Assembly: GCF_002028405.1 (NCBI RefSeq)
Contig: NZ_CP020046.1
Location: 2,046,001-2,110,000 of the forward strand
Reading direction: 5' to 3'
DNA length: 64,000 nt
From: Thiomonas intermedia
GTDB lineage: Bacteria > Pseudomonadota > Gammaproteobacteria > Burkholderiales > Burkholderiaceae_C
This document shows, piece after piece, positions 1 to 64,000 of this stretch. Within the stretch, counting starts at the first letter, position 1, and each line of letters begins with the position of its first letter. The notes under the pieces were generated by a model that worked only from the letters and a program-made list of their open reading frames with translations, was not told the DNA's origin and ran no database searches. The position numbers were made by a program, and so were the translations under genes.

Positions 1-51
1 ATGAAAGTCATCAGCCCCTGGGAGCGCGAGCACCTGCTGCTGCATGTCTGA
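1..51 (+). CDS. C-terminal end of a glutamine-synthetase-family protein, probably gamma-glutamylputrescine synthetase (partial)
   Basis: Only the last 16 codons lie in the window; they read SPWEREHLLLHV at the end and stop at TGA 49-51. The gene begins upstream of the window. A short tail ending in an aromatic/charged then Leu-rich stretch is compatible with glutamine-synthetase-fold enzymes of the PuuA type, and the downstream genes are all putrescine uptake and catabolism genes, where puuA is the usual first member. The identification rests mainly on context, because 16 residues cannot define a family. Confidence 0.4.
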   Translation: MKVISPWEREHLLLHV

Positions 52-108
52 GCGGCTCTGCCAGCAAAGGCAGCTTCAACCACAAACCTATATCCAACGG
101 AGATTCGC

Positions 109-1509
109 ATGAAACCCAATGACCTCCCGGTTTTCGACACCGCCGCGCTGCGCGCCAAGGATGCGGCCCATCATCTGCATCCCTTCACCGACACCCAAAG
201 TCTGAACGCCGCAGGCAGCCGCGTGATCGTGCGCGGCGAGGGCGTGCGCATCTGGGACTCCGAGGGCAACGAGATCATCGATGGCATGTCGGGTCTGTGG
301 TGCGTCAATCTCGGCTACGGCCGCGAAGACCTGGTGAGCGCGGCGACGCGGCAGATGCAGACCCTGCCGTTCTACAACGCCTTCTTCAAGACCACCACGG
401 CGCCGGCCGCCGAGCTTGCGGCGCTGCTGCCGCAGGTGGCGCCCGCCGGGTTCAACCACGTGTTCTTCACCAACTCGGGCTCCGAGGGCAACGACACCAT
501 CATCCGTCTGGTACGCCGCTATTGGGACCTGATGGGACAGCCGCAGCGCAAGACCCTCATCAGCCGCCACAACGCCTACCACGGCAGCACGCTGGGCGGC
601 GCCTCGCTGGGCGGCATGAGCGGCATGCACGAACAGGGCGATCTGCCGCTGCCGGGCATCACCCACATCGACCAGCCCTACCAGCTGCAGCACGGCCAGC
701 CGGGCGAGAGTGCCCACGACTTCGGCCTGCGCGCCGCCGGCTGGCTCGAAGCCAAGATTCTGGAACTGGGCGCCGACAAGGTGGCCGCCTTCATCGGCGA
801 GCCGGTGCAGGGCGCGGGCGGCGTCATCATTCCACCGGCCAGCTACTGGCCGGAGATTCAGCGCATCTGCGACAAGTACGGCATTTTGCTCATCTCCGAT
901 GAAGTCATCTGCGGCTTTGGCCGTCTGGGTACCTGGTTCGGCTGCCAGCATCCGCACATCAACTCCAGGCCCGACCTCATCACCTTCGCCAAGGGGGTCA
1001 CCTCGGGCTACCTGCCGCTGGGCGGGGTGCTGGTGAGCGACCGCGTGGCCCAGGTGCTGATCGAGCAGGGCGGCGACTTCAACCACGGCTTCACCTACTC
1101 GGGACACCCGACCTGCTGCGCCGTGGCCATCGCCAACATCAACGCGCTGCGCGAGGAAGGCGTGGTCGAGCGCGTGGCTGCCGATGCCGGACCCTATCTG
1201 AAGGCGCAGTTCGCCACCCTGGCCGACCATCCGCTGGTGGGCGACGTGGACGCCCTGGGCATGGTCGCCGGGCTGGTGCTCTACAAAGACAAGGCCAGCC
1301 GGACGCTGTTCCCGGCCGATCTGGGCGTGGGCTACATTTGCCGCGACCACTGTTTCAAGAATGGCGTGGTGATGCGCGCCGTGGAAGAGCGCATGATCAT
1401 CGCCCCGCCGCTGGTCATGACGCATGCGGAGATCGACGAGATGATCCGTCGCATTCGCCGCAGCCTGGACGACACGCTGGCTGGTCTGCGTGCCAAGGGC
1501 TTGGTATAA
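109..1509 (+). CDS. spuC: Putrescine-pyruvate aminotransferase (class III, PLP-dependent)
   Basis: Class III aminotransferase of 466 residues, the usual length for SpuC. It transfers the amino group of putrescine to pyruvate, giving 4-aminobutanal and alanine in the cytoplasm. Visible features are the WCVNLGYG substrate-site segment (about residue 64), the NSGSEGNDT phosphate-binding motif (122-130), SDEVICGFGR (263-272) and the PLP lysine K295 in FAKGVTSGYLPLG. It precedes a PotF-type binding protein and lies upstream of an aldehyde dehydrogenase and GabT, so the pathway putrescine to 4-aminobutanal to GABA to succinate semialdehyde is largely encoded together. The start has a purine-rich CAACGGAG upstream. 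An omega-amino acid:pyruvate aminotransferase with broader substrates is the main alternative. Confidence 0.9.
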   Translation: MKPNDLPVFDTAALRAKDAAHHLHPFTDTQSLNAAGSRVIVRGEGVRIWDSEGNEIIDGMSGLWCVNLGYGREDLVSAATRQMQTLPFYNAFFKTTTAPAAELAALLPQVAPAGFNHVFFTNSGSEGNDTIIRLVRRYWDLMGQPQRKTLISRHNAYHGSTLGGASLGGMSGMHEQGDLPLPGITHIDQPYQLQHGQPGESAHDFGLRAAGWLEAKILELGADKVAAFIGEPVQGAGGVIIPPASYWPEIQRICDKYGILLISDEVICGFGRLGTWFGCQHPHINSRPDLITFAKGVTSGYLPLGGVLVSDRVAQVLIEQGGDFNHGFTYSGHPTCCAVAIANINALREEGVVERVAADAGPYLKAQFATLADHPLVGDVDALGMVAGLVLYKDKASRTLFPADLGVGYICRDHCFKNGVVMRAVEERMIIAPPLVMTHAEIDEMIRRIRRSLDDTLAGLRAKGLV

Positions 1510-1619
1510 ATCGCCATTCTTGTCTCAGTCCAGCCCTGGATACTGGTACGGGAATTGCAAAGGGGAGTTTGTTTCACCTGTCGTTTTCCACTCGTCTTCA
1601 CACAACTTGAGAGGTTTTC

Positions 1620-2756
1620 ATGTCACACAATCTGCAGAAGAAGAAGTCGTTCAGCGGCAAGCTGCTGGCGGCGTGTCTCGCGAGTGCCGCGGCGCTGACC
1701 TTCGGCGCTGCCGCCCCGGCCCAGGCGGCCGGCGTGCTCAACATCTACAACTGGTCCGACTACATCGCCCCGACCACGGTGCCCGGCTTCCAGAAAGACA
1801 CCGGCATCAAGGTGCGCTACGACACCTTCGACTCCAACGAAACCCTGTTCGCCAAGATGGTGGCGGGCGATACGGGCTATGACATCGTGGTGCCGTCGTC
1901 GAACTGGGCGGCCATCGACATCAAGGGCGATCTGCTGCACCCGATCGACAAGTCCAAGATTCCCAACTACAAGAACCTCAACCCCGAGCTGATGAAGCAG
2001 CTCGCCGCGGTCGACCCGGGCAACAAATATCTCATTCCCTGGATGTGGGGCTACACCACCGTCGGCATCAACGTCGAGAAGGTGAAGAAGGCCCTGGGCA
2101 ACGAGCCGATGCCGGCCAATCCCTGGCAGCTGGTGTTCGATCCGAAGTACGCCGACAAGATCAAGTCCTGCGGCATCTCCATGCTCGACTCCGGGCTCGA
2201 CCTGATGGAAGCCGGCTTCAACTATCTGGGCATTCCGCAAGACACGCAGAACCCCGAAGACTTCAAGAAGGCCTATGCGATGCTGACCAAGGTGCGCAAG
2301 GACGTGAAGGTGTTCTCGTCCTCGGGCTACATCAACGATCTGGCCGGCGGCAACATCTGCGCGTCCGTGGGCTGGTCGGGTGACATGGGCATCGCCGCCG
2401 CGCGTGCCAAGGCCGCCAAGAACAAGCAGGACATCAAGGTGTTCCCGCCCACGCACGGCGCCGTGATCTTCATCGACACCATGGCCATCCCCAAGGACGC
2501 GAAGAACCTCGACAACGCCTACAAGTGGATGAACTATGTGCTTGAGCCCAAGGTGGCCGCGGCCGACACCAACACGGTGACCTATGCCAACCCGGTGCCG
2601 TCGTCCCTGCCGTATGTGGATGCCAGCATCAAGGACAACGACTTCGTGTTCCTGTCGCCGGCCATGGTCAACAAGCTGATCCCGCCCAAGGTCTACACCA
2701 AGGAGCAGCGCCGTCTGGGCACCAGCCTGTACACCAAGTTCAAGACGGGTCTGTGA
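1620..2756 (+). CDS. potF: Periplasmic putrescine/polyamine-binding protein of an ABC transporter
   Basis: Extracellular solute-binding protein of 378 residues, matching the PotF/SpuD length. The first ~36 residues are a Sec signal peptide (KKK start, hydrophobic core, APAQA cleavage region). The mature part opens with NIYNWSDYIAP, the hallmark of PotD/PotF proteins, followed by DTFDSNETLFAKM and DIVVPSSNW, and it carries the aromatic and acidic pocket residues of polyamine binders. It precedes the ATPase and two permeases of the same uptake system. An AGAGG ribosome-binding sequence lies a few bases before the ATG. The exact polyamine preference (putrescine or spermidine) cannot be read here; putrescine is favoured by the catabolic neighbours. 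Confidence 0.92.
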   Translation: MSHNLQKKKSFSGKLLAACLASAAALTFGAAAPAQAAGVLNIYNWSDYIAPTTVPGFQKDTGIKVRYDTFDSNETLFAKMVAGDTGYDIVVPSSNWAAIDIKGDLLHPIDKSKIPNYKNLNPELMKQLAAVDPGNKYLIPWMWGYTTVGINVEKVKKALGNEPMPANPWQLVFDPKYADKIKSCGISMLDSGLDLMEAGFNYLGIPQDTQNPEDFKKAYAMLTKVRKDVKVFSSSGYINDLAGGNICASVGWSGDMGIAAARAKAAKNKQDIKVFPPTHGAVIFIDTMAIPKDAKNLDNAYKWMNYVLEPKVAAADTNTVTYANPVPSSLPYVDASIKDNDFVFLSPAMVNKLIPPKVYTKEQRRLGTSLYTKFKTGL

Positions 2757-2767
2757 CCTGAGTCGAT

Positions 2768-2797
2768 CCGGCCGCCGCGCGCCTGCATGGCGGCCGG
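2768..2797 (+). other. Intercistronic GC hairpin between potF and potG
   Basis: A perfect 9-bp inverted repeat, CCGGCCGCC and GGCGGCCGG, with a 12-nt loop, lies 11 nt after the potF stop codon. There is no T-tract, so it is not a complete intrinsic terminator. Hairpins at this place in ABC operons commonly protect the binding-protein mRNA from 3' exonucleases and so raise its level over that of the membrane genes; that role is inferred. Confidence 0.6.
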
Positions 2798-2846
2798 GTC
2801 CGTCAACCATCCTTCGCACTGTCCCCTTGCGGGACGCCCCAACGCC

Positions 2847-3932
2847 ATGAGCGATACGCCCTTCCTCAAGATCGATCGTGTGACCCGCCGTTTCGACGAA
2901 GTGGTTGCGGTCAACAACATCAATCTCGATATTCACAAGGGCGAGATCTTCGCCCTGCTGGGTTCATCAGGCTGCGGCAAATCCACCCTGCTGCGCATGC
3001 TGGCCGGTTTCGAGACGCCCACCTCGGGCCAGATCTTTCTGGAGGGCGAGGACATCACCGCGATGCCGCCTTACGAGCGGCCGATCAACATGATGTTCCA
3101 GTCGTACGCGCTGTTTCCGCACCTCACGGTGTTCGACAACATCGCTTTCGGCCTGCGCCGCGACGGCATGCCCAAGAGCGATGTGAGCGCGCGTGTCGAG
3201 CAGATGCTCGAACTCGTTCAGCTCAAGCCCTACGCCAAGCGCAAGCCCCACCAACTCTCAGGCGGTCAGCAGCAGCGCGTAGCCCTGGCCCGCAGCCTGG
3301 CCAAACGTCCCAGACTGCTGCTGCTCGACGAACCGCTCGCGGCGCTCGACAAGAAGCTGCGTGAGCGAACCCAGCTCGAACTGGTCAACATCCTGCGCAA
3401 GGTCGGTGTGACCTGCGTGATGGTCACCCACGATCAGGAAGAGGCCATGACCATGGCCGACCGCATCGCGGTGATGCGTGATGGCCAGTTCCAGCAACTG
3501 GGCACGCCGTCGGAAATCTACGAACATCCCCAGACCCGCTTCGTGGCCGACTTCATCGGCAACGTCAATATGTTCGACGGCAAGCTCGTCACCGATGAGC
3601 ACGATCACTGCGAAGTGCAGACCGACGATGCCTTGTTCCACATCGGCCACGGCATCAGCGGCACGCTCAACATGGACTTGGGCATTGCCCTGCGCCCCGA
3701 GAAACTGACCTTGAGCGAGGGGCATCAGCACCAACCCTACAACGTCCTGCTGGCGACGGTATCGGGCCGCTCCTACATGGGCAGCTACACCGCCTATGAA
3801 TTGCTGCTGTCCAGCCAGCGGCGCGTCCGCGTGACCATCTCCAACACCGATCGTCACGCCGACCCGTTCGAGGTCGGCGATGCCGTGACCGCGCACTGGG
3901 CGGAAAACGCACCCGTGGTCATCGTGGACTGA
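2847..3932 (+). CDS. potG: Polyamine ABC transporter ATP-binding protein
   Basis: ABC ATPase of 361 residues that powers the PotFGHI importer. It has Walker A GSSGCGKST, Q-loop MMFQSYALFPH, signature LSGGQQQRVALAR, Walker B LLLLDEPLAALD and switch His in VMVTHDQEEAM, then a C-terminal TOBE-type regulatory domain. The ATG at 2847 is chosen because the next upstream in-frame ATG (2787) falls inside the intercistronic hairpin and would add 20 residues unlike the family N-terminus. The permease gene follows after 19 nt. Confidence 0.93.
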   Translation: MSDTPFLKIDRVTRRFDEVVAVNNINLDIHKGEIFALLGSSGCGKSTLLRMLAGFETPTSGQIFLEGEDITAMPPYERPINMMFQSYALFPHLTVFDNIAFGLRRDGMPKSDVSARVEQMLELVQLKPYAKRKPHQLSGGQQQRVALARSLAKRPRLLLLDEPLAALDKKLRERTQLELVNILRKVGVTCVMVTHDQEEAMTMADRIAVMRDGQFQQLGTPSEIYEHPQTRFVADFIGNVNMFDGKLVTDEHDHCEVQTDDALFHIGHGISGTLNMDLGIALRPEKLTLSEGHQHQPYNVLLATVSGRSYMGSYTAYELLLSSQRRVRVTISNTDRHADPFEVGDAVTAHWAENAPVVIVD

Positions 3933-3951
3933 GAACCGGAGCTACGCCATC

Positions 3952-4878
3952 ATGGACGAGAAAAAACCCGTGCCGCTTACCAAGCCGCGCCGGGCCTGGA
4001 ACTGGGGCCGCCAACTGGTCATCGGCATACCGCAGGTCTGGCTGCTGGCCTTCCTGCTGCTGCCCTTCCTCATCCTGCTCAAGATCAGCGTCTCCGAGAC
4101 GAATGAGCTGGGGGTGGGCTTCGATCCGCTGATGTCTTTCGCACAGGAGACCCTGCAGGTCCACATGCGCTTCTCGCCTTATCTGGCGCTGCTGCGCGAC
4201 AGTCTGTATGTCGTCACCTATCTGTATTCGCTGTGGTGGGCCTTCCTCACCACGGTGCTGTGCCTGATCATCGGCTATCCGTTTGCCTACTTCATCGCGC
4301 GGTCCAGGCCGACGGTGCGCTCCGGGCTCTTGATGCTGGTCATGCTGCCGTTCTGGACGTCCTTTCTCATCCGCATCTACGCCTGGAAGAATCTGCTCGA
4401 CATCAACGGGCTCATCAACCAGTTCCTGCTGTGGACCGGCATCATTCATGAGCCGCTGCAGATGCTGTTCACCAACTTCTCCTTCATGATCGGCATGGTG
4501 TACGGCTACATCCCCTTCATGATTCTGCCGCTGTACGCCACGCTGGTGAAAATGGATCACCGTCTCGTCGAAGCCGCGATGGATCTGGGTTCCACGCCGC
4601 TCAAGACCTTCTGGCTGGTCACCGTGCCGCTGTCCAAGTCGGGCATCATCGCAGGCAGCCTGCTGGTGTTCATTCCGGCGGTGGGCGAGTATGTGATTCC
4701 CGAACTGCTCGCGGGCCCGTCCACCCTCAACATCGGCCGCGTGATGTGGAACGAGTTCTTCCTCAACCTCGACTGGCAGCGCGCTTCGGCGGTGGCCATC
4801 GTGATGATCGTGCTCATCCTGTTGCCGATCGCGGTGTTCAACAAGTATCAGACCAAGAGCCTGGAGGGCGCGCGATGA
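3952..4878 (+). CDS. potH: Polyamine ABC transporter permease (PotH type)
   Basis: Inner-membrane permease of 308 residues with about six transmembrane helices. The first helix (LLAFLLLPFLILLKISV) is followed by a long periplasmic loop, and the cytoplasmic EAA coupling motif appears as EAAMDLGSTPLKTFW near residue 207. It forms a heterodimeric channel with PotI and couples to the PotG ATPase. Its TGA overlaps the ATG of the next gene (ATGA at 4875-4878), so translation is probably coupled. Confidence 0.92.
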   Translation: MDEKKPVPLTKPRRAWNWGRQLVIGIPQVWLLAFLLLPFLILLKISVSETNELGVGFDPLMSFAQETLQVHMRFSPYLALLRDSLYVVTYLYSLWWAFLTTVLCLIIGYPFAYFIARSRPTVRSGLLMLVMLPFWTSFLIRIYAWKNLLDINGLINQFLLWTGIIHEPLQMLFTNFSFMIGMVYGYIPFMILPLYATLVKMDHRLVEAAMDLGSTPLKTFWLVTVPLSKSGIIAGSLLVFIPAVGEYVIPELLAGPSTLNIGRVMWNEFFLNLDWQRASAVAIVMIVLILLPIAVFNKYQTKSLEGAR

Positions 4879-5762
4879 AAAAGACCGCGGTGCTGCCCCT
4901 GACCTGGATGCTCGTGGTCTACCTGTTTCTTTACCTGCCCATCGTGGTGCTGGTGGTCTATTCCTTCAACGACTCGCGCATGGTCACCCTGTGGGGTGGT
5001 TGGACGCTGAAGTGGTATGGGGCCGTGTTCCACGATCAGGAACTCATCCGTGCCCTGCTGCTGTCGCTCAAGGTGGCCCTGGCCACGGCGACCACGTCGG
5101 TGCTGCTCGGCACGCTGGCCGCGTTCGCCCTGGTGCGCTATCGGCACTTTGCCGGCAAGAGCCTGCTGAACTTCATGATCAATATTCCGCTGGTCATGCC
5201 CACGGTGGTCATCGCGCTGGCGCTGCTGCTGTTCTTCGTCACGGTGCAGAAGTCGTTCGGTTATCCGCAGAAGGGGTTTTTCACCATCTACATCGGCCAC
5301 ACGGTGATGGCGATCTCCTATGCTGCGGTGGTCATCCAGTCGCGCCTCAAGGAGATGGACCGTTCGATCGAAGAGGCGGCGATGGATCTGGGAGCCCGGC
5401 CTTTCCAGGTCTTTGCCCTGGTTACCCTGCCCTCCATCTCGCAGTCGCTGGTCTCGGCGTGGCTGCTGGCGTTCTCGCTCTCGCTCGACGAAGTGGTGAT
5501 CTCCGCCTTCCTGTCCGGGCCGGGCGCCACGACCCTGCCGGTGGTGATCTTCTCGCGGGCCCGTCTGGGGCTGAGCCCGACCATCAATGTGGTCGGTGCC
5601 ATCACCGTTTATCTGGTCATCATCGCGGTGGCGGTCAGCAGCCTGTTGATGGCGCGTCGCGAGCGGCAGCGGGCCCGTCAGGTGGCAGCCGCCTTGCGGC
5701 ACGATGCCGACGAGACCAGTCAGCCCTTTGGCACCCGCCTGATGACCGCAGAAGGACGCTGA
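4875..5762 (+). CDS. potI: Polyamine ABC transporter permease (PotI type)
   Basis: Second inner-membrane permease of 295 residues. The start at 4875 (MKKTAVLPL) overlaps the potH stop; a longer frame reading from 4746 lies wholly inside potH and is discarded. The protein shows FLYLPIVVLVVYSFNDS in the first helix, as in PotI/PotC, and an EAA loop EEAAMDLGARPFQVF near residue 172. The charged tail after the last helix (RRERQRARQ) is cytoplasmic. It completes the importer potFGHI. Confidence 0.92.
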   Translation: MKKTAVLPLTWMLVVYLFLYLPIVVLVVYSFNDSRMVTLWGGWTLKWYGAVFHDQELIRALLLSLKVALATATTSVLLGTLAAFALVRYRHFAGKSLLNFMINIPLVMPTVVIALALLLFFVTVQKSFGYPQKGFFTIYIGHTVMAISYAAVVIQSRLKEMDRSIEEAAMDLGARPFQVFALVTLPSISQSLVSAWLLAFSLSLDEVVISAFLSGPGATTLPVVIFSRARLGLSPTINVVGAITVYLVIIAVAVSSLLMARRERQRARQVAAALRHDADETSQPFGTRLMTAEGR

Positions 5763-5829
5763 TCGACCGCTTGGCGCAAGCCGCCTTTGCCTTCACCGGG
5801 GAGGCCTCGTCCTCCCCACCTCTCGAACC

Positions 5830-6204
5830 ATGACGCTCCGCCCCATCGTCTTCGCTCAGTCCGGGGTGCAGCCCGATGCTTTCGCGCCTGCACCCGAGCG
5901 CATCTTGCGCGGCAATCCGCAGCAGCTGGCCTGGAATCATTACTCCGACGGCACCGGCCAGTTCTCCGCAGGCATCTGGCAGGGCGAGCCCGGCGCCTGG
6001 CGGGTGCGCTACGACCCGCACGAAGAAGAGTTCTGCGTGCTGCTGGAAGGGCGCATGACCCTCACCGCAGACGACGGCGCGGCGCAGACCTTCCAGGCCG
6101 GGGACGCGTTTGTCGTGCCCGGCGGATTCAGCGGCATCTGGGAGAACCACACCCGGGTCCGCAAACACTACGCCATCATGGCGCTACAGAAAAATAAGAC
6201 GTAA
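5830..6204 (+). CDS. Small cupin-domain protein (DUF861/cupin_3 type)
   Basis: A 124-residue single-domain cupin. The beta-barrel motifs are visible as YDPHEEEFCVLLEGRM, with the metal-type glutamates and one histidine, and FQAGDAFVVPGGFSGIWE. Cupins of this type often stand beside aldehyde dehydrogenases and amine catabolism genes; they may bind a small acid or semialdehyde, but no reaction is established. It lies between potI (67-nt gap) and puuC (22-nt gap), so it is likely co-transcribed. There is no signal peptide, so it is cytoplasmic. Confidence 0.75.
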   Translation: MTLRPIVFAQSGVQPDAFAPAPERILRGNPQQLAWNHYSDGTGQFSAGIWQGEPGAWRVRYDPHEEEFCVLLEGRMTLTADDGAAQTFQAGDAFVVPGGFSGIWENHTRVRKHYAIMALQKNKT

Positions 6205-6226
6205 ACACATCACTCAGGAGATTCGC

Positions 6227-7741
6227 ATGACCGAGAACTTCAACCGCATCTGGCACCAGCGGGCCGACGACCTGCTGGCTCGCGGCATCGACGGCCGCAT
6301 GGTGATCGACGGCCGCCGTTGGGCCGCGACGGATGGCAGCCTGTTCGACTGCATCTCGCCCGTCGATGGCAAGGTGATCGCCCGCGTCGCCCGGGGCAAG
6401 GCAGCCGACGTCGACCGTGCCGTGGCCTCGGCTCGTGCCGCTTTCGCCGACCGCCGCTGGGCTGGCCAGCCGCCGGCCGCGCGCAAGAAGGTGCTGGTGG
6501 CCTTTGCAGCAGCGCTGCGGGCTGCGCGCGACGAACTCGCCCTGCTCGAAACGCTCGACATGGGCAAACCCATCAAGAACAGCCTGTCCACCGATGTGGT
6601 GGCCGCGGCCCGGTGCATCCAGTGGTATGGCGAGGCCGTGGACAAGATCTACGACGAAATCGCTCCCACCGGCAGCAGTGCCCTGGCCCTGGTGACCCGC
6701 GAGGCCATGGGCGTGGTCGGCGCCATCGTGCCCTGGAATTACCCGATGCTCATGGCCTCGTGGAAGCTGGGGCCTGCATTGGCCGCGGGCAACAGCGTGG
6801 TGCTCAAGCCCTCCGAGAAATCGCCGCTCACCGCGCTGCGTCTGGCCGAGCTGGCCCTCGAAGCGGGTCTGCCCGAAGGCGTGTTCAACGTCGTGCCGGG
6901 ATTCGGTCACGAGGCCGGCGAGGCCCTGGCGCTGCACATGGACGTCGACGCCATCGGCTTCACCGGCTCCACCCGCACCGGGCGCCGCATGCTCGACTAT
7001 GCCAGCCGCAGCAACCTCAAGCGCGTGTACAACGAGCTCGGCGGCAAATCGGCCAACATCGTGTTCGCCGACTTCGACGATCTCGATCGCGCCGCGAGCA
7101 CGGCCATCGGCAGCATGTTCTACAACCAGGGCGAGAGCTGCAACGCGCCCTCGCGTCTGCTGGTGCAAGAGAGCATCGCCGACGCCTTTGTCGAGAAGCT
7201 CGCCGCGCTGACCCCGCAATACCACCCGGCCGACCCGCTGGATGCCTCGACCGTGCTGGGCGCGCTGGTGGACGAAACCCAGACGCAGACCGTGCTCGGC
7301 TACATCCAGGCCGGTATCGCCGAAGGCGCGAAGTGCGTGGCCGGCGGCTGCCGCGCGCTGGAGGAGACGGGAGGCCAGTACGTCGCGCCCACCGTGTTCG
7401 ACGGCGTGAAGAACAGCATGAAGATCGCCCGCGAGGAGATTTTCGGCCCCGTGCTGTCAGTCATCCGCTTCAAGACGGAGGACGAGGCCATCGCCCTGGC
7501 CAACGACAGCGCCTACGGCCTGCACGCCGGGGTTTGGTCGCGCAATATCGACCGTGCGGTGCGCGTGTCGCGCGCGCTGCAGGCGGGCACCGTGCACGTC
7601 AACCAGTACGACGAGGACGACATCACCGTGCCGTTCGGCGGCGTGAAGCAGTCGGGCAACGGCCGCGACAAGTCGCTGCACGCCTTCGACAAGTACACCG
7701 AACTCAAGACCACCTGGATACGCATCGACGGCGCGAAGTAA
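6227..7741 (+). CDS. puuC: Gamma-glutamyl-gamma-aminobutyraldehyde / 4-aminobutanal dehydrogenase
   Basis: NAD(P)-dependent aldehyde dehydrogenase of 504 residues. E270 in NELGGKSAN and the catalytic cysteine C305 in NQGESCNAPSR are present, as are VPWNYP and GFTGSTRTG. The N-terminal region and the end (KQSGNGRDKSLHA, then ELKTTWI) follow PuuC closely. It oxidises the aldehyde produced from putrescine, either gamma-glutamylated (Puu route) or free (SpuC route), to the GABA level. The start at 6227 is preceded by CAGGAG at 7 nt spacing. The substrate form cannot be decided from sequence; both SpuC and a probable PuuA are nearby. Confidence 0.9.
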   Translation: MTENFNRIWHQRADDLLARGIDGRMVIDGRRWAATDGSLFDCISPVDGKVIARVARGKAADVDRAVASARAAFADRRWAGQPPAARKKVLVAFAAALRAARDELALLETLDMGKPIKNSLSTDVVAAARCIQWYGEAVDKIYDEIAPTGSSALALVTREAMGVVGAIVPWNYPMLMASWKLGPALAAGNSVVLKPSEKSPLTALRLAELALEAGLPEGVFNVVPGFGHEAGEALALHMDVDAIGFTGSTRTGRRMLDYASRSNLKRVYNELGGKSANIVFADFDDLDRAASTAIGSMFYNQGESCNAPSRLLVQESIADAFVEKLAALTPQYHPADPLDASTVLGALVDETQTQTVLGYIQAGIAEGAKCVAGGCRALEETGGQYVAPTVFDGVKNSMKIAREEIFGPVLSVIRFKTEDEAIALANDSAYGLHAGVWSRNIDRAVRVSRALQAGTVHVNQYDEDDITVPFGGVKQSGNGRDKSLHAFDKYTELKTTWIRIDGAK

Positions 7742-7757
7742 AGCCCACGCAACACCC

Positions 7758-7840
7758 CCCTCCCAACCTCCCCCACGGTGTGGGGGAGGAGCAAGGTTCT
7801 GCTCCCTCCCCACCCGTGGGGAGGGTTGGGGTGGGGAGAT
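7758..7840. repeat. Tandem extragenic palindromes (REP-like) between puuC and gabT
   Basis: Two adjacent perfect hairpins fill most of the 124-bp gap. The first has 10-bp arms CCTCCCCCAC and GTGGGGGAGG (7767-7776 and 7780-7789). The second has CCCTCCCCAC and GTGGGGAGGG (7804-7813 and 7816-7825). The arms resemble each other, so the unit looks like a dimeric extragenic palindrome of the kind scattered through Burkholderiales genomes. No poly-T follows. It could attenuate or stabilise the transcript between the two genes. Confidence 0.75.
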
Positions 7841-7865
7841 TGTGAACCCCCACGGAGACTCCACC

Positions 7866-9155
7866 ATGAACCACTCGTTGAACGAACAACTGCAAGCCCG
7901 CCGCGCCGCCGCCACCCCGCGCGGCGTTGGCGTCATGGCCGGCTTCTATGCCGACCGCGCCGAGGGCGCCGAGCTCTGGGACGTCGAAGGCCAGCGCTAC
8001 ATCGACTTCGCCGGCGGCATCGCCGTGCTCAACGTCGGTCATCGCCATCCCAGGATCGTCGCCGCCATCGAGGCGCAACTGCAGCGCTTCACCCACACCT
8101 GCTACCAGGTCGTGCCGTATGAAAGCTATGTCGCGCTGGCCGAGCAGCTCAACACCCTCACCCCCGGCACCCACGCCAAGAAGACCGCGCTGTTCTCGAC
8201 CGGCGCCGAGGCCGTGGAGAATGCCGTCAAGATCGCCCGCGCCCACACCAAGCGCGGCGGCGTGATCGCGTTTGGCGGCGGCTTTCATGGCCGCAGCCTG
8301 TTTGCCGTGTCGCTGACCGGCAAGGTGCAGCCGTACAAGGCCGGATTCGGTCCCTTTCCGCCGGAGATCTATCACGCGCCCTTCCCGGCAGAAGGCGTGC
8401 CGCTGGCCGAGGTGAAGAAGGCGGTGGAGCATCTTTTCAAGGCCGATATCGAACCTTCGCGCGTGGCCGCCATCATCTTCGAGCCCATCCAGGGCGAGGG
8501 CGGGTTCAACGTCATTTCGCTGGAGGCGCTGAAGTGGTTGCGCGAGCTGTGCGATCAGCACGGCATCGTGCTCATTGCCGATGAAGTGCAGACCGGGTTC
8601 GGTCGCACCGGCCGGCTGTTCGCCATGGAGCATTTCTTCGAGCAGGCGGGCATCCTGCCCGATCTGATGACCATTGCCAAGTCGCTGGCCGCGGGCACGC
8701 CGCTGTCGGCCGTGACCGGCCGTGCCGAAATCATGGACGCGCCGGCTCCCGGCGGCCTGGGCGGCACCTACGCGGGCAACCCCTTGGCCATCGCGGCCGC
8801 GCACGCGGTCATCGACGTCATGCGTGACGAGCAATTGCCCGCGCGCGGGCAGAAGCTGGGTGACCAGCTCAAGGCCCGGCTGAACGCGCGACGCGGCGAG
8901 GTGCCGCAGATCGCCGACGTGCGCGGCCTGGGCGCGATGGTGGCGGCGCAGTTCAACGATCCGGTCACGGGCAAGCCCGATGCCGACTTCACCAAGCGGG
9001 TCCAGGCCGAGGCGCTCAAGCGCAAGCTCATCCTGCTGACCTGCGGCGTGGACTACAACGTGGTGCGTTTCCTGTTCCCGCTGACCATTTCAGAGGCTGT
9101 GTTCGCCGAGGCGCTGGACATTCTGGACGCCTCGCTACTCGCAGCGAAGGGCTGA
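7866..9155 (+). CDS. gabT: 4-aminobutyrate aminotransferase
   Basis: Class III aminotransferase of 429 residues that converts GABA and 2-oxoglutarate to succinate semialdehyde and glutamate. Key segments are FAGGIAVLNVGHRHP, the STGAEAVENA phosphate motif (111-120), FEPIQGEGGF, ADEVQTGFGRTG (238-249) and the PLP lysine K272 in TIAKSLAAG. It completes the putrescine branch that begins with the transporter and SpuC/PuuC. The ATG at 7866 is preferred over the in-frame ATG at 7842. A succinate-semialdehyde dehydrogenase is not in the window. Confidence 0.92.
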   Translation: MNHSLNEQLQARRAAATPRGVGVMAGFYADRAEGAELWDVEGQRYIDFAGGIAVLNVGHRHPRIVAAIEAQLQRFTHTCYQVVPYESYVALAEQLNTLTPGTHAKKTALFSTGAEAVENAVKIARAHTKRGGVIAFGGGFHGRSLFAVSLTGKVQPYKAGFGPFPPEIYHAPFPAEGVPLAEVKKAVEHLFKADIEPSRVAAIIFEPIQGEGGFNVISLEALKWLRELCDQHGIVLIADEVQTGFGRTGRLFAMEHFFEQAGILPDLMTIAKSLAAGTPLSAVTGRAEIMDAPAPGGLGGTYAGNPLAIAAAHAVIDVMRDEQLPARGQKLGDQLKARLNARRGEVPQIADVRGLGAMVAAQFNDPVTGKPDADFTKRVQAEALKRKLILLTCGVDYNVVRFLFPLTISEAVFAEALDILDASLLAAKG

Positions 9156-9174
9156 GCCGCGGCGCGGCCACCAC

Positions 9175-9969
9175 TCAGGGCGGGCTGGGCGCCTTGCGCG
9201 CCTTGCGGCCGTGGCGTCCGGCGAAGGGGTCGAACAGGGCCCGCGGCACGCTATGCAGCAGCTTGCTCAGCACGCCCATCGGCCACGGAATGGTGATGTA
9301 GGCGCGGCCCGCGTCGATGGCGCTCAGGGCGCGTTGGGCGAAGGCGGCCGGAGGCATCAGAAAGGGCATGCGAAAGCGGTTGCCCTCGGTCATCGGCGTA
9401 GCCACATAACCTGGGCTGAGGGTGACCACCTTGACGCCGCTGGACCGCAGTTCGACCCGCAGGCTCTCCAGCGAGCGAACGAGCGCTGCCTTGCTGGCGC
9501 AATAGGCCGCGTGTCCGGGCAGGCCGCGCACCCCGGCGACGCTGGCGATGCCCACCAGCGCGCCGCTGCCACGCGCCTGCATCGGGGCGATGAAGGGGGC
9601 CAGCGTGGCCAGGGCGGCTTTCCAGTTGACGTCCATGATGTGGGCCGCCACATCGAGATCGTCCGGGTGCGACAGGTCGACGCCGTGGCTGATGCCGGCG
9701 TTGGCAATGACCACCTGCGGGCATCCCCAGGTGCGCAGCAGCGCGTGGGCTTCGGTGCGAAGACGGTCGATGTCGAGGACGTCGGCGGCGATGAGCCGCA
9801 CGCGGCTGGCATCGGCAGGGTCGAGTCCGGCCTCGCGCACGACCTGCTCAAGGCGCTCGGCGCGGCGCGCGATCAACACCAGCCGCCAGCCGCGGGCGGC
9901 ATATGCCGCGGCCAGCGCAGCGCCAATGCCGCTCGACGCGCCGGTGAGCAAGACGATGGGTGCCGTCAT
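9175..9969 (-). CDS. Short-chain dehydrogenase/reductase
   Basis: Classical SDR of 264 residues. The nucleotide-binding motif TGASSGIG is near residue 9, NAG appears in VIANAGISHG, and the catalytic serine and YCASK (Tyr and Lys) follow, then PGYVATPM. The C-terminal ~50 residues are more hydrophobic and end in a basic tail, as in SDRs that act on lipid or membrane-bound substrates. Its ATG overlaps the stop of lptC (TCAT shared at 9966-9969), so it is translationally coupled to an LPS-export gene. The substrate is unknown. Confidence 0.85.
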   Translation of the reverse strand: MTAPIVLLTGASSGIGAALAAAYAARGWRLVLIARRAERLEQVVREAGLDPADASRVRLIAADVLDIDRLRTEAHALLRTWGCPQVVIANAGISHGVDLSHPDDLDVAAHIMDVNWKAALATLAPFIAPMQARGSGALVGIASVAGVRGLPGHAAYCASKAALVRSLESLRVELRSSGVKVVTLSPGYVATPMTEGNRFRMPFLMPPAAFAQRALSAIDAGRAYITIPWPMGVLSKLLHSVPRALFDPFAGRHGRKARKAPSPP

Positions 9970-10586
9970 GGCTTGGCCTCTTGCGTCGCCTGGCCGGGAA
10001 CGATGACGGCCTTCACCCGTCCCTGCATGGACGAGGTGCCGGCAATACCGTTGAAGTCCACCGTGTTGGCGGAGAACACGGTCTGCCCCTGCTGCACCAC
10101 GGTCGGCCGGTTGGACTGAATGATCTGCTGATGGGGAAAGATGTTGAGAAACTCGCCGCGCACGATCAGCGGCGGCTGGTTCGCTACGCCGCTGCGCTGC
10201 ACCACGGCATGACCGAACAGTTGCACATTGCTGCCGTCCTTGTTGGACAAGCCGCGCAGCGCGCTGGCGGTGGTCACGATGCCCTCGGGGTTGACCGCGC
10301 GAAGCTGCGGCGCGGTGATGTCGAACGTGTCGGTGTCCGGCCGGTGAACCATCTGTGTGCCGCGCAGCACCGCACCCAGCTGGCCCTGGGCGTTGTAGCT
10401 GGTGGCCGAGAATTCGCGCAGCATATAGTCGGGCAGGGCGGAGTGCGCCGCGCCGCGCCTGGGCCCTTGCTCGGAACGTGTCACCACCTGCGCCACCCAC
10501 CAGCTGAACCCGGCCGCCAGGGCCAGCAACAGGATGGGCGTCCAGGCGCTCAGACGCAGCCAGAGCTGGCGCAGATTCGTGCGCAT
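9966..10586 (-). CDS. lptC: LPS export ABC transporter periplasmic protein LptC
   Basis: A 206-residue protein with one N-terminal membrane anchor (ILLLALAAGFSWWVAQ) and a periplasmic beta-jellyroll region, fitting LptC in length and plan. LptC passes LPS from the LptBFG ATPase to LptA. It follows kdsC with a 13-nt gap, the usual betaproteobacterial order. The ATG at 10586 (MRTNLRQLW) is chosen because upstream codons overlap kdsC. The lptA and lptB genes that normally follow are missing; an SDR gene takes their place. Confidence 0.85.
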   Translation of the reverse strand: MRTNLRQLWLRLSAWTPILLLALAAGFSWWVAQVVTRSEQGPRRGAAHSALPDYMLREFSATSYNAQGQLGAVLRGTQMVHRPDTDTFDITAPQLRAVNPEGIVTTASALRGLSNKDGSNVQLFGHAVVQRSGVANQPPLIVRGEFLNIFPHQQIIQSNRPTVVQQGQTVFSANTVDFNGIAGTSSMQGRVKAVIVPGQATQEAKP

Positions 10587-10599
10587 GGTCGGCGGCCTT

Positions 10600-11235
10600 T
10601 CAGCGGGCGCTGGACTGCACCGCGCCGGGTTCAGCCAGGGTGCCGGTGATGGGGTCGGACTGCCGCGGTGGCGTGTGCGGTTTGCCGTCGAGCGCGTCCT
10701 GCAGCAAGGCCGCGTAGGCACCTCGTGCCGTCAGCAGCAGATCGCAGATTTCGCGCACCGCGCCCAGTCCGGCCGGCGCATGGGTGATGTGGCGCACGCG
10801 GGCCAGCACCTCGGGGTGGCTTTGCGGCGGCGCGGCGCTGAACCCCGCGCGTGCGATCAGGGCCAGATCGGGCCAGTCGTCACCGATGATGGCCACTTGC
10901 TCCCAGCTCAATTGGAGCTGGTCGAGCAGATTCTGAGCCGCCGGCAGCTTGGCACCGCTGCCCAGCACGCTGTGCCTCAGGCCGAGTTCGGCGATGCGGG
11001 CGCGCAAGGCGGGGCTGTCGCGCCCGGAGAGGATGACCGGCTCGACGCCCGCGCTCATCAGCAGCTTGAGGCCGTGCCCATCGAGGGTGGAAAAGCGCTT
11101 GAGCTCCTCGCCCTGGGCGCCGTAGAGCAGATCGCCGGGCGTGAGCACGCCGTCGACATCGAGCAGCAGCAGGCGGACGTCGAGGACGTCGAGGATGAGT
11201 TCCGGGTCGAAGGCGAGGCGTGGCGTGGCGTCCAT
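10600..11235 (-). CDS. kdsC: 3-deoxy-D-manno-octulosonate 8-phosphate phosphatase
   Basis: HAD-superfamily phosphatase of 211 residues that removes phosphate from Kdo-8-phosphate in LPS inner-core synthesis. Motif I is LLLDVDGVLTPG, motif II sits in VILSGRDS and motif IV is IGDDWPDLALI. It lacks a large cap, as KdsC does, and would act as a tetramer. The C-terminal ~30 residues (after QDALDGKPHT) extend beyond the usual core. It lies 19 nt downstream of kdsD on the same strand. Confidence 0.93.
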   Translation of the reverse strand: MDATPRLAFDPELILDVLDVRLLLLDVDGVLTPGDLLYGAQGEELKRFSTLDGHGLKLLMSAGVEPVILSGRDSPALRARIAELGLRHSVLGSGAKLPAAQNLLDQLQLSWEQVAIIGDDWPDLALIARAGFSAAPPQSHPEVLARVRHITHAPAGLGAVREICDLLLTARGAYAALLQDALDGKPHTPPRQSDPITGTLAEPGAVQSSAR

Positions 11236-11254
11236 GGCGGGGGCGGGCTCTCTG

Positions 11255-12253
11255 TCAGATGACCTTGGCGGCCAACAGGTCGTGCGTGTTCAGTGCGCCG
11301 ACGGGGCGGCCCTGCGGATCGGCCACCAGCAACTGATTGATGCGGTATTGCTCCATGAGCTGCACGGCCTCGACCGCCAGCGCGTCCGGTCCGATGGTGC
11401 GTGGCTGCGGATGCATGGCCTGCTTCGCCTGCAGCGTGTTGAGATTGGCGCCCTTCTCGATGAGCCGTCGCAGATCGCCGTCGGTGATGATGCCCGCCAG
11501 CACGCCCTGCGCATCGACCACGGCGGTCATGCCCAGGCCCTTGCGGGTGATTTCCATCAGGGCGGCGGTGAAAGGCGCGTCGCCCGACACGGTGGGCACG
11601 GCTTCGCCGTGGCGCATCACATCGCGAACGTGGGTGAGCAACCGGCGTCCGAGACTGCCGCCGGGATGGGTTCGGGCGAAGTCGTCCGGGCCGAAGCCCC
11701 GGGCGTCGAGCAGGGCGACGGCGAGGGCGTCGCCCAGGGCGAGCTGGGCGGTCGTGCTCGCAGTGGGGGCCAGGTTGAGCGGACAGGCTTCCTGTTCGAC
11801 CGCGCAATCGAGCAGGATGTCGGCATGTCGCGCCAGGGTCGAGTCGGTGCGGCCGGTCATGCTGATGAGGGTGGCGCCAAGGCGCTTGACCTGAGGCACG
11901 ATGCGGGTGAGCTCCTCGGTCTCGCCCGAGTTGGACAGGGCCAGGAACACGTCGTCGCGCGTCACCATGCCGAGGTCGCCGTGACTGGCTTCGGCCGGGT
12001 GCACGAAGTAGGCCGGTGTACCGGTGGAGGCGAAGGTGGCGGCGATCTTGCGGCCCACATGGCCCGACTTGCCCATGCCCGAAACCACCACACGCCCGGT
12101 GCTCTGCAGAATGCACTGCACCGCCTGCGCCAAGGCACGCGAGAGGGGCGGGCTGGCGAGGCGCTCGCGCAGGGCGACCAGGGCGCGGGCTTCGATATCC
12201 AGAGTGTCTCGCGCGAGTTGCACCGCGCGGTCAGGCGAGTAGGGGGTTTGCAT
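11255..12253 (-). CDS. kdsD: D-arabinose 5-phosphate isomerase
   Basis: A 332-residue protein with an N-terminal SIS domain (GMGKSGHVGRKIAATFASTGTPA and the SNSGETEE loop) followed by two CBS domains near the C-terminus (about 205-330). It interconverts ribulose-5-phosphate and arabinose-5-phosphate, the first step of Kdo synthesis. It heads the kdsD-kdsC-lptC-SDR run. A TATAAA-like run lies just upstream of its start, so it may have its own promoter after the response-regulator gene. Confidence 0.93.
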   Translation of the reverse strand: MQTPYSPDRAVQLARDTLDIEARALVALRERLASPPLSRALAQAVQCILQSTGRVVVSGMGKSGHVGRKIAATFASTGTPAYFVHPAEASHGDLGMVTRDDVFLALSNSGETEELTRIVPQVKRLGATLISMTGRTDSTLARHADILLDCAVEQEACPLNLAPTASTTAQLALGDALAVALLDARGFGPDDFARTHPGGSLGRRLLTHVRDVMRHGEAVPTVSGDAPFTAALMEITRKGLGMTAVVDAQGVLAGIITDGDLRRLIEKGANLNTLQAKQAMHPQPRTIGPDALAVEAVQLMEQYRINQLLVADPQGRPVGALNTHDLLAAKVI

Positions 12254-12333
12254 CAGCGGCAGTATAAAAACCGCGGCGCGTCGTGTCTTGGCGGCGCCTT
12301 AGGGCGACCGCGAAAGACAAGTTCAGCGTGGCC

Positions 12334-12969
12334 TCAGCTCACGATGCCCTGGTGCATGGCGTAACGCACCAGATCGGCGTCGTTGTCGAGGGCGAGTTTG
12401 TGCATCAGCCGGGTCTTGTGGGTGCTCACCGTCTTGCAACTGATGTGCAACTCATCCGCGACCTGATTGACCGATTTGCCTTCGACCAACCGCATGAACA
12501 CCTGCATCTCGCGATCGGAAAGGCGGGCATGGGGCTCCTCGGCCGCGTCGCCTTCGTTCATGTAATTGGCCAGCTGCTCGGCCACGCCCGGGGTGAGATA
12601 GCGTCCGCCGTGAATGACTTTGTGGATGGCTTCGACGAGCACATCGGGGCTGCAGCCCTTGGTCAGATAGCCGGCGGCCCCGCCGCGCAGGGCACGCAGG
12701 GCAAACTGCTGCTCGGGATGCATGCTCAGGATGAGCACGGGCAACGCGGGATGGGCGAGCTTGATGCGCTTGAGCAGATCGAGCCCATTGCCCTGCGGCA
12801 TCGACAGATCGAGCAGCACCACGCTCCAGGGTTGTTCGCGGATGGCCTGCATGGCCTGGACGATGTCGCCGCACCATACGGCCTGCATGCCGTTGGAGCC
12901 GAGAAAGCGCGCCAGGCTCTCGCCCAGCAGCGCATGGTCGTCGATGATGAGCACGCGCGGTTCATCCAT
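12334..12969 (-). CDS. NarL/LuxR-family response regulator
   Basis: A 211-residue two-domain regulator. The receiver domain has the acidic pair D10/D11 and the phospho-acceptor D54 in VLLDLSMPQGNG. The C-terminal LuxR-type helix-turn-helix is SDREMQVFMRLVEG then VADELHISCKTVSTHKTRL. Its start overlaps the kinase stop by 8 bp, so the pair is one operon and very likely one signalling system. Target genes are unknown; kdsD lies 80 nt downstream on the same strand. Confidence 0.9.
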   Translation of the reverse strand: MDEPRVLIIDDHALLGESLARFLGSNGMQAVWCGDIVQAMQAIREQPWSVVLLDLSMPQGNGLDLLKRIKLAHPALPVLILSMHPEQQFALRALRGGAAGYLTKGCSPDVLVEAIHKVIHGGRYLTPGVAEQLANYMNEGDAAEEPHARLSDREMQVFMRLVEGKSVNQVADELHISCKTVSTHKTRLMHKLALDNDADLVRYAMHQGIVS

Positions 12970-14095
12970 GGGCGGGCTCCTCGGTCACGGGCATGCACAC
13001 TCTCACCCGCGCGCCGCCATGCGGCGAAGCGTCGAGCTGGAAGCTGCCGCCGAACACCGCGGCGCGCTCGCGCATGCCGCGCAGGCCCAGTGAAGGGCGG
13101 CTGGGGGAGGCGTGCTGCGGCGTGTAGCCCAGACCATCGTCCTCCACGGAAATGCAGATCTGCCCACCTTGCGCATCGACGCAGCGCACCCAGGCCTGGC
13201 GTGCCTTGGCATGACGCGCCACATTTGTCAGGCCTTCCTGCGCGATGCGGAACAGCTCCGTGGCGATCAAGTCGTCCACCTCGCACAGGTAGCTCAGATC
13301 GGTGATCACACGCAAGTCGTAGCGCTTGGCGTATTGCTCGGCCATCCAGCGCAGCGCCGCCTTGAGCCCCAGATCGAGCACGCTGGGACGTAGCTCGGCC
13401 GCCACGCGCCGTCCTGCTTCCGCGGCGGTGCGGATGAGCTTGTCGACATTGCCGAACAGATCCGTCGAGTCGGAAGCGCCGAATTGCCGACGCAGCAAAG
13501 CCACATCCATCTGCAAGGCGGTGAGCACCTGTCCTAGATCGTCATGCAGGTCGCGCGCCATGCGCGCCCGTTCGGCCTCCCGTACCGACTCCAGATGCGA
13601 GGCCACCTGTCGCAAATCGCTCGATAGTGTGAGCAACTGCGATTCGCGCTGGTGACTGTGGGTGACGTTGAGCATGATGCCGGTGGACTCGGCGGTCAGC
13701 GCATCGAGACTACGCGTGCGGGCGCGCACGTTCACCCACTTGAGCCCATGCTGGGTGTGAAGGCGTCCCTCCCAGTTCCAGAACCCCGATGCCACGCTGG
13801 CCTGCAAGCTGGCGTGAAAGGGGGCGAGGTCCTGCGGGTCGATCCGGTCGATGATGCGCTGCGCCAGATCGCGCAGTTCACCAATCGGCAGCCCGCAGAC
13901 CTCATGGCAGTTGGCGCTGGCGAAATCGCATTGCAACGGGTCTCCGCCGTGTCGCAGACGGAATACGAAACCGGGCAACTGATCGACCAGTTCGGGTAGA
14001 TCGAAGGCAACACGCCAGTCGTCCACAGCCGAAATGGCCTCGCGCCCCGGAGCGGGAGTCGGATCGGTATCGTCCGAGGAGAGCACAGCTTTCAT
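12962..14095 (-). CDS. PAS-domain sensor histidine kinase (NarX/HisKA_3 type), soluble
   Basis: A 377-residue kinase without visible transmembrane helices. An N-terminal PAS domain spans about 35-150 (LPGFVFRLRHGG to GLKWVNVRAR), then a coiled-coil dimerisation helix with the phospho-accepting H184 in ARDLHDDLGQVLTALQ, then an HATPase_c domain with LTNVARHAKA and EDDGLGY. Because it is soluble and PAS-bearing, it probably senses a cytoplasmic redox or ligand cue. The ATG at 14095 is preferred to an in-frame TTG at 14140 because it has GGAG upstream. Confidence 0.88.
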   Translation of the reverse strand: MKAVLSSDDTDPTPAPGREAISAVDDWRVAFDLPELVDQLPGFVFRLRHGGDPLQCDFASANCHEVCGLPIGELRDLAQRIIDRIDPQDLAPFHASLQASVASGFWNWEGRLHTQHGLKWVNVRARTRSLDALTAESTGIMLNVTHSHQRESQLLTLSSDLRQVASHLESVREAERARMARDLHDDLGQVLTALQMDVALLRRQFGASDSTDLFGNVDKLIRTAAEAGRRVAAELRPSVLDLGLKAALRWMAEQYAKRYDLRVITDLSYLCEVDDLIATELFRIAQEGLTNVARHAKARQAWVRCVDAQGGQICISVEDDGLGYTPQHASPSRPSLGLRGMRERAAVFGGSFQLDASPHGGARVRVCMPVTEEPAHG

Positions 14096-14517
14096 GGTCA
14101 GCGACCGCTCCGTGAGATCGGCGTCATTTTTGTCGCCCAAAAACCAGCGCCGCAGGAAATGATCAGAACGGCATCAGACTATCAGAAATTTCTGACAGGG
14201 AAATCATCCTTTTCCGACGCGGTAATGGGGGGCGTGCTGATCGATTCGGACCCGGACAAATTCGACAATTCAGCCCATCGAATGCGACATTTGCCGATGA
14301 TTTCCTACGGGAATCGACGGCATCGAGATGAGGACGTTCGAGGGCAGAGGGCTGAACGAAGGAAGTCGGCCAGTCTCGATGTAACAAGACGTCCATTATT
14401 TATCCATATATTGCGGGCGAGTTCAGTGAAAAAAATGACGCTGAAGGCGTTCGGGGTTGTCCAGCGACATGCTGACTGCAAGTGTCGGTGTCGTTGGGTC
14501 CATGTGAGGGAGTTGTC
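14096..14517. other. AT-richer divergent intergenic region
   Basis: A 422-bp gap between the divergently transcribed kinase gene and the lipoprotein gene, clearly poorer in G+C than its surroundings (for example AAATTTCTGACAGGGAAATC near 14186). A 120-codon open frame reading right across it lacks a ribosome-binding site, codon bias and any recognisable motif, so it is not called. The region must hold both promoters, but no convincing -35/-10 pair or operator was resolved. Confidence 0.5.
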
Positions 14518-16161
14518 ATGAACGTTTCATTTCTCAAAGCGATGGTGGCCGCGGCCTGCGCCTCTGCTGTGCTGGCCGCTTGTGGAGGCGGTGGCGGCGG
14601 TGCAGAGCTGGCCGCCAATACTGCGGCCGCCCCGGGAACCGCGGCAATCGCCAGCCCGCAGCCGGTGGTGACTGGCGGAGCCACTTCTTCGAATCAAAGC
14701 TCGACGACTCCGACGACTCCGACGACTCCGACGACGCCCACGACGCCCACGACGCCCACGACGCCCACGACGCCCACGACTCCCACGACTCCCACGACGC
14801 CCACGACGCCACCTGTCGCGACCACCTGCGGCACCGCCTCCTCGAATCCTGCGTCGGGTCTGGTGGACTACGGCAAGGCCCTGCGGCCGTACACGGCGCT
14901 GGCCAAGCCCGCCAAGGGCGTGAGCGTGGCCGACCCTGATTTTCCCGGCAACACCCGCATCGTGCGCGTGACCGACGTGGCGTCTGATTTCAAGGCCGGC
15001 GTGGCCGTGCCCGTGTACCCCACCATCCAGTCCTGGAACTGCGACGAATCCCTGCTCTTTCTCTACATCACCTCGCCGCAGTCGGGCGGGCAGAGCGGGC
15101 ATGCCCTGTTTGACGGCAAGACCTACAAATTCATCAAATTCATCGACATCAACCCCGCCGACGTCGAGCAGGTCTACTGGGATCCCGTGAATCCCGCGCT
15201 GCTGCGCTACGTGGACAACCGCGAGAGTGGCGGCACCTACCTGCGCGAGCTCGTCGCCTACAACGTCAACACCGGACAGAAGACCGTGCTCAAGAGCTTC
15301 ACCGGCAACGCCGCGCTGACCCCCACCAGCGGCAAGATCGGCGGCGGCGGCGACCCCTTCGCCGCCAGTGCCGACGGCGACCTGTTCGGCTTCGGCGTGT
15401 ATCAAGAGAAGAACGGTCCCGGCGGCGCGGCCCTCCAAGGCCAGTTCAGCTATCGCCTGAGCACCAACAAGATCTCCACCTACGGCACCCACGAAGGCAA
15501 TGTCGCCCAGGCCCTGCCCAGCGGACGCGGCCTCATGCTGGGCGACGACACCAAGGTGAGCGTGCTCAGCGAGGCCGGTGCCGTGCAGCGCCAGATCGCC
15601 TTTGGCGGCACCGAGCACGGCGACCTGCTGCAGAACGCCGCGGGCAACGACGTCTTCGTGGCCGTGCAGTTCGACGGTCCGGCGGGCAGCGGCAACCTGA
15701 TGGCGGCCAACCTCACCACCGGCGTGGTCAGCACCATCATTGGCGAATCCACTGGCGACGGCTACCCGCGCACGGGCGGGTTGCTGTCCGGGCGCAGCCG
15801 CGCGCCGGGCTGGGTGGCGCTGGCCATCACCGGCTGTCCGGCAGGCAGCACGGGCAACTGCAACGGCTACCAGCCCACCGTCTCCGGCGCGGCCCAGACC
15901 TACCTGGACCAGGAGATCGTGCTGGCCAATATCGACACGGGCAAGGTCTACCGCGTGGCCCATCACCGCAGCACGGGCAACTACAGCAACGCCAAGACCA
16001 GCAACTACTGGGCCCAGCCCAATCTGGTGATCAGCCCCAGCGGCACCCGCATCCTGGTGGCCAGCGACTGGGGCGATGCCAACCCCAACAGCCCGGTGAT
16101 CAACCCCAGCGCCGCCGTCGATACCTACGTCATCGAACTGCCCGCCTATCGGGGTCAGTGA
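14518..16161 (+). CDS. Putative lipoprotein with Thr-Thr-Pro linker and beta-propeller-like body
   Basis: A 547-residue exported protein. The N-terminus MNVSFLKAMVAAACASAVLAACGGG carries a lipobox (LAAC), so it should be lipidated. About residues 62-98 are a rigid TTP repeat, a likely cell-wall or periplasm-spanning stalk. The remaining ~450 residues contain repeated Gly/Asp-rich beta-strand segments (for example FPGNTRIVRVTDV, GGTYLRELVAYNV and the closing RILVASDWGD) typical of propeller folds such as TolB-like or WD-like proteins. No catalytic motif is recognisable. It stands alone between divergent and convergent neighbours. Confidence 0.7.
   Translation: MNVSFLKAMVAAACASAVLAACGGGGGGAELAANTAAAPGTAAIASPQPVVTGGATSSNQSSTTPTTPTTPTTPTTPTTPTTPTTPTTPTTPTTPTTPPVATTCGTASSNPASGLVDYGKALRPYTALAKPAKGVSVADPDFPGNTRIVRVTDVASDFKAGVAVPVYPTIQSWNCDESLLFLYITSPQSGGQSGHALFDGKTYKFIKFIDINPADVEQVYWDPVNPALLRYVDNRESGGTYLRELVAYNVNTGQKTVLKSFTGNAALTPTSGKIGGGGDPFAASADGDLFGFGVYQEKNGPGGAALQGQFSYRLSTNKISTYGTHEGNVAQALPSGRGLMLGDDTKVSVLSEAGAVQRQIAFGGTEHGDLLQNAAGNDVFVAVQFDGPAGSGNLMAANLTTGVVSTIIGESTGDGYPRTGGLLSGRSRAPGWVALAITGCPAGSTGNCNGYQPTVSGAAQTYLDQEIVLANIDTGKVYRVAHHRSTGNYSNAKTSNYWAQPNLVISPSGTRILVASDWGDANPNSPVINPSAAVDTYVIELPAYRGQ
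14701..14812 (+). repeat. 9-bp in-frame tandem repeat encoding Thr-Thr-Pro
   Basis: About twelve copies of a 9-bp unit, ACGACTCCG or ACGACGCCC, run in frame through the lipoprotein gene. Two subtypes are arranged in blocks: three or four of the first, then five or more of the second, then a mixed end. This is the pattern left by slipped-strand expansion, so the number of TTP units probably differs between strains without breaking the frame. Confidence 0.9.
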
Positions 16162-16191
16162 AGGGGACAGTGAACGAGTTCATCGACCGAA

Positions 16192-16237
16192 CTGCCGGGG
16201 CGTTGACCCGATTGACGGGTTGACGCCCCTCCGGCAG
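16192..16237. terminator. Long hairpin between convergent lipoprotein and metW genes
   Basis: Arms CTGCCGGGGCGT (16192-16203) and ACGCCCC-TC-CGGCAG (16223-16237) pair over 12 bp apart from a 2-nt bulge, and the inner segment adds CCCG/CGGG. It sits in the 82-bp gap between two converging genes, where a shared terminator is expected. It has no T-run on either strand, so termination may be weak or the hairpin may mainly protect the 3' ends. Confidence 0.55.
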
Positions 16238-16243
16238 GGCCCG

Positions 16244-16822
16244 TCACACCCCCTGCACGCAGAACACCGCCTCTGAGGCCAGCAGCCCGGGGGCGAAACT
16301 GATGCGCCGTCCATTGCGCACCCCAAAGGCATCGACGACGCGCAGCCCGCAATGGGCGGCCAGGCGTTCGAAGTCGGCATAGGTGGCCACGCGCAGGTTC
16401 GGGGTGTTGTACCACTCGTAAGGCAGCTCGGGCGTTACCGGCAGGCGGCCTGTCAGGATTTGCAGGCGGATGCTCCAGTGGGCGAAGTTGGCGAAGCTGA
16501 GAATGCCCAATCGGCCCACGCGCGCGGTCTCGCGCAGCGCGTTTTCGGTATGGCGGATATTGGGCAGGCTGTCGATCTGCAGCACCACGTCGAAGCTGCG
16601 GTCGCCAAACATGGACAAGCCCTGCTCGAGGTCGTACTGCAGCACATCCACGCCTTTCCCGGCGGCGGCAATCAGCTTTTCAGGGTCGATCTCCACCCCC
16701 AGGCCCGTGCAGCCGCGGGTGTCGCGCAGATGCGCCAGCATGCGGCCGTCGCCGCAGCCCAGATCGAGCACCCGGCTGCCGTGGGGCACCAGGTCGGCAA
16801 TCACGCTCAGGGGGGTGGTCAT
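16244..16822 (-). CDS. metW: Methionine biosynthesis protein MetW
   Basis: A 192-residue protein with a class I SAM-methyltransferase-like fold ([20 protein letters not shown]). The family signatures LQYDLEQGL and [10 protein letters not shown], characteristic of MetW, are present. MetW pairs with MetX-type homoserine acyltransferases in proteobacteria and is needed for their full activity; no methyl transfer has been assigned with confidence. Its start overlaps the metX stop by 4 bp (16819-16822), so both are made from one message controlled by the upstream riboswitch. Confidence 0.93.
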
Positions 16823-18042
16823 GATTGCCCCCAGGTCTGCGCTTCGCCCAGACCGCCCCCCGAGGGGGGCAAGAAAACTTGGGGCGGCCCGGCGTTTTCT
16901 TGCGCTTCAAGCTCCTGTGCGATGCGGTCGAACCAGGCGCGCACGACGCCGTGGTAATGCGGGTGGTCCATGAGGAAGGCGTCGTGGCCTTGCGGGGCAT
17001 CGACTTCGGCATAGGTCACGGCGCGGCGGTTGGTTACCAGCGCCTGCACGATTTCGCGAGAGCGTTGCGGCGAGAAGCGCCAGTCGGTCGTGAAGCTCAC
17101 CAGCAGGAATCGCGCCCGCGCAGCGGCAAGGCCTTGGGCCAGATCGCCGCCGCTGGCGCGCGCCGGGTCGAAGTAGTCGAGCGCCCGGGTGATGAGCAAG
17201 TAGGCGTTGGCGTCGAAATAGCCGCTGAATTTATCGCCCTGATAGCGCAGATAACTTTCGATTTCGAAGTCCACGCCAAAGCCGTAGCCCAACACCCCGT
17301 TGCGCAGCGCGCGGCCGAATTTGGCCCCCATGGCGTCGTCGCTGAGGTAGGTGATGTGTCCGATCATGCGTGCCACCGCCAGGCCCTGCTTGGGCACGAC
17401 CCCGTGGGCGTAGAAGTCGCCGCCGTGAAAGTCGGGGTCGGTGATGATGGCGCGGCGCGCCACCTCGTTGAAGGCGATGTTCTGCGCCGACAGGCTGGGC
17501 GCGGTGGCGATCGCCGCGCAGTGGGCCACGCGCTCGGGATGGCGCAGCGTCCAGCTCAGCGCCTGCATGCCGCCCAGGCTGCCGCCGATCACGGCGGCCA
17601 GACGGGCAATGCCCAGGCGGTCGAGCAGCCGCGCCTGCGCATCCACCCAGTCTTCGACGGTGACGACGGGGAAGCGGCTGCCCCAGGGCTGGCCCGTCGC
17701 GGGGTCGAGGCTCATGGGCCCTGTCGAGCCGAAACACGAGCCCGGATTGTTCACGCACAGCACGAAGAAGCGGCGGGTGTCGAGCGGCTTGCCGGGGCCG
17801 ATCAGGTTGTCCCACCAGCCCACGCTCTTGGGGTCGCCCGCATGCGTGCCGGCGGCGTGATGGCTGGCGTTGAGCGCATGGCAGACCAGTACGGCGTTGC
17901 TGCGCTCGGCATTGAGCGTGCCGTAGGTTTCAAACATCAACTCGTAAGGCGGCAACTGCGCGCCGCTTTGAAGCGGTAGCGGCTGCTCGAACGCCATGCG
18001 CTGCGGCGTGACGTCACCGAGGGCGGAGGGCGAAGCACTCAT
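16819..18042 (-). CDS. metX: Homoserine O-acyltransferase MetX
   Basis: Alpha/beta-hydrolase-fold enzyme of 407 residues that acylates homoserine in the first committed step of methionine synthesis. The nucleophile serine lies in [14 protein letters not shown], the acid in [10 protein letters not shown] and the histidine in [19 protein letters not shown] and NASHHAAG are also family segments. The last ~28 residues (from about QENAGPP) look unlike the family because the DNA there is an extragenic palindrome. The ATG at 18042 has AGGA 8 nt upstream. Confidence 0.95.
16855..16903. repeat. Extragenic-type palindromes embedded in the metX 3' end
   Basis: Two perfect inverted repeats lie side by side inside coding sequence: GCCCCCC/GGGGGGC (16855-16861, 16864-16870) and GCAAGAAAAC/GTTTTCTTGC (16869-16878, 16894-16903). 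Elements of this CCCCCTCGGGGGG type are normally found between genes in Burkholderiales. Here the metX frame runs through, giving the unusual tail [19 protein letters not shown]. Confidence 0.75.
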
Positions 18043-18053
18043 GGGTGTTCCTG

Positions 18054-18099
18054 CAAAAACAAAACCGGCGGCGCTGGCAATGCAGCGAAAACCGCCGGT
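18054..18099 (-). terminator. Intrinsic terminator in the metX leader (riboswitch expression platform)
   Basis: Read on the minus strand: ACCGGCGG, then CGCTG, a 6-nt loop, CAGCG, CCGCCGGT, followed immediately by TTTGTTTTT. The T-tract ends only about 12 nt before the metX ATG, and the ribosome-binding AGGA follows it. A terminator so placed must act as an attenuator of metX rather than end an upstream gene. The inner CGCTG could instead pair with CAGCG at 18106-18110 in the riboswitch. Confidence 0.8.
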
Positions 18100-18107
18100 G
18101 GTCTGCG

Positions 18108-18161
18108 CTGTTTTAGCGGTATTTATTACGCGCCCGCAAGCCCAGGGCAAATCGGCGCTGC
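18108..18161 (-). ncRNA. SAM-II-like riboswitch upstream of metX
   Basis: On the minus strand the leader contains GCGCCGATTTG, then GGGCTTGC, then GGGCGCGTAATAAAT, then CGCTAAAA, in the order and spacing of the SAM-II (SAM_alpha) aptamer. The P1 arms GCGCC and GGCGC pair. The segment GCCCTG can pair with CAGCGC beyond GCTAAA as the pseudoknot, with one mismatch. SAM-II elements are known upstream of metA/metX-type genes and repress on S-adenosylmethionine binding. A TATACT hexamer about 10 nt upstream could be the -10. A covariance-model search would settle the family. Confidence 0.78.
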
Positions 18162-18280
18162 GGCAAGTATAGGTTCAACGTCGGCGCGGCTGTAGGCCGT
18201 CGCATGCTTGCCGATCACAGCCGCTTTCGTGGCGTAAGGCACAAAGGGCTGTGAATGGTCCTGCGATATATTTATTGAAA

Positions 18281-18366
18281 TACAATGAAAATCCGAAATG
18301 AGAAGGGCATCGAATGCTTTGACAGGGCGATCATCCTCGGGGTGGGCCCAGCGTCCCATCTCGCTT
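18281..18366 (+). promoter_or_regulatory. modA promoter and structured leader RNA (candidate riboswitch)
   Basis: A -10-like TACAAT at 18281-18286 overlaps an AT-rich CGATATAT...AATACA stretch (from 18264) loosely like a ModE operator. The RNA that follows can fold into a three-way junction. Its P1 is GAGAAGGG with CCCATCTC (18300-18307, 18355-18362, one A-A mismatch). The second arm is TCGAA-TGC-TTTGA (18310-18322). The third arm is GGGC-GAT-CATCC-TCG-GGGTG-G-GCCC (18325-18349). An intrinsic terminator follows directly. The element is not recognised as a named riboswitch; molybdate, tungstate or molybdenum cofactor are the obvious candidate ligands. Confidence 0.5.
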
Positions 18367-18402
18367 GACGGCCCCACGGGCTTACTGTGGGGCCGTCTTT
18401 TT
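18367..18402 (+). terminator. Strong intrinsic terminator in the modA leader
   Basis: A perfect 11-bp stem GACGGCCCCAC / GTGGGGCCGTC with a 9-nt loop is followed by TTTTTCC. It ends about 36 nt before the modA ATG, with no gene upstream on this strand, so it must attenuate modA or end a small RNA. The GGGGTGGGCC segment in the preceding leader could pair with GGCCCCAC of the terminator and act as antiterminator (inference). Confidence 0.85.
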
Positions 18403-18437
18403 CCTCTTCGTGTAACCCAAACTGACGGAGTGTTCTG

Positions 18438-19199
18438 ATGAAACCATTCACGACGATGTTGCGCCGCGCGGTGCTCGTGCTCGGCCTGCCTTTCGTGCTG
18501 ACGGCCACGGCGCAGGCTCAGGCCATCACGGTGGCGGTTGCCGCCAATTTCAAGAAACCGGCCGAGGAAATCGGAGCGGCCTTCAAGGCGACATCCGGCG
18601 TCGAGGTGAAGTACGCCTTCGGTGCCACGGGCCAGTTTGCGGCGCAGATCCGCAATGGCGCGCCGTTCGACATTCTGCTGGCCGCCGACGACACCACGGC
18701 GCCCAAACTGGCGCGAGATGGCTACGCGGTGGCGGCGAGCAACTTCATCTATGCCCGCGGTACGCTGGTGCTCTACAGCACCACCTTGCCGGTCAAGGAT
18801 CAGGGAGAGGCAATTCTGCGCAAGCGCGACTTCGCGCATCTGGCCATTGCCAATCCCAGGACGGCGCCCTACGGCACCGCCGCCGTCGAGGCGCTGAACA
18901 AGATGGGGCTTTACGACGGCCTCAAACCCAGAATCGTCGAGGGCTCCAACATCGGACAGACCTTCGACTTCGTCGCCACCGGCAATGCGCAACTGGGCTT
19001 CGTCGCCCTGTCGCAGGCCCTAGGTTCGGGCCAGGGCGAGTGGTGGACGGTGCCGCAGGCCGACTATGGCGCCATCGACCAGAGCGCCATCGTGCTCAAG
19101 CCGGGGGTAGGCAAGGCCGAGGCCAAGGCCTATCTCGCGTTTTTGCGCGGCCCCAAGGCGCGCGAGGTCATCGAGAAATACGGCTATACCATGCCCTGA
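18438..19199 (+). CDS. modA: Molybdate-binding periplasmic protein ModA
   Basis: A 253-residue periplasmic binding protein with a signal peptide (ATAQAQA cleavage). The mature N-terminus ITVAVAANFKKPAEEI, GATGQFAAQIRNGAPFDILLAADD and NPRTAPYGTAA are ModA segments that contain the oxyanion-binding Ser/Ala/Tyr positions. It delivers molybdate (or tungstate) to ModBC. The gap to modB is 28 nt. Expression is probably limited by the terminator just upstream. Confidence 0.94.
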   Translation: MKPFTTMLRRAVLVLGLPFVLTATAQAQAITVAVAANFKKPAEEIGAAFKATSGVEVKYAFGATGQFAAQIRNGAPFDILLAADDTTAPKLARDGYAVAASNFIYARGTLVLYSTTLPVKDQGEAILRKRDFAHLAIANPRTAPYGTAAVEALNKMGLYDGLKPRIVEGSNIGQTFDFVATGNAQLGFVALSQALGSGQGEWWTVPQADYGAIDQSAIVLKPGVGKAEAKAYLAFLRGPKAREVIEKYGYTMP

Positions 19200-19227
19200 T
19201 GATGTTGCAACCCTCGCCCGGTGACGC

Positions 19228-19920
19228 ATGACCCTGTTCGGCCACGCCCTCGATCTCGGCCCGCTGTGGCTGACCCTGCAGGTGGCGGGCATCGCCACGG
19301 CGGTGCTGCTGGTTCCCGGACTGGCCATCGCCTGGTGGCTGGCGCACTGGCGCTCGCCACTGCGCGCGGTGGTGGAGGCCGTGGTGGCGATTCCGCTGGT
19401 GCTGCCTCCGGTGGTGCTCGGCTTCTACCTGCTGGTGTTTCTCAATCCGCAAGGGGTGGTCACCCAGTTCCTGCACCATCTGGGCTACGAGGGGCAGCTC
19501 ACCTTCAACAAGATCGGCCTCGTCATCGGCTCGGTGGTGTACTCGCTGCCCTTCATGGTGCAACCCTTGCTGCGCGCGTTCGAGAGCCTGCCGCGCAACC
19601 TGCTCGATGCGGCGGCCACGCTGCGCGCAGGCTGGTGGGATCGCTTCTTTCACGTGGCGCTGCCGCTGTCGCGCGGCGGGCTGATCGTGGCGCTCACGCT
19701 GACCTTCGCGCATACCGTGGGCGAGTTCGGCGTGGTGCTGATGCTGGGGGGCAATATCCCGGGCAAGACGCGGGTGGTGTCCATCGACATCTACAACCAT
19801 GTCGAGGCGATGGACTATGCCCAGGCTCACATCCTCTCCGGCTTGATGCTGGTGTTCGCCGTGGTGGTGCTCACCATCGTTTACGGCCTGTACCGGCGCG
19901 GAGAATCGGAGCCGATATGA
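19228..19920 (+). CDS. modB: Molybdate ABC transporter permease ModB
   Basis: A 230-residue inner-membrane permease with about five helices. The cytoplasmic coupling loop LLDAAATLRAGWWDRFF is the EAA motif, and GEFGVVLMLGGNIPGKT is a ModB signature. It forms the homodimeric channel of ModABC. Its stop overlaps the modC start (ATGA at 19917-19920). Confidence 0.94.
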   Translation: MTLFGHALDLGPLWLTLQVAGIATAVLLVPGLAIAWWLAHWRSPLRAVVEAVVAIPLVLPPVVLGFYLLVFLNPQGVVTQFLHHLGYEGQLTFNKIGLVIGSVVYSLPFMVQPLLRAFESLPRNLLDAAATLRAGWWDRFFHVALPLSRGGLIVALTLTFAHTVGEFGVVLMLGGNIPGKTRVVSIDIYNHVEAMDYAQAHILSGLMLVFAVVVLTIVYGLYRRGESEPI

Positions 19921-21008
19921 CGGCATCGACACCGGCCCACGCAACACCGCAGCTCGGCGGCAACCTGAGGGCGCGGCTGGGTTCGTTCACCCTGGAAACG
20001 GGCGATTTCTCCTGGCCGCTGGACGGCGTCACGGCGCTTTTCGGCCGGTCGGGCTGCGGCAAGAGCAGCCTGCTGCGCGCCCTGGCTGGCTTGCTGCCGG
20101 GCGCAAGAGGCCGATTGCACCTGGCGGGCACGGTCTGGCAGGACGACACCCGCCTGGTACGGGCGCAGCATCGCGAAGTGGGTTATGTGTTTCAGGATGC
20201 CGCCTTGTTTCCGCATCTCACGGTGCGGGGCAACCTTGCGTTTGCCGCGCGGCGCTCGCCCGAAGGCCTGAACACGCAGGTTCTGGAGCAGCGGGCCAGC
20301 GACGTGGGCATCGCCCCGCTGCTCGACCGCCGGGTCACCGCGCTGTCCGGCGGCGAGCGCCAGCGCGTGGCGCTTGCCCGCGCGCTGTTGTCGCAGCCCC
20401 GGCTGCTGCTGCTCGACGAACCTCTGGCGGCGCTCGACTGGCGCGCCAAGGACGAGCTGCTCGATCTCATCGATCAACTTGGCCGCACGCTCGGCCTGCC
20501 CATGGTGCTGGTCACGCATGCGCCCGAGGAGATCGAGCGGCTGGCACGGCGCGTGGTGTTCATGGAGGCCGGACGCATCGTGCGCGTGGAGCCGCTGCAA
20601 GAGGCCCTGATGCGCCCGGATTCGCCCCTGTTCGACCGCCTCGGCCCCGTGGCCGTGCTCGAAGGCCCGACCCATCGCCTGGGCGAAGGCCTGGCGCAGC
20701 TGCAGATCGACGGCCAAAGCCTGACCTATCCCGGCAGCGCCGCCACGGCCTTCACCCGGCTGCGCATCTACGCCCGCGACGTTGCCCTGGCGCGCCATGT
20801 GCCGCAAGGCCTCAGCATGCTCAACCACCTTCCGGCGCGGCTTCACAGCCTCGGCCCCAGTCGGCCGGGCCACGTCCTGGTGCGGCTCACGCTGTCGGAC
20901 GGTCAGGGCCTGTGGAGCGAAATCACCCAGCCTGCCTGTGCCGCCCTGCAATTGACCGCGGGCGACGCGCTGTTCGCTCTGGTCAAGACCGCTTCGGTCG
21001 AGCACTGA
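19917..21008 (+). CDS. modC: Molybdate ABC transporter ATP-binding protein ModC
   Basis: A 363-residue ATPase with Walker A GRSGCGKSS, Q-loop VFQDAALFPHLTVRGN, signature LSGGERQRVALARAL, Walker B LLLLDEPLAALD and LVTHAPEEIE. The C-terminal ~70 residues form a Mop/TOBE domain (LTLSDGQGLWSEI) that binds oxyanion for trans-inhibition in this family. The start at 19917 overlaps modB; a longer frame from 19221 is modB read out of frame and is discarded. Confidence 0.94.
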   Translation: MTASTPAHATPQLGGNLRARLGSFTLETGDFSWPLDGVTALFGRSGCGKSSLLRALAGLLPGARGRLHLAGTVWQDDTRLVRAQHREVGYVFQDAALFPHLTVRGNLAFAARRSPEGLNTQVLEQRASDVGIAPLLDRRVTALSGGERQRVALARALLSQPRLLLLDEPLAALDWRAKDELLDLIDQLGRTLGLPMVLVTHAPEEIERLARRVVFMEAGRIVRVEPLQEALMRPDSPLFDRLGPVAVLEGPTHRLGEGLAQLQIDGQSLTYPGSAATAFTRLRIYARDVALARHVPQGLSMLNHLPARLHSLGPSRPGHVLVRLTLSDGQGLWSEITQPACAALQLTAGDALFALVKTASVEH

Positions 21009-21074
21009 GGCACGTTGCCGCCAAGCGAAACCCGGCGCCGCCAAACCACCACGCAACCGATCGAAAGGCCCGTC

Positions 21075-21857
21075 ATGCCCGTGAACCGCCGTCATGCTCT
21101 CATCGTTCCCCTGGCTTTGTGCCTCGGGCCCGTTGCCTTCGTACGCGCCGCGGAACCGGCGGCAGCCTTACTGCTCGTGGCGGGTGCGGGTTACCGTCGC
21201 CCGGTCGAGGCGCTGTGCGCCGAATTCACCCGGCAGACCGGCATCGCGGTCGAGCGCAGCTACGGCAATCTGCAGCAGATCGCTGCCCAGGCGAGCGCCG
21301 GCGGACGGGTGGATGTGCTGATCGGCGATGCCGGCTTTATCGACCAGACCCGCGATTTTCATGGGCCGCAGCGCGTGCCGCTGGGTCAGGGCAAGCTGGT
21401 GCTGGCCTGGCGGCGCAAGCTGCTGGGGCGGCGCAGTCCCCGCCCGATCACCGATCCGGTACGCGATCTTGCGGCCATGCAGTCCATCACGCTGCCGAAC
21501 CCGCAGCACGCGGTCTACGGCCGCGCCGCCGGGCAATGGCTCAGGGCCAAGGGCTTGTGGGGCCCGCTGTACGACCGGCTCAAGTTCGTGCAGACCGTGT
21601 CGCAGGTCAGCGCCTATCTCACCTCGGGCCAGATTGACGCCGGATTTCTCAATCTCACCGAACTGCTGGCGGTCAAGGGGCAGCTTGGCGGCTATGTCGA
21701 GCTGCAGCCGGGGGACGACAGCTATGCGCCCATCGACATCGTCGCCGCGTTTGCCGCCGCCGACACCCGGCCGGATGCCGCGGCAGACCGGGCCCGGTTC
21801 GCGCAGTTTCTGCAAGGGGCGCCAGCGCGGGAGATTCTGCGCAAAGCGGGGCTTTGA
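21075..21857 (+). CDS. Second ModA-like substrate-binding protein
   Basis: A 260-residue exported protein with a signal peptide ending near FVRAAEP. The body follows the ModA plan: LLVAGAGYRRPVEALC, SYGNLQQIAAQASAGGRVDVLIGDAGF, NPQHAVYGRAAG and a C-terminal FLQGAPAREILRKAGL. It is only distantly similar to the ModA encoded at 18438. The 66-nt gap after modC and the same strand suggest co-transcription. It may bind a different oxyanion (tungstate or a sulfur anion) and share ModBC; this is inference. Confidence 0.8.
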   Translation: MPVNRRHALIVPLALCLGPVAFVRAAEPAAALLLVAGAGYRRPVEALCAEFTRQTGIAVERSYGNLQQIAAQASAGGRVDVLIGDAGFIDQTRDFHGPQRVPLGQGKLVLAWRRKLLGRRSPRPITDPVRDLAAMQSITLPNPQHAVYGRAAGQWLRAKGLWGPLYDRLKFVQTVSQVSAYLTSGQIDAGFLNLTELLAVKGQLGGYVELQPGDDSYAPIDIVAAFAAADTRPDAAADRARFAQFLQGAPAREILRKAGL

Positions 21858-21890
21858 GGGGGGGGCTGCGGGAGCCCGCCCTCTGCCGCA

Positions 21891-24521
21891 TCAGGCCTGC
21901 GCAATGCCCGCCCGGGCGAAGCCACGGCGGCGCCACGCCTTCTCCAGCTCCACCGCGCCGAAGACCACGGCGGCGCAAACCAGGCTGAGCCCCAGTTCGC
22001 CCGCCGAAAGCGGCTGGGTGTGGAAGACGCTTTGCAGCGCCGGCACATAGACCACAGCGAGCTGCAGCACAAAGGTCAGCGCCACCGCGCCCAGCAGCGG
22101 CAGATTGCTGCGCAGGCCCAGGGTGAACAGCGATTCGCGCTCGGAGCGAATGGCCAGCACATGTGCCATCTGCGTGAAGGTCAGCACCACGAACACCAGA
22201 GTCTGGGCATGGGGATTGCCCTGGGCGTCGGCCCAGGCCTGCACGCCAAGGCAGAGCCCGCCGATCAGCAGTCCGACCCACAGCGCGTGCTGCCAAAGGC
22301 CTTGTGCGAACACGCTTTCGCCGGGCGGGCGAGGCGGCCGCAGCATGATGTCGCGCTCGGCCGGTTCGGCGGCCAGCGCCAGGCCCGGCAGACCGTCGGT
22401 GACCAGATTGATCCACAGAATGTGAATGGGCAGCAGCGGCACGGGCAGACCGAGAAAGGGGGCGAGAAACAGCGTCCAGATCTCGCCGGAGTTGCTGGTC
22501 ATGGTGTAGCGCACGAACTTGCGGATGTTGTCGTAGATGCGCCGGCCTTCGCGCACGGCGGCGACGATGGTGGCGAAGTGGTCGTCGAGCAGCACCAGGC
22601 TGGCGGCTTCGCGCGCCACGTCGGTGCCGCCCCTGCCCATGGCCACGCCGATGTCGGCCGCCCGCAGTGCCGGGGCGTCGTTCACGCCATCGCCGGTCAT
22701 GGCGACGAACTGGCCGCGCTGCTGCAGCGCCCGCACGATGCGGATCTTCTGCGCCGGGTCGGTCCGGGCATAGACCCGCACGTCCTGCACCACCCCGGCA
22801 AGGGCCGTGTCGTCGAGCGTCGCGAGGTCGCTGCCGGTGAGCACGCGGCTGTGCGCGTCGGCGATGCCCAGACCGCGGGCGATGGCCAGCGCCGTTGCCG
22901 GATGATCGCCGGTGATCATCACCGGGACGATGCCCGCCGTGAGGCACTCGGCCACCGAGGGCCGCGCTTCGGCGCGCGGCGGGTCGAGCAGGCCGATCAG
23001 ACCGATCAGGCTCAGGTCGCCCTCCACGGCGTCGATGGCGGGGGCGGCGTCCATGCGGCGCCGGGCCACGGCCAGAACGCGCATGCCCTGCGCCGCCATG
23101 GCCTGCGCGGCGTCGAGCACCTGGGCCGCGTTTACCGGCTGCGGCCCGCGGGCGGTCAGCGCCTCGCGGCACAGCGGGAGCACCGATTCCGGCGCGCCCT
23201 TGGTGTAGGCCAGCCAGACGCCGCCCGCGGCGTCGTGATGCACGGTGGTCATGCGCTTGCGCTCGGCATCGAACGGCAGCTCGCTCTGGCGGGGCAGTTG
23301 GCGCCGCAAGTCCTGTACGGCCAGGCCTGCTGCCTCGGCCTGGGCGACCAGGGCGGTCTCCGTCGGGTCGCCCGCCCAAGTCGCGCCGTCACCGCCGGCC
23401 TGTGGCGCGGCGACGGCATCGTTGCAAAGCGCGGCGGCGGTCCACAGTTCGTTTTCGGCAAGGTCGCCCCAGGTCTGCGCTTGCTCGACCTGCATGCGGT
23501 TGAGCGTCAGCGTGCCGGTCTTGTCGGAGCAGATGGTGGTGACCGAGCCGAGCGTCTCCACCGCGGGCAGCCGCCGCACCAGCGCGTGGTGCCGCGCCAT
23601 GGTGCGCGCACCCAGCGCCAGCAGCACCGTGACCACGGCGGGCAGGGCTTCGGGGATGGCCGCAACGGCCAGACTGATCGCGGTCAGCGCCATCAGGGCC
23701 GGGGGTTCGCCGCGCAGCACACCGGCCAGGAAGATGACCGCGCAGATCGCGAGCACGACCAGCGACAGCCGCTTGCCGAACGCGGCCAGCCGCTGTTGCA
23801 AAGGAGTGCTGCGATCGCCGGCCGATTGCATCAGCGCGGCGATGCGTCCGAGTTCGCTGTGGGCGCCAGTGGCGACGACCAGCCCGGTGCCGCGGCCTTG
23901 GTTGACCAGCGTGCCCTGGAACGCCATGTTCAGCCGGTCGCCCAGCGGCAGATCGGCCGCAGCCCGCAGCGCGTCTGCGTGCTTCATCACGGTGGCGGAC
24001 TCGCCGGTCAGCGCCGATTCATCCACGCGCAGTTGCGCCGCCTCGACGAGGCGCAGATCGGCGGGAACGCCGTCGCCGGCTTCGAGCAGCACGACGTCGC
24101 CGGGCACCAGTTGGCCGGACTCGATCCATGCGATCCGGCCGTCGCGTCTCACCCGCGTATGCGGCACGGCGAGTTGACGCAAGGCCTGCATGGCCCGGTC
24201 CGCCCGCCACTCCTGCACCACACCGATCACCGCGTTGAGCAGAAGGATCACCAGGATGGCGATGGTGTCGGCCAGATCACCCATCAGTCCCGACAACACG
24301 GCGGCGGCCAGCAGCACCAGAATCATGAAATCGCGGAACTGGTCGCCGAGACGTCGCACCCAGCCGCGGGGCGCGGCTTGGGGCAGACGGTTGTGCCCAT
24401 GCAAACGCAGACGCTGGGCCGCGTCTTCGTCCGTCAGGCCATGATCGGGCGACACGCCCAGCGCCCGCGCCACGGCCTCAGCGCTTTGTGCATGCGGCTC
24501 GGTGAGTGTCGGGGTTCTCAT
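21891..24521 (-). CDS. Cation-transporting P-type ATPase, probably Ca2+ (type IIA)
   Basis: An 876-residue P-type ATPase. The A-domain TGES, phosphorylation motif CSDKTGTLT, nucleotide-site KGAPE and hinge [12 protein letters not shown] are all present. Ca2+ ligands of SERCA-type pumps are retained: Glu in PEALPAVVT (M4), Asn and Glu in TSNSGE (M5) and Asn/Thr/Asp in INLVTDGLP (M6). It should export Ca2+ from the cytoplasm, though Mn2+ or Na+ cannot be excluded. It converges on the modA-like gene with a 33-bp gap and is divergent from the next gene. Confidence 0.87.
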
Positions 24522-24632
24522 CGCGTCGGGTTCAGGTCGTGGCCGAATGCTGCCGGGGCCGCAAAGGCCCAGGTGTGGCGCCGCGCCCGCGCTATTCTGC
24601 GGCGACTGTCATGACGCTGGAGAACGAAGCGG

Positions 24633-25250
24633 ATGTCCAAACCCATGCTGCTGCCCCTCGTGCTCGGCGCCCTCGTCACACTGGCGCTGGGCGTTTCGGC
24701 CATTTCACCATACGACCGCGGCACCTGGCTGCTCGAAGTGGCGCCCGTGTTGATCGCGCTGCCGGTGATGGCCTGGACCTGGCGGCGCTTTCCGCTCACG
24801 CCGCTGCTCTACTGGCTCATCGCGGTCCACGCCCTGGTGCTCATTCTTGGTGGCACCTACACCTATGCCCGCGTGCCGCTCGGCGACTGGATGGAGCACG
24901 CCTTTCACCTCGGCCGCAACCCCTACGACAAGATCGGCCACTTCATGCAGGGGCTGGTGCCGGCCCTGGTGGCCCGCGAGATCCTGCTGCGTGCGCGCTA
25001 TGTGCGCAGCGCCCGCATGGCGGCCTTTCTGAGCATTTGCGTGGCGCTGGCGATCAGTGCCTTCTACGAACTGATCGAATGGTGGACGGCACTGGCGCTG
25101 GGTGGCGGCGCCACCGATTTTCTCGGCACCCAGGGCGACCCGTGGGACACCCAGTCCGATATGTTCATGGCCCTGATCGGCGCCACGCTGGGCGTGGTCG
25201 CACTGGCCCGGTGGCAGGATGGCCAGATCGCACGGCTGAGTCGTGCTTGA
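24633..25250 (+). CDS. DUF2238 (YjdF-type) inner-membrane protein
   Basis: A 205-residue integral membrane protein with about six helices. The conserved family block YDKIGHFMQGLVPALVAREI (with the histidine) and FYELIEWW followed by GDPWDTQSDM are clear. The biochemical role of DUF2238 is not known. It starts a plus-strand run with two cytochromes c but is separated from them by 118 bp. Confidence 0.8.
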   Translation: MSKPMLLPLVLGALVTLALGVSAISPYDRGTWLLEVAPVLIALPVMAWTWRRFPLTPLLYWLIAVHALVLILGGTYTYARVPLGDWMEHAFHLGRNPYDKIGHFMQGLVPALVAREILLRARYVRSARMAAFLSICVALAISAFYELIEWWTALALGGGATDFLGTQGDPWDTQSDMFMALIGATLGVVALARWQDGQIARLSRA

Positions 25251-25368
25251 GTCGACTGCCACACCCTGCAACATCTGTACGCATCTGCTCACCGCGCGGC
25301 GCAAGCCAAGGCCGCACAATCGGCTTCATACGCCGGGCGGTCGCCCGACGCGCGAGAGGAGACCGATC

Positions 25369-25875
25369 ATGCAACATCCGTTTGCCATCCGCCCCCTGGC
25401 TTCCGTGCTGTTGGCCGCCGCCCTGATGTTTGGCGCTGGCAGCGCCTCGGCCGCCACGGCGCCCGCAGGCAAATTCACCGCGACCGCCAAGGTGGCCTCG
25501 ATCGACGAGGCTGCCGACCAGGGTGCGCAGATCTTCGCCAACGACACCTTCGGCACCAAGCAGACCTGGGTGCCGCCCAACGCCTTCAGCAGTCATCTGA
25601 TGACTTGCGCCGCCTGCCATACTGATGGTGGCAAGTCTGAAGGCACGGCGCCTTCGGGCGCGCATCTGCCCAGCCTGATCGGGGCGGCTGCGAAGTATCC
25701 GAAGTTCAAAGGCAAGAAGCAGGCCGTCTATACCCTGGAGCGGCAGATCGTGCATTGCGTGCGTTCGGGGATCATGGGCAAGCCGCCCGGCTACAACAGC
25801 CCGGAAATGATCGACCTCGTGGCCTATCTCACCCAGCTTTCCAAGGGCGCCACCATGGGACAGCAATTCAAGTGA
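25369..25875 (+). CDS. Exported c-type cytochrome with TsdA/SoxA-like domain
   Basis: A 168-residue periplasmic protein with a signal peptide (GSASA cleavage) and one heme-binding CAACH. After the heme site come GAHLPSLIGAAAKYPKF and VHCVRSGIMGKPP. The latter resembles the Cys-containing CxxRSMNGKP segment of thiosulfate dehydrogenase (TsdA) and SoxA, where the cysteine is a heme ligand. It therefore likely carries electrons or acts in sulfur-compound oxidation. The start at 25369 has GAGAGGA upstream. Its stop overlaps the GTG of the next cytochrome. Confidence 0.8.
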   Translation: MQHPFAIRPLASVLLAAALMFGAGSASAATAPAGKFTATAKVASIDEAADQGAQIFANDTFGTKQTWVPPNAFSSHLMTCAACHTDGGKSEGTAPSGAHLPSLIGAAAKYPKFKGKKQAVYTLERQIVHCVRSGIMGKPPGYNSPEMIDLVAYLTQLSKGATMGQQFK

Positions 25876-26219
25876 AGGGCTGGCGCGTCTGGGGGCTGGG
25901 AGCGTTGATCGCGCTGGGGGCGGCTCGCGCCGCCTCGGCGGCCTCTGCGTCGGAGATGCAGCAGCTTGCGCAGTCGGAGGGGTGCTTTTCCTGCCATGCC
26001 ATCGATCACAAGAAAGTGGGGCCGTCCTACCGAGCGGTGGCACAGCGCTATGCGCACAACCCCCATGCCGCCGCCATTTTGCAAGACGCGATTCTCAACG
26101 GCCATCAGGGCAGCTGGGGCGTCATCCCGATGCCGGCCTATGCGCCCGATGGCTATCTCAACCCGCACCAGGCGCTCGACCTGGCCCGGTGGATTCTGAG
26201 TCTGAAGCCCGCGTCCTGA
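25872..26219 (+). CDS. Small monoheme cytochrome c (c551/c552 type)
   Basis: A 115-residue protein starting at GTG 25872, which shares GTGA with the stop of the preceding cytochrome gene. It begins with a signal peptide (LIALGAARAASA), then CFSCH heme attachment, KVGPSYRAVAQRYA and a methionine in VIPMPAYAPDG as the sixth ligand. This is the class I cytochrome c551 pattern. The tight coupling suggests it is the electron acceptor of the TsdA-like cytochrome. A longer frame from ATG 25755 is out of phase with the real upstream gene and is rejected. Confidence 0.82.
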   Translation: MKGWRVWGLGALIALGAARAASAASASEMQQLAQSEGCFSCHAIDHKKVGPSYRAVAQRYAHNPHAAAILQDAILNGHQGSWGVIPMPAYAPDGYLNPHQALDLARWILSLKPAS

Positions 26220-26235
26220 GGGCGGAGGCGGCCAT

Positions 26236-26267
26236 AAAAAAACCGCAGCCGAGGCTGCGGTTTTTTT
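26236..26267. terminator. Bidirectional intrinsic terminator
   Basis: AAAAAAA, CCGCAGCC, a 2-nt loop, GGCTGCGG, TTTTTTT: an 8-bp perfect stem flanked by an A-tract and a T-tract. It ends the cytochrome pair on the plus strand and cspA on the minus strand. Confidence 0.93.
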
Positions 26268-26303
26268 GTTTGAACCCTTGCGGGTTCAGATCGTGTGGCG
26301 TGA

Positions 26304-26513
26304 TTACAGCGCCGTCACGTTCGAGGCCTGCAGGCCCTTGGGGCCTTGCTTGACTTCGAATTGCACGCGCTGGTTTTCGGCCAGGGTCTTGAAGCCATTG
26401 CCTTGAATTTCGCTGAAATGCACGAACAGGTCGGCATCACCGCCATCTTGCGCAATGAAGCCGAAGCCCTTGCTTTCGTTAAACCATTTGACGGAGCCAG
26501 TTTGCATAGCCAT
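26304..26513 (-). CDS. Cold-shock domain protein (CspA family)
   Basis: A 69-residue single OB-fold protein that binds single-stranded RNA and DNA. RNP1 is KGFGFIAQ and RNP2 is DLFVHFS. The start could be residue 1 (26513) or the second Met two codons on. Its message has a long structured 5' leader, the hallmark of cold-inducible csp genes. Confidence 0.95.
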
Positions 26514-26529
26514 TTTCTTGAGTTCCTAA

Positions 26530-26585
26530 AAGTGATCTGCGCAGCAACATGCCCGCGCAGTGCAGAAACACGCCAGAAATCACTT
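26530..26585 (-). promoter_or_regulatory. Structured 5' UTR of the cold-shock gene
   Basis: A 7-bp outer stem (AAGTGAT at 26530-26536 with ATCACTT at 26579-26585) encloses a 6-bp hairpin (CTGCGC 26537-26542 with GCGCAG 26555-26560). It lies 17 nt upstream of the start codon, close to the ribosome-binding region. In enteric cspA mRNA, leader structures change with temperature; the same function is inferred here. Confidence 0.55.
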
Positions 26586-26681
26586 GGGGAATTCAATCGG
26601 GCCGCAACCAGCTGAAATCAGCCGACCGGGTTCAGACCTTGTTCTACAAAACGACCTGCTTTTGCGTTACTACGCTGCCAT

Positions 26682-26687
26682 TATAGT
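26682..26687 (-). promoter_or_regulatory. -10 box of the cold-shock gene
   Basis: A perfect TATAAT on the minus strand, with a weak -35, about 170 nt upstream of the coding start. This would give a 5' UTR of roughly 160 nt, similar to that of enteric cspA. Confidence 0.6.
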
Positions 26688-26765
26688 CGGTCTCCCATGC
26701 CTGGCGCATCGAGGGCTCCGGCAGAATGCGCGTCATGGCACAACACTCACATAAAGGACGTGCAC

Positions 26766-27545
26766 TTGATCGAGCCTCTGCTTCTGACCACAGCCCGGGT
26801 GACGACGTTCATCGACGCAGTCTTGCTGACGGGCGCGAGTGGATTTTTCTTTTCGCGCGAACAGCGACTCTTTCTGGTCACCAGCCGCCACGTCCTGCTC
26901 GATGACGCCACGGGCCATCATCCCAACCGCATCGAAATCGAGCTTCACACCGACGCTGAAAACCTCACCCAGCAGGTCCAGCTGTCGGCGCCGCTGTACC
27001 GCGAAGGACAGCGTCTGTGGCGGCAGGGTCAGGACGCCGGCGGCGACATCGACGTGGCCGTGCTCGAACTCGACCGCGCAGCGCTGCCCGAGGCGCCGGC
27101 GATCCGCAGCTTCACCCCAGCGCATCTGCAAAGGGCGCTCGACGCCGTGGAGGTGGGCGATTCGCTGCTGATCGTGGGGTTTCCGCTCGGATTTCACGAC
27201 ACCCTGCATCATCTTCCGGTGGCCCGGCAGGCGGTGATCGCGTCATCGTTCGGCCTGCGGTTCCAGGGGCAGGGCTACTTTCTCACGGACGGACGCACCC
27301 ACCGGGGAACCAGTGGCGCCCCCGTGGTGATGCGCGGCGCTCAGACCCGCGATGATCTGAACTGGACGCTGCTGGGTGTGCATTCCGCGCGCATCGACAT
27401 GGGCGGTCGCGACCTTCAGCAAGACGAATCGCTGGGCCTGAACTGCGCCTGGTATGCCGACATCCTGCTCACCCTCACCGACGACCCCGAAGACCCCGGT
27501 GCGGCCAGCGAAGCCGGGGCCGAGGCACCGCCAGAGGAGGCCTGA
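26766..27545 (+). CDS. Trypsin-like serine peptidase, cytoplasmic
   Basis: A protein of about 259 residues with the chymotrypsin-fold triad: His in LVTSRHVLLDD, Asp in GGDIDVAVLEL and Ser in RGTSGAPVV. There is no signal peptide or PDZ domain, unlike Deg proteases, and the tail is acidic (DDPEDPG...PPEEA). No upstream ATG has a ribosome-binding site; a TTG at 26766 has AAAGGA 7 nt upstream and is chosen. GTG 26760 and ATG 26697 are alternatives. The role is unknown; a defence or quality-control sensor is possible but unsupported. Confidence 0.75.
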   Translation: MIEPLLLTTARVTTFIDAVLLTGASGFFFSREQRLFLVTSRHVLLDDATGHHPNRIEIELHTDAENLTQQVQLSAPLYREGQRLWRQGQDAGGDIDVAVLELDRAALPEAPAIRSFTPAHLQRALDAVEVGDSLLIVGFPLGFHDTLHHLPVARQAVIASSFGLRFQGQGYFLTDGRTHRGTSGAPVVMRGAQTRDDLNWTLLGVHSARIDMGGRDLQQDESLGLNCAWYADILLTLTDDPEDPGAASEAGAEAPPEEA

Positions 27546-27641
27546 AGCCGCGGTCGCAGAGCCGGTCGAACCCGCGTTTCGGGCATGACTTATGCTGTAT
27601 CGGATCGATACAGACTGTCCGTCCGAAACCCTGACGCCTCA

Positions 27642-29621
27642 ATGACCGGCCTCGAACTCACCCTGCTCTACCTGGTTGCCGCCGTGCTGGGCGTGGCCCT
27701 GTTTCGCGCCTTGTCCATGCCGCCGATGCTTGGCTATCTGGCCGTGGGCGTCGTCATCGGTCCCAATGCGCTGGCGCTGGCCGGGGACACGGCGGGCATG
27801 CAGCACCTGGCCGAGTTCGGCGTGGTGTTCCTGATGTTTTCCATCGGGCTGGAATTCAGCCTGGGCCAGCTCAAGGCCATGCGTTCTCTGGTGTTCGGGC
27901 TCGGCGCCACGCAGGTGCTGGCGGTCATGGCCGCCGTGCTGCTGACCAGTCTGGCCTTCGCCTATGCCATGCCGACGTTCTGGACGCAGCCGGTGGCTGC
28001 GGGCATCGCCATTGGCGGGGCCTTCGCCATGTCGTCCACCGCCATCGTGGTCAAGCTGCTGGCCGAGAAGATCGAGCTCGATTCGCCGCACGGCCGGCAC
28101 ATCATCGGCGTGCTGCTGTTTCAAGACCTGGCGGTGGTGCCTTTGCTGATCCTCATTCCCGCGCTGGCCTCGCACAGCGACAACCTCTCCTGGCTGCTGG
28201 CGGGGGCCTTGCTGAAGGCCGTGGTGGTGCTGGCCGTCATCTTGCTGGCGGGCGGGCGTTTGCTGCAGCCCTGGCTGCGCATCGTGGTGCGACGCAGGTC
28301 GGATGAGTTGTTCATGCTCAATCTGCTGCTGCTCACGCTCGGACTGGCCTGGATCACCGAAATGGCGGGGTTGTCCATGGCACTGGGGGCGTTTCTGGCC
28401 GGCATGTTGATTGCCGAGACACCCTACCGCGCGCAGGTGGAGGCCGATATCCGTCCCTTCCGTGACGTCCTGCTGGGCTTGTTCTTCATCACCATCGGCA
28501 TGCTGCTGGATTGGCGTCTGGTGCTCGCGCAGTGGTGGCTGGTGCTGCTCTTGGCGGTGTTGCCGCCGGTGATCAAGGCTGCGCTGGTGTTCGGCATCGA
28601 ACGCCTGCGCAAGACGCCGCCGGGTCTGAGCCTGCGCGTCGGGCTGTGGCTGGCGCCGGCCGGGGAGTTCGGCATCGTGCTGCTCAACATCGCCTCGGGG
28701 GACAAGCTCATTCCCCCCGAAGTGCTCAATCCGGTGCTGGCGGCCATGGTCATCTCCATGCTTTACACCCCGCTGCTGGGTCAATATATCGACCGTATCG
28801 TGCTCAAGATTTCATCGGCCGACTGGATGTTGGCCTCGTTGCAGCTCACGAATATCGCGCGCAGCTCCATCAAGGCGCAGAACCACGTCATCATCTGCGG
28901 CTTTGGCCGCTGCGGCCAAAATCTCGCGCGCCTGCTCGATACCGAGCACATCGCCCATGTCGCCCTCGACCTCGATCCCGACCGCGTGGCGCAGACCAAG
29001 GCGGCCGGGCAGAACGTGGTGTACGGCGATTCCACCCGTCTGGCCACGTTGCAGGCGGCGGGGCTGCAACGGGCCAGCGCCGTGGTCATCACCTATGCCG
29101 AAACGCATTCGGCGCTGCGCATCCTGCATCTCATGCGCGAGCACGCGCCGCATGTTCCGGTGGTGGTTCGCACCATGGACGACGGCCCGCTCGAAGCGCT
29201 GCGCCAGGCCGGCGCGGCCGAAGTGGTGCCCGAGATTCTGGAAGGTTCGCTGATGCTGGCGTCGCACACCCTGGCGCTGGTGGGCGTGCCGTTGCCGCGC
29301 GTGCTCAAGCGCGTGCGGCATGCGCGTGCCGCACGCTACGGGCTGCTGCGCGACTGGTTTCACGGCAGCGACGATGCCTCGCTGGAAGAGGCCGAGCAGC
29401 CGCGTCTGCAGTCGGTCACCCTCACCGCCGAGGCCGCAGCCGTGGGGCAGATGTTGCGCATGGTGAGTCGCGATGGCGCACGCGTCACGCAAGTTCGACG
29501 CAGCAACGGCCAGGTGCTCCGACCGGCTCCGACCTTGTTGCTGCAGGAGGGCGACACCGTGGTGCTGTCCGGTCTGCCCGATGCGCTGTCTCTGGCCGAG
29601 GAGGCCTTGCTGCGAGGGTAA
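27642..29621 (+). CDS. CPA2-family cation:proton antiporter with TrkA domains (KefB/YbaL type)
   Basis: A 659-residue protein. The first ~390 residues hold about 12-13 helices with the CPA2 signatures [14 protein letters not shown] and [12 protein letters not shown] cytosolic RCK_N (TrkA-N) domain follows from about 407 ([17 protein letters not shown], with ALDLDPDRV), then a TrkA_C domain to the end. It exchanges K+ or Na+ for H+ under nucleotide control. The start at 27642 is the first codon of the conserved transmembrane region; the upstream frame from 27585 is less likely. Confidence 0.88.
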
Positions 29622-29710
29622 AGGCCGACGGCTGGCCTCGCGGCGCTCGCTTCGCCCTGGCTCGCGATGGTCTATGCTGTGCGGATTCCCAGTTACCCGT
29701 CGGATCTGCC

Positions 29711-30769
<1,059 letters not shown>

Positions 30770-30775
30770 GCGCGG

Positions 30776-32086
30776 TCAATACGCCAGATAGCCGTTCGGT
30801 GCGCTGGCGTTGGTGCCTTCGAGGCCCGTGGCGATCGATCGGCCGTAGAAAAACGGCAGTCCCAGATCGACGAAACCGTTGATTGCCACCGTTCCGCCCA
30901 GGGCGGGCAGCGCGGTGTTCTGCGTCTGGAACATATTTTGCGCATTGCCGATCACGACGGTCTGTGCCGGGCCATACGCCTGACTGGCCAGTTGCAGACC
31001 GACCGCAAGGCTGAAAGGCTGGGTCGGACAGTAAAACGCCGAACCGCAGGTCGGCACGCCGCTCAGCGCCAGGTAATAGCCGTTGGAGCCGCTGTCCACA
31101 AAGCCCGCCTGCGCCGTGCCGTTCACCGTCAGCGACAGATTGCCCGCGCTGTCGAGCGGGTAGATCTGTCCGGCGCCCAGGGTGTTGTTGGTCTGGGTGT
31201 TGATGCCGAAAGTCAGAGTGCCGTTCGCACTCGCCGCGCCATTGGGAAGCGGCACGCCGGGCAGCGCGAGGATGCTGCCATTGTTGTCGTTGGCAAAAGC
31301 GGCGATGGGGTTGATGCCCTGCTGGGAGAGGGGTGCGGTGGCTCCGGAACAAGTGCTGCTGGTGCAGGCGTAATACACCCCAGGACTGGTACTTCGTGCG
31401 CAGGCACTGCCGCAGTCGTACTTGAGATTGCTGATGCCCAGAATGCCGTTGGCCACATTGGCAAAACTGCTGGAAAAATCGGTACCGCCTTGTGCGGTGC
31501 AGGCGCCAGGTACGGAAGGCAGCGTGGTGTCGCCCATCAGTTGAATCGGGATGGCGGAGGCGGTGGTTTCACCGCCGATCTGCACGATGGCCTGCCGCAT
31601 GCTGCCCCACATATAACCCGAGGCGAACTGCGCGCAGGCAGCCAGCGTGCCGCCACCGCTGGAGATCGCGGGAAGGGCGCTCAGGGTGCTGCCTTGCAGT
31701 GCACCGGCATACAGCCTCAAGCCCTGCGAGCCGGTGTCGATCAGCACATTCGGGATGGCTTGACACGAGCCGCCCCCGGGCGCGCAGACCGTCACGGTGA
31801 CATAGGGCGTGTTGGCCGTGAGCGTGCTGCTGCCCGGCAACTGCTTGATGTTCACCGGGACGACGTTGGTGCCCGAGGCGGAGGGCTGGCCAGCGACTCC
31901 GCCCAGATTGGTGTTGTCGCCCGGAACGACGTTGCTGAGATCGGTGTTGTAGCTCGGAGCCGTCGGTGCGGAGGCTGGCGAACTGCCACCTCCGCCGCCG
32001 CCGCATGCGGCGAGCAGCATGGCAGTGCCGAGAACGGCGATGATGGACAGGCGGCGCAGCAAGATCAGACGGGGGTTTGGCAACAT
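30776..32086 (-). CDS. DUF3443-family lipoprotein with pepsin-like motifs (copy A)
   Basis: A 436-residue secreted lipoprotein with lipobox LLAAC (C28) and a poly-Gly linker. Two aspartate loops, LIDTGSQGLRL (D117) and FVDSGSNGYYL (D331), about 214 residues apart, and an intervening NGILGIS then GTLTFGI follow the order of pepsin-family aspartic proteases. Cysteine pairs suggest disulfides and an extracytoplasmic site. DUF3443 has no established function that I know of; the protease reading is inference. It is the last gene of a DUF2844-DUF3443-DUF3443 run and about half identical to its neighbour. Confidence 0.8.
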   Translation of the reverse strand: MLPNPRLILLRRLSIIAVLGTAMLLAACGGGGGGSSPASAPTAPSYNTDLSNVVPGDNTNLGGVAGQPSASGTNVVPVNIKQLPGSSTLTANTPYVTVTVCAPGGGSCQAIPNVLIDTGSQGLRLYAGALQGSTLSALPAISSGGGTLAACAQFASGYMWGSMRQAIVQIGGETTASAIPIQLMGDTTLPSVPGACTAQGGTDFSSSFANVANGILGISNLKYDCGSACARSTSPGVYYACTSSTCSGATAPLSQQGINPIAAFANDNNGSILALPGVPLPNGAASANGTLTFGINTQTNNTLGAGQIYPLDSAGNLSLTVNGTAQAGFVDSGSNGYYLALSGVPTCGSAFYCPTQPFSLAVGLQLASQAYGPAQTVVIGNAQNMFQTQNTALPALGGTVAINGFVDLGLPFFYGRSIATGLEGTNASAPNGYLAY

Positions 32087-32185
32087 CGTCGCGGCCTTTG
32101 CTTCAGTTCAAGGGCAGGTCGTGGGGGATGAAGAACGCATTGAATCGCTTGTCAGTGACAGATGCCACGGCGCAGCACGCCAGCT

Positions 32186-33418
32186 TCAGAACGCCCAATA
32201 GCCATAGGGCGCGCTGGCGTCGGTGCCTTCGAGCCCGGTGGCGATGGGGCGTCCGTAGAAGAACGGCAACCCGAGATCGGCGAAGTGCGCAATGGCGGCG
32301 GTGCCGCCGAGCGCGGGCAGGGCGGTGTATTTCTGCGCGAACATGGCGTTTGCGTTGCCGATGAGCAGGTTCTGCGCGCTGGCCGCGCCGCGAAGTTGCA
32401 CCGTCAGCGCGACCGGGCTGCTGGGGCAGTACCAGCTCGATGCGGCATTCGGCGTGCAGCGGGGCACGCTGGAGTCGAGGTCGAGGAAGTAGCCGTTGGA
32501 GCCACTGTCGATAAAGCCACGGCCATAGACGCCGTCGATGCGGCCGCTGATGTAGGCGTCTTGATTGATGGGGAACAGTTGGGCGCTAGAGGGCAGTGCG
32601 TTGTTGGTCTGCGTGCCGATGCCGAAGACCAGGGTTCCGGTGGCGCTGGCCGCGCCGCTGGCCGGCACGGCGGGCAGGTTCAGGATGCTGCCGTTGTTGT
32701 CCGCCGCGAAGGCCGAAACAGGGTTGGTGCCCTGCTGCGCAAGTTCGGCACTGGTCTGGGCGCAGATGCCGTTGGCGCAGCTGTAATACATCGCCGGGCG
32801 CTGGTCGGCGGGCGTGGCCTCGGTGCAGCCGAAGCCGCAGTCGTGAATGAAATTGCTGATGCCCAGGATGCCATTGGCCACCGGCGCGAAGCGGGAGGCG
32901 AAGTCCGTGCCCTGCGCCTCGCAGCTGGCCGGCGCGACGGGCAGCGTGGGGTCGTTCATGAACTGGATGGGGATGGCCGAGGTCGTGACCTCGCCGCCGA
33001 TCTGCACCGTGGCCAGGTGCATGCTGCCCCAGGCGTAGCCCGAAGCGAACTGGGCGCAGGCCGCCAGGGTGCCGCCGTTCGACGGCAGACCGGGCAGATT
33101 CAGGCTGACCTTGTTCGTGAACAGCCGCAAGCCGGCGGAGCCGGTGTCCACCATCACGTCGTGGATGGTCTGGCAGTTGCCCTGGGTGTCGCAGACCGTG
33201 ACATCCACATAGGGCGTATTGGCGGTGAGGGTGGAGGTGTTGGTTTCGAGCTGGCGGATGCTGACGGCCGCTACGTTGCTTCCGACGGCGGGGCTGGTGA
33301 GCGAGGCGGTCGGCGCGGGGGAGGAGCCGCCGCCTCCACCGCCGCAGCCGCTCAACAGCAATGCGGCCAGCGCCGCGATGCGACGAAGCCGCTTGGCCGA
33401 GCGCGATCGGGAATGCAT
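32186..33418 (-). CDS. DUF3443-family lipoprotein with pepsin-like motifs (copy B)
   Basis: A 410-residue paralogue of the next gene downstream. Lipobox LLSGC gives a lipid anchor at C25, followed by Gly/Ser/Pro-rich spacer. The paired loops are VMVDTGSAGLRL (D91) and FIDSGSNGYFL (D304), with NGILGIS and GTLVFGI between. The C-terminus FFYGRPIATGLEGTDASAP is almost the same as in copy A, while the N-terminal spacer differs. It lies 13 nt after the DUF2844 gene and 99 nt before copy A. Confidence 0.8.
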   Translation of the reverse strand: MHSRSRSAKRLRRIAALAALLLSGCGGGGGGSSPAPTASLTSPAVGSNVAAVSIRQLETNTSTLTANTPYVDVTVCDTQGNCQTIHDVMVDTGSAGLRLFTNKVSLNLPGLPSNGGTLAACAQFASGYAWGSMHLATVQIGGEVTTSAIPIQFMNDPTLPVAPASCEAQGTDFASRFAPVANGILGISNFIHDCGFGCTEATPADQRPAMYYSCANGICAQTSAELAQQGTNPVSAFAADNNGSILNLPAVPASGAASATGTLVFGIGTQTNNALPSSAQLFPINQDAYISGRIDGVYGRGFIDSGSNGYFLDLDSSVPRCTPNAASSWYCPSSPVALTVQLRGAASAQNLLIGNANAMFAQKYTALPALGGTAAIAHFADLGLPFFYGRPIATGLEGTDASAPYGYWAF

Positions 33419-33431
33419 GGACGCCGCCCGT

Positions 33432-33926
33432 TCAGGGTTGCAGGGTGGACGGATCGAACCCGGCGGGCACCAGCGAGGGCACCCAGGCCACGCCGAGGAA
33501 GCCGCGCATGCGGCCCGCGCTGTGCACGACGATGTCGCTTCCCGTCACCAGCGAGAGATTGAGCTGCTGCGTCTGCGTCTTGGCCGCGTCGACGTAAGGC
33601 GAAAAGTAGCTGCCGAGCAACTGCTGCAGATCGGGTTTGAACGGGCCTTTCCAGGTCACCGCAAACACCACGCCCGCCGGATTGGCGTATTCGGTCACGG
33701 TCACGCCCTGTGGGGTCTGCAGCGTTTGCGACTGCACCGTGGAGGCGCTGTCAGCCGAGGCGCCGGTGGCGGCCTTCGCCGTGAATCGCTGAACCTGGGT
33801 GACAGGCTGGCCGTCCTGGGGCGCTTGCGACAGCGGCCGACCGAGTCCGGCGTAGGCCGACATGCCGCTCAGCGCGAGGGTGAGACCGACGAGGGGGGCG
33901 AACAGGCGAGGACGGAATGCGACCAT
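33432..33926 (-). CDS. DUF2844-family exported protein
   Basis: A 164-residue protein with a Sec signal peptide (LVGLTLALSGMSAYA). The mature part is one compact domain containing VTVTEYANPAGVVFAVTW and FLGVAWVPSLVPAGFDPSTL. DUF2844 proteins are found beside DUF3443 proteins in Burkholderiales, and the function of the pair is unknown. It leads the three-gene run; the ATG at 33926 is chosen over 33941 to keep the signal peptide compact. Confidence 0.72.
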   Translation of the reverse strand: MVAFRPRLFAPLVGLTLALSGMSAYAGLGRPLSQAPQDGQPVTQVQRFTAKAATGASADSASTVQSQTLQTPQGVTVTEYANPAGVVFAVTWKGPFKPDLQQLLGSYFSPYVDAAKTQTQQLNLSLVTGSDIVVHSAGRMRGFLGVAWVPSLVPAGFDPSTLQP

Positions 33927-34025
33927 GACGGCGGGCTGCACGAAAAGGGATATTGAGCCCGCAGTCTAGCGAGACACTGCGCTCAGCCTCATTCATTCAG
34001 GACAAAAATCGGGGCGAAATCTCGA

Positions 34026-34676
34026 TTACTCCACACCTTCGTTCAGGCTGCGATCGAGATGGGCGGTGTCGCCCCAGCCCACCAGGGTGAGCTGGCCCTG
34101 GGCATACAGCAAGCGGTTGAGCGCTGCGTTGCGCAGCTCGAAGCTGCGCGGGGCCTGCAAGTCCTGCCCGGTGGCGGCGCGGTAGAAGGCGTCGAGCACG
34201 CCGCCGTGCACGGCCACGACGATGAGCTGCGCCGGATGGCGCGCAGCGACGGTCCGCAGCGCGGTCTGGGCGCGTGCGGCGAAATCGCGCAGCGATTCCC
34301 CGCCGGGTGCGGCAAAGTCAGGGTCGCGATGGCGCCAGCGCGCGCAAAGCTCGGGATGCTGCGGCTCCAGCGCGGCAAAGCTGTGGCCTTCGAACGCGCC
34401 GAAGCAGCGTTCACGCAGGCTGGAGTCGCGGATGACGCTCAGGCCATGCGGCGCGGCGATGGCCTCGGCTGTCTGCCAGGCCCGTTGCAGATCGCTGGCG
34501 TAGACCGCGGCAATGGGCTCATCGGCCAGGGCTCCGGCGGCGAGTCGGGCCTGGTCCAGGCCGCGCGCGTTCAGCGGAATGTCGGTATGGCCCTGGATGC
34601 GTGCGGCGGCGTTCCAGTCGGTTTCGCCATGGCGGATGGCGATGATGCGGGTGGGTTCGGGGAGGTTCTCAAGCAT
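34026..34676 (-). CDS. Histidine phosphatase superfamily protein (GpmB/CobC-like)
   Basis: A 216-residue phosphatase. The catalytic RHG motif is in IAIRHGETDWN, the second His lies in VVAVHGGVLDAF, and LRERCFGAFEG is the acid-carrying segment. Such proteins are phosphoglycerate-mutase-like phosphatases; the substrate cannot be assigned. It is the last gene of the minus-strand run from marR, separated from pagL by a hairpin, so it may be read independently. Confidence 0.82.
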   Translation of the reverse strand: MLENLPEPTRIIAIRHGETDWNAAARIQGHTDIPLNARGLDQARLAAGALADEPIAAVYASDLQRAWQTAEAIAAPHGLSVIRDSSLRERCFGAFEGHSFAALEPQHPELCARWRHRDPDFAAPGGESLRDFAARAQTALRTVAARHPAQLIVVAVHGGVLDAFYRAATGQDLQAPRSFELRNAALNRLLYAQGQLTLVGWGDTAHLDRSLNEGVE

Positions 34677-34722
34677 GGTGCCCGCATTGTGCCGCAGCAC
34701 CTCTCGGCCTCCTGCGGCCCCG

Positions 34723-34746
34723 GCCCCGCTCAAGGAGATGCGGGGC
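34723..34746 (-). terminator. Hairpin after pagL
   Basis: GCCCCGC and GCGGGGC (7 bp) with a 10-nt loop lie 15 nt beyond the pagL stop. There is no T-run, so it may be a weak terminator or an mRNA-protecting hairpin before the histidine phosphatase gene. Confidence 0.4.
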
Positions 34747-34760
34747 TGTCCCTGGGCAGA

Positions 34761-35345
34761 TCAGAAGCTGTACCCGACCCGCAACTGCAGATAGTCCTGC
34801 CCCGGGTTGGGGCGTTTGATGTCGGCGTTGGAGTAGTGGGTCAGGCGCGCCCCGACGGTCCAGGGCGTACCGGCGAAGCGGTGGAGCAGGCCGATGGAGT
34901 CGCCGAACTGATAGGCGGTGGAGATTGTCTTGGCGCCGAGCGTGGTGCCAGAAAACACGTTGGCGCCGATGCCGAATTCCATCGCGGTCTGCGGTGCGAA
35001 CCACCAGCGCGCAAACGGGGTGAGCCCTACGTGGGTGAGATGGCGCGAACCCGAACCCGTCGAACTCGATACCTGGCCGAGCGAGGCTTCGAGCACCACG
35101 TCGAGCTTGCTGTGCGCGAAATCATGCCGCCAGATTGGTGCGGATTGAAGGGCCAGCGTGGCGTTGCGGTATTCGTCGCCCTTGTCGATTCCCCCGAGCA
35201 AGGAGAGTTCGGCGGCTTGGGCGGGCGCCAGGCAGGCCGCCATCACCAGGGCCGCGGCCAGCGCCGGGCGGCGCAGGCGAGCCGTGCGGGTGGGTGTCGC
35301 GTCATGCATGGGGTCGGCGGGGTGGTGAGTGAGTGAGTGAGACAT
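34761..35345 (-). CDS. pagL: Lipid A 3-O-deacylase (PagL)
   Basis: A 194-residue outer-membrane enzyme with a signal peptide (ALAAALVMAACLAPAQA) and alternating beta-barrel strands ending in an aromatic residue (LQLRVGYSF). The PagL catalytic motif is visible as THYSNADIKRPNPGQ, with the His-Ser pair. It removes the 3-O acyl chain of lipid A. The start at 35345 has AGAGG upstream. It follows the efflux operon by 31 nt and is probably co-transcribed. Confidence 0.88.
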   Translation of the reverse strand: MSHSLTHHPADPMHDATPTRTARLRRPALAAALVMAACLAPAQAAELSLLGGIDKGDEYRNATLALQSAPIWRHDFAHSKLDVVLEASLGQVSSSTGSGSRHLTHVGLTPFARWWFAPQTAMEFGIGANVFSGTTLGAKTISTAYQFGDSIGLLHRFAGTPWTVGARLTHYSNADIKRPNPGQDYLQLRVGYSF

Positions 35346-35376
35346 CGAGACCTCTTTTCGGGTGTTGGGTGGGGCA

Positions 35377-36990
35377 TCAATGCGCCCCGGCGGCAGCGTC
35401 ACCACCGGCGGAACTCTTGGAGGGTTTGATCAGCCAGACCAGAGCGATCAGGGCGATGAACAGCCAGGCGCTGAGACGGAACATGTCGTCCACGGCGATG
35501 GTGTAGGCCTGCTGGTCGATCAGGCGGTTGATCACGGCCAGAGATTGTTCCTGCGTAAAGCCCTGGGCCTGCATGCCGTGGAGCATCGGTTCGAGCACCG
35601 GGCTGCCGGTGTAGATGTGGCTGACCAGTTGCTCGTGATGGAGGTCGGCACGATTGGTCCACCAAGTGGTGTAGATCGAGGTGCCGAAAGAGCCCGCGGT
35701 GATGCGGGCGAAATTCGACAGGCCCGATGCCGCCGCGATGCGGTGAGGTGGCAGTCCGCCGAGGATGATGCCCAGCAGCGGGATGAAGAAGGTCGCAGTG
35801 GCCACGCCCTGGATCACCGTGGGGATGGAGTATTCCCAGTAGCTGTCGCCGGTGGTGAACTGCGAACGCATGTAGAACACCAGTGCAAACACGACAAAGG
35901 AGAACGTGGTCACCCAGCGCGAATCGAGTACCGGCAGATAGCGCCCGATGATGGGCGAGAGGACGAGCGCGAACAGCCCCACCCAGGCCAGCACCTCACC
36001 GGCGTCGGTGGCGGTGTAGCCGATGAACTCCTGCAGCCACAACGGCAGCAGCACCAGGCTGCCGAAGAACATGCCATAGGCCAGCGCCAGCATGATGGTG
36101 CCCAGGGTGAAGGTCGGGATCTTGAACAGCGAGAGATCGACCACCGGGTGATCGTCGTAGAGCTCCCAGATCAGGAACAGCACGAAGCCCACCACCGCGG
36201 CGGCGCTCAGGGCGATGATCACCGGGCTGGAGAACCAGTCGAGCTCCTGTCCCTTGTCGAGCATGATCTGCAGCGAGCCCACCCAGATGACGAGCAGGCC
36301 CAGGCCCGTCCAGTCGATCGGCAGCTTGCGGATGGGCGTTTCGCGGCGCAGATAGATCGACGCCGTCACGGCCGCGGCCAGCAGGCCCACGGGCACGTTG
36401 ATGTAGAAGATCCACGGCCAGGAAATGTTGTCGGTGATCCAGCCTCCCAGCAGCGGCCCCATGATGGGCGCGATCAGCGTGGTCATCGACCACATGGCGA
36501 TGGCCATGCCGGCGCGCTGCGGTCGGTAGCTCGACAGCAGCAGCGTCTGCGACAGCGGAATCATCGGCCCGGCCGAAGCGCCCTGCAGCACCCGGAACAG
36601 AATCAAGATCTCGATGCTGGGCGCCTGTCCGCACAAAAACGAAAACAGGGTGAAGAGCAGGATGCTGGTGAGAAACACCTTCACCGCGCCGAAGCGCTGG
36701 GTGACGAAGCCCGTGAGCGGCACCGCGATGGCGTTGGCCACGCCGAACGAGGTGATCACCCAGGTGCCCTGCGACGAACTCACGCCCAGGTCGCCCGCAA
36801 TCGCCGGAATCGAGACGTTGGCGATCGACGTGTCGAGCACGTTCATGAAGGTGGCCAGCGACAGCGCGATGGTGCCGAGCACCAGTGCGCTGCCGGTCAA
36901 CGGCGTCATGTGCGAGGGCGTGCCCTTGGCGGCGACCGGGTCTGGCGTGGCGCCGGCCGCGCTTTCTTCGATGTCTTGCGTGGTGGCCAT
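35377..36990 (-). CDS. emrB: DHA2-family multidrug efflux MFS permease (EmrB type)
   Basis: A 537-residue, 14-helix major facilitator. Motif A-type loops and the DHA2 signature near VLDTSIANVSIPAIAGDLGVS in the first helix are present, as is the motif C region GPLLGGWITDN. It works with an EmrA-type adaptor and an outer-membrane channel to expel drugs or organic acids across both membranes. The genes for both partners lie directly upstream on the same strand (10-nt gap to emrA). Confidence 0.9.
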   Translation of the reverse strand: MATTQDIEESAAGATPDPVAAKGTPSHMTPLTGSALVLGTIALSLATFMNVLDTSIANVSIPAIAGDLGVSSSQGTWVITSFGVANAIAVPLTGFVTQRFGAVKVFLTSILLFTLFSFLCGQAPSIEILILFRVLQGASAGPMIPLSQTLLLSSYRPQRAGMAIAMWSMTTLIAPIMGPLLGGWITDNISWPWIFYINVPVGLLAAAVTASIYLRRETPIRKLPIDWTGLGLLVIWVGSLQIMLDKGQELDWFSSPVIIALSAAAVVGFVLFLIWELYDDHPVVDLSLFKIPTFTLGTIMLALAYGMFFGSLVLLPLWLQEFIGYTATDAGEVLAWVGLFALVLSPIIGRYLPVLDSRWVTTFSFVVFALVFYMRSQFTTGDSYWEYSIPTVIQGVATATFFIPLLGIILGGLPPHRIAAASGLSNFARITAGSFGTSIYTTWWTNRADLHHEQLVSHIYTGSPVLEPMLHGMQAQGFTQEQSLAVINRLIDQQAYTIAVDDMFRLSAWLFIALIALVWLIKPSKSSAGGDAAAGAH

Positions 36991-37000
36991 GCCCGCCTCC

Positions 37001-38248
37001 TCAGCGCTTGCCGCCCGCGTTGGCGGCGATGATGGCGTTCACCAGGGTGTCGGCCTTTTGCCAGTCGGCGGCGTAGATGTCGGTGCGTGCGGCGGGCCTG
37101 GTGGGCGGTTCATCGGTGACCAGAGGACCCTTGTGGTCGGTGATGTCGATGGTCACTTCGGTGGACATGCCCACGCGCAGCGGGTGGCTGGCGAGCTGCT
37201 GGGGATCGAGCGCCACGCGCACCGGCAGGCGCTGCACCACCTTGATCCAGTTGCCCGTGGCGTTCTGCGCCGGCAGCAGCGAGAAGGCGGCGCCCGTGCC
37301 GGCCGACAGTCCGACGACATGGCCGGTGTAGGTGAAGCTGCCGCCATAGGTGTCGGCGACCACGGTGGCCTTCTGGCCGATGCGCACGTCGCGCAGCTGC
37401 GTTTCCTTCAGATTGGCGTCGATCCACACATCATTGAGCGGCACCACCCACATCAGCGGCGTGCCGGGGCCGACCCGTTGGCCGAGTTGCACCGTGCGGC
37501 GCGCCACCACGCCGCTGACCGGCGCCGGAATCATGGTGCGCTCATAGGCCAGATAAGCCTCGCGCACCTTGGCCGCCGCCAGCTTGACGGAAGGGTTGCT
37601 GGCGATCACGGTGCCCGCGGTGAGCGCTTCGCTGGCGGCGAGTTGTTCCTGCGCGGCCTTCACCCCGGCCTGCGCGGTGGTCAGCGCAGCCTGGGCGGAC
37701 TGCAGGGCGATCTGCGACTGGCGCAGTTCTTCCGCACCGACCGCGCCCGTGCCGGCCAGCTCCTGGCGGCGGCGCAGCGCGTCTTCGGCGCGGGCCACGC
37801 TGGCCTGCGCCACGTTCACATCGGTCTGGCGCACCGCGACCTGGGCCGACAGCGTGCCGTTGTTGGCGAAACTCACCCGCACCTGGCGCACAGCCTGGGC
37901 GAGCTGGGCTTCGGCCTGTTGCAGCGCCACATGGGTGTCGGCGCCGTCGAGCTGGACCAGGGGCTGGCCGGCCTTGACGAGCTGGGTGTCGTCGGCGTCG
38001 ATGGCGATGACCGTGCCGCCGACCTGCGGGGTCACCTGCACCAGATTGCCTTGCACATAGGCGTCGTCGGTGTAGGCGTAGCGCAGCGACTCCCAGTAGT
38101 GGTAGCCGCCATAGGCTGCGCCGACGATGACGAAAATGCCGATGGCGCTCAGCATCAGCCGACGCCGTTTGGCAGCCTTGCCGTTGCCGTTGCCGTTGCT
38201 GGCGGGCTGGGCCGCGCCTTCAGTCTTGTTGTTGTCAGTGGTACTCAT
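37001..38248 (-). CDS. emrA: HlyD-family periplasmic adaptor (EmrA type)
   Basis: A 415-residue membrane-fusion protein. After a low-complexity NGNGNGK cytoplasmic segment comes one membrane anchor, then DDAYVQGNLVQVTPQVGG (the lipoyl half), a long alpha-helical hairpin (about 105-230, Ala/Gln-rich) and the second lipoyl half with APVSGVVARRTVQLGQ. It links EmrB to the outer-membrane channel encoded upstream. The ATG at 38248 is chosen because an earlier start would add a Pro/Arg-rich stretch overlapping the previous gene. Confidence 0.9.
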   Translation of the reverse strand: MSTTDNNKTEGAAQPASNGNGNGKAAKRRRLMLSAIGIFVIVGAAYGGYHYWESLRYAYTDDAYVQGNLVQVTPQVGGTVIAIDADDTQLVKAGQPLVQLDGADTHVALQQAEAQLAQAVRQVRVSFANNGTLSAQVAVRQTDVNVAQASVARAEDALRRRQELAGTGAVGAEELRQSQIALQSAQAALTTAQAGVKAAQEQLAASEALTAGTVIASNPSVKLAAAKVREAYLAYERTMIPAPVSGVVARRTVQLGQRVGPGTPLMWVVPLNDVWIDANLKETQLRDVRIGQKATVVADTYGGSFTYTGHVVGLSAGTGAAFSLLPAQNATGNWIKVVQRLPVRVALDPQQLASHPLRVGMSTEVTIDITDHKGPLVTDEPPTRPAARTDIYAADWQKADTLVNAIIAANAGGKR

Positions 38249-38303
38249 GGATGCACTCCGTGGGGATTCGAATCGTTTTTTGAGGGAGGGGTCGGTGCGC
38301 GCG

Positions 38304-39767
38304 TCAGGAGGGCTTTGCCGGGGCGCTGGCGGGCAGTTCCTTGGCTTTGTAGCCACCGCCCAGGGCGCGGATCAGCGCCACATCGTCGGCCAGGGCCTGT
38401 GCCCTCAGGTCAACGCCGGCCTGCTGCAGCTTGAGCACGTTCGACTGCACGCTCAGCACGGTGAGGTAGTTCGAGAGCCCGGCCTTGTAGCGCTGATCGA
38501 CCAGCCGAAGAGCGTCCTGCGCGGCGGCCAGCGCCTGCTGCTGCTGCGCGATCTGCTGCGCGATGGATTGCCGCGAGGCAATGGCATCGGCCGCTTCATG
38601 CACCGCATCCACCAGCGTGCCGTTGTATTGCGCGATGGCCGCATCGGCCTGCGCCGCCTTGCCGCGAAGCTGTGCACGCAGCGCGCCGCCTTCAAAAATC
38701 GGCAGGGTCAGTGCCGGGCCGACCCCCAGGGTCTGGCTGCTGGATTGCAGCCAGTCGCTGAAGCCCAGCGCGGTGAAGCCGGCAAACGCGGTGAGGTTGA
38801 CGTTGGGGTAGAACGCGGCGCGTGCGGCCTTCACGCCGTGCAGCGCCGCCTCGACCTGCCAGCGGGCGGCGACGATGTCGGCGCGGCGGCCGATGAGTTC
38901 GGCGGGCAGGCTGTCGGGCAGGGCCAGGGTCGGCAGCGCATCGAGCTGCGGCGCCAGCGTGGCCGTGGCCTGCGGGCCTTGGCCGGTCAGCGCGGCCAGC
39001 AGATTGCGCGCCTGCGTGATCTGCACCCCGGTCTGGTCGATCTGCAGGCGGATCTGCGGCACTTCGGCCAGCGCCTGCTTCTCCTGCACCGTGGTTTCCA
39101 GCCCCGCGTTCACCCGGTCGCGCACCAGCTTCAGCATGTGCTCGCGCTGCTGCAGGGTTTGCTGCAGCACGTTCTGCACGGCGATCAGGCGCGCGAGGTT
39201 GACGTAGGCACTGGTCACATTGGAGGCGAGCAGCACGCGCGCGGCCTGATCTTGCGCAGCGGCGGCGTGCGCTTCGCCAATGGCGGCCTGCAGGGTCTGG
39301 TGGTTCTTGCCGAAAAAGTCCAGCTCCCAGCTGCCTTGCAGCATCGCCTGGTTTTCGGTGTACCAGCCGCCGCCCAGCGGGGGCGGGTAGATGTCGTTGG
39401 CGCTGAACTGCTCGCGGGTGGAGCCCACCGCGGCGCCCAGCTTGGGCTTGAGGGCGCTGTCGGCTCCCTGCACCTGCGCACGGGCCTGTGCCAGCCGCGC
39501 CTGGGCGACTTGCAGGCTGGGGTTGTCGGCCAGGGCGGTGGCGATCAGGCGGTCGAGCTCGGGGTCGTGAAAAGCCGTCCACCAGTCGGTCTTGGGAAAT
39601 GCCGTCTGCACAGGCTGCAGGCCGAGTTGCTGCGGCGGGGTGAGGTGGGCCGTGGGGGCGATGCCCCCGGTGCTGGCGCAGCCCGCCAGCAGCAGCGCGG
39701 CCAGCAGAGGGCCCGCCAGCGCGGCACGCCGCACGCCGCGCGATGAGATCAAAGAGGTATGGAGCAT
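38304..39767 (-). CDS. Outer-membrane efflux lipoprotein (NodT/OprM family)
   Basis: A 487-residue TolC-like channel with lipobox LLLAGC near residue 29. The tandem efflux repeats appear as two similar helical halves, including ALADNPSLQVAQARLAQAR and SRQSIAQQIAQQQQAL. It forms the outer-membrane exit for EmrAB. It follows marR by 12 nt and precedes emrA by 55 nt. Confidence 0.9.
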   Translation of the reverse strand: MLHTSLISSRGVRRAALAGPLLAALLLAGCASTGGIAPTAHLTPPQQLGLQPVQTAFPKTDWWTAFHDPELDRLIATALADNPSLQVAQARLAQARAQVQGADSALKPKLGAAVGSTREQFSANDIYPPPLGGGWYTENQAMLQGSWELDFFGKNHQTLQAAIGEAHAAAAQDQAARVLLASNVTSAYVNLARLIAVQNVLQQTLQQREHMLKLVRDRVNAGLETTVQEKQALAEVPQIRLQIDQTGVQITQARNLLAALTGQGPQATATLAPQLDALPTLALPDSLPAELIGRRADIVAARWQVEAALHGVKAARAAFYPNVNLTAFAGFTALGFSDWLQSSSQTLGVGPALTLPIFEGGALRAQLRGKAAQADAAIAQYNGTLVDAVHEAADAIASRQSIAQQIAQQQQALAAAQDALRLVDQRYKAGLSNYLTVLSVQSNVLKLQQAGVDLRAQALADDVALIRALGGGYKAKELPASAPAKPS

Positions 39768-39779
39768 GATGGGAACGGG

Positions 39780-40349
39780 TCAGGAGTCGGATTTGTCGTT
39801 ATGGGGTTTTGCGGTGGGGTCTTGCATGACCAGTTGGGGGCCGGGCCCGGCCTGATGCGCTTCGGCCAGCGCTTCGCCGTTGTCGATGAAGCGTTGAAGC
39901 AGGGTGAGGAGCTGGCTGAATTCCTTGGGACTGAAGCCCCGCAGATGCTCGTTGAGCACTTCGGAAAGCACATGTGGAATCTGCGCCGCGACTTCGGTGC
40001 CGCGCGGGGTGAGCGCCAGATTGACCACGCGCCGGTCGCTGCTGCTGCGTTCGCGCGTCAGCAGGCCCTTGGCTTCGAGGCGGTCGAGCATGCGGGTCAT
40101 CGCGCCGGCATCGGTCTGCATTTCCCGGGCGCAGGCGGCCACGGTGTCGCAGCCGAGGTGGACATGCAGCAGCGGATGCCATTGCGTGCCGGTCAGGTCG
40201 AGGGCCTGCAACTGATGTTCCAGATTGCGAACCAGCACCGCGATGCAGCGTTTCATCAGGAAGCCGACGGATTGCTCCTTGCAATACTGCGTGCCGTCGT
40301 AGAACCGCGGCGCGGGGGGCTCGGTACGGGAAGGGCTGGAAGAATTCAT
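39780..40349 (-). CDS. MarR-family regulator of the efflux operon
   Basis: A 189-residue winged-helix repressor. The recognition region is DAGAMTRMLDRLEAKGLLTRERSSSDRRVV, with the usual DRR wing. It is the first gene of marR-OMF-emrA-emrB, the classical arrangement in which the repressor is relieved by a phenolic or similar efflux substrate. A palindrome just upstream is a likely autoregulatory site. The start at 40349 is used because the frame from 40412 would cover that operator. Confidence 0.88.
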   Translation of the reverse strand: MNSSSPSRTEPPAPRFYDGTQYCKEQSVGFLMKRCIAVLVRNLEHQLQALDLTGTQWHPLLHVHLGCDTVAACAREMQTDAGAMTRMLDRLEAKGLLTRERSSSDRRVVNLALTPRGTEVAAQIPHVLSEVLNEHLRGFSPKEFSQLLTLLQRFIDNGEALAEAHQAGPGPQLVMQDPTAKPHNDKSDS

Positions 40350-40361
40350 GCCATGCAGTTT

Positions 40362-40375
40362 ATTGCTTAGGCAAT
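40362..40375. promoter_or_regulatory. Candidate MarR operator
   Basis: ATTGCTTAGGCAAT is a palindrome with perfect 5-bp arms, 13 bp upstream of the marR start, in the 202-bp divergent gap shared with the aldehyde dehydrogenase gene. Size and placement match MarR-family operators. It could control both directions. Confidence 0.6.
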
Positions 40376-40551
40376 TACTGCTTGGGTCACAAACGGATAC
40401 CCTGATTGGCATTGTGGATTTGTGACGGCGCCGTGGCCGCGCTTCTGGGCGGCGCGAGGGCTTCGTTGGGCGGGCATGCTCGGATGCCCCCGTGCGCCAG
40501 GCCCGAGCCCGTCATACCATCGGCCCACCTATTCCCCGTGTTTCTGCCTTC

Positions 40552-41973
40552 ATGGATCGTGCTCCCGATTTTGCCGCGTCGCTCCAGCAGACCTACAGTG
40601 TGCTGCGGGCGGGGTTCGACGCCGAGCCCTATCCGCCCTGGGCCGTGCGCCACGACCGGTTGCGGCGCTTGCAGTCTCTGCTGCGTACCCACGCCGCCGA
40701 ATGGGCGGAAGCCATCGACGCCGATTTTGGCGGCCGCCCGCCGCCCGAAACCGGGCTGCTCGAACTGGTCCCCAGCCTGACGGGCATCGCCGATGCGCTG
40801 CGCCACGGCCCGCGCTGGATGCGTCCGCGCGGGGCGCCCGTGTCGCGCTGGTTTCTTCCGGCGCGCGCGCATGTGCTCCCCCAGCCCTTGGGCGTGGTGG
40901 GCATCATCGCCCCGTGGAATTACCCCCTCGTGCTGGCGGCGGCGCCATTGACGGCGGCGCTGGCCGCGGGCAACCGCGCCATGGTCAAGCTGTCCGAGTA
41001 CACGCCGACGTTCAGCGCGGTGTTTGCCCAGCGGGCCGCGCAGGCCTTCGCGGCCGACGAAATGGCGGTGGTGCAGGGCGACGCCGACATCGGCGCGGCG
41101 TTCAGCGCACTGCCCTTCGATCATCTGCTGTTCACCGGCTCCACCGGCGTGGGCAAGCGTGTGATGGCGGCGGCGGCGGCCCATCTCACCCCGGTCACGC
41201 TGGAGTTGGGCGGCAAGTCGCCCGCCGTCATCACGCCGGGCTACGACCTGGTGCACGCGGCCCGGCGCATTCTGTTCGGCAAGCTGGTCAATGCGGGGCA
41301 GACCTGCATCGCGCCCGATTACGTTCTGGTGCCGCGCGGCCAGCAGGCGGCCTTGATCGACGCTTGCCGCGCCGAGGCGCAAAGGCTCTATCCCGAGGGG
41401 CTGCGCAGCCCCGACTTCACCAGCATCATCGACCATCGCCAGTACAGCCGCCTGCTCGGCCTGCTGGGCGAGGCTCGCGCCGCCGGAGCGCATGTGCACG
41501 CCCTGTTCGACGGTGTGCAGGCCGACGATCTGCGCCACCGTCTGGCACCGGCCCTGGTCTGCGATGCACCGGCCACGCTGCGCCTGATGAACGAGGAAAT
41601 CTTCGGCCCGCTGCTCCCGGTGTTGGCGTATGACGATCTGGCGCAGGCGCTGGCGCATGTGCGCAGCCAGCCCCGTCCGCTGGCCATGTACTGGTTCGAC
41701 CACGACCGCCGCCGCACCGCCGAGGCCCTGCTGCAAACGCATGCCGGCGGCGTGACGGTGAACGACACCCTGCTGCACTTTGCACAGGACGGACTCCCCT
41801 TCGGCGGCATCGGCGCCTCGGGAATGGGCAGCTACCACGGGCGCTGGGGCTTCGACACCTTCAGCAAGCTCAAGCCGGTGCTGTATCAGTCCCGCTTGTC
41901 AGGCGTCGGCCTGGTGGCGCCGCCCTACGGGCAGCGCACCCGTTGGCTGATGAAACTCATGGGGCGGCTGTGA
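40552..41973 (+). CDS. calB: Coniferyl-aldehyde-type dehydrogenase
   Basis: Aldehyde dehydrogenase of 473 residues, slightly shorter than betaine-type ALDHs and in line with the CALDH class. IAPWNYPLVL, LFTGSTGVGK, ELGGKSPAVI and the catalytic Cys in NAGQTCIAPDY are present, then MNEEIFGP. Class members oxidise aromatic or long-chain aldehydes to acids. It is divergent from an efflux operon and may share its MarR operator. Its TGA overlaps the ATG of the next gene. The precise substrate is not readable. Confidence 0.85.
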   Translation: MDRAPDFAASLQQTYSVLRAGFDAEPYPPWAVRHDRLRRLQSLLRTHAAEWAEAIDADFGGRPPPETGLLELVPSLTGIADALRHGPRWMRPRGAPVSRWFLPARAHVLPQPLGVVGIIAPWNYPLVLAAAPLTAALAAGNRAMVKLSEYTPTFSAVFAQRAAQAFAADEMAVVQGDADIGAAFSALPFDHLLFTGSTGVGKRVMAAAAAHLTPVTLELGGKSPAVITPGYDLVHAARRILFGKLVNAGQTCIAPDYVLVPRGQQAALIDACRAEAQRLYPEGLRSPDFTSIIDHRQYSRLLGLLGEARAAGAHVHALFDGVQADDLRHRLAPALVCDAPATLRLMNEEIFGPLLPVLAYDDLAQALAHVRSQPRPLAMYWFDHDRRRTAEALLQTHAGGVTVNDTLLHFAQDGLPFGGIGASGMGSYHGRWGFDTFSKLKPVLYQSRLSGVGLVAPPYGQRTRWLMKLMGRL

Positions 41974-43652
41974 TGCGCGGCCGTCTCCGTTGGCGGTTGT
42001 TTTGGCCATCTCTCGTGCTGTGCGGCGCGAGCGCGCTCGCTTGTGCGGCACAGGCGCAGAGCGTGCCCCAGCCGATGCCCGCCAACGGCGCCAGCGACGT
42101 GTCCCGAACCGAGACGCCCGGCTTTCGCGGGTTGCCGCCTGGGCTGGCAACATCGCTCACGGCGGGCGATCTGCAGCTGCGCAACCCCGACGGCACCACG
42201 GTGCCTGGGCGGGTGCGCGTCTCGGCCGGTCAGGCGGTGATCGAGCCTCTGGTGCCGCTGGTTGGCTGCACCACCTACACCCTGGCGCTGACTTCGCCAT
42301 CGAGCGAGCGCAGCCGCTTCACGACGGCCTGCAGCGCCTGGCAGCCGCCGACGCAGATCGACGACAGCCGTACCGCGCATCAGGTCGATCTGCCCGTCAG
42401 CGGCATGCAAGTGGTGGCGACGCGAGACGGCGGTTTCGTCGCCGTGTGGTTCCAGGACGATGCCGGTCGGCGCGCCATTCTTTCGGCACGCTTCAACCCG
42501 GAGACGCAGAGCTGGAGCAAGCCCCAGGCCCTCGATCTGCAGGGGCCGCAGGCCGGCTCGTCGAGCATTCCCGCCATCGCCACCGACCCGCAAGGGCGGC
42601 TCACCGCCGTCTGGTTCCAGGCCATCGACGGGCGTAGCGCCATCTTCGCCACGCGAAGTGAAGGCCCCCACGGTGACCGCTGGCGCGTTCCGCAGCGGCT
42701 CGACCTTCCGCAACTGCCTGGCAACGCCACCAACCCGCAGCTCGCCGCCGATGCCCAGGGCAACGTCACCGTGGTCTGGCAGCAGCCCGACGGACGCCAT
42801 ACCGCGATCTACGCCGCGCACTGGGCGCAGGCGCAGCGGCGCTGGCTGGCCGCGCAACGGATCGACCAGGGCAGCGCGAACGCCTACAACCCGGTGATTG
42901 CCGCCACGCCGCAGGGACGGGTGGTCGCGGCCTGGCAGCAAGGGGCGCCGGGTGGCGAGTCGGTGTATGCGGCGTCCTTGCCGCCGAACGCGCGGGCGTG
43001 GGGTGCGCCGGGTCGGCTCAGTCCGGCCGGGGAGGTGGGCGTGATGCCCGCGCTCGTGGCCACCTCGCAAGAGCGCATCGTCGCCGCTTGGGTGCAGGGA
43101 CGCGACGCACGTCGGCGCATTGCCGTCAGCCCGCTGCAGACCACGGGGCACGCAGCGGTCGCGCGCGGCGGCGCCCTCCAGCTCATGCAAGACCCGGCGT
43201 TCACCGGGCCCGCGCTAGCGCCCGTCCTCGCCGCGGATGCGGCGGGCAGTCTGACTCTGGTCTGGGAGCAGGCCCGGTCGGCCCAGAGCGGCGCGGTGCG
43301 CGACGCGATACTGGCCGCCCGCCATGAGCACGGCGCCTCGCAATGGTCGGCGCCCCAACAGATCGACGACCCCACGCAGCGCAGCGCAGGCAACCCGGTC
43401 CTGGCGGCCGATCCGGCGGGCCATCTTTGGTGCGCCTGGTACCAGGACGGGCCCAGCGGCATGCAGGTGCAGACCGCGCGCTACGACGTGACGCATTCGC
43501 GGTGGCAGGCACCGCAAACCGTGTCCGATCCGGCGGTCACGGTGCAGGCCAGTCTGCCCGCGCTGGCGGTGAACGCGGCGGGGAGCCTCATGGTCGTGTG
43601 GCAGCAGTTCAACGGCTGGCGCACCATCGCCGTCGCCCGCTGGCTGCCTTGA
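41973..43652 (+). CDS. Secreted protein with SbsA-like Ig domain and beta-propeller repeats
   Basis: A 559-residue exported protein whose ATG overlaps the stop of the aldehyde dehydrogenase gene (TGATG). The signal peptide ends at ACAAQA. Residues about 31-125 match a Big_5/SbsA-type Ig domain (PANGASDVS, TTYTLALTS, FTTACSAW). Then at least six repeats of about 55-65 residues follow the pattern NPxLAADxxGxxxxVWxQ, then IxAAxxxxxxxxW, as in propeller lectin or sialidase-like folds. No sialidase Asp-box array or catalytic site is obvious, so it is probably a binding protein. Confidence 0.75.
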   Translation: MRGRLRWRLFWPSLVLCGASALACAAQAQSVPQPMPANGASDVSRTETPGFRGLPPGLATSLTAGDLQLRNPDGTTVPGRVRVSAGQAVIEPLVPLVGCTTYTLALTSPSSERSRFTTACSAWQPPTQIDDSRTAHQVDLPVSGMQVVATRDGGFVAVWFQDDAGRRAILSARFNPETQSWSKPQALDLQGPQAGSSSIPAIATDPQGRLTAVWFQAIDGRSAIFATRSEGPHGDRWRVPQRLDLPQLPGNATNPQLAADAQGNVTVVWQQPDGRHTAIYAAHWAQAQRRWLAAQRIDQGSANAYNPVIAATPQGRVVAAWQQGAPGGESVYAASLPPNARAWGAPGRLSPAGEVGVMPALVATSQERIVAAWVQGRDARRRIAVSPLQTTGHAAVARGGALQLMQDPAFTGPALAPVLAADAAGSLTLVWEQARSAQSGAVRDAILAARHEHGASQWSAPQQIDDPTQRSAGNPVLAADPAGHLWCAWYQDGPSGMQVQTARYDVTHSRWQAPQTVSDPAVTVQASLPALAVNAAGSLMVVWQQFNGWRTIAVARWLP

Positions 43653-43654
43653 GC

Positions 43655-43694
43655 GCTTGTGAACCTTTCAGCCATGCCCGAAACATTCACAAGC
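43655..43694. terminator. Inverted repeat between convergent genes
   Basis: GCTTGTGAA (43655-43663) and TTCACAAGC (43686-43694) form a perfect 9-bp stem with a 22-nt loop right after the propeller gene and before the end of the convergent GNAT gene. No T-tract is present, so it is a probable shared but weak terminator. Confidence 0.45.
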
Positions 43695-43701
43695 TCTGAG
43701 G

Positions 43702-44373
43702 TCAGGTCGGATCGGGACAGCGGCCGAACAGCCAGAAACAGCGCCATTGGCGCATGAACACTTTGATCCAGTAGTCGATCTGGCCGGTCTGGTTTTCCAC
43801 CAGCGCGTCGAGATGGCTTTGATAGGTGTCGTCGGGCAACTCCAGGTGCGCTTCGGTTTCGCCGCCGTCGTTGCGCACCTTCATGCCCGCACGGCGGGCG
43901 ATCTTGAGCATGGCGCCGTTGCTGCTGAGGCACTGCATGTAAAGCACGCGCAACCCGTGGTTGCGCGCATCCACCGCGGCACGCTCGAACAGCCGCGTGC
44001 CTATGCCCAGCCCGCGCCCCCTGGGCAGCACGGAAACGCCGAACTCCGCACGATCCGTCTGCCCGGCCTCCATGGCGATATGTGCCACGGCCAGCAGGTC
44101 GAGCTTGCGGTTGAACACGCCGAAAATCTCGTCCACGCCGAAACGAATGGACTCGACATAGGCACGAATGCGCTCGTCGCTGGCGGCGTAGCCGAAGCGC
44201 AGGTAGCGATCTTCGGCATTCAGCGCCAGAAAATGCTGCAGCAGCTGGCCGCGGTGTTCCGGTCCGATGGGTCGGATCGGGATGATGGGCGCACGCGCCT
44301 GGTTGAAATAAGGGAGAACGACCGGCACGCTGCCAGCGCTATCCAACCGGGGCGTCTCAGGGGGCAGAGTCAT
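43702..44373 (-). CDS. GNAT-family N-acetyltransferase
   Basis: A 223-residue acetyltransferase. The acetyl-CoA motif A is VSVLPRGRGLGIGTRLFE, followed by LRVLYMQCLSSNGAMLKIARRAGM. The N-terminal half holds LNAEDRYLRFGYAASDERI, as in GNATs related to the regulatory domain of protein acetyltransferases. The substrate is unknown. The start at 44373 (MTLPPETPR) is preferred. The C-terminal region after the fold is Trp/Cys-rich (KVFMRQWRCFWLFGRC). Confidence 0.8.
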   Translation of the reverse strand: MTLPPETPRLDSAGSVPVVLPYFNQARAPIIPIRPIGPEHRGQLLQHFLALNAEDRYLRFGYAASDERIRAYVESIRFGVDEIFGVFNRKLDLLAVAHIAMEAGQTDRAEFGVSVLPRGRGLGIGTRLFERAAVDARNHGLRVLYMQCLSSNGAMLKIARRAGMKVRNDGGETEAHLELPDDTYQSHLDALVENQTGQIDYWIKVFMRQWRCFWLFGRCPDPT

Positions 44374-44665
44374 GGGGCGGGCCAAACAGAAATTGCTGCA
44401 ATGCAGCATAGTTTAGGCGGTCATGGCCCGATTTCAAGACAAAAGGGCGTGCCAGGCCCTGCGGAAGGCCCACAAAACCACAACATTTCAGAAAATCAAG
44501 CACTTGCCTATGCCGCACTGGCTCATTTGCCTATAATGGCGCATTTTGGCTTGGAGCGAGGGCCAGAAAAACCCATGCCGGCGGGCGCGGCGCCCATCGA
44601 TGAGATTCGTGGCCGCACATCACTGGTGGGTTCCAAACAGCTCGCTCAACATCCTAGGAACAACC
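44374..44665 (+). promoter_or_regulatory. rplM-rpsI promoter and leader
   Basis: A 292-bp gap between the GNAT gene and rplM. A perfect -10 TATAAT lies at 44532-44537; a TTGCCT upstream (44504-44509) is the best -35 but is 22 nt away, so the spacing is long. The leader of ~120 nt contains GC-rich hairpin potential (GGCGGGCGCGGCGCCC region, 44580-44597), where autogenous control by L13 could act. AGGA precedes the rplM ATG. Confidence 0.6.
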
Positions 44666-45094
44666 ATGAAAACCTTCAGCGCCAAACCGGCCGAAGTCGT
44701 GCATGAGTGGTTCGTGATTGACGCCGCAGACAAGGTTCTCGGTCGGGTCGCCAGCGAAGTGGCCCTCCGTCTGCGTGGCAAGCACAAACCCATCTACACC
44801 CCGCACGTCGATACCGGTGACTTCATCATTGTCGTCAACACGTCCAAGATTCGCGTGACCGGCAACAAAGCCAACGACAAGACCTACTACCGTCACACCG
44901 GCTATCCCGGCGGCATCTACGCCACCAAATTCAAGGATATGCAGGCGCGTCACCCCGGCCGTGCGCTGGAACTGGCAGTCAAGGGCATGCTGCCCAAAGG
45001 CCCGCTCGGTTACGCCATGATCAAGAAGCTCAAGGTCTATGGGGGTGCCGAGCATCCGCACAGCGCCCAACAGCCCAAGACCCTCGACATCTAA
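44666..45094 (+). CDS. rplM: 50S ribosomal protein L13
   Basis: A 142-residue ribosomal protein, standard length. [34 protein letters not shown] and [20 protein letters not shown] are L13 hallmarks. It is followed after 9 nt by rpsI, the near-universal partner. AGGAACAACC precedes the ATG. Confidence 0.98.
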
Positions 45095-45103
45095 GGACAG
45101 GCG

Positions 45104-45496
45104 ATGATCGGAAACTGGAATTACGGCACAGGCCGTCGCAAGAGCTCCGTGGCCCGGGTCTTCATCAAGAAGGGCACCGGCAAGATCACGGTCAACGGGA
45201 AAGACGTCGAGCAGTATTTCGGCCGTCAGACCTCCATCATGATCGTCAAGCAACCCCTCGTTCTCACAGAGAACGTCGATAGCTTCGACATCAAGATCAA
45301 CGTCCACGGCGGCGGCGAAACCGGCCAGGCCGGGGCGGTGCGCCACGGCATCACCCGCGCGCTGATCGACTACGAGGCCACCCTCAAGCCCGCGCTGTCC
45401 AAGGCAGGCTTCGTCACCCGCGACGCCCGCGAAGTGGAGCGCAAGAAAGTGGGTCTGCGCGGTGCCCGTCGCGCCAAGCAGTTCTCCAAGCGCTGA
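45104..45496 (+). CDS. rpsI: 30S ribosomal protein S9
   Basis: A 130-residue ribosomal protein. [13 protein letters not shown], the [12 protein letters not shown] segment and the basic C-terminal tail ending KQFSKR, which reaches the P-site tRNA, identify S9. It is the last gene of the L13-S9 operon and is followed by a terminator. Confidence 0.98.
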
Positions 45497-45524
45497 TTCG
45501 CTGTCGCGCTTTGCTGCTTACAGA

Positions 45525-45547
45525 AACCCGCCTTGTGCGGGTTTTTT
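45525..45547 (+). terminator. Intrinsic terminator of rplM-rpsI
   Basis: AACCCGC, a 5-nt loop and GCGGGTT followed by further T residues (six in all), 29 nt after the rpsI stop. Confidence 0.93.
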
Positions 45548-45577
45548 CGCAATTGCGGCCACAGAATGACCCAGGAT

Positions 45578-45850
45578 TCAGCCGACGAGCAGCCGATCCA
45601 GCGGGCTGGCTGCGCCGCCCGCAGCCACCTTCGGAACAGGGGCGTAGATCATGGTGGTGCTGACATCCGAATGCCCCAGCAGTTCCTGCGAGGTGCGAAT
45701 GTCCGTGACGCCGCACGATTCCGCAGCGTGAGTCGGTCGAGGTATCCGCCCAAGGAAACGCCCAATGTCCGGCCCAACGCTGCCCTGACCTCGGGCATTT
45801 GACGGCAGCGCATCCGGCCTCTCCACCCCGGCCAGATCTGCGGCACGATC
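45578..45850 (-). pseudogene. Degenerate integron integrase (IntI-type tyrosine recombinase)
   Basis: On the minus strand one frame reads [16 protein letters not shown] and [12 protein letters not shown]. This corresponds to the KYPNAG..WAWQWVFP...STDPRSGxxRRHH patch found in integron integrases. A second frame then reads [20 protein letters not shown], the C-terminal box with the catalytic His and Tyr, ending [12 protein letters not shown]. The two parts are joined at 45710-45735 by a frame change, and the HTLRHSFAT box between them is deleted. The gene is therefore dead. No attI or attC site was seen. Confidence 0.8.
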
Positions 45851-46001
45851 TTGTGTCCAAACGCCATGACGCTTGGTCAACGGCACTTTGCCCTCAACGC
45901 GGCGGTGAATCAACCCGGATTTGAGCTGTAAAAGTACATCCCGCATCACGCGCGATCGGCTCAAGAGGAGCGCATCCCGAACTCAGGCAACTTCTTGAGG
46001 C

Positions 46002-46124
46002 TCATGCCCAAGTCGCCACATTGGCTGAACACGTTGTGCAGAAATAGCGTGAACAGACCCTGACCCGATTGCCTTTCGCGTGAATGCGCTCGAAGTGCTC
46101 CGCTCCGATTTTGCCAATCCGCAT
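46002..46124 (-). CDS. Possible 40-residue Cys-rich small ORF after cydB
   Basis: A short frame starts at ATG 46124, 20 nt after the cydB stop, and ends at 46002. It reads MRIGKIGAEHFERIHAKG, then a C-x6-C-x2-C arrangement in RVCSRYFCTTCS. It has no transmembrane helix, so it is not a CydX-type bd subunit. It could be a remnant of a mobile element, given the dead integrase next to it. Coding is uncertain. Confidence 0.3.
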   Translation of the reverse strand: MRIGKIGAEHFERIHAKGNRVRVCSRYFCTTCSANVATWA

Positions 46125-46143
46125 GGTCCGGCAGTAGTTTGGC

Positions 46144-47169
46144 TCAATACGCATGCTCCGCATCCGGGTCGATCTTGCCGCGGAAGACGATGTATTGGTA
46201 GACGTTGTAGGTGATCATCACGGGAATGAGCATGCCAATGCCGATGAGCATGAAGACGAGGGTGCTGGTGCCCGAGGCGGCCTGGTCGATGGTTACTGAG
46301 CCGGGCACGATGTAGGGGTACCAGGTGGCGGCCAGTCCCGCGAAGGAGAACAGGAAGATCAACATGGTCCACACGAAAGGCGCCACCTCGCTCTGCCGCT
46401 TCAGTGCGCGCAACAGCATGAAAAAGCTCAGCCCGGCCAGCGTGGGCAGCACGGCGAAGAAGTAGCGGTTGGGCGTGCTCAGCCAGCGGGCGAAGATCTG
46501 CGGGAATTGCAGTGGCGTCCACACGGTGACCACGGCGCCGACGGCGAGCATGACCCAGGCGAGTAACTGGCCGCGCCGGTAGCAGTTGGCCTGGATGTCG
46601 TCCTGGGTCTTGATGATGAGGTAGGTCGAGCCGAGCATGGCGTAGCCGGCCACCACGCCGAACACGACGATGAGGCTGAAGGGCGAGAACCAGTCCCAGA
46701 TGCTGCCCGCGAACACGCCGTCCACCACGTTCACCCCATTGAGCAGCCCGCCCAGCGCAAACCCTTGCGCGATGGTGGCCAGCAGACTGCCCACGCCGAA
46801 CATCGCGCCCCAGAAGGTTTTGCGCTTGGAGAGTTCGTGAAACTCGAAGGACACGCCGCGCAGCATGAAGCCCAGGAGCATGAGGATGATGGGAATGTAG
46901 AGGCCGTGCAGCACGGTGCCGTAGGCCAGTGGAAAGGCGCCGAACAGGGTGCCGCCGATGACGACGAGCCAGGTTTCGTTGGCGTCCCAGATGCTGCCCA
47001 GGCTGGCCATCATGACCTTGCGGCGGCGCTCGCCGACGAACAGCGAAAGCACGCCCACGCCAAGATCGAAGCCGTCGAGCACCACATAGAACACCATGAA
47101 CAGGCCAACGATGAGGAACCACACCGTGGCCAGAACATGATGCAGTTCCTGCGGGTTGTTGAAGTCCAT
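46144..47169 (-). CDS. cydB: Cytochrome bd-type ubiquinol oxidase subunit II
   Basis: A 341-residue membrane protein with about eight or nine helices. MVFYVVLDGFDLGVGVL and GSIWDANETWLVVIGGTLFGAFPLAY are the CydB signatures. It pairs with CydA, whose gene ends 1 nt upstream. The length is somewhat shorter than enteric CydB and typical of CioB forms. Confidence 0.94.
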   Translation of the reverse strand: MDFNNPQELHHVLATVWFLIVGLFMVFYVVLDGFDLGVGVLSLFVGERRRKVMMASLGSIWDANETWLVVIGGTLFGAFPLAYGTVLHGLYIPIILMLLGFMLRGVSFEFHELSKRKTFWGAMFGVGSLLATIAQGFALGGLLNGVNVVDGVFAGSIWDWFSPFSLIVVFGVVAGYAMLGSTYLIIKTQDDIQANCYRRGQLLAWVMLAVGAVVTVWTPLQFPQIFARWLSTPNRYFFAVLPTLAGLSFFMLLRALKRQSEVAPFVWTMLIFLFSFAGLAATWYPYIVPGSVTIDQAASGTSTLVFMLIGIGMLIPVMITYNVYQYIVFRGKIDPDAEHAY

Positions 47170-47170
47170 G

Positions 47171-48598
47171 TCAGGGTCCTTCCGTGGTGGCGAGCTTGGC
47201 GTGGGCTCTGGCGGGTGCGCTGTGCGCCGTGATGGGCGGGTGCGGCGGGTCGCCGAAACTGGGGCCTTCGCGGATCATGCGGCTGGCAAAGACCAGGGCG
47301 GCCACGCCGATCACGCCATAGAAGAGGGCGTACATGGTGAACGACCACAGCACGGCGCTTGCGGGCAGGTGACTGACGCCTTCGCTGGTGCGCATGAGGC
47401 CGTAGACGATCCACGGCTGGCGGCCGACTTCGCGTGTGAGCCAGCCGGCTTCCACCGCGGCGTAGATGGCGGGAATGGCGAGCAGCCAGCCCCGAAGCAG
47501 CCACTTGTTGTCGCTGATGCGTGCGGCGCTCATGTGTTCGCTCTTGCGCCAGAGCATCCACAGTGTCCAGAAGGCCATGAAGGCGACGAACACTCCCGCG
47601 GCGACCATGACGCGGAAGGCGTAGAAGGGTGTCCACACGGGCGGTTGATCGTCGGGCTTGAAGTGGGTGAGGCCGATGACCTTGCCCGTGAGGGTCTTGG
47701 TGGCGATCAGACTCAGGCCGTCTGGGATTTCAAGGGCCCAATCGTTCTTCTGCTCGGCCTGGTTGGGAATGGCCAGCAGGGCCCACGGCGCACCTGCGCC
47801 GGGCTTGTTGGTGTGCCAGTGCGCTTCGATGGCGGCGAGCTTGGCGGGTTGGCTGTCGGCCAGTGCACTGCCCGCGGCGTCGCCGATGAAGATCTGCAAC
47901 GGAGCGACGATGAACAGGGCGAGCACCGCCCACTTGAGCGCCGGGCGGAAGAAGTCGACGTGGCGCCTGTGCAGCAGGTAGTAGGCGCTCACCCCGGCCA
48001 TGACCACGAGGCTCAGTTCGACGCAGGCGGTGAACATATGGCCGAAGCCGTAGGGAAGGTCGGGGTTGAACACGGCGTCGAACCAGTGCGTGATGACGAA
48101 TTTGCCATCCAGCAGCTTCACTCCGGCGGGCGTCTGCATCCATGAGTTGGCGACCATGATCCAGAACGCCGACAGGGTGCTGCCCAAGGCCACCATGCCG
48201 GTGGCGAACAGGTGCATCTTCGGCCCGACGCGGCTCCAGCCGAACAGCATGATGCCGAGGAAGCCGGCTTCGAGCATGAAGGCCATCGCGGTTTCGAAGC
48301 CGAGGATGTTGCCCATGAAGTCGCCCGACGCGGTGGAAAACGGTCCCCAGTTGGTGCCGAAGGAGAACTCCATCGGAATGCCGCTGATCACGCCCACGCC
48401 GAAGTTGATGAGGAACAGTTGGGTCCAGAAGCGGGTCTGGTGGTAGTAGAAGACGTTCCGGGTCTTGAGCCAGGCGGCCTCCAGGCCGAACAGCACCAGC
48501 GCCAGCCCGATGGTGAGTGGCGGCCAGAGAATGTGGAACAGCGCGATGAAGCCGAACTGCGCCCGGGCGAGAAGCTCCGGGTTGTGAAGCCAGTCCAT
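47171..48598 (-). CDS. cydA: Cytochrome bd-type ubiquinol oxidase subunit I (cyanide-insensitive, short Q-loop)
   Basis: A 475-residue heme-bearing subunit. It contains FHILWPPLTIGLAL with the heme b595/d-ligand His, FGTNWGPFS, and GWLTREVGRQPWIVYG (the GWxxxExGRQPW motif). The Q-loop between the quinol-site segments is short, as in CioA, not the long Escherichia type. It oxidises ubiquinol with O2 at high affinity without proton pumping. The start at 48598 has AGGAG upstream. A GbsR-type regulator gene lies 134 bp upstream. Confidence 0.93.
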   Translation of the reverse strand: MDWLHNPELLARAQFGFIALFHILWPPLTIGLALVLFGLEAAWLKTRNVFYYHQTRFWTQLFLINFGVGVISGIPMEFSFGTNWGPFSTASGDFMGNILGFETAMAFMLEAGFLGIMLFGWSRVGPKMHLFATGMVALGSTLSAFWIMVANSWMQTPAGVKLLDGKFVITHWFDAVFNPDLPYGFGHMFTACVELSLVVMAGVSAYYLLHRRHVDFFRPALKWAVLALFIVAPLQIFIGDAAGSALADSQPAKLAAIEAHWHTNKPGAGAPWALLAIPNQAEQKNDWALEIPDGLSLIATKTLTGKVIGLTHFKPDDQPPVWTPFYAFRVMVAAGVFVAFMAFWTLWMLWRKSEHMSAARISDNKWLLRGWLLAIPAIYAAVEAGWLTREVGRQPWIVYGLMRTSEGVSHLPASAVLWSFTMYALFYGVIGVAALVFASRMIREGPSFGDPPHPPITAHSAPARAHAKLATTEGP

Positions 48599-48732
48599 GA
48601 TTACTCCTGAGGCGGTCGAAGGCCGGTTCGCGTCTGCGGGCGCGTCGGCAGGGGATGTCGGAAGGTGTGGGGCGCGATCAGCGCGGCGGCGGCAGATCGA
48701 CACGCAGCGTCCAGCAGGCTGCAGGGCACATG

Positions 48733-49332
48733 TCAGCGTTCGCCGCTCTGCGCTAGGGGCTGTGGCCCAGCCTCCTGCCGCTTGCCAGTGGCCACCTGTT
48801 TGACGCGGCTCTTGAATGCGAGCAGCTTCTGCACCGCGCCACCCAGTTGCATGAGCTGGCGCACGTCGTCGCTGGGCATGCGCTGGATGTCATCGAACCA
48901 CTGCGTGGCCAGTTCGATGAGGTCGTGCATCTCGCGCATGCGCTGCTGCGCGTATTGCTCGGGTGCGCTGTCGGGCTGGGCCACCAGCGCATCGCGCAGC
49001 ATGGACAGCGTGGGGTCGATCTCGCGCTTGCGGCGCTCTTCCGCCAGGGTGCGGAAAATGGCCCAGACATCTTCGGGGGCCGAGTAGTAGTCGCGGCGGT
49101 CGCCGGGCAGGTGCTGCATGCGCACCAGCTTCCAGGCGCCCAACTCCTTCAGGCCCATGCTGACGTTGGAACGGGAAAAATCGAGTGACTCGGCGATTTC
49201 ATCCGCATTGAGCGGCCGTTCGCTGACGAACAGCAGGGCGTAGATCTGGCCGACGGTGCGGTTGATGCCCCAGCGGCTGCCCATTTCGCCAAAATGCAGG
49301 ACGAAGCGTTGTGTGAGGTCGGGAAGGTGCAT
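48733..49332 (-). CDS. GbsR/MarR-family transcriptional regulator
   Basis: A 199-residue regulator. The family opening RFVLHFGEMGSRWGINRTVGQIYALLF and the winged helix LNADEIAESLDFSRSNVSMGLKELGAWKLV are GbsR features. The C-terminal half is a helical dimerisation region. It lies upstream of and on the same strand as cydAB and may control it. The start at 49332 is chosen so that the CTGAAA repeats remain upstream. Confidence 0.85.
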   Translation of the reverse strand: MHLPDLTQRFVLHFGEMGSRWGINRTVGQIYALLFVSERPLNADEIAESLDFSRSNVSMGLKELGAWKLVRMQHLPGDRRDYYSAPEDVWAIFRTLAEERRKREIDPTLSMLRDALVAQPDSAPEQYAQQRMREMHDLIELATQWFDDIQRMPSDDVRQLMQLGGAVQKLLAFKSRVKQVATGKRQEAGPQPLAQSGER

Positions 49333-49341
49333 GTGGCGTCT

Positions 49342-49374
49342 CTGAAGTTTCAGGACTATCTGAAATGCCTGAAA
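49342..49374. promoter_or_regulatory. CTGAAA repeat cluster, candidate operator of the GbsR-type regulator
   Basis: CTGAA-GT-TTCAG (49342-49353) is a quasi-palindrome. CTGAAA recurs at 49360 and 49369, giving spacings of 18 and 9 bp, and TTTCAG (49348) forms an inverted repeat with CTGAAA (49360). The cluster lies 10-40 bp upstream of the regulator start, where autoregulation would occur. Confidence 0.5.
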
Positions 49375-49553
49375 TTCTCCGGGGCGCCCAAGCCGTTCTG
49401 GGTAACCAGATGTGTTGACCATGTACCCCTAGGGGTATTTCTTCGCGTAACGGCAGCGACGGCCCTGGACTTGGGCCTGCAGCAAGGTCCACAGTCCCTC
49501 CCAACCCTTGCCGCAGGCGGGGGATGGGCCGCCTCAAGCGTCAAGGCGCTCGA

Positions 49554-51134
49554 TCAACAGGGGCTGGCGTGGGCGAACCAGTCGCGTACGGTCTGCTGTT
49601 GGGCGGCGCCCAGATGCAGGCCGAGTTTGCTGCGGCGCCACAGCACGTCATCGGCGCTGAGGGCCCATTCCGTTTGCCGCAGGTAGCGCAGCTCGGCTTC
49701 GTACAGTCCGGGCGCAATTTCGCCGCCCAGGTCCTGGAGCTTCATGGCGGGCTGGCCTTCGGCGGTGCGCAGAACCCGGTCGATGCGGCTGCCGTAGGCG
49801 CGGGCCAGTCGATGGACGAGATGCGGGTCGAGCCAGGCGTAGCGGTGCTGCGCGGCCTGCAGAAAGCGGGCGAAGTCGGCATCCGGGCGCTGGGCGTCGC
49901 CGATCCAGTCTGACAGATCGCCGCCAGGCAGCGATGCGCTGTGCGTCCAGGCCTGGCGTGGGTCGCCGAGGGCGAGGCAGAGTTGGTCGGCAGCCTGTTC
50001 GGCGAGCTTGCGGAAGGTGGTGATCTTGCCGCCCCAGACGGTGAGCAGCGGGGCGCCGTCGCGGTCGAGTTCGAGCTTGTAGTCGCGGGTGGCGGCCTTG
50101 GCGTCTCCGGCGTGGTCTTCCAGTAGCGGGCGCACGCCGGCGTATCGCCAGACGATCTGCCCGGGTTGGACTTCGGCGCGGAAGTAGCGGTTGACTTCGG
50201 CGCAGAGATAGGCGGCTTCGCTGTCGCTGCAAGTCTCGGCGCCCTCGGGCTGGGCGACTTCGACGTCGGTCGTGCCGATCAGCGTGAAGTGGCGTTCGTA
50301 GGGAATGGCAAACACGATGCGCCCGTCCCCCGCCTGGAAGATGTAGGCGTGGTCGTGCGCGAAAAGCCTGGGCACCACGATGTGGCTGCCGCGAACCAGA
50401 CGCAGCGACCGGCGCTCGATGGGCGGATGGCCGTCGGCGTTGCGCACCGCCTGCTTGAGCAGTTGCTCGGCCCACGGACCGGCCGCGTTGACCAGGGCGC
50501 GGGCCTTCACGTGCAGCTCGGCACCTGCCGCGTCGCGCAGCGTGGCTTGCCATTGCGCGCCGTGGCGCATCGCCTCCACGCAGGTGGTGCGGGTCAAAAC
50601 GGTGGCGCCGCGCTCGGCGGCATCGACCGCGCAGAGGGTGACCAGCCGGGCATCGTCAACCCATCCATCGGAGTAGATGAAACCGCGGAGGTAGTCCGGC
50701 TTGAGCGGCTTGCCCGCGGCGTGATGACGCAGATCGAGGCTGCCCGAACCCGGCAGCCATTCGCGCCGCGCCAGATGGTCGTATAGAAACAGTCCGGCAC
50801 GGATCAACCAGGCCGGGCGCATGGCAGGCGCGTGCGGCATGACGAAGCGCAGCGGCCACATGATGTGCGGCGCGCTTCGCAGCAGCACCTCGCGCTCCTG
50901 CAACGCCTTGCGCACCAGCCCGAACTCGCGGTATTCGAGGTAGCGCAGCCCGCCGTGGATCAGCTTGGTGGAGGCCGAGGAGGTGTGCGCCGCGAGATCG
51001 TCACGTTCGCACAGCACGACCTGCAAGCCCCGTCCCGCCAGATCGCGGGCGATGCCCGCCCCATTGATGCCGCCCCCCACGACCAGGACGTCGCACGAGA
51101 GAGTTGAAGAAGATTGTTCTGCCACCGTAGTCAT
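49554..51134 (-). CDS. glpD: Aerobic glycerol-3-phosphate dehydrogenase
   Basis: A 526-residue FAD enzyme that oxidises glycerol-3-phosphate to dihydroxyacetone phosphate and reduces ubiquinone at the inner membrane. The FAD site VLVVGGGINGAGIARDLAGRG is at the N-terminus, KLIHGGLRYLEYREFGLV follows, and WRYAGVRPLLED, TVWGGKITTFRKLAE are further GlpD signatures. It closes the ugpBAEC run, 25 nt after ugpC, so imported glycerol-3-phosphate is directly fed to respiration. No glpK or glpF is in the window. Confidence 0.94.
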   Translation of the reverse strand: MTTVAEQSSSTLSCDVLVVGGGINGAGIARDLAGRGLQVVLCERDDLAAHTSSASTKLIHGGLRYLEYREFGLVRKALQEREVLLRSAPHIMWPLRFVMPHAPAMRPAWLIRAGLFLYDHLARREWLPGSGSLDLRHHAAGKPLKPDYLRGFIYSDGWVDDARLVTLCAVDAAERGATVLTRTTCVEAMRHGAQWQATLRDAAGAELHVKARALVNAAGPWAEQLLKQAVRNADGHPPIERRSLRLVRGSHIVVPRLFAHDHAYIFQAGDGRIVFAIPYERHFTLIGTTDVEVAQPEGAETCSDSEAAYLCAEVNRYFRAEVQPGQIVWRYAGVRPLLEDHAGDAKAATRDYKLELDRDGAPLLTVWGGKITTFRKLAEQAADQLCLALGDPRQAWTHSASLPGGDLSDWIGDAQRPDADFARFLQAAQHRYAWLDPHLVHRLARAYGSRIDRVLRTAEGQPAMKLQDLGGEIAPGLYEAELRYLRQTEWALSADDVLWRRSKLGLHLGAAQQQTVRDWFAHASPC

Positions 51135-51159
51135 CCCGACATGGTAGAAGGCTGTCGAG

Positions 51160-52224
51160 TCAAGGGCTGAGGCGCGCTCCCGAGGCTCGGTCGAACACAT
51201 GCAGAGCCTCTGCTGTGATGTTCATGCCTAGGCGCTGCCCTTCGTGCCAGGGGGCGTCGCCTGCTACCCGCACCACGCAAGGTTGCTCTCCAATGGAGCC
51301 GTGGAGGATGGTTTCCGCGCCGAGCGCTTCGCGCAGCGTGATATCCATCTGCCAGTTGCCTTGTGGGTCTGGGATGATCGCCTCCGGACGAATACCTACG
51401 ATCAGCTCGCGAGTCTCTGCCTTGATCGTGGCGTCCAGATGCAGATCAGGTGCTTGAGCAATGCGCAAGATGGTGCGATCCGAGTCGAGTACCGCGTTGA
51501 ACAGATTCATGCCCGGGGAGCCAAGAAAGCCTGCGACGAACACGCTTGCCGGGCGGGCATACACCTCGGCTGGAGCGCCGACCTGCTCGATCCGACCCTG
51601 ATTCATCACCACGACCTGCTGCGCCAATGTCATGGCCTCGACCTGATCGTGCGTGACAAAAACAGTGGTCGTCTTCAAGCGCTGGTGCAACTGCTTGATT
51701 TCGACACGCATGTGGTTGCGCAGCCGTGCATCCAGGTTGGAGAGAGGTTCGTCGAAAAGGAAAATCTGGGGTTCGCGCACAATGGCGCGCCCCATGGCAA
51801 CACGCTGTCTCTGTCCGCCTGAGAGTGCAGAGGGCTTTCGGTCGAGCAAATCGCTCAGACCGAGCAGACCGGCAGCCCATTGCACGCGGCGGTTGACTTC
51901 GGTCTTGTCGGTGCCGCGCAGTCGCAACCCATAGGTCAGATTGTCTCGGACCTTCATATGAGGATAGAGCGCGTAGTTCTGAAACACCATGGCAATGTCG
52001 CGCTCGCTGGGTTCGAGGTCGTTGACGCGCCGATCACCAATGAGGATGTCGCCGCCGCTTGGCGTTTCAAGCCCCGCAATCATGCGCAACAGCGTGGTTT
52101 TGCCGCAGCCCGATGGGCCGACGAGCACGACGAACTCGCCGTCCGGCACGTCGAGAGAACAGGGGTGTAGGGCGTTAGTGTCACCGAATTGCTTGGTGAC
52201 TTGATTGAGAACGAGGGTGGCCAT
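51160..52224 (-). CDS. ugpC: sn-Glycerol-3-phosphate ABC transporter ATP-binding protein
   Basis: A 354-residue ABC ATPase of the MalK/UgpC class. Walker A GPSGCGKTTLLR, signature LSGGQRQRVAMGRA, Walker B FLFDEPLSNLD and VFVTHDQVEAMTL are present, followed by two OB-type regulatory domains. It energises UgpAE. The Ugp-specific assignment rests on the operon. Confidence 0.92.
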   Translation of the reverse strand: MATLVLNQVTKQFGDTNALHPCSLDVPDGEFVVLVGPSGCGKTTLLRMIAGLETPSGGDILIGDRRVNDLEPSERDIAMVFQNYALYPHMKVRDNLTYGLRLRGTDKTEVNRRVQWAAGLLGLSDLLDRKPSALSGGQRQRVAMGRAIVREPQIFLFDEPLSNLDARLRNHMRVEIKQLHQRLKTTTVFVTHDQVEAMTLAQQVVVMNQGRIEQVGAPAEVYARPASVFVAGFLGSPGMNLFNAVLDSDRTILRIAQAPDLHLDATIKAETRELIVGIRPEAIIPDPQGNWQMDITLREALGAETILHGSIGEQPCVVRVAGDAPWHEGQRLGMNITAEALHVFDRASGARLSP

Positions 52225-52229
52225 GGAAG

Positions 52230-53075
52230 TTATTTGTCAGAATCAGTCAGGCCCTTGACGAACCAGTGCTGCATCAGGAGCACGACGATCACAGGTGGCA
52301 GCAGAGCGAGTAAAGCGGTGGCCATGATCAGATCCCAGCGCGGCAGGGCAAACGCCGCGCCAGCGTTGATCATGCCCTGCATGCCCATGACGACCGTGGT
52401 GTAGCCGGCGTCCGTGGTGGTGAGCAGCGGCCAGAGATACTGGTTCCAGCCATAGACAAAGACAAGGACGAAGAGGGCTGCAATATTGGTTCGCGATAGA
52501 GGCAACACCATATCCAGGAAAAAACGTATTGGCCCGGCGCCGTCGATGCGCGCCGCATCGGTAAGGCTGCGCGGCAGTGTCATGAAAAACTGGCGAAACA
52601 GGAAAGTGGCAGTCGCAGAGGCGATGAGCGGAAGAATGAGACCGCTGTAGCTGTTGAGCAGCTGCAGGTTGGCCGTGACCTGATAGGTCGGGAAGAACCG
52701 AACCTCGATGGGCATCATCAGGGTAAAGAAAATCAGCCAGAACGCGGCCATGCGCATTGGAAACCGGAAGTACACCACCGCGTAGGCCGAAAGGATGGAG
52801 ATGAACAGTTTGCCGATGGTGATGCCCAGCGCCATGATGAAACTGTTGAGCAGCATGCGCCACACGGGAATGGTGCCTGGCAGACCCTTTTCCAGTACCG
52901 AACGAAGGTTGTCGAGCAACATGCCGCCAGGCAGGAGGGGGAAGTGCCCAAGCAGGGCCTGCGGTCGATGGCTGGCCGCAACGACCGCAAGGTAGAGCGG
53001 CAGCGCGACCACGACAGCCATGGCGACGAGCACGAGGTGGCGCAGCCCAGCCGAGCGAAGCAATCCGCTCTTCAT
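52230..53075 (-). CDS. ugpE: sn-Glycerol-3-phosphate ABC transporter permease UgpE
   Basis: A 281-residue permease with six predicted helices. The N-terminal LVLVAMAVVVALPLYLAVVAASH, the FYFRFPMR-like segment and the EAA loop LTDAARIDGAGPIRFF are typical of the second permease of the CUT1 class. Its start overlaps ugpA's stop by 4 bp. Confidence 0.91.
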   Translation of the reverse strand: MKSGLLRSAGLRHLVLVAMAVVVALPLYLAVVAASHRPQALLGHFPLLPGGMLLDNLRSVLEKGLPGTIPVWRMLLNSFIMALGITIGKLFISILSAYAVVYFRFPMRMAAFWLIFFTLMMPIEVRFFPTYQVTANLQLLNSYSGLILPLIASATATFLFRQFFMTLPRSLTDAARIDGAGPIRFFLDMVLPLSRTNIAALFVLVFVYGWNQYLWPLLTTTDAGYTTVVMGMQGMINAGAAFALPRWDLIMATALLALLPPVIVVLLMQHWFVKGLTDSDK

Positions 53076-54019
53076 TGGTAGTGTACCTTTCTGCCGATAT
53101 AGCGGAATTGCACAATCGTGAGCCCGGCGACCAAGGCCATCAACACTACGGACTGAGCTGCTGCGGAGCCGAGATTGAGGTTCTGGAAGCCGTCTTGATA
53201 AAGCTTGTAGACCAGGGTTTGCGTCGACTCACCCGGGCCGCCTTTGGTGACGATATTGATCAGTCCGAAGGTGTCGAAAAGGATGAATACGCTGTTCATT
53301 ACCAGCAGGAAGAAGCTTGTCGGTGCCAGCAGTGGAAAGACAATGGTCCAGAAACGGCGCACGGGTCCGGCGCCATCGAGTGCCGCCGCTTCGAGCAACG
53401 ACGCTGGGATGGCTTGCAGCCCGGCGGTGAAAAACAGGAAGTTGTAGGCGATCTGCTGCCAGGCGGTCATGGCGATGATGAGTAGCAGCGCCTGATTGCC
53501 ATCGAGGATGTAGTTCCAGTTCACACCCAGCGTGGCCAGCACCTGCGCACCCGCGCCGACTTGCGGCGAGAACATGAACACCCACAGCGAACCGGTGATG
53601 GCTGGCGCGACCGCATAGGGCCAGATGAACAGCGTGCGATAGACGCCTCGGGCTCGGGTCAGGCTGTCGGTCAGCACGGCCAGCAACAGCCCAAGTCCCA
53701 TGGCCAGCACGGTGGAGGTGATGGCATAGATCGCAGTCACCCGGAAGGCGCGCAGGTAGCTGTGTTCTTCGAACAAGGCGGCGAAATTGCTCAGCCCGAC
53801 GAACTGCTTGCTCAGCCCGAACGGATCGGCCTGATAGAAAGCGCCCGAGAGTGCCTGTACGGCCGGCCAGACGAAGAACAGCACCGTGATGGCAAGTTGC
53901 GGCGCGAGAAGAAAGTAGGGCAGGACGCGATGCGGAAACGGCGCTGCATCCACGACCTTGGGTGACTTCCTCGGACGCATGCGAGCCCCCGAGGTCGCGC
54001 CAGAGCGTGATGTACTCAC
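53072..54019 (-). CDS. ugpA: sn-Glycerol-3-phosphate ABC transporter permease UgpA
   Basis: A permease of about 315 residues. LPYFLLAPQLAITVLFFVWPA marks the first helix, and EAAALDGAGPVRRFW is the EAA loop. The frame opens at a GTG (54019) 3 nt after the ugpB stop, so coupled initiation is possible; an ATG at 53980 with GGGGG upstream is the alternative and would give an N-terminus closer to enteric UgpA. Confidence 0.91.
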   Translation of the reverse strand: MSTSRSGATSGARMRPRKSPKVVDAAPFPHRVLPYFLLAPQLAITVLFFVWPAVQALSGAFYQADPFGLSKQFVGLSNFAALFEEHSYLRAFRVTAIYAITSTVLAMGLGLLLAVLTDSLTRARGVYRTLFIWPYAVAPAITGSLWVFMFSPQVGAGAQVLATLGVNWNYILDGNQALLLIIAMTAWQQIAYNFLFFTAGLQAIPASLLEAAALDGAGPVRRFWTIVFPLLAPTSFFLLVMNSVFILFDTFGLINIVTKGGPGESTQTLVYKLYQDGFQNLNLGSAAAQSVVLMALVAGLTIVQFRYIGRKVHYQ

Positions 54020-54022
54020 GTT

Positions 54023-55357
54023 TTACTGGCCCGCTGTCTGTCCGAACTGTGCCAGGAGTTTGTCACCCTTATTCACCACGGCGTCCATGGCTTGTTGTGC
54101 TGTTTTCTTGCCCGCTAGCGCATCTTCAAGTTCGGCGCGGATGTTGTCGCGAATCTGTGGCAAGTAACCCAGACGGACACCCATGGTGAAAGGCTTGGGA
54201 GGCTTGTTGGTCAACTCACTGACTGCCACCATCGCGCCAGGATTTTTCTCATAGTAGCCCTCTGCTTTGAGTAGGGCGAAACCTGCATTGCTCACTGGTA
54301 TATAGCCGGTCGCCTTGGCCCAGTACGCCTGGGTCTTCGCTGAGCCAAGGAACTCAAGGAACTTCGCGACACCAGGGTAGTGATTGGCCGGAACACCTCG
54401 CATCACCCAGAGCGAGGCTCCGCCTACTGCGCTGTTCTGAGGTGCCGTCTTCAGGTTGGCGTCGTAAGGCATCGGGGCAATGCCGAAAGGAAACTTGGCC
54501 CCGGCATTGATGGACGAAAGTACGGATGAGCTGTCCATGTACATGGCGCATTCGCCACTGTTGAACAGTGGCGTGGCGTTGGTGCTGGCTGCGCCGGCAT
54601 ATTTGAAGATGCCAGCCTTCGACCAATCAACCAGATCGGCGACGTGTAGTACATAAGGCTTTTCATTGAGCAATAGCTTGACGTTCTTGGAAGACTTAAA
54701 GCCGTTGTCCTGGGTGGCGTAGGGTATGCCGTTCCAAAGCGAGAATTGCTCAAATTGAATCCAGTCAGGCCACCCCGTGGTGAATCCGCATTTGGAGCCG
54801 CTGGCCATCAGCTTCTTGCCGACTTCACCCATCTCTTGCCAGGTCTTGGGCGGCTGCACGCCGGCCTTGGCCAGCTGGTCCTTGTTGTAGAACAGAACCG
54901 GTGCTGATGAGTTGAACGGCATCGACACGAGCTTGCCCTGTGCATTGGAGTAATAGCTTGCCGCTCCGCCGATGAATTGGCTGGTGGAGAAGGGTATGTG
55001 CTCCTTGGCCATCAGCTCGTAGACCGGAACGTAGGCGCCCTTGGCCGACATCATGGTGGCGGTTCCCACATCGAAGACCTGCACGATGTCGGGCGGGTTT
55101 TTGGCGCGGAATGCGGCAACTGCCGACATCATGGTGTCGGGATAGGTGCCCTTGTTGACCGAGATCACCTCGTATTGCGTTTGCGAGGCGTTGAACTCAT
55201 CGACGACATGTTGCACGGTCTTGCCCAGTTCGCCACTCATGGCGTTCCAGAACTGGATTTTGATTCTTTCGGCGGCTTGACCGCTGGTGATGCCGCCAAG
55301 GCTGAAGGCTAGGCCAATGCTGGCCAGGGTGAAAACGTGTCTTGCTCTCATGGTCAC
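54023..55357 (-). CDS. ugpB: sn-Glycerol-3-phosphate-binding periplasmic protein UgpB
   Basis: A 444-residue binding protein with a signal peptide (ASIGLAFSLGGITSGQA). The mature start ERIKIQFWNAMSGELGKTV, and later MPFNSSAPVLFYNKD, GWPDWIQFEQFSLWNG and WVMRGVPANHYPG, match UgpB. It binds glycerol-3-phosphate or glycerophosphodiesters. It is first in ugpB-A-E-C-glpD, and a Pho-box-like element stands about 95 bp upstream. Confidence 0.94.
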   Translation of the reverse strand: MTMRARHVFTLASIGLAFSLGGITSGQAAERIKIQFWNAMSGELGKTVQHVVDEFNASQTQYEVISVNKGTYPDTMMSAVAAFRAKNPPDIVQVFDVGTATMMSAKGAYVPVYELMAKEHIPFSTSQFIGGAASYYSNAQGKLVSMPFNSSAPVLFYNKDQLAKAGVQPPKTWQEMGEVGKKLMASGSKCGFTTGWPDWIQFEQFSLWNGIPYATQDNGFKSSKNVKLLLNEKPYVLHVADLVDWSKAGIFKYAGAASTNATPLFNSGECAMYMDSSSVLSSINAGAKFPFGIAPMPYDANLKTAPQNSAVGGASLWVMRGVPANHYPGVAKFLEFLGSAKTQAYWAKATGYIPVSNAGFALLKAEGYYEKNPGAMVAVSELTNKPPKPFTMGVRLGYLPQIRDNIRAELEDALAGKKTAQQAMDAVVNKGDKLLAQFGQTAGQ

Positions 55358-55451
55358 TCCATCGATCGGGGAAGGTGAAATTCAAACGACAACACGATAT
55401 GTCTCGTCGCGCTTGTGTCGGGCTGGGGAAGGGTCACTCTAGTAGGCCGAC

Positions 55452-55469
55452 TTGACGCCTATGTGACAG
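55452..55469 (-). promoter_or_regulatory. Pho-box-like sequence facing ugpB
   Basis: On the minus strand the site reads CTGTCAC-ATAG-GCGTCAA, matching 13 of 18 positions of the enteric PhoB consensus (CTGTCAT-AWAW-CTGTCAY), with the two 7-mers in the required 11-bp register. A TAGAGT (TANNNT) follows at about -10 distance. ugp operons are established Pho-regulon members. Confidence 0.6.
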
Positions 55470-55812
55470 GTTGATGAATGTATACAAAATGCGTGGCGAG
55501 ATGCTGCATTCGCGACCGCGCTTTGTCAATTCGGGGAGATGTGGGATGCTATTCATGAAGGGCGTCAGTCTTGGCGCGCTAGTGTTTGATCGACACCGTG
55601 TGTCTACCACTGGATAGCGATGAGCCGGGCGGCCTTCGTACGGCGCAGTGGCTGTGCTGAGAGGTTATGTCCGCGACGAAATGCAAGCGCTGCAACAAGG
55701 GCTAGCAACAGTCACAATCGGCCGCTTGGGCATCCTCTGATGTGCGCGACCATAAGGGAAAGGGATAGAGAAAGGGACGACTATGCCGCCGCAATTTTTT
55801 GCCGCAGAATTA

Positions 55813-55830
55813 CCGTCATCAATGTGTCAT
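55813..55830 (+). promoter_or_regulatory. Pho-box-like sequence facing the phosphodiesterase operon
   Basis: CCGTCAT-CAAT-GTGTCAT matches 15 of 18 consensus positions, with correct 11-bp spacing between the direct repeats. TACGCT lies ten bases beyond as a possible -10. It sits 53 bp before the start at 55883, which also argues against the longer frame starting at 55799. Confidence 0.7.
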
Positions 55831-55882
55831 CTGGCGTATCTACGCTTTTTTGGTTTTCTTCATAACAACCTGGAGTCATTCC

Positions 55883-57019
55883 ATGACCAGCCGTTCACGC
55901 GACACCCGCCGCAGCTTCCTCAAACTCACCGCTGGCGCTGCGGGCGCCAGTCTCGGGTCTGCCCTCATTCCCGGCTTTGTCGGACAAGCGTTTGCAGCGG
56001 CCGCCACGCCGGCTGACAAGGCGCTCATCGCCGCGGCCAAGGCCGAGGGCAAGCTCAATGTCATCGCACTGCCGCCTGACTGGGCCAACTACGGCCAGAT
56101 GATTGCCGAGTTCTCCAAGCTTTACGGTATTCACGTCAACAGCGCCTCGCCCGACGCCAGCTCGGCGCAGGAGTTGCAGGCGATCAAGTCGCTCAAGGGA
56201 CAGAGCCGCGGGCCGGACGTGGTGGACGTCGGACCGTCGTTCGCCCTCGCGGGTGTGCAGGAAGGTCTGTTTCAGCCCTACAAGGTTGCCACTTGGGCGA
56301 GCATTCCCGACAACATGAAGGACGCGGGTGGCCTGTGGTGGGGCGACTATTTCGGTGTCATCTCGCTCGGCGTGAATCGCAAGGTGGTGAAGAATCCGCC
56401 GAAGTCGTGGGCCGATCTGCTCAAGCCGGAATACAAGGGCATGGTCACGCTCAATGGCAGCCCGCTGGGTGCCGCCGCGGCGTTCTCCGGGGTGTATGCG
56501 GCAGCCCTGGCCAACGGCGGTTCGCTCGACAACATCGAGCCGGGCATCGAGTTCTTCGCCAAGCTGGCCAAGGCCGGCAACTTCAATCCGTCCGACGCGA
56601 CCTCGGCCAGCCTGGTCTCGGGTCAGACGCCGATCGTCGTCAACTGGGACTATCTCAATCTCGCCGATGGCCAGAAGAACAAGGGCATGGTGGACATCGA
56701 GACGGTGCTGCCGACGGGCGGCCATCCTCTGGGCGGCTTCTACTGCCAGGCCATCAGCAAGTTCGCGCCCAATCTCAAGGCGGCGCAATTGTGGGAAGAG
56801 TTCCTGATGTCGGATGCCGGCCAGCTCATTTACCTGGAAGGCTTCGCGCACCCGGCCCGCTTCTCCGACATGGTGGCGCGCGGTGTGGTGCCCAAGGCCC
56901 TGCTCGACAAACTCCCGCCGGCCGAGCCGTACAAGCAGGCCCAGTTCCCGAACAAGGAACAGACTGAAAAGGCGAAAGCCACGCTGCAGGCCAATTGGGC
57001 CAAGATGGTTCACGTCTGA
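55883..57019 (+). CDS. Tat-exported ABC substrate-binding protein (phosphodiester/phosphonate candidate)
   Basis: A 378-residue family 1 solute-binding protein. The N-terminus TRRSFLKLTAGAAG is a twin-arginine signal, followed by a hydrophobic core and GQAFA cleavage. The body has DVVDVGPSFALA and PTGGHPLGGFYCQAIS, as in PotD/AEP-type binding proteins. Ordinary annotation would call it spermidine/putrescine-like. The operon contains a GpdQ-like phosphodiesterase and carries a Pho box, so a phosphorus-containing substrate such as a glycerophosphodiester is more likely (inference). Confidence 0.8.
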   Translation: MTSRSRDTRRSFLKLTAGAAGASLGSALIPGFVGQAFAAAATPADKALIAAAKAEGKLNVIALPPDWANYGQMIAEFSKLYGIHVNSASPDASSAQELQAIKSLKGQSRGPDVVDVGPSFALAGVQEGLFQPYKVATWASIPDNMKDAGGLWWGDYFGVISLGVNRKVVKNPPKSWADLLKPEYKGMVTLNGSPLGAAAAFSGVYAAALANGGSLDNIEPGIEFFAKLAKAGNFNPSDATSASLVSGQTPIVVNWDYLNLADGQKNKGMVDIETVLPTGGHPLGGFYCQAISKFAPNLKAAQLWEEFLMSDAGQLIYLEGFAHPARFSDMVARGVVPKALLDKLPPAEPYKQAQFPNKEQTEKAKATLQANWAKMVHV

Positions 57020-57924
57020 TGCAGCGGCCTGCCATGGAGCAGGCTGGGAGCGCCGCGGGCACCCAGCCTGTTCGCCCGCGCGGCGGGCACTGGGGCGCGA
57101 TGATTTTCATCGGGCCCTTTCTGCTTTATGTCGCCGTCTTCTTGCTGCTGCCCACGCTGCGCCTGTTTTCGCAGGCGTTCAGTGGTGACCATGGTCTGAC
57201 GCTGCAGTATGTCGAAGCGCTCGGGCAGCCGCAGACGGTCAAGGCCTTCATCAACTCCATCGTGCTGTCGGCGGTTTCGGCGGCCGTTGGGTTGATCGTT
57301 GGTGGACTGGTGGCCTATTTTCTTCTGCGGCCGCAGGCGCCGCGGGGCTTGCGTTCGCTGGTGACCTCGTTCAGCGCGGTGGCGGCGAACTTTGCCGGCG
57401 TGCCGTTGGCGTTCGCGTTCATCGCCACGCTGGGCAGCCTGGGCATGGTCACGCTGTGGCTGAAGAATCTTGGCATCGACCTGTATGGCACTGGCTTCAG
57501 TCTGTATTCCATGAGCGGACTGATCGTGGTGTACGCGTATTTTCAGGTGCCCTTGATGATCATTGTCATCATCCCCGCCATCGAAGGACTGCGCCGCGAG
57601 TGGCGCGAAGCGTCGGAAAGCCTGGGCGCCGGTAGCTGGACGTATTGGCGCCACGTCGGACTGCCGATTCTGCTGCCTTCGCTGCTGTCGGCCTACTTGC
57701 TGCTGTTCGGCAATGCCTTCTCGGCCTACGCCACGCCCTATGCGCTGACCTCCGGCATCATTTCGCTCGTTCCCATCGAGATCAGCAATGTGCTCTCGGG
57801 CAATGTGATGCTTGCGCCGCAGACCGGCGCGGCGCTGGCGCTGGGCATGATCGTGGTGATGGTGGGCGTCATGCTGCTGTACGCGCTGGCCGCGCGCCGC
57901 GCGGGCCGTTGGAGCGGCAAATGA
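57019..57924 (+). CDS. ABC transporter permease (first of pair)
   Basis: A 301-residue permease with six helices. FIGPFLLYVAVFLLLPTLRLF opens the membrane region, and the EAA loop is REASESLGAGSWTYWRHV. The ATG (57019) shares one base with the stop of the binding-protein gene (TGATG). It works with the next permease and ATPase. Confidence 0.88.
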   Translation: MQRPAMEQAGSAAGTQPVRPRGGHWGAMIFIGPFLLYVAVFLLLPTLRLFSQAFSGDHGLTLQYVEALGQPQTVKAFINSIVLSAVSAAVGLIVGGLVAYFLLRPQAPRGLRSLVTSFSAVAANFAGVPLAFAFIATLGSLGMVTLWLKNLGIDLYGTGFSLYSMSGLIVVYAYFQVPLMIIVIIPAIEGLRREWREASESLGAGSWTYWRHVGLPILLPSLLSAYLLLFGNAFSAYATPYALTSGIISLVPIEISNVLSGNVMLAPQTGAALALGMIVVMVGVMLLYALAARRAGRWSGK

Positions 57925-58703
57925 GCGCGCGCCGCATGCACCCGACCGGGGTGATCGTGCTGCTGCTGGCTGGGCTTTATTTTGCCGTTCCGCTGGTGGC
58001 CACGGGGGTTTTCAGCCTGTGGGAGGGCGGGTCCCGCTATGGCTTTAACGCCTACGTGAGTCTGGTGCACAAGAGCGAGATGTGGGACAGCCTCTGGCTG
58101 TCCTTGCGCCTGGCGCTGGAGACCATCGCGCTCAGTCTGGTGGTGCTGGTGCCGGCCGTGTTCTGGATGCATTTGCGCGCGCCGCGCATGAAGCCACTGT
58201 TCGACTTTATTTCGGTGCTGCCCTTTGTCGTCCCGCCCATCGTTCTTGTTGCCGGGCTCACGGCGCTATTCCACGGGCCGGACTGGTTTGTCGGCACCGC
58301 CAACTATCTGGTCGTGCCCTATGTCATTCTGGCGTTGCCCTACACCTACCGGGCGCTGGACGTGGGCATGCGCGCACTGGATCTGCGCACCCTCACCGAG
58401 GCCTCGCACAGCCTGGGCGCGGGCTGGGGCGCCTTTCTGCTGCGTGTCCTGGTGCCCAACCTTGCCAGCGCGCTGGCGGGTGCGGCGCTGCTCACCATCG
58501 CCATCGTGATGGGCGAGTTCACCTTTGCGAACGTGCTGCTGTTCAACACGTTCGCGGTCTATATCAATTACATCGGCCAGACCTCGGCGACGGAAGCGGC
58601 GGCACTCACCCTGCTGAGCTTCCTCATCACCTGGCTGGCCATGCTCGGCGTGCTGCTTTCAGGGCGCGGCAAAGGGCAGGCGCAACTCGGAGGTGCGCAC
58701 TGA
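57921..58703 (+). CDS. ABC transporter permease (second of pair)
   Basis: A 260-residue permease. LLLAGLYFAVPLVATGVFSLW is the first helix and TEASHSLGAGWGAFLLRV the EAA loop; the helix GEFTFANVLLFNTF follows. The start overlaps the previous stop (ATGA), and its own stop overlaps the ATPase start. An open frame that begins at 57645 is a shadow in its upstream part. Confidence 0.88.
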   Translation: MSARRMHPTGVIVLLLAGLYFAVPLVATGVFSLWEGGSRYGFNAYVSLVHKSEMWDSLWLSLRLALETIALSLVVLVPAVFWMHLRAPRMKPLFDFISVLPFVVPPIVLVAGLTALFHGPDWFVGTANYLVVPYVILALPYTYRALDVGMRALDLRTLTEASHSLGAGWGAFLLRVLVPNLASALAGAALLTIAIVMGEFTFANVLLFNTFAVYINYIGQTSATEAAALTLLSFLITWLAMLGVLLSGRGKGQAQLGGAH

Positions 58704-59782
58704 TGGCGACGCTTGAGATCAAAGAGGTGGCCAAACGCTATGGCGACCGCACCGTACTGCACGACATCTCGCTGGACCTGACCAGCGGCGAGTTTGTTTC
58801 ACTGCTCGGCCCTTCGGGGTGTGGCAAGACCACGCTGCTGCGCATCATTGCCGGCTTTGAGCAGCCGGATCGAGGGCGGGTGGTGGTGGGAGGGCGCGAC
58901 ATCACCGCGCTGCCGGCCAATCAACGGCAGATGGGCATGGTGTTCCAGGCCTACAGCCTGTTTCCCAATATGAGCGCCGCCGACAATGTGCGCTTCGGCC
59001 TGCGGGTGCGCAAAATCGGCGCTGCAGAACAGACGCGCCGCATTGGCGACATGCTCGAACTCGTCGGACTTTCGGCGCATGCCGACAAGTATCCCCATCA
59101 GCTCTCCGGCGGGCAGCAGCAACGCGTCGCGCTGGCCCGCGCGCTGGCCATCCAGCCAACCCTGTTGCTGCTTGACGAGCCCTTGTCGGCGCTCGATGCC
59201 AAGGTGAGGGTGCAGCTGCGCGAGGAGATCCGCCGCATCCAGCGCGAGACCGGCATCACCACGGTATTCGTCACGCATGATCAGGAGGAGGCGCTGTCCA
59301 TCTCCGACCGGGTGGCGGTGATGTTCGAAGGGCGCATGGTGCAGGTCGGCGCGCCCGCCGCGATCTATCAGGAGCCTACCCATCCTTTCGTCGCGCAATT
59401 CATCGGCATCTCCAGTCGCCTGCCGGCGCGCGTCGTCGATGCCGATCAGGGCGTGATTTCCGTACTCGACCGTCCGCTGCACACGCCGCGTGCGCGCGGG
59501 CTGCAGCCCGACAGCGCCCTTCATCTCTATCTGCGTCCTGAAGGGGTGCAACTGCAGGCCGTAGACGGCAACGCGCCGCAGGGCGCGGTGCTGCAGGGCA
59601 CGGTGCGCGAAAGTACGTTTTTCGGGGCCATCACCCGCCTGCGGGTGGAGGTCGATGGCGGCCAGCGCGTGCTCGCCGACTTGTCGACCCACGAGGCCCT
59701 GAAGTTGCCCATCGGCAGCCGGGTGCACGTGGGCTGGCAGCTCGACGCCATGCGGCTGCTTCCGGCAGAGTTGCCTGCCTGA
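58703..59782 (+). CDS. ABC transporter ATP-binding protein (PotA/CysA-like class)
   Basis: A 359-residue ATPase with Walker A GPSGCGKTTLLR, Q-loop VFQAYSLFPNMSA, signature LSGGQQQRVALARA, Walker B LLLLDEPLSALD and FVTHDQEEALSI, and a C-terminal TOBE_2 domain (LRVEVDGGQRVLADLS). It energises the two preceding permeases. The phosphodiesterase gene starts 8 nt later. Confidence 0.9.
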   Translation: MATLEIKEVAKRYGDRTVLHDISLDLTSGEFVSLLGPSGCGKTTLLRIIAGFEQPDRGRVVVGGRDITALPANQRQMGMVFQAYSLFPNMSAADNVRFGLRVRKIGAAEQTRRIGDMLELVGLSAHADKYPHQLSGGQQQRVALARALAIQPTLLLLDEPLSALDAKVRVQLREEIRRIQRETGITTVFVTHDQEEALSISDRVAVMFEGRMVQVGAPAAIYQEPTHPFVAQFIGISSRLPARVVDADQGVISVLDRPLHTPRARGLQPDSALHLYLRPEGVQLQAVDGNAPQGAVLQGTVRESTFFGAITRLRVEVDGGQRVLADLSTHEALKLPIGSRVHVGWQLDAMRLLPAELPA

Positions 59783-59790
59783 GCGCCGGA

Positions 59791-60618
59791 ATGAAACTCA
59801 TCCATCTCACCGATCCCCATCTGACCACCCCGGGGCGCACCCTCTACGGCGTCGACCCGCTGGCACGGTTGCAGGCCGCGATCGACCACATTCGCGTTCA
59901 GCATGCCGATGCCGAACTGTGCGTCATCACCGGCGATCTCACGCACTGGGGCGAGGCGGCCGCCTATGACAGTCTGCGCGAGGCCTTGCGGGCACTGCCC
60001 TTGCCCGTGCTGCTGCTTATCGGCAACCACGATGCGCGCAGCCGCTTTCGTGCGGCCTTTCCCGAGGTGCCCGTCGACGAGAGTGGCTTTGTGCAGTGGA
60101 CGCACGACACCTCGGTCGGCCGCTTCATCCTGCTCGACACGGTGATTGGCGACGCCACGCAGGGGCGTCGATCGGCGGGTTACTTCGACGCGGGCCGGGT
60201 CGATTGGCTGCGGGCCAGGCTCGATGCGTCCCAGGCCGACGGCGCGCCGGTCTTTCTGTTCATGCACCACCCGCCGTTCGGAGTCGGCATCGAGGCCTTC
60301 GACGAGATCAACCTCGTCGCCGACGATGCGCTGGCTTTTGGCGAGCTGCTGCGTCAGTACCGCCACATCCGCCATCTGTTTTTCGGGCACATCCATCGTC
60401 CCATTTCAGGCAGTTGGCACGGCATTCCCTTCTCCACGCTGCCGGCGACGGCGCATCAGTCGGGGCTGGACTTCCTCTCCGGCACCGACCTGTTCACGCA
60501 TGAAGCGCCAGGCTATGGCGTGGTGCTGATCACGCCCGAGCAGGTGACGGTGCACATCAGCGACTTTACTTATCGCGGGCCGCAGATCGATCCGGCCAGC
60601 GAACGTCTCCAGGGTTGA
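59791..60618 (+). CDS. GpdQ/CpdA-family metallophosphodiesterase
   Basis: A 275-residue calcineurin-like phosphoesterase, the same length as GpdQ and CpdA. All metal ligands are visible: D8 and H10 (TDPH), D49 (TGDL), N79 and H80 (GNHD), His in MHHPPFG (about 159-160) and H200/H202 (GHIH). The tail STLPATAHQ also resembles GpdQ. It has no signal peptide, so it would hydrolyse imported diesters in the cytoplasm. GpdQ cleaves glycerophosphodiesters to glycerol-3-phosphate, which suits the neighbouring ugp-glpD operon; a cyclic-nucleotide phosphodiesterase is the alternative. Confidence 0.85.
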   Translation: MKLIHLTDPHLTTPGRTLYGVDPLARLQAAIDHIRVQHADAELCVITGDLTHWGEAAAYDSLREALRALPLPVLLLIGNHDARSRFRAAFPEVPVDESGFVQWTHDTSVGRFILLDTVIGDATQGRRSAGYFDAGRVDWLRARLDASQADGAPVFLFMHHPPFGVGIEAFDEINLVADDALAFGELLRQYRHIRHLFFGHIHRPISGSWHGIPFSTLPATAHQSGLDFLSGTDLFTHEAPGYGVVLITPEQVTVHISDFTYRGPQIDPASERLQG

Positions 60619-60657
60619 GGGCGGCGACGGGTCTCGCAATGACCCTGCTGGCGAATG

Positions 60658-60675
60658 TAGTTCGCATGAGAACTA
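60658..60675. promoter_or_regulatory. MarR-type operator upstream of the b561/YceI operon
   Basis: TAGTTCGCATGAGAACTA is an 18-bp palindrome with 6-bp arms TAGTTC and GAACTA. It lies 43 bp before the MarR start and is likely to overlap the promoter, whose -10 candidate TAATAT begins at its end. It is the obvious autoregulatory site. Confidence 0.7.
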
Positions 60676-60718
60676 ATATGGACTCATTCCATGCATTCGC
60701 TACCCGCACGCCCTGCCC

Positions 60719-61174
60719 GTGAAACCGACCTCTCCCTTCCTCCCCCTGGTGCGCGAACTCGTGCGTACGTATCAGGCCTTCGAGCGGTTGTCCGCTGGGC
60801 ATGTGCGCAGCATGGGGCTGACGCCGGCCCAGTTCGACGTGGTGGCCACGTTGGGCAATACCGAGGGCATGAATCCCAAGCAGCTCGGTGAAAAAACCCT
60901 CATCACCAAAGGCACGCTGACGGGCGTGGTCGATCGTCTGCTGGACAAATCTCTGGTGCAACGCTTGCCTGATCCCCACGATGGCCGCGGCCAGATCGTG
61001 CGTCTGACCGAAAAGGGGCAGGCGCTTTTCGAGGCGGTGTTCCCTACGCATGTGGCCTATATGGCCAAGGCGCTTGCGGGTTTCGACAGCACCCTGCTCG
61101 GGCCGACACAGCAGGCGCTGCACGCGCTGCGGCAGGTGCTGGAGCAGGCCGGCGGCACGGAGGACGACGCATGA
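60719..61174 (+). CDS. MarR-family transcriptional regulator
   Basis: A 151-residue winged-helix protein. LTPAQFDVVATLGNTEGMNPKQLGEKTLITKGTL is the helix-turn-helix region, and PDPHDGRGQIVRLTEKG is the wing. The only start consistent with the family N-terminus is GTG 60719; the nearby ATGs are out of frame. Its stop overlaps the ATG of the cytochrome gene (ATGA). Confidence 0.87.
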   Translation: MKPTSPFLPLVRELVRTYQAFERLSAGHVRSMGLTPAQFDVVATLGNTEGMNPKQLGEKTLITKGTLTGVVDRLLDKSLVQRLPDPHDGRGQIVRLTEKGQALFEAVFPTHVAYMAKALAGFDSTLLGPTQQALHALRQVLEQAGGTEDDA

Positions 61175-61728
61175 AATCCGTGCCGCTTGCGCAAGGCGCC
61201 CGCTACACCCTGCCCGCGCAGGCGCTGCATTGGCTCATCGCGCTGCTGATCTTCGGCCTCTTTCCTCTCGGGCTGTATATGCACGGCCTGCCGCTCTCGG
61301 TGCTCAAGATCGAGCTGTACGCCTGGCACAAGTGGTTCGGCATCACGGTGCTGTTGCTGGTGGTGCTGCGCCTGCTCTGGCGGGCCACCCATCGGCCACC
61401 GCCGCTGCCCGCCAGCGTGCCACGCTGGCAACAGGGCGTGGCCGAGTGGATGCATGGCCTGCTGTATGGGCTCATTCTGTTCATCCCGGTCACCGGCTGG
61501 GCGCTGAGTTCGGCGGCCGGTGTACCCGTGGTGTGGTGGGGGGTGTGGAAGCTGCCCAGTCTGCTCCCGGCCAGCCCGCCGCTGGCGCACCTGCTGGCGC
61601 TGGTGCACGCCACGCTTAACTACACCCTGGCTGGGCTGGTGGTGCTGCATGTCGCTGCGGCCCTCAAACACCAGTTCATCGACCGCGACGGCGTGCTTGC
61701 ACGCATGTTGCCCAAACTCGGATCGTGA
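61171..61728 (+). CDS. cybB: Cytochrome b561-family protein
   Basis: A 185-residue diheme b-type membrane cytochrome with four helices and the conserved histidines in ALHWLIALLIFGLF, WHKWFGITVLLLVV, EWMHGLLYGLILF and VLHVAAALKHQFID. Members oxidise quinol, or pass electrons to superoxide or periplasmic acceptors. It is followed by two YceI genes; b561-YceI pairs, often beneath MarR regulators, recur in proteobacteria and have been tied to oxidative or acid stress. Confidence 0.9.
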   Translation: MKSVPLAQGARYTLPAQALHWLIALLIFGLFPLGLYMHGLPLSVLKIELYAWHKWFGITVLLLVVLRLLWRATHRPPPLPASVPRWQQGVAEWMHGLLYGLILFIPVTGWALSSAAGVPVVWWGVWKLPSLLPASPPLAHLLALVHATLNYTLAGLVVLHVAAALKHQFIDRDGVLARMLPKLGS

Positions 61729-61738
61729 GGAGATCGCC

Positions 61739-62311
61739 ATGTTGCATCGTCGTTGGGTCCAGACCCTTGTCCTGGCTTTTGCCATCTCGGGCAGCGCACC
61801 GGCCTGGGCCCAGCCCGTGGCCTATACCCATGCCTTGCCCGCGTCCAACGTGACGTTCAGCGCCACGCAGATGGGCGTGCCGATGAAAGGGCGCTTCAAA
61901 ACGGTGAGCGCGCAGGTCGACTTCATGCCGGGCGATCTCGCCGGGTCGCATGTGGCGGTGGCGGTGCAGGCCGCCAGCATCGATGCGGGCAGCGCCCAGA
62001 CCAACGCCTTGCTCACCGGGGCCGACTGGCTCGCGGCCCAGGCCGACCCGCAGGCGCGCTTTGTCTCCAGCAGCTTCGCGCCCGATGGGCCCGGGCGCTA
62101 CTGGCTCAGCGGCACGTTCAGCGCCAAGGGCCACAGTCAGCCGCTGCGAGTGCTGGTGAGCACCCATCCAGACGGCAAGAACCTCGTGATGGATGCGCAC
62201 TTCCATCTCGATCGCACCGCCTTTGGCCTCGGCACGGGCTCGTGGTCGGACACCAGTGTGGTGGCTGCGGCCATTCCGGTGCAGGTTCATCTCGTCGTCT
62301 CCCCCCAATAA
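61739..62311 (+). CDS. YceI-family periplasmic protein (first copy)
   Basis: A 190-residue exported lipocalin-like protein with a signal peptide (AISGSAPAWA). The family strands include FSATQMGVPMKGRFKTVSAQVDF and FHLDRTAFGLGTGSW. YceI proteins bind long polyprenyl or quinone-like molecules, consistent with the b561 gene 10 nt upstream. This copy is shorter and more divergent than the next one. Confidence 0.87.
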   Translation: MLHRRWVQTLVLAFAISGSAPAWAQPVAYTHALPASNVTFSATQMGVPMKGRFKTVSAQVDFMPGDLAGSHVAVAVQAASIDAGSAQTNALLTGADWLAAQADPQARFVSSSFAPDGPGRYWLSGTFSAKGHSQPLRVLVSTHPDGKNLVMDAHFHLDRTAFGLGTGSWSDTSVVAAAIPVQVHLVVSPQ

Positions 62312-62352
62312 CGATGTCTTCTCCCAGCACACCTCCTCGAAAGGGTTTTGTC

Positions 62353-63015
62353 ATGATGCACGCTTTCCCCCGCAAGTCGGCCGTCTCCGTACTCCTCGCC
62401 AGTCTCACCCTGGCACTGGGCGCAGCGCCCGTCTGGGCAGCCGAATCGACCGCGCCGCAGGCCTATGCCCACAAGCAGGCCGATCCGGCGGGCAGCTACC
62501 GGGTCGACCCCGACCATTCCGGCGTGCAGTTCACCCTCGGCCACGCCGGGGTTGGCCGCTTTACCGGCGTGTTCAAGCAAGTGACCGGCACCTACACCTT
62601 CGACCCGGCCCATCCCGAGAAAGACAAGGCCGACATCGTCATTCCCACCAAGAGCCTGGACACCTTTCTGCCGCAACGCGACACCGACCTGCTGGCCGCG
62701 CCCTTCTTCGACGCCGCGGCGCATCCCGACATCCACTTCGTCAGCTCCCGCTATGTGCCGCAGGACAAGACCCACGGCAAGCTGTACGGCAACCTCACCC
62801 TGCGGGGCGTGACCCATCCCGTGACCTTCGACGTGAAGCTCATCGGCGCGGGCGATGTGCCCTATCTGCCCAAACCCTGGGGCGGCTATCTCAGCGGTTT
62901 CGTCGCCACCGCCACGATCAACCGCATGGACTTCGGCATGACCGCCTTCGGCGCCGGCCTGGGTCACGACGTGGCCGTGCGCGTGGAAGTCGAAGGCGTG
63001 CGCACCACGTCCTGA
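62353..63015 (+). CDS. YceI-family periplasmic protein (second copy)
   Basis: A 220-residue exported protein with a signal peptide ending APVWA. YRVDPDHSGVQFTLGHAGVGRFTG, the DADxxxxxLPQRDTDL region and TINRMDFGMTAFG are canonical YceI segments. It is likely to share the polyisoprenoid-binding role of the preceding copy. The start at 62353 has AAAGGG upstream. Together with marR and b561 it forms one operon. Confidence 0.9.
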   Translation: MMHAFPRKSAVSVLLASLTLALGAAPVWAAESTAPQAYAHKQADPAGSYRVDPDHSGVQFTLGHAGVGRFTGVFKQVTGTYTFDPAHPEKDKADIVIPTKSLDTFLPQRDTDLLAAPFFDAAAHPDIHFVSSRYVPQDKTHGKLYGNLTLRGVTHPVTFDVKLIGAGDVPYLPKPWGGYLSGFVATATINRMDFGMTAFGAGLGHDVAVRVEVEGVRTTS

Positions 63016-63032
63016 ACGCGATAGCCCCCGCC

Positions 63033-63830
63033 ATGACCGCCTCGCCGCTGCCCACGCTGTTCGTCTCCCACGGCTCGCCCATGCTGCCGCTGGAGCCGGG
63101 TACGGCCGGGCCCATGCTGCAGGCGCTCGGCCGGGCTCTGCCGCGTCCCGAGATCATCCTCGCCTTCTCGCCGCACTGGATGGCGCGCGAGCCGACGGTG
63201 GGCACCAGCGCCCGGCCCGAGACCGTGCACGACTTTGGCGGCTTCGACCGCGCGCTCTACGCCCTGCAATACCCCGCGCCCGGCGCGCCGCAGTGGGCGT
63301 CGCGGGTGGAACGCTTGCTGCGCGAGGCGGACTGGCCGGTGCACGAAGACCCGCATCGCGGGCTCGATCACGGCATCTGGTCGCCCTTGCGGCTGATGTA
63401 TCCCGAGGCCGACGTGCCCGTCGTGCCGCTGGCCATGCCCTGGCCGCTCGACGCCGCCGGCGCCTACCGGCTGGGCGCCGCACTGGCCCCACTGACCGGC
63501 CAAGGGGCGCTGCTGCTGGGCACGGGCAGCCTCACCCACAACCTGCGCGAGTTTGACCCGGCCGCCCCCACCGACGAAGCGCCAGCGCCCTATGTGCAGG
63601 CTTTCGTCGACTGGGTCCGCGGCATGATCGACCGTGGCGACACCGAAGCGCTGCTTGACTATCGCCGCAGGGCGCCGCACGCCGCACGCGCCCATCCGAC
63701 CGACGAGCATCTCCTGCCCCTGTTCTGGGCGCTGGGCGCCGCCGGTGCGGGCGCCCGCCCGCGCCATCATGCCGGCGGCGTGCACTACGGCAGCCTGAGC
63801 ATGGATGCCTGGACGTTCCATCCAGGCTGA
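63033..63830 (+). CDS. LigB-family extradiol-type dioxygenase (YgiD-like)
   Basis: A 265-residue class III ring-cleavage-type dioxygenase. Histidines for the metal lie in FVSHGSPM, FSPHWMA, HRGLDHGIW and HYGSLSMDAW. The closest known family is YgiD/DODA 4,5-DOPA dioxygenase; the natural substrate in bacteria is uncertain. It follows the second YceI gene by 17 nt and may be part of the same MarR-regulated unit. Confidence 0.87.
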   Translation: MTASPLPTLFVSHGSPMLPLEPGTAGPMLQALGRALPRPEIILAFSPHWMAREPTVGTSARPETVHDFGGFDRALYALQYPAPGAPQWASRVERLLREADWPVHEDPHRGLDHGIWSPLRLMYPEADVPVVPLAMPWPLDAAGAYRLGAALAPLTGQGALLLGTGSLTHNLREFDPAAPTDEAPAPYVQAFVDWVRGMIDRGDTEALLDYRRRAPHAARAHPTDEHLLPLFWALGAAGAGARPRHHAGGVHYGSLSMDAWTFHPG

Positions 63831-63914
63831 CTGTCCCAGCGCGGCATCGCTTGCCGCGAACCCGCTCCACGACTACTCTGCGGCCTTCGCGGAACTCTCG
63901 ATGGAACGGTCCTG

Positions 63915-64000
63915 ATGCTGGATTTACTGCTGCGCAACTGCACGCTGCCCGATGGCCGAAGCGGGGTGGACCTCGGGGTCGAGGGCGGTCGCATCGCGGC
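63915..64000 (+). CDS. Start of an amidohydrolase-type protein (partial)
   Basis: The last 28 codons read MLDLLLRNCTLPDGRSG then VDLGVEGGRIA and run off the window. A short beta-strand opening of this form (LLLRN, then GxxGGRIA) is typical of amidohydrolases such as cytosine deaminase. The call rests on this N-terminus alone. Confidence 0.55.
   Translation, partial: MLDLLLRNCTLPDGRSGVDLGVEGGRIA

Follow-up and report, generated by a model that had tools for sequence, protein, structure and literature searches.

The window analysed here, a stretch of 64,000 nucleotides from Thiomonas intermedia, includes an interval (18281-18402) between metX (minus strand, start at 18042) and modA, a gene for a molybdate-binding protein (plus strand, 18438-19199) that starts 35 nt past the end of the interval. 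The modA frame is open and has matches in 11 of the 13 genomes of the genus; its name is taken from the features of its family. It is followed by an open frame at 19228-19920 (plus strand) that is conserved beside modA in relatives, and which we take to be modB. A second ModA-like frame (21015-21857, plus strand; 31% identity to the first) was identified downstream of a modC-like frame. Tandem ModA-like genes were found behind mop, a gene described below, in loci L014, L016, L018 and L074 of G002, G010, G011 and G003, respectively.

The surroundings of the interval contain several other elements. Between the terminator described below and modA, positions 18411-18431 hold a GTAACCAAACC-like stretch and then GACGGAG, and this region is conserved in most of the genus. 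The GTAACCAAACC-like stretch is conserved even though several of the modA proteins are 35-45% identical; G003 and G004 differ there. On the minus strand, upstream of metX, there is a SAM-II (SAM_alpha) riboswitch-like match (18092-18168; 28.9 bits, E 1.2e-4, gathering score 36). A match of 29.8 bits occurs at the same place in G004 (L081), and none was listed to E 0.01 in L071. The match is followed, at about 18050-18100 on the same strand, by an inverted repeat that resembles a terminator and has a T-rich tail; it was recognized by eye and is not listed by the terminator scan. Elsewhere in the window, a plus-strand frame (14482-16161) encodes a long Pro-Thr-Thr repeat tract near the N terminus.

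We identified an intrinsic terminator at 18367-18402 (plus strand), with a 13-bp stem (18367-18379 paired with 18385-18397), a 5-nt loop and T5. It ranks first in a terminator scan of positions 17900-18700, in which three sites were found against 0.8 expected (sd 1.0). The minimum free energy is -29.4 kcal/mol (z -7.54), and none of 200 shuffled sequences is equally stable. The preliminary description had placed an 11-bp terminator with T5 before modA; the terminator is indeed perfect and has T5, with a stem of 13 bp rather than 11. A terminator folds in the mop-modA gap of all 11 loci compared and has a good T run in ten of them (the one in G004 lacks a clean T run). The letters of the stem vary among relatives with pairing kept, and there are two-sided changes in three of seven aligned pairs. 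When the covariation of two helices was tested jointly, the score was reached by 1 of 500 shuffles, the count of two-sided pairs by 8 and that of further pair types by 196; the row for G003 is misaligned at the terminator in this test, and this sequence folds well alone. The G+C-rich stem, the T run and the pairing kept in relatives are those of an intrinsic terminator or attenuator. The terminator in the modA leader is real and, as it is located inside that leader, the earlier terms "attenuator" and "terminated short RNA" are fair.

Upstream of the terminator, the interval contains the remains of a gene. A query covering 18260-18440 found matches in 8 of the 12 other genomes of the genus and no match among 87 genomes drawn from other genera. 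One of the eight, G008, matches over the full query at 99%. In the other seven (G002, G005, G006, G007, G009, G010 and G011) the principal match starts at 18331, and G007 also matches the palindrome region described below. In all seven, the TCATCCTCGGGGTGGACTAA match is the end of a 140-codon mop gene. The proteins of relatives have two similar halves, presumably of the molybdate-binding (TOBE) type, and end in VILGVD before the stop. G003 and G004 also carry mop before modA; their intergenic letters have changed, and they were missed by the DNA search. Overall, a mop match is present in 9 of the 13 Thiomonas genomes and is directly upstream of modA in every one of the nine (the G004 copy has an internal N gap). 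The genome of the window (G000) and G008 have modA with no mop match, and G001 and G012 (88% and 83% complete) have matches to neither gene.

What is left of mop in the window is a stub of the 3' end (18331-18345, plus strand) that is letter-identical in 11 of 11 aligned loci and is the coding end of mop in nine. The TCATCCTCGGGGTGG block that had been singled out earlier is this end of mop. At 18348-18350 the window reads CCA where relatives have a TAA stop (used by seven of the nine intact mop genes), so that in both the window and G008 the stop codon is gone and the gene is cut to a stub. Special codon conservation of the mop end was considered and rejected, as its last six codons are in 7th place among 135 windows in eight genes. 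The stretch between the palindrome and the stub (18288-18330, plus strand), with a counterpart detected in G008 only, is the probable join of a deletion. G004 has the order metX, AT-rich palindrome, mop and modA, as in the window, and its region upstream of metX is 91% identical to that of the window over 130 positions. Thus, the window resembles the G004 arrangement minus mop, from just behind the palindrome to the last codons. We infer from these comparisons that mop was deleted in the lineage of the window and G008. This lineage has the stub alone in place of a mop gene upstream of modA. The genome of the window retains two TOBE matches, the modC-like frame and another open frame of 374 residues, and neither of these is Mop.

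In the wider family, the Mop alignment matched at 53 places in 47 of 150 genomes. Of the 52 matches outside the genus, 29 were examined and two have a modA match within 600 nt downstream; no strong terminator was seen by eye in these two mop-modA gaps, although in one of them (L188) a T-rich stretch is preceded by a short, weak hairpin. Within this sample, the mop-terminator-modA arrangement appears to belong to this genus.

Upstream of the stub we identified a ModE-type operator-like palindrome (18262-18289, plus strand) with the core CGATATATT-TATTGA-AATACAATG at 18264-18287. A matrix derived from relatives gives it 36.5, compared with 10.8 for the second-best site of the window that does not overlap it. 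This matrix is rough; each of nine relatives contributed the box with the highest score upstream of its mop gene, and in four of these (G005, G006, G009 and G011) the box chosen was a second one closer to the gene. The palindrome matches the Escherichia coli consensus at only 13 of 22 positions, which is equalled by one unrelated site in the window (13616). Thus, it qualifies as a ModE-type operator upstream of the operon by the matrix of the relatives and weakly by the E. coli consensus. In relatives the palindrome is upstream of mop, and in the window it precedes the mop stub. The leaders of mop in relatives (e.g., L070 and L075, upstream of 4001) extend about 180-200 nt from palindrome to mop, with a shorter distance in G004, and several contain a motif like TTTTTGTAAGATGG as well as a second ModE-like box closer to mop. 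A possible regulator in the genome of the window is a 136-residue open frame with a ModE match of 81.6 bits (cut-off 98.5), which is consistent with a ModE that lacks the molybdate-binding half. ModE matches of at least 81 bits, all below the model cut-off, occur in 12 of the 13 genomes of the genus, and G008 (84% complete) has weak ones only.

A possible -10 element, TATATT (18267-18272), overlaps the palindrome. In eight of nine relatives, a TTGAC -35 was recognized by eye 17-18 bases before a TATATT-like -10; it is absent in the window and in G004. The promoter scan identified no sigma-70-type promoter in 17900-18700. Given this empty scan and the absence of the TTGAC -35, the transcription start proposed below for the window is putative.

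In the comparison of the window with G008, 1 of 140 sites of the reduced leader differs. At the fourfold sites of metX and modA that lie within 400 nt, the count is 14 of 155 (Fisher p 0.0009). This contrast argues for constraint on the leader after the loss of mop. The constraint is not specific, because positions 18043-18262, which cover the SAM-II-like region and stretches without a known element, are equally conserved (1 of 220 sites differs). Only 3 of 395 sites differ across the whole metX-modA gap, and the fourfold sites of modB also differ little (4 of 152). A locally low rate could be the cause of the low divergence. Such a rate, together with the missing -35 and the empty promoter scan, would suit a leader that is a non-functional leftover, with stub and terminator persisting by chance and modABC poorly transcribed or started elsewhere. 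However, the leader is less diverged than nearby fourfold sites, the perfect terminator has been kept and the modA frame is intact, and we regard a non-functional leftover as quite unlikely.

The only difference between the two leaders, at 18368, bears on control by translation. The window has a 27-codon frame that starts near the expected 5' end of the RNA (18285), passes the site of the lost mop stop and reaches its own stop codon (18366-18368) at the foot of the terminator. A ribosome on this frame would block the stem and permit read-through. However, the change in G008 removes the stop codon, so that the frame traverses the terminator there, and no ribosome-binding site is apparent by eye. 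Because G008 lacks the stop, coupling of the terminator to translation is hard to credit.

The preliminary description proposed that the interval folds as a closed three-way junction that may respond to an oxyanion or a cofactor. This junction can be drawn (18300-18303 with 18359-18362, 18304-18310 with 18314-18320, and 18325-18350), with -48.6 kcal/mol for the whole RNA. The optimum (-52.8 kcal/mol) is more stable by 4.2 kcal/mol and forms an irregular single stem. No excess structure was detected outside the terminator: the 86 nt on its 5' side fold like shuffled sequences (-23.4, with a mean of -23.7 for the shuffles; z 0.09; 105 of 200 equally stable). Thus, the z of -3.2 for the whole interval 18281-18402 stems from the terminator. 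For the 5' half of the junction, a counterpart was detected in the near-identical G008 alone, and this half is most likely the join left by the deletion. Nine relatives have the other half as the 3' end of their mop gene. The check suggested with the proposal was covariation of the three stems in relatives. It gave no support, since mop-bearing relatives have no detected homologues of the required 5' strands and the two-sided changes among the leader stems are confined to the terminator.

It had also been proposed that a block inside the junction could pair with the terminator arm. Pairing of GGGGTGGGCC can be drawn in the window (-12.8), and this part of the claim holds; a conserved switch does not follow, since the pairing varies among loci. 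The same test of the block against the terminator arm in ten other loci gave -9.6 to -19.2 with varying pairing, and in nine of the ten the block opposite the arm is the end of a coding sequence. G002 (-16.2) and G010 (-19.2) pair the two more strongly than the window does, so energy alone does not speak against such a switch. The pairing is that of a G-rich block with C-rich arms. As it differs from locus to locus, we rejected it as a conserved switch.

Comparison with Rfam yielded no family at gathering score in the window or in the loci of seven relatives. MOCO_RNA is absent from the match lists to E = 10 for 18000-18500 of the window and for ten short stretches from relatives. Thus, as had been suspected, the element is not the known molybdenum-cofactor motif (Moco RNA motif, RF01055), whose covariance model finds no match here. 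The low-scoring matches in the ten short stretches are mutually discordant and were taken as chance; the best is BjrC68 in L162 (E 0.0095; 21.9 bits, where the gathering score is 39). No literature on this modA leader was found by title or abstract start. A leader RNA that binds an oxyanion or cofactor, and toggles between the terminator and an alternative pairing, would account for a terminator directly before modA and for a G-rich block able to pair with its arm. However, a new riboswitch class calls for a structured aptamer with covariation, and here the sequence outside the terminator folds as expected by chance, one half of the supposed aptamer has no detected homologues, the other is coding in relatives, and Rfam gives no match at gathering score. 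Such ligand sensing is very unlikely.

A further feature is a 15-nt block, CGTCCCATCTCGCTT (18352-18366, plus strand), of which 9 of the 13 genomes of the genus carry an exact copy. Pairing of this block with the end of mop, across the stop codon, is possible (18338-18346 with 18355-18363). We do not claim this hairpin as an evolved element, because equal stability is reached by 188-352 of 2000 shuffles (9-18%) in 10 of 11 loci and by 28 of 2000 (1.4%) in G003, and none of its pairs has changed on both sides. In G004 the same mop end still forms a hairpin, of 10 bp, with a different 3' arm; this is no more than suggestive. In a search of 399 genomes of the family with up to one mismatch, the 15-mer is exact in the genus only and once elsewhere (G434); outside the genus there are also matches that differ at one position. 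An exact 16-mer occurs in four stretches of viral contigs, none with a match to modA, modB, metX or metW.

The block could be the seed of a small RNA that has the terminator as its tail and is released from the 3' end of the mop mRNA in relatives and from its own promoter in the window. This would explain why the block is conserved, including its exact retention in nine genomes while the terminator stem varies. The terminator and a possible nearby promoter would yield a discrete RNA, and the leader is conserved after mop loss. However, the 15-nt block can be hidden in a hairpin, and a target search also counts against this reading. The 11-mer complement of the block occurs at 28 places in the 13 genomes, nine of which are the element itself. 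The other 19 copies (one exact search, 13 genomes) include groups of three, two and two related loci, and none of them lies at a start codon that different species have in common; one copy, in G011 (L143), resembles a start site. We consider a small RNA unlikely. The fuller version, in which block and terminator form a molybdate-controlled small-RNA module from the mop 3' end that became free-standing before modABC after mop loss, is a little more doubtful still. If true, one deletion turned a protein-coding gene into a small-RNA gene.

We conclude that the modA leader was probably made by deletion, and that it combines a putative ModE-type promoter with the terminator inherited from between mop and modABC, which would act as a constant, partial attenuator. 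The ancestor would have had a ModE-type operator and promoter, mop, an intergenic terminator and modABC, in this order. The lineage of the window and G008 would have lost mop save for its last codons, which would leave the operator about 40 nt upstream of the former mop 3' end and its terminator. With molybdate, the short ModE protein would repress transcription at 18262-18289. At low molybdate, transcription would start near 18280 and mostly stop at 18402 to give an RNA of about 120 nt, and a roughly constant fraction would read through into modABC. The terminator would then be a fixed brake inherited from the mop-modABC operon, in which it would hold expression of the transporter below that of the molybdate-binding protein. 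The gene order in relatives, the mop stub, the operator-like site and the terminator are observed; onto these the proposed attenuator would place a start site, repression, a certain amount of read-through and an absence of regulated read-through. A constant attenuator does not explain the conservation of the 15-nt block.

A candidate riboswitch is thereby taken off the list. The case illustrates a general trap, as a coding remnant and a terminator in a leader can mimic a structured RNA when one sequence alone is read. For Thiomonas, the analysis documents both the mop-terminator-modABC arrangement and the reduced form left when mop was lost. The reduced form is a natural experiment in how an inherited terminator sets the level of a transporter. 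Because the logic of the operon resembles that of known ones and Moco RNA was not found, we classify the leader as belonging to a known kind of operon in reduced form and not as a new RNA class.

The Moco RNA motif may lie upstream of modABC, as this leader does, but it has a P1-P5 multistem architecture with a GNRA tetraloop and receptor (PMC2408646), an architecture that was not detected here. In Rhodobacter capsulatus, mopA-modABC is one operon with molybdate-dependent repression through a Mo-box, and MopA is itself a ModE-like regulator (PMC6925177). The Thiomonas operon is similar in having a gene with molybdate-binding domains upstream of modABC. Unlike MopA, the Thiomonas Mop has 140 residues and two TOBE-like repeats with no DNA-binding part, and the window has lost even mop; a terminator between mopA and modA goes unmentioned in the available portion of the R. 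capsulatus account. Some species have a separate single-domain ModE that consists of the DNA-binding part only, and their predicted sites differ from the E. coli type (PMC545781, which also quotes the E. coli ModE consensus used for scoring). The Thiomonas system resembles these regulons in that it has a candidate ModE, apparently made of the DNA-binding part only, and operator-like palindromes upstream of mod genes; unlike in those species, the Thiomonas site is closer to the E. coli type.
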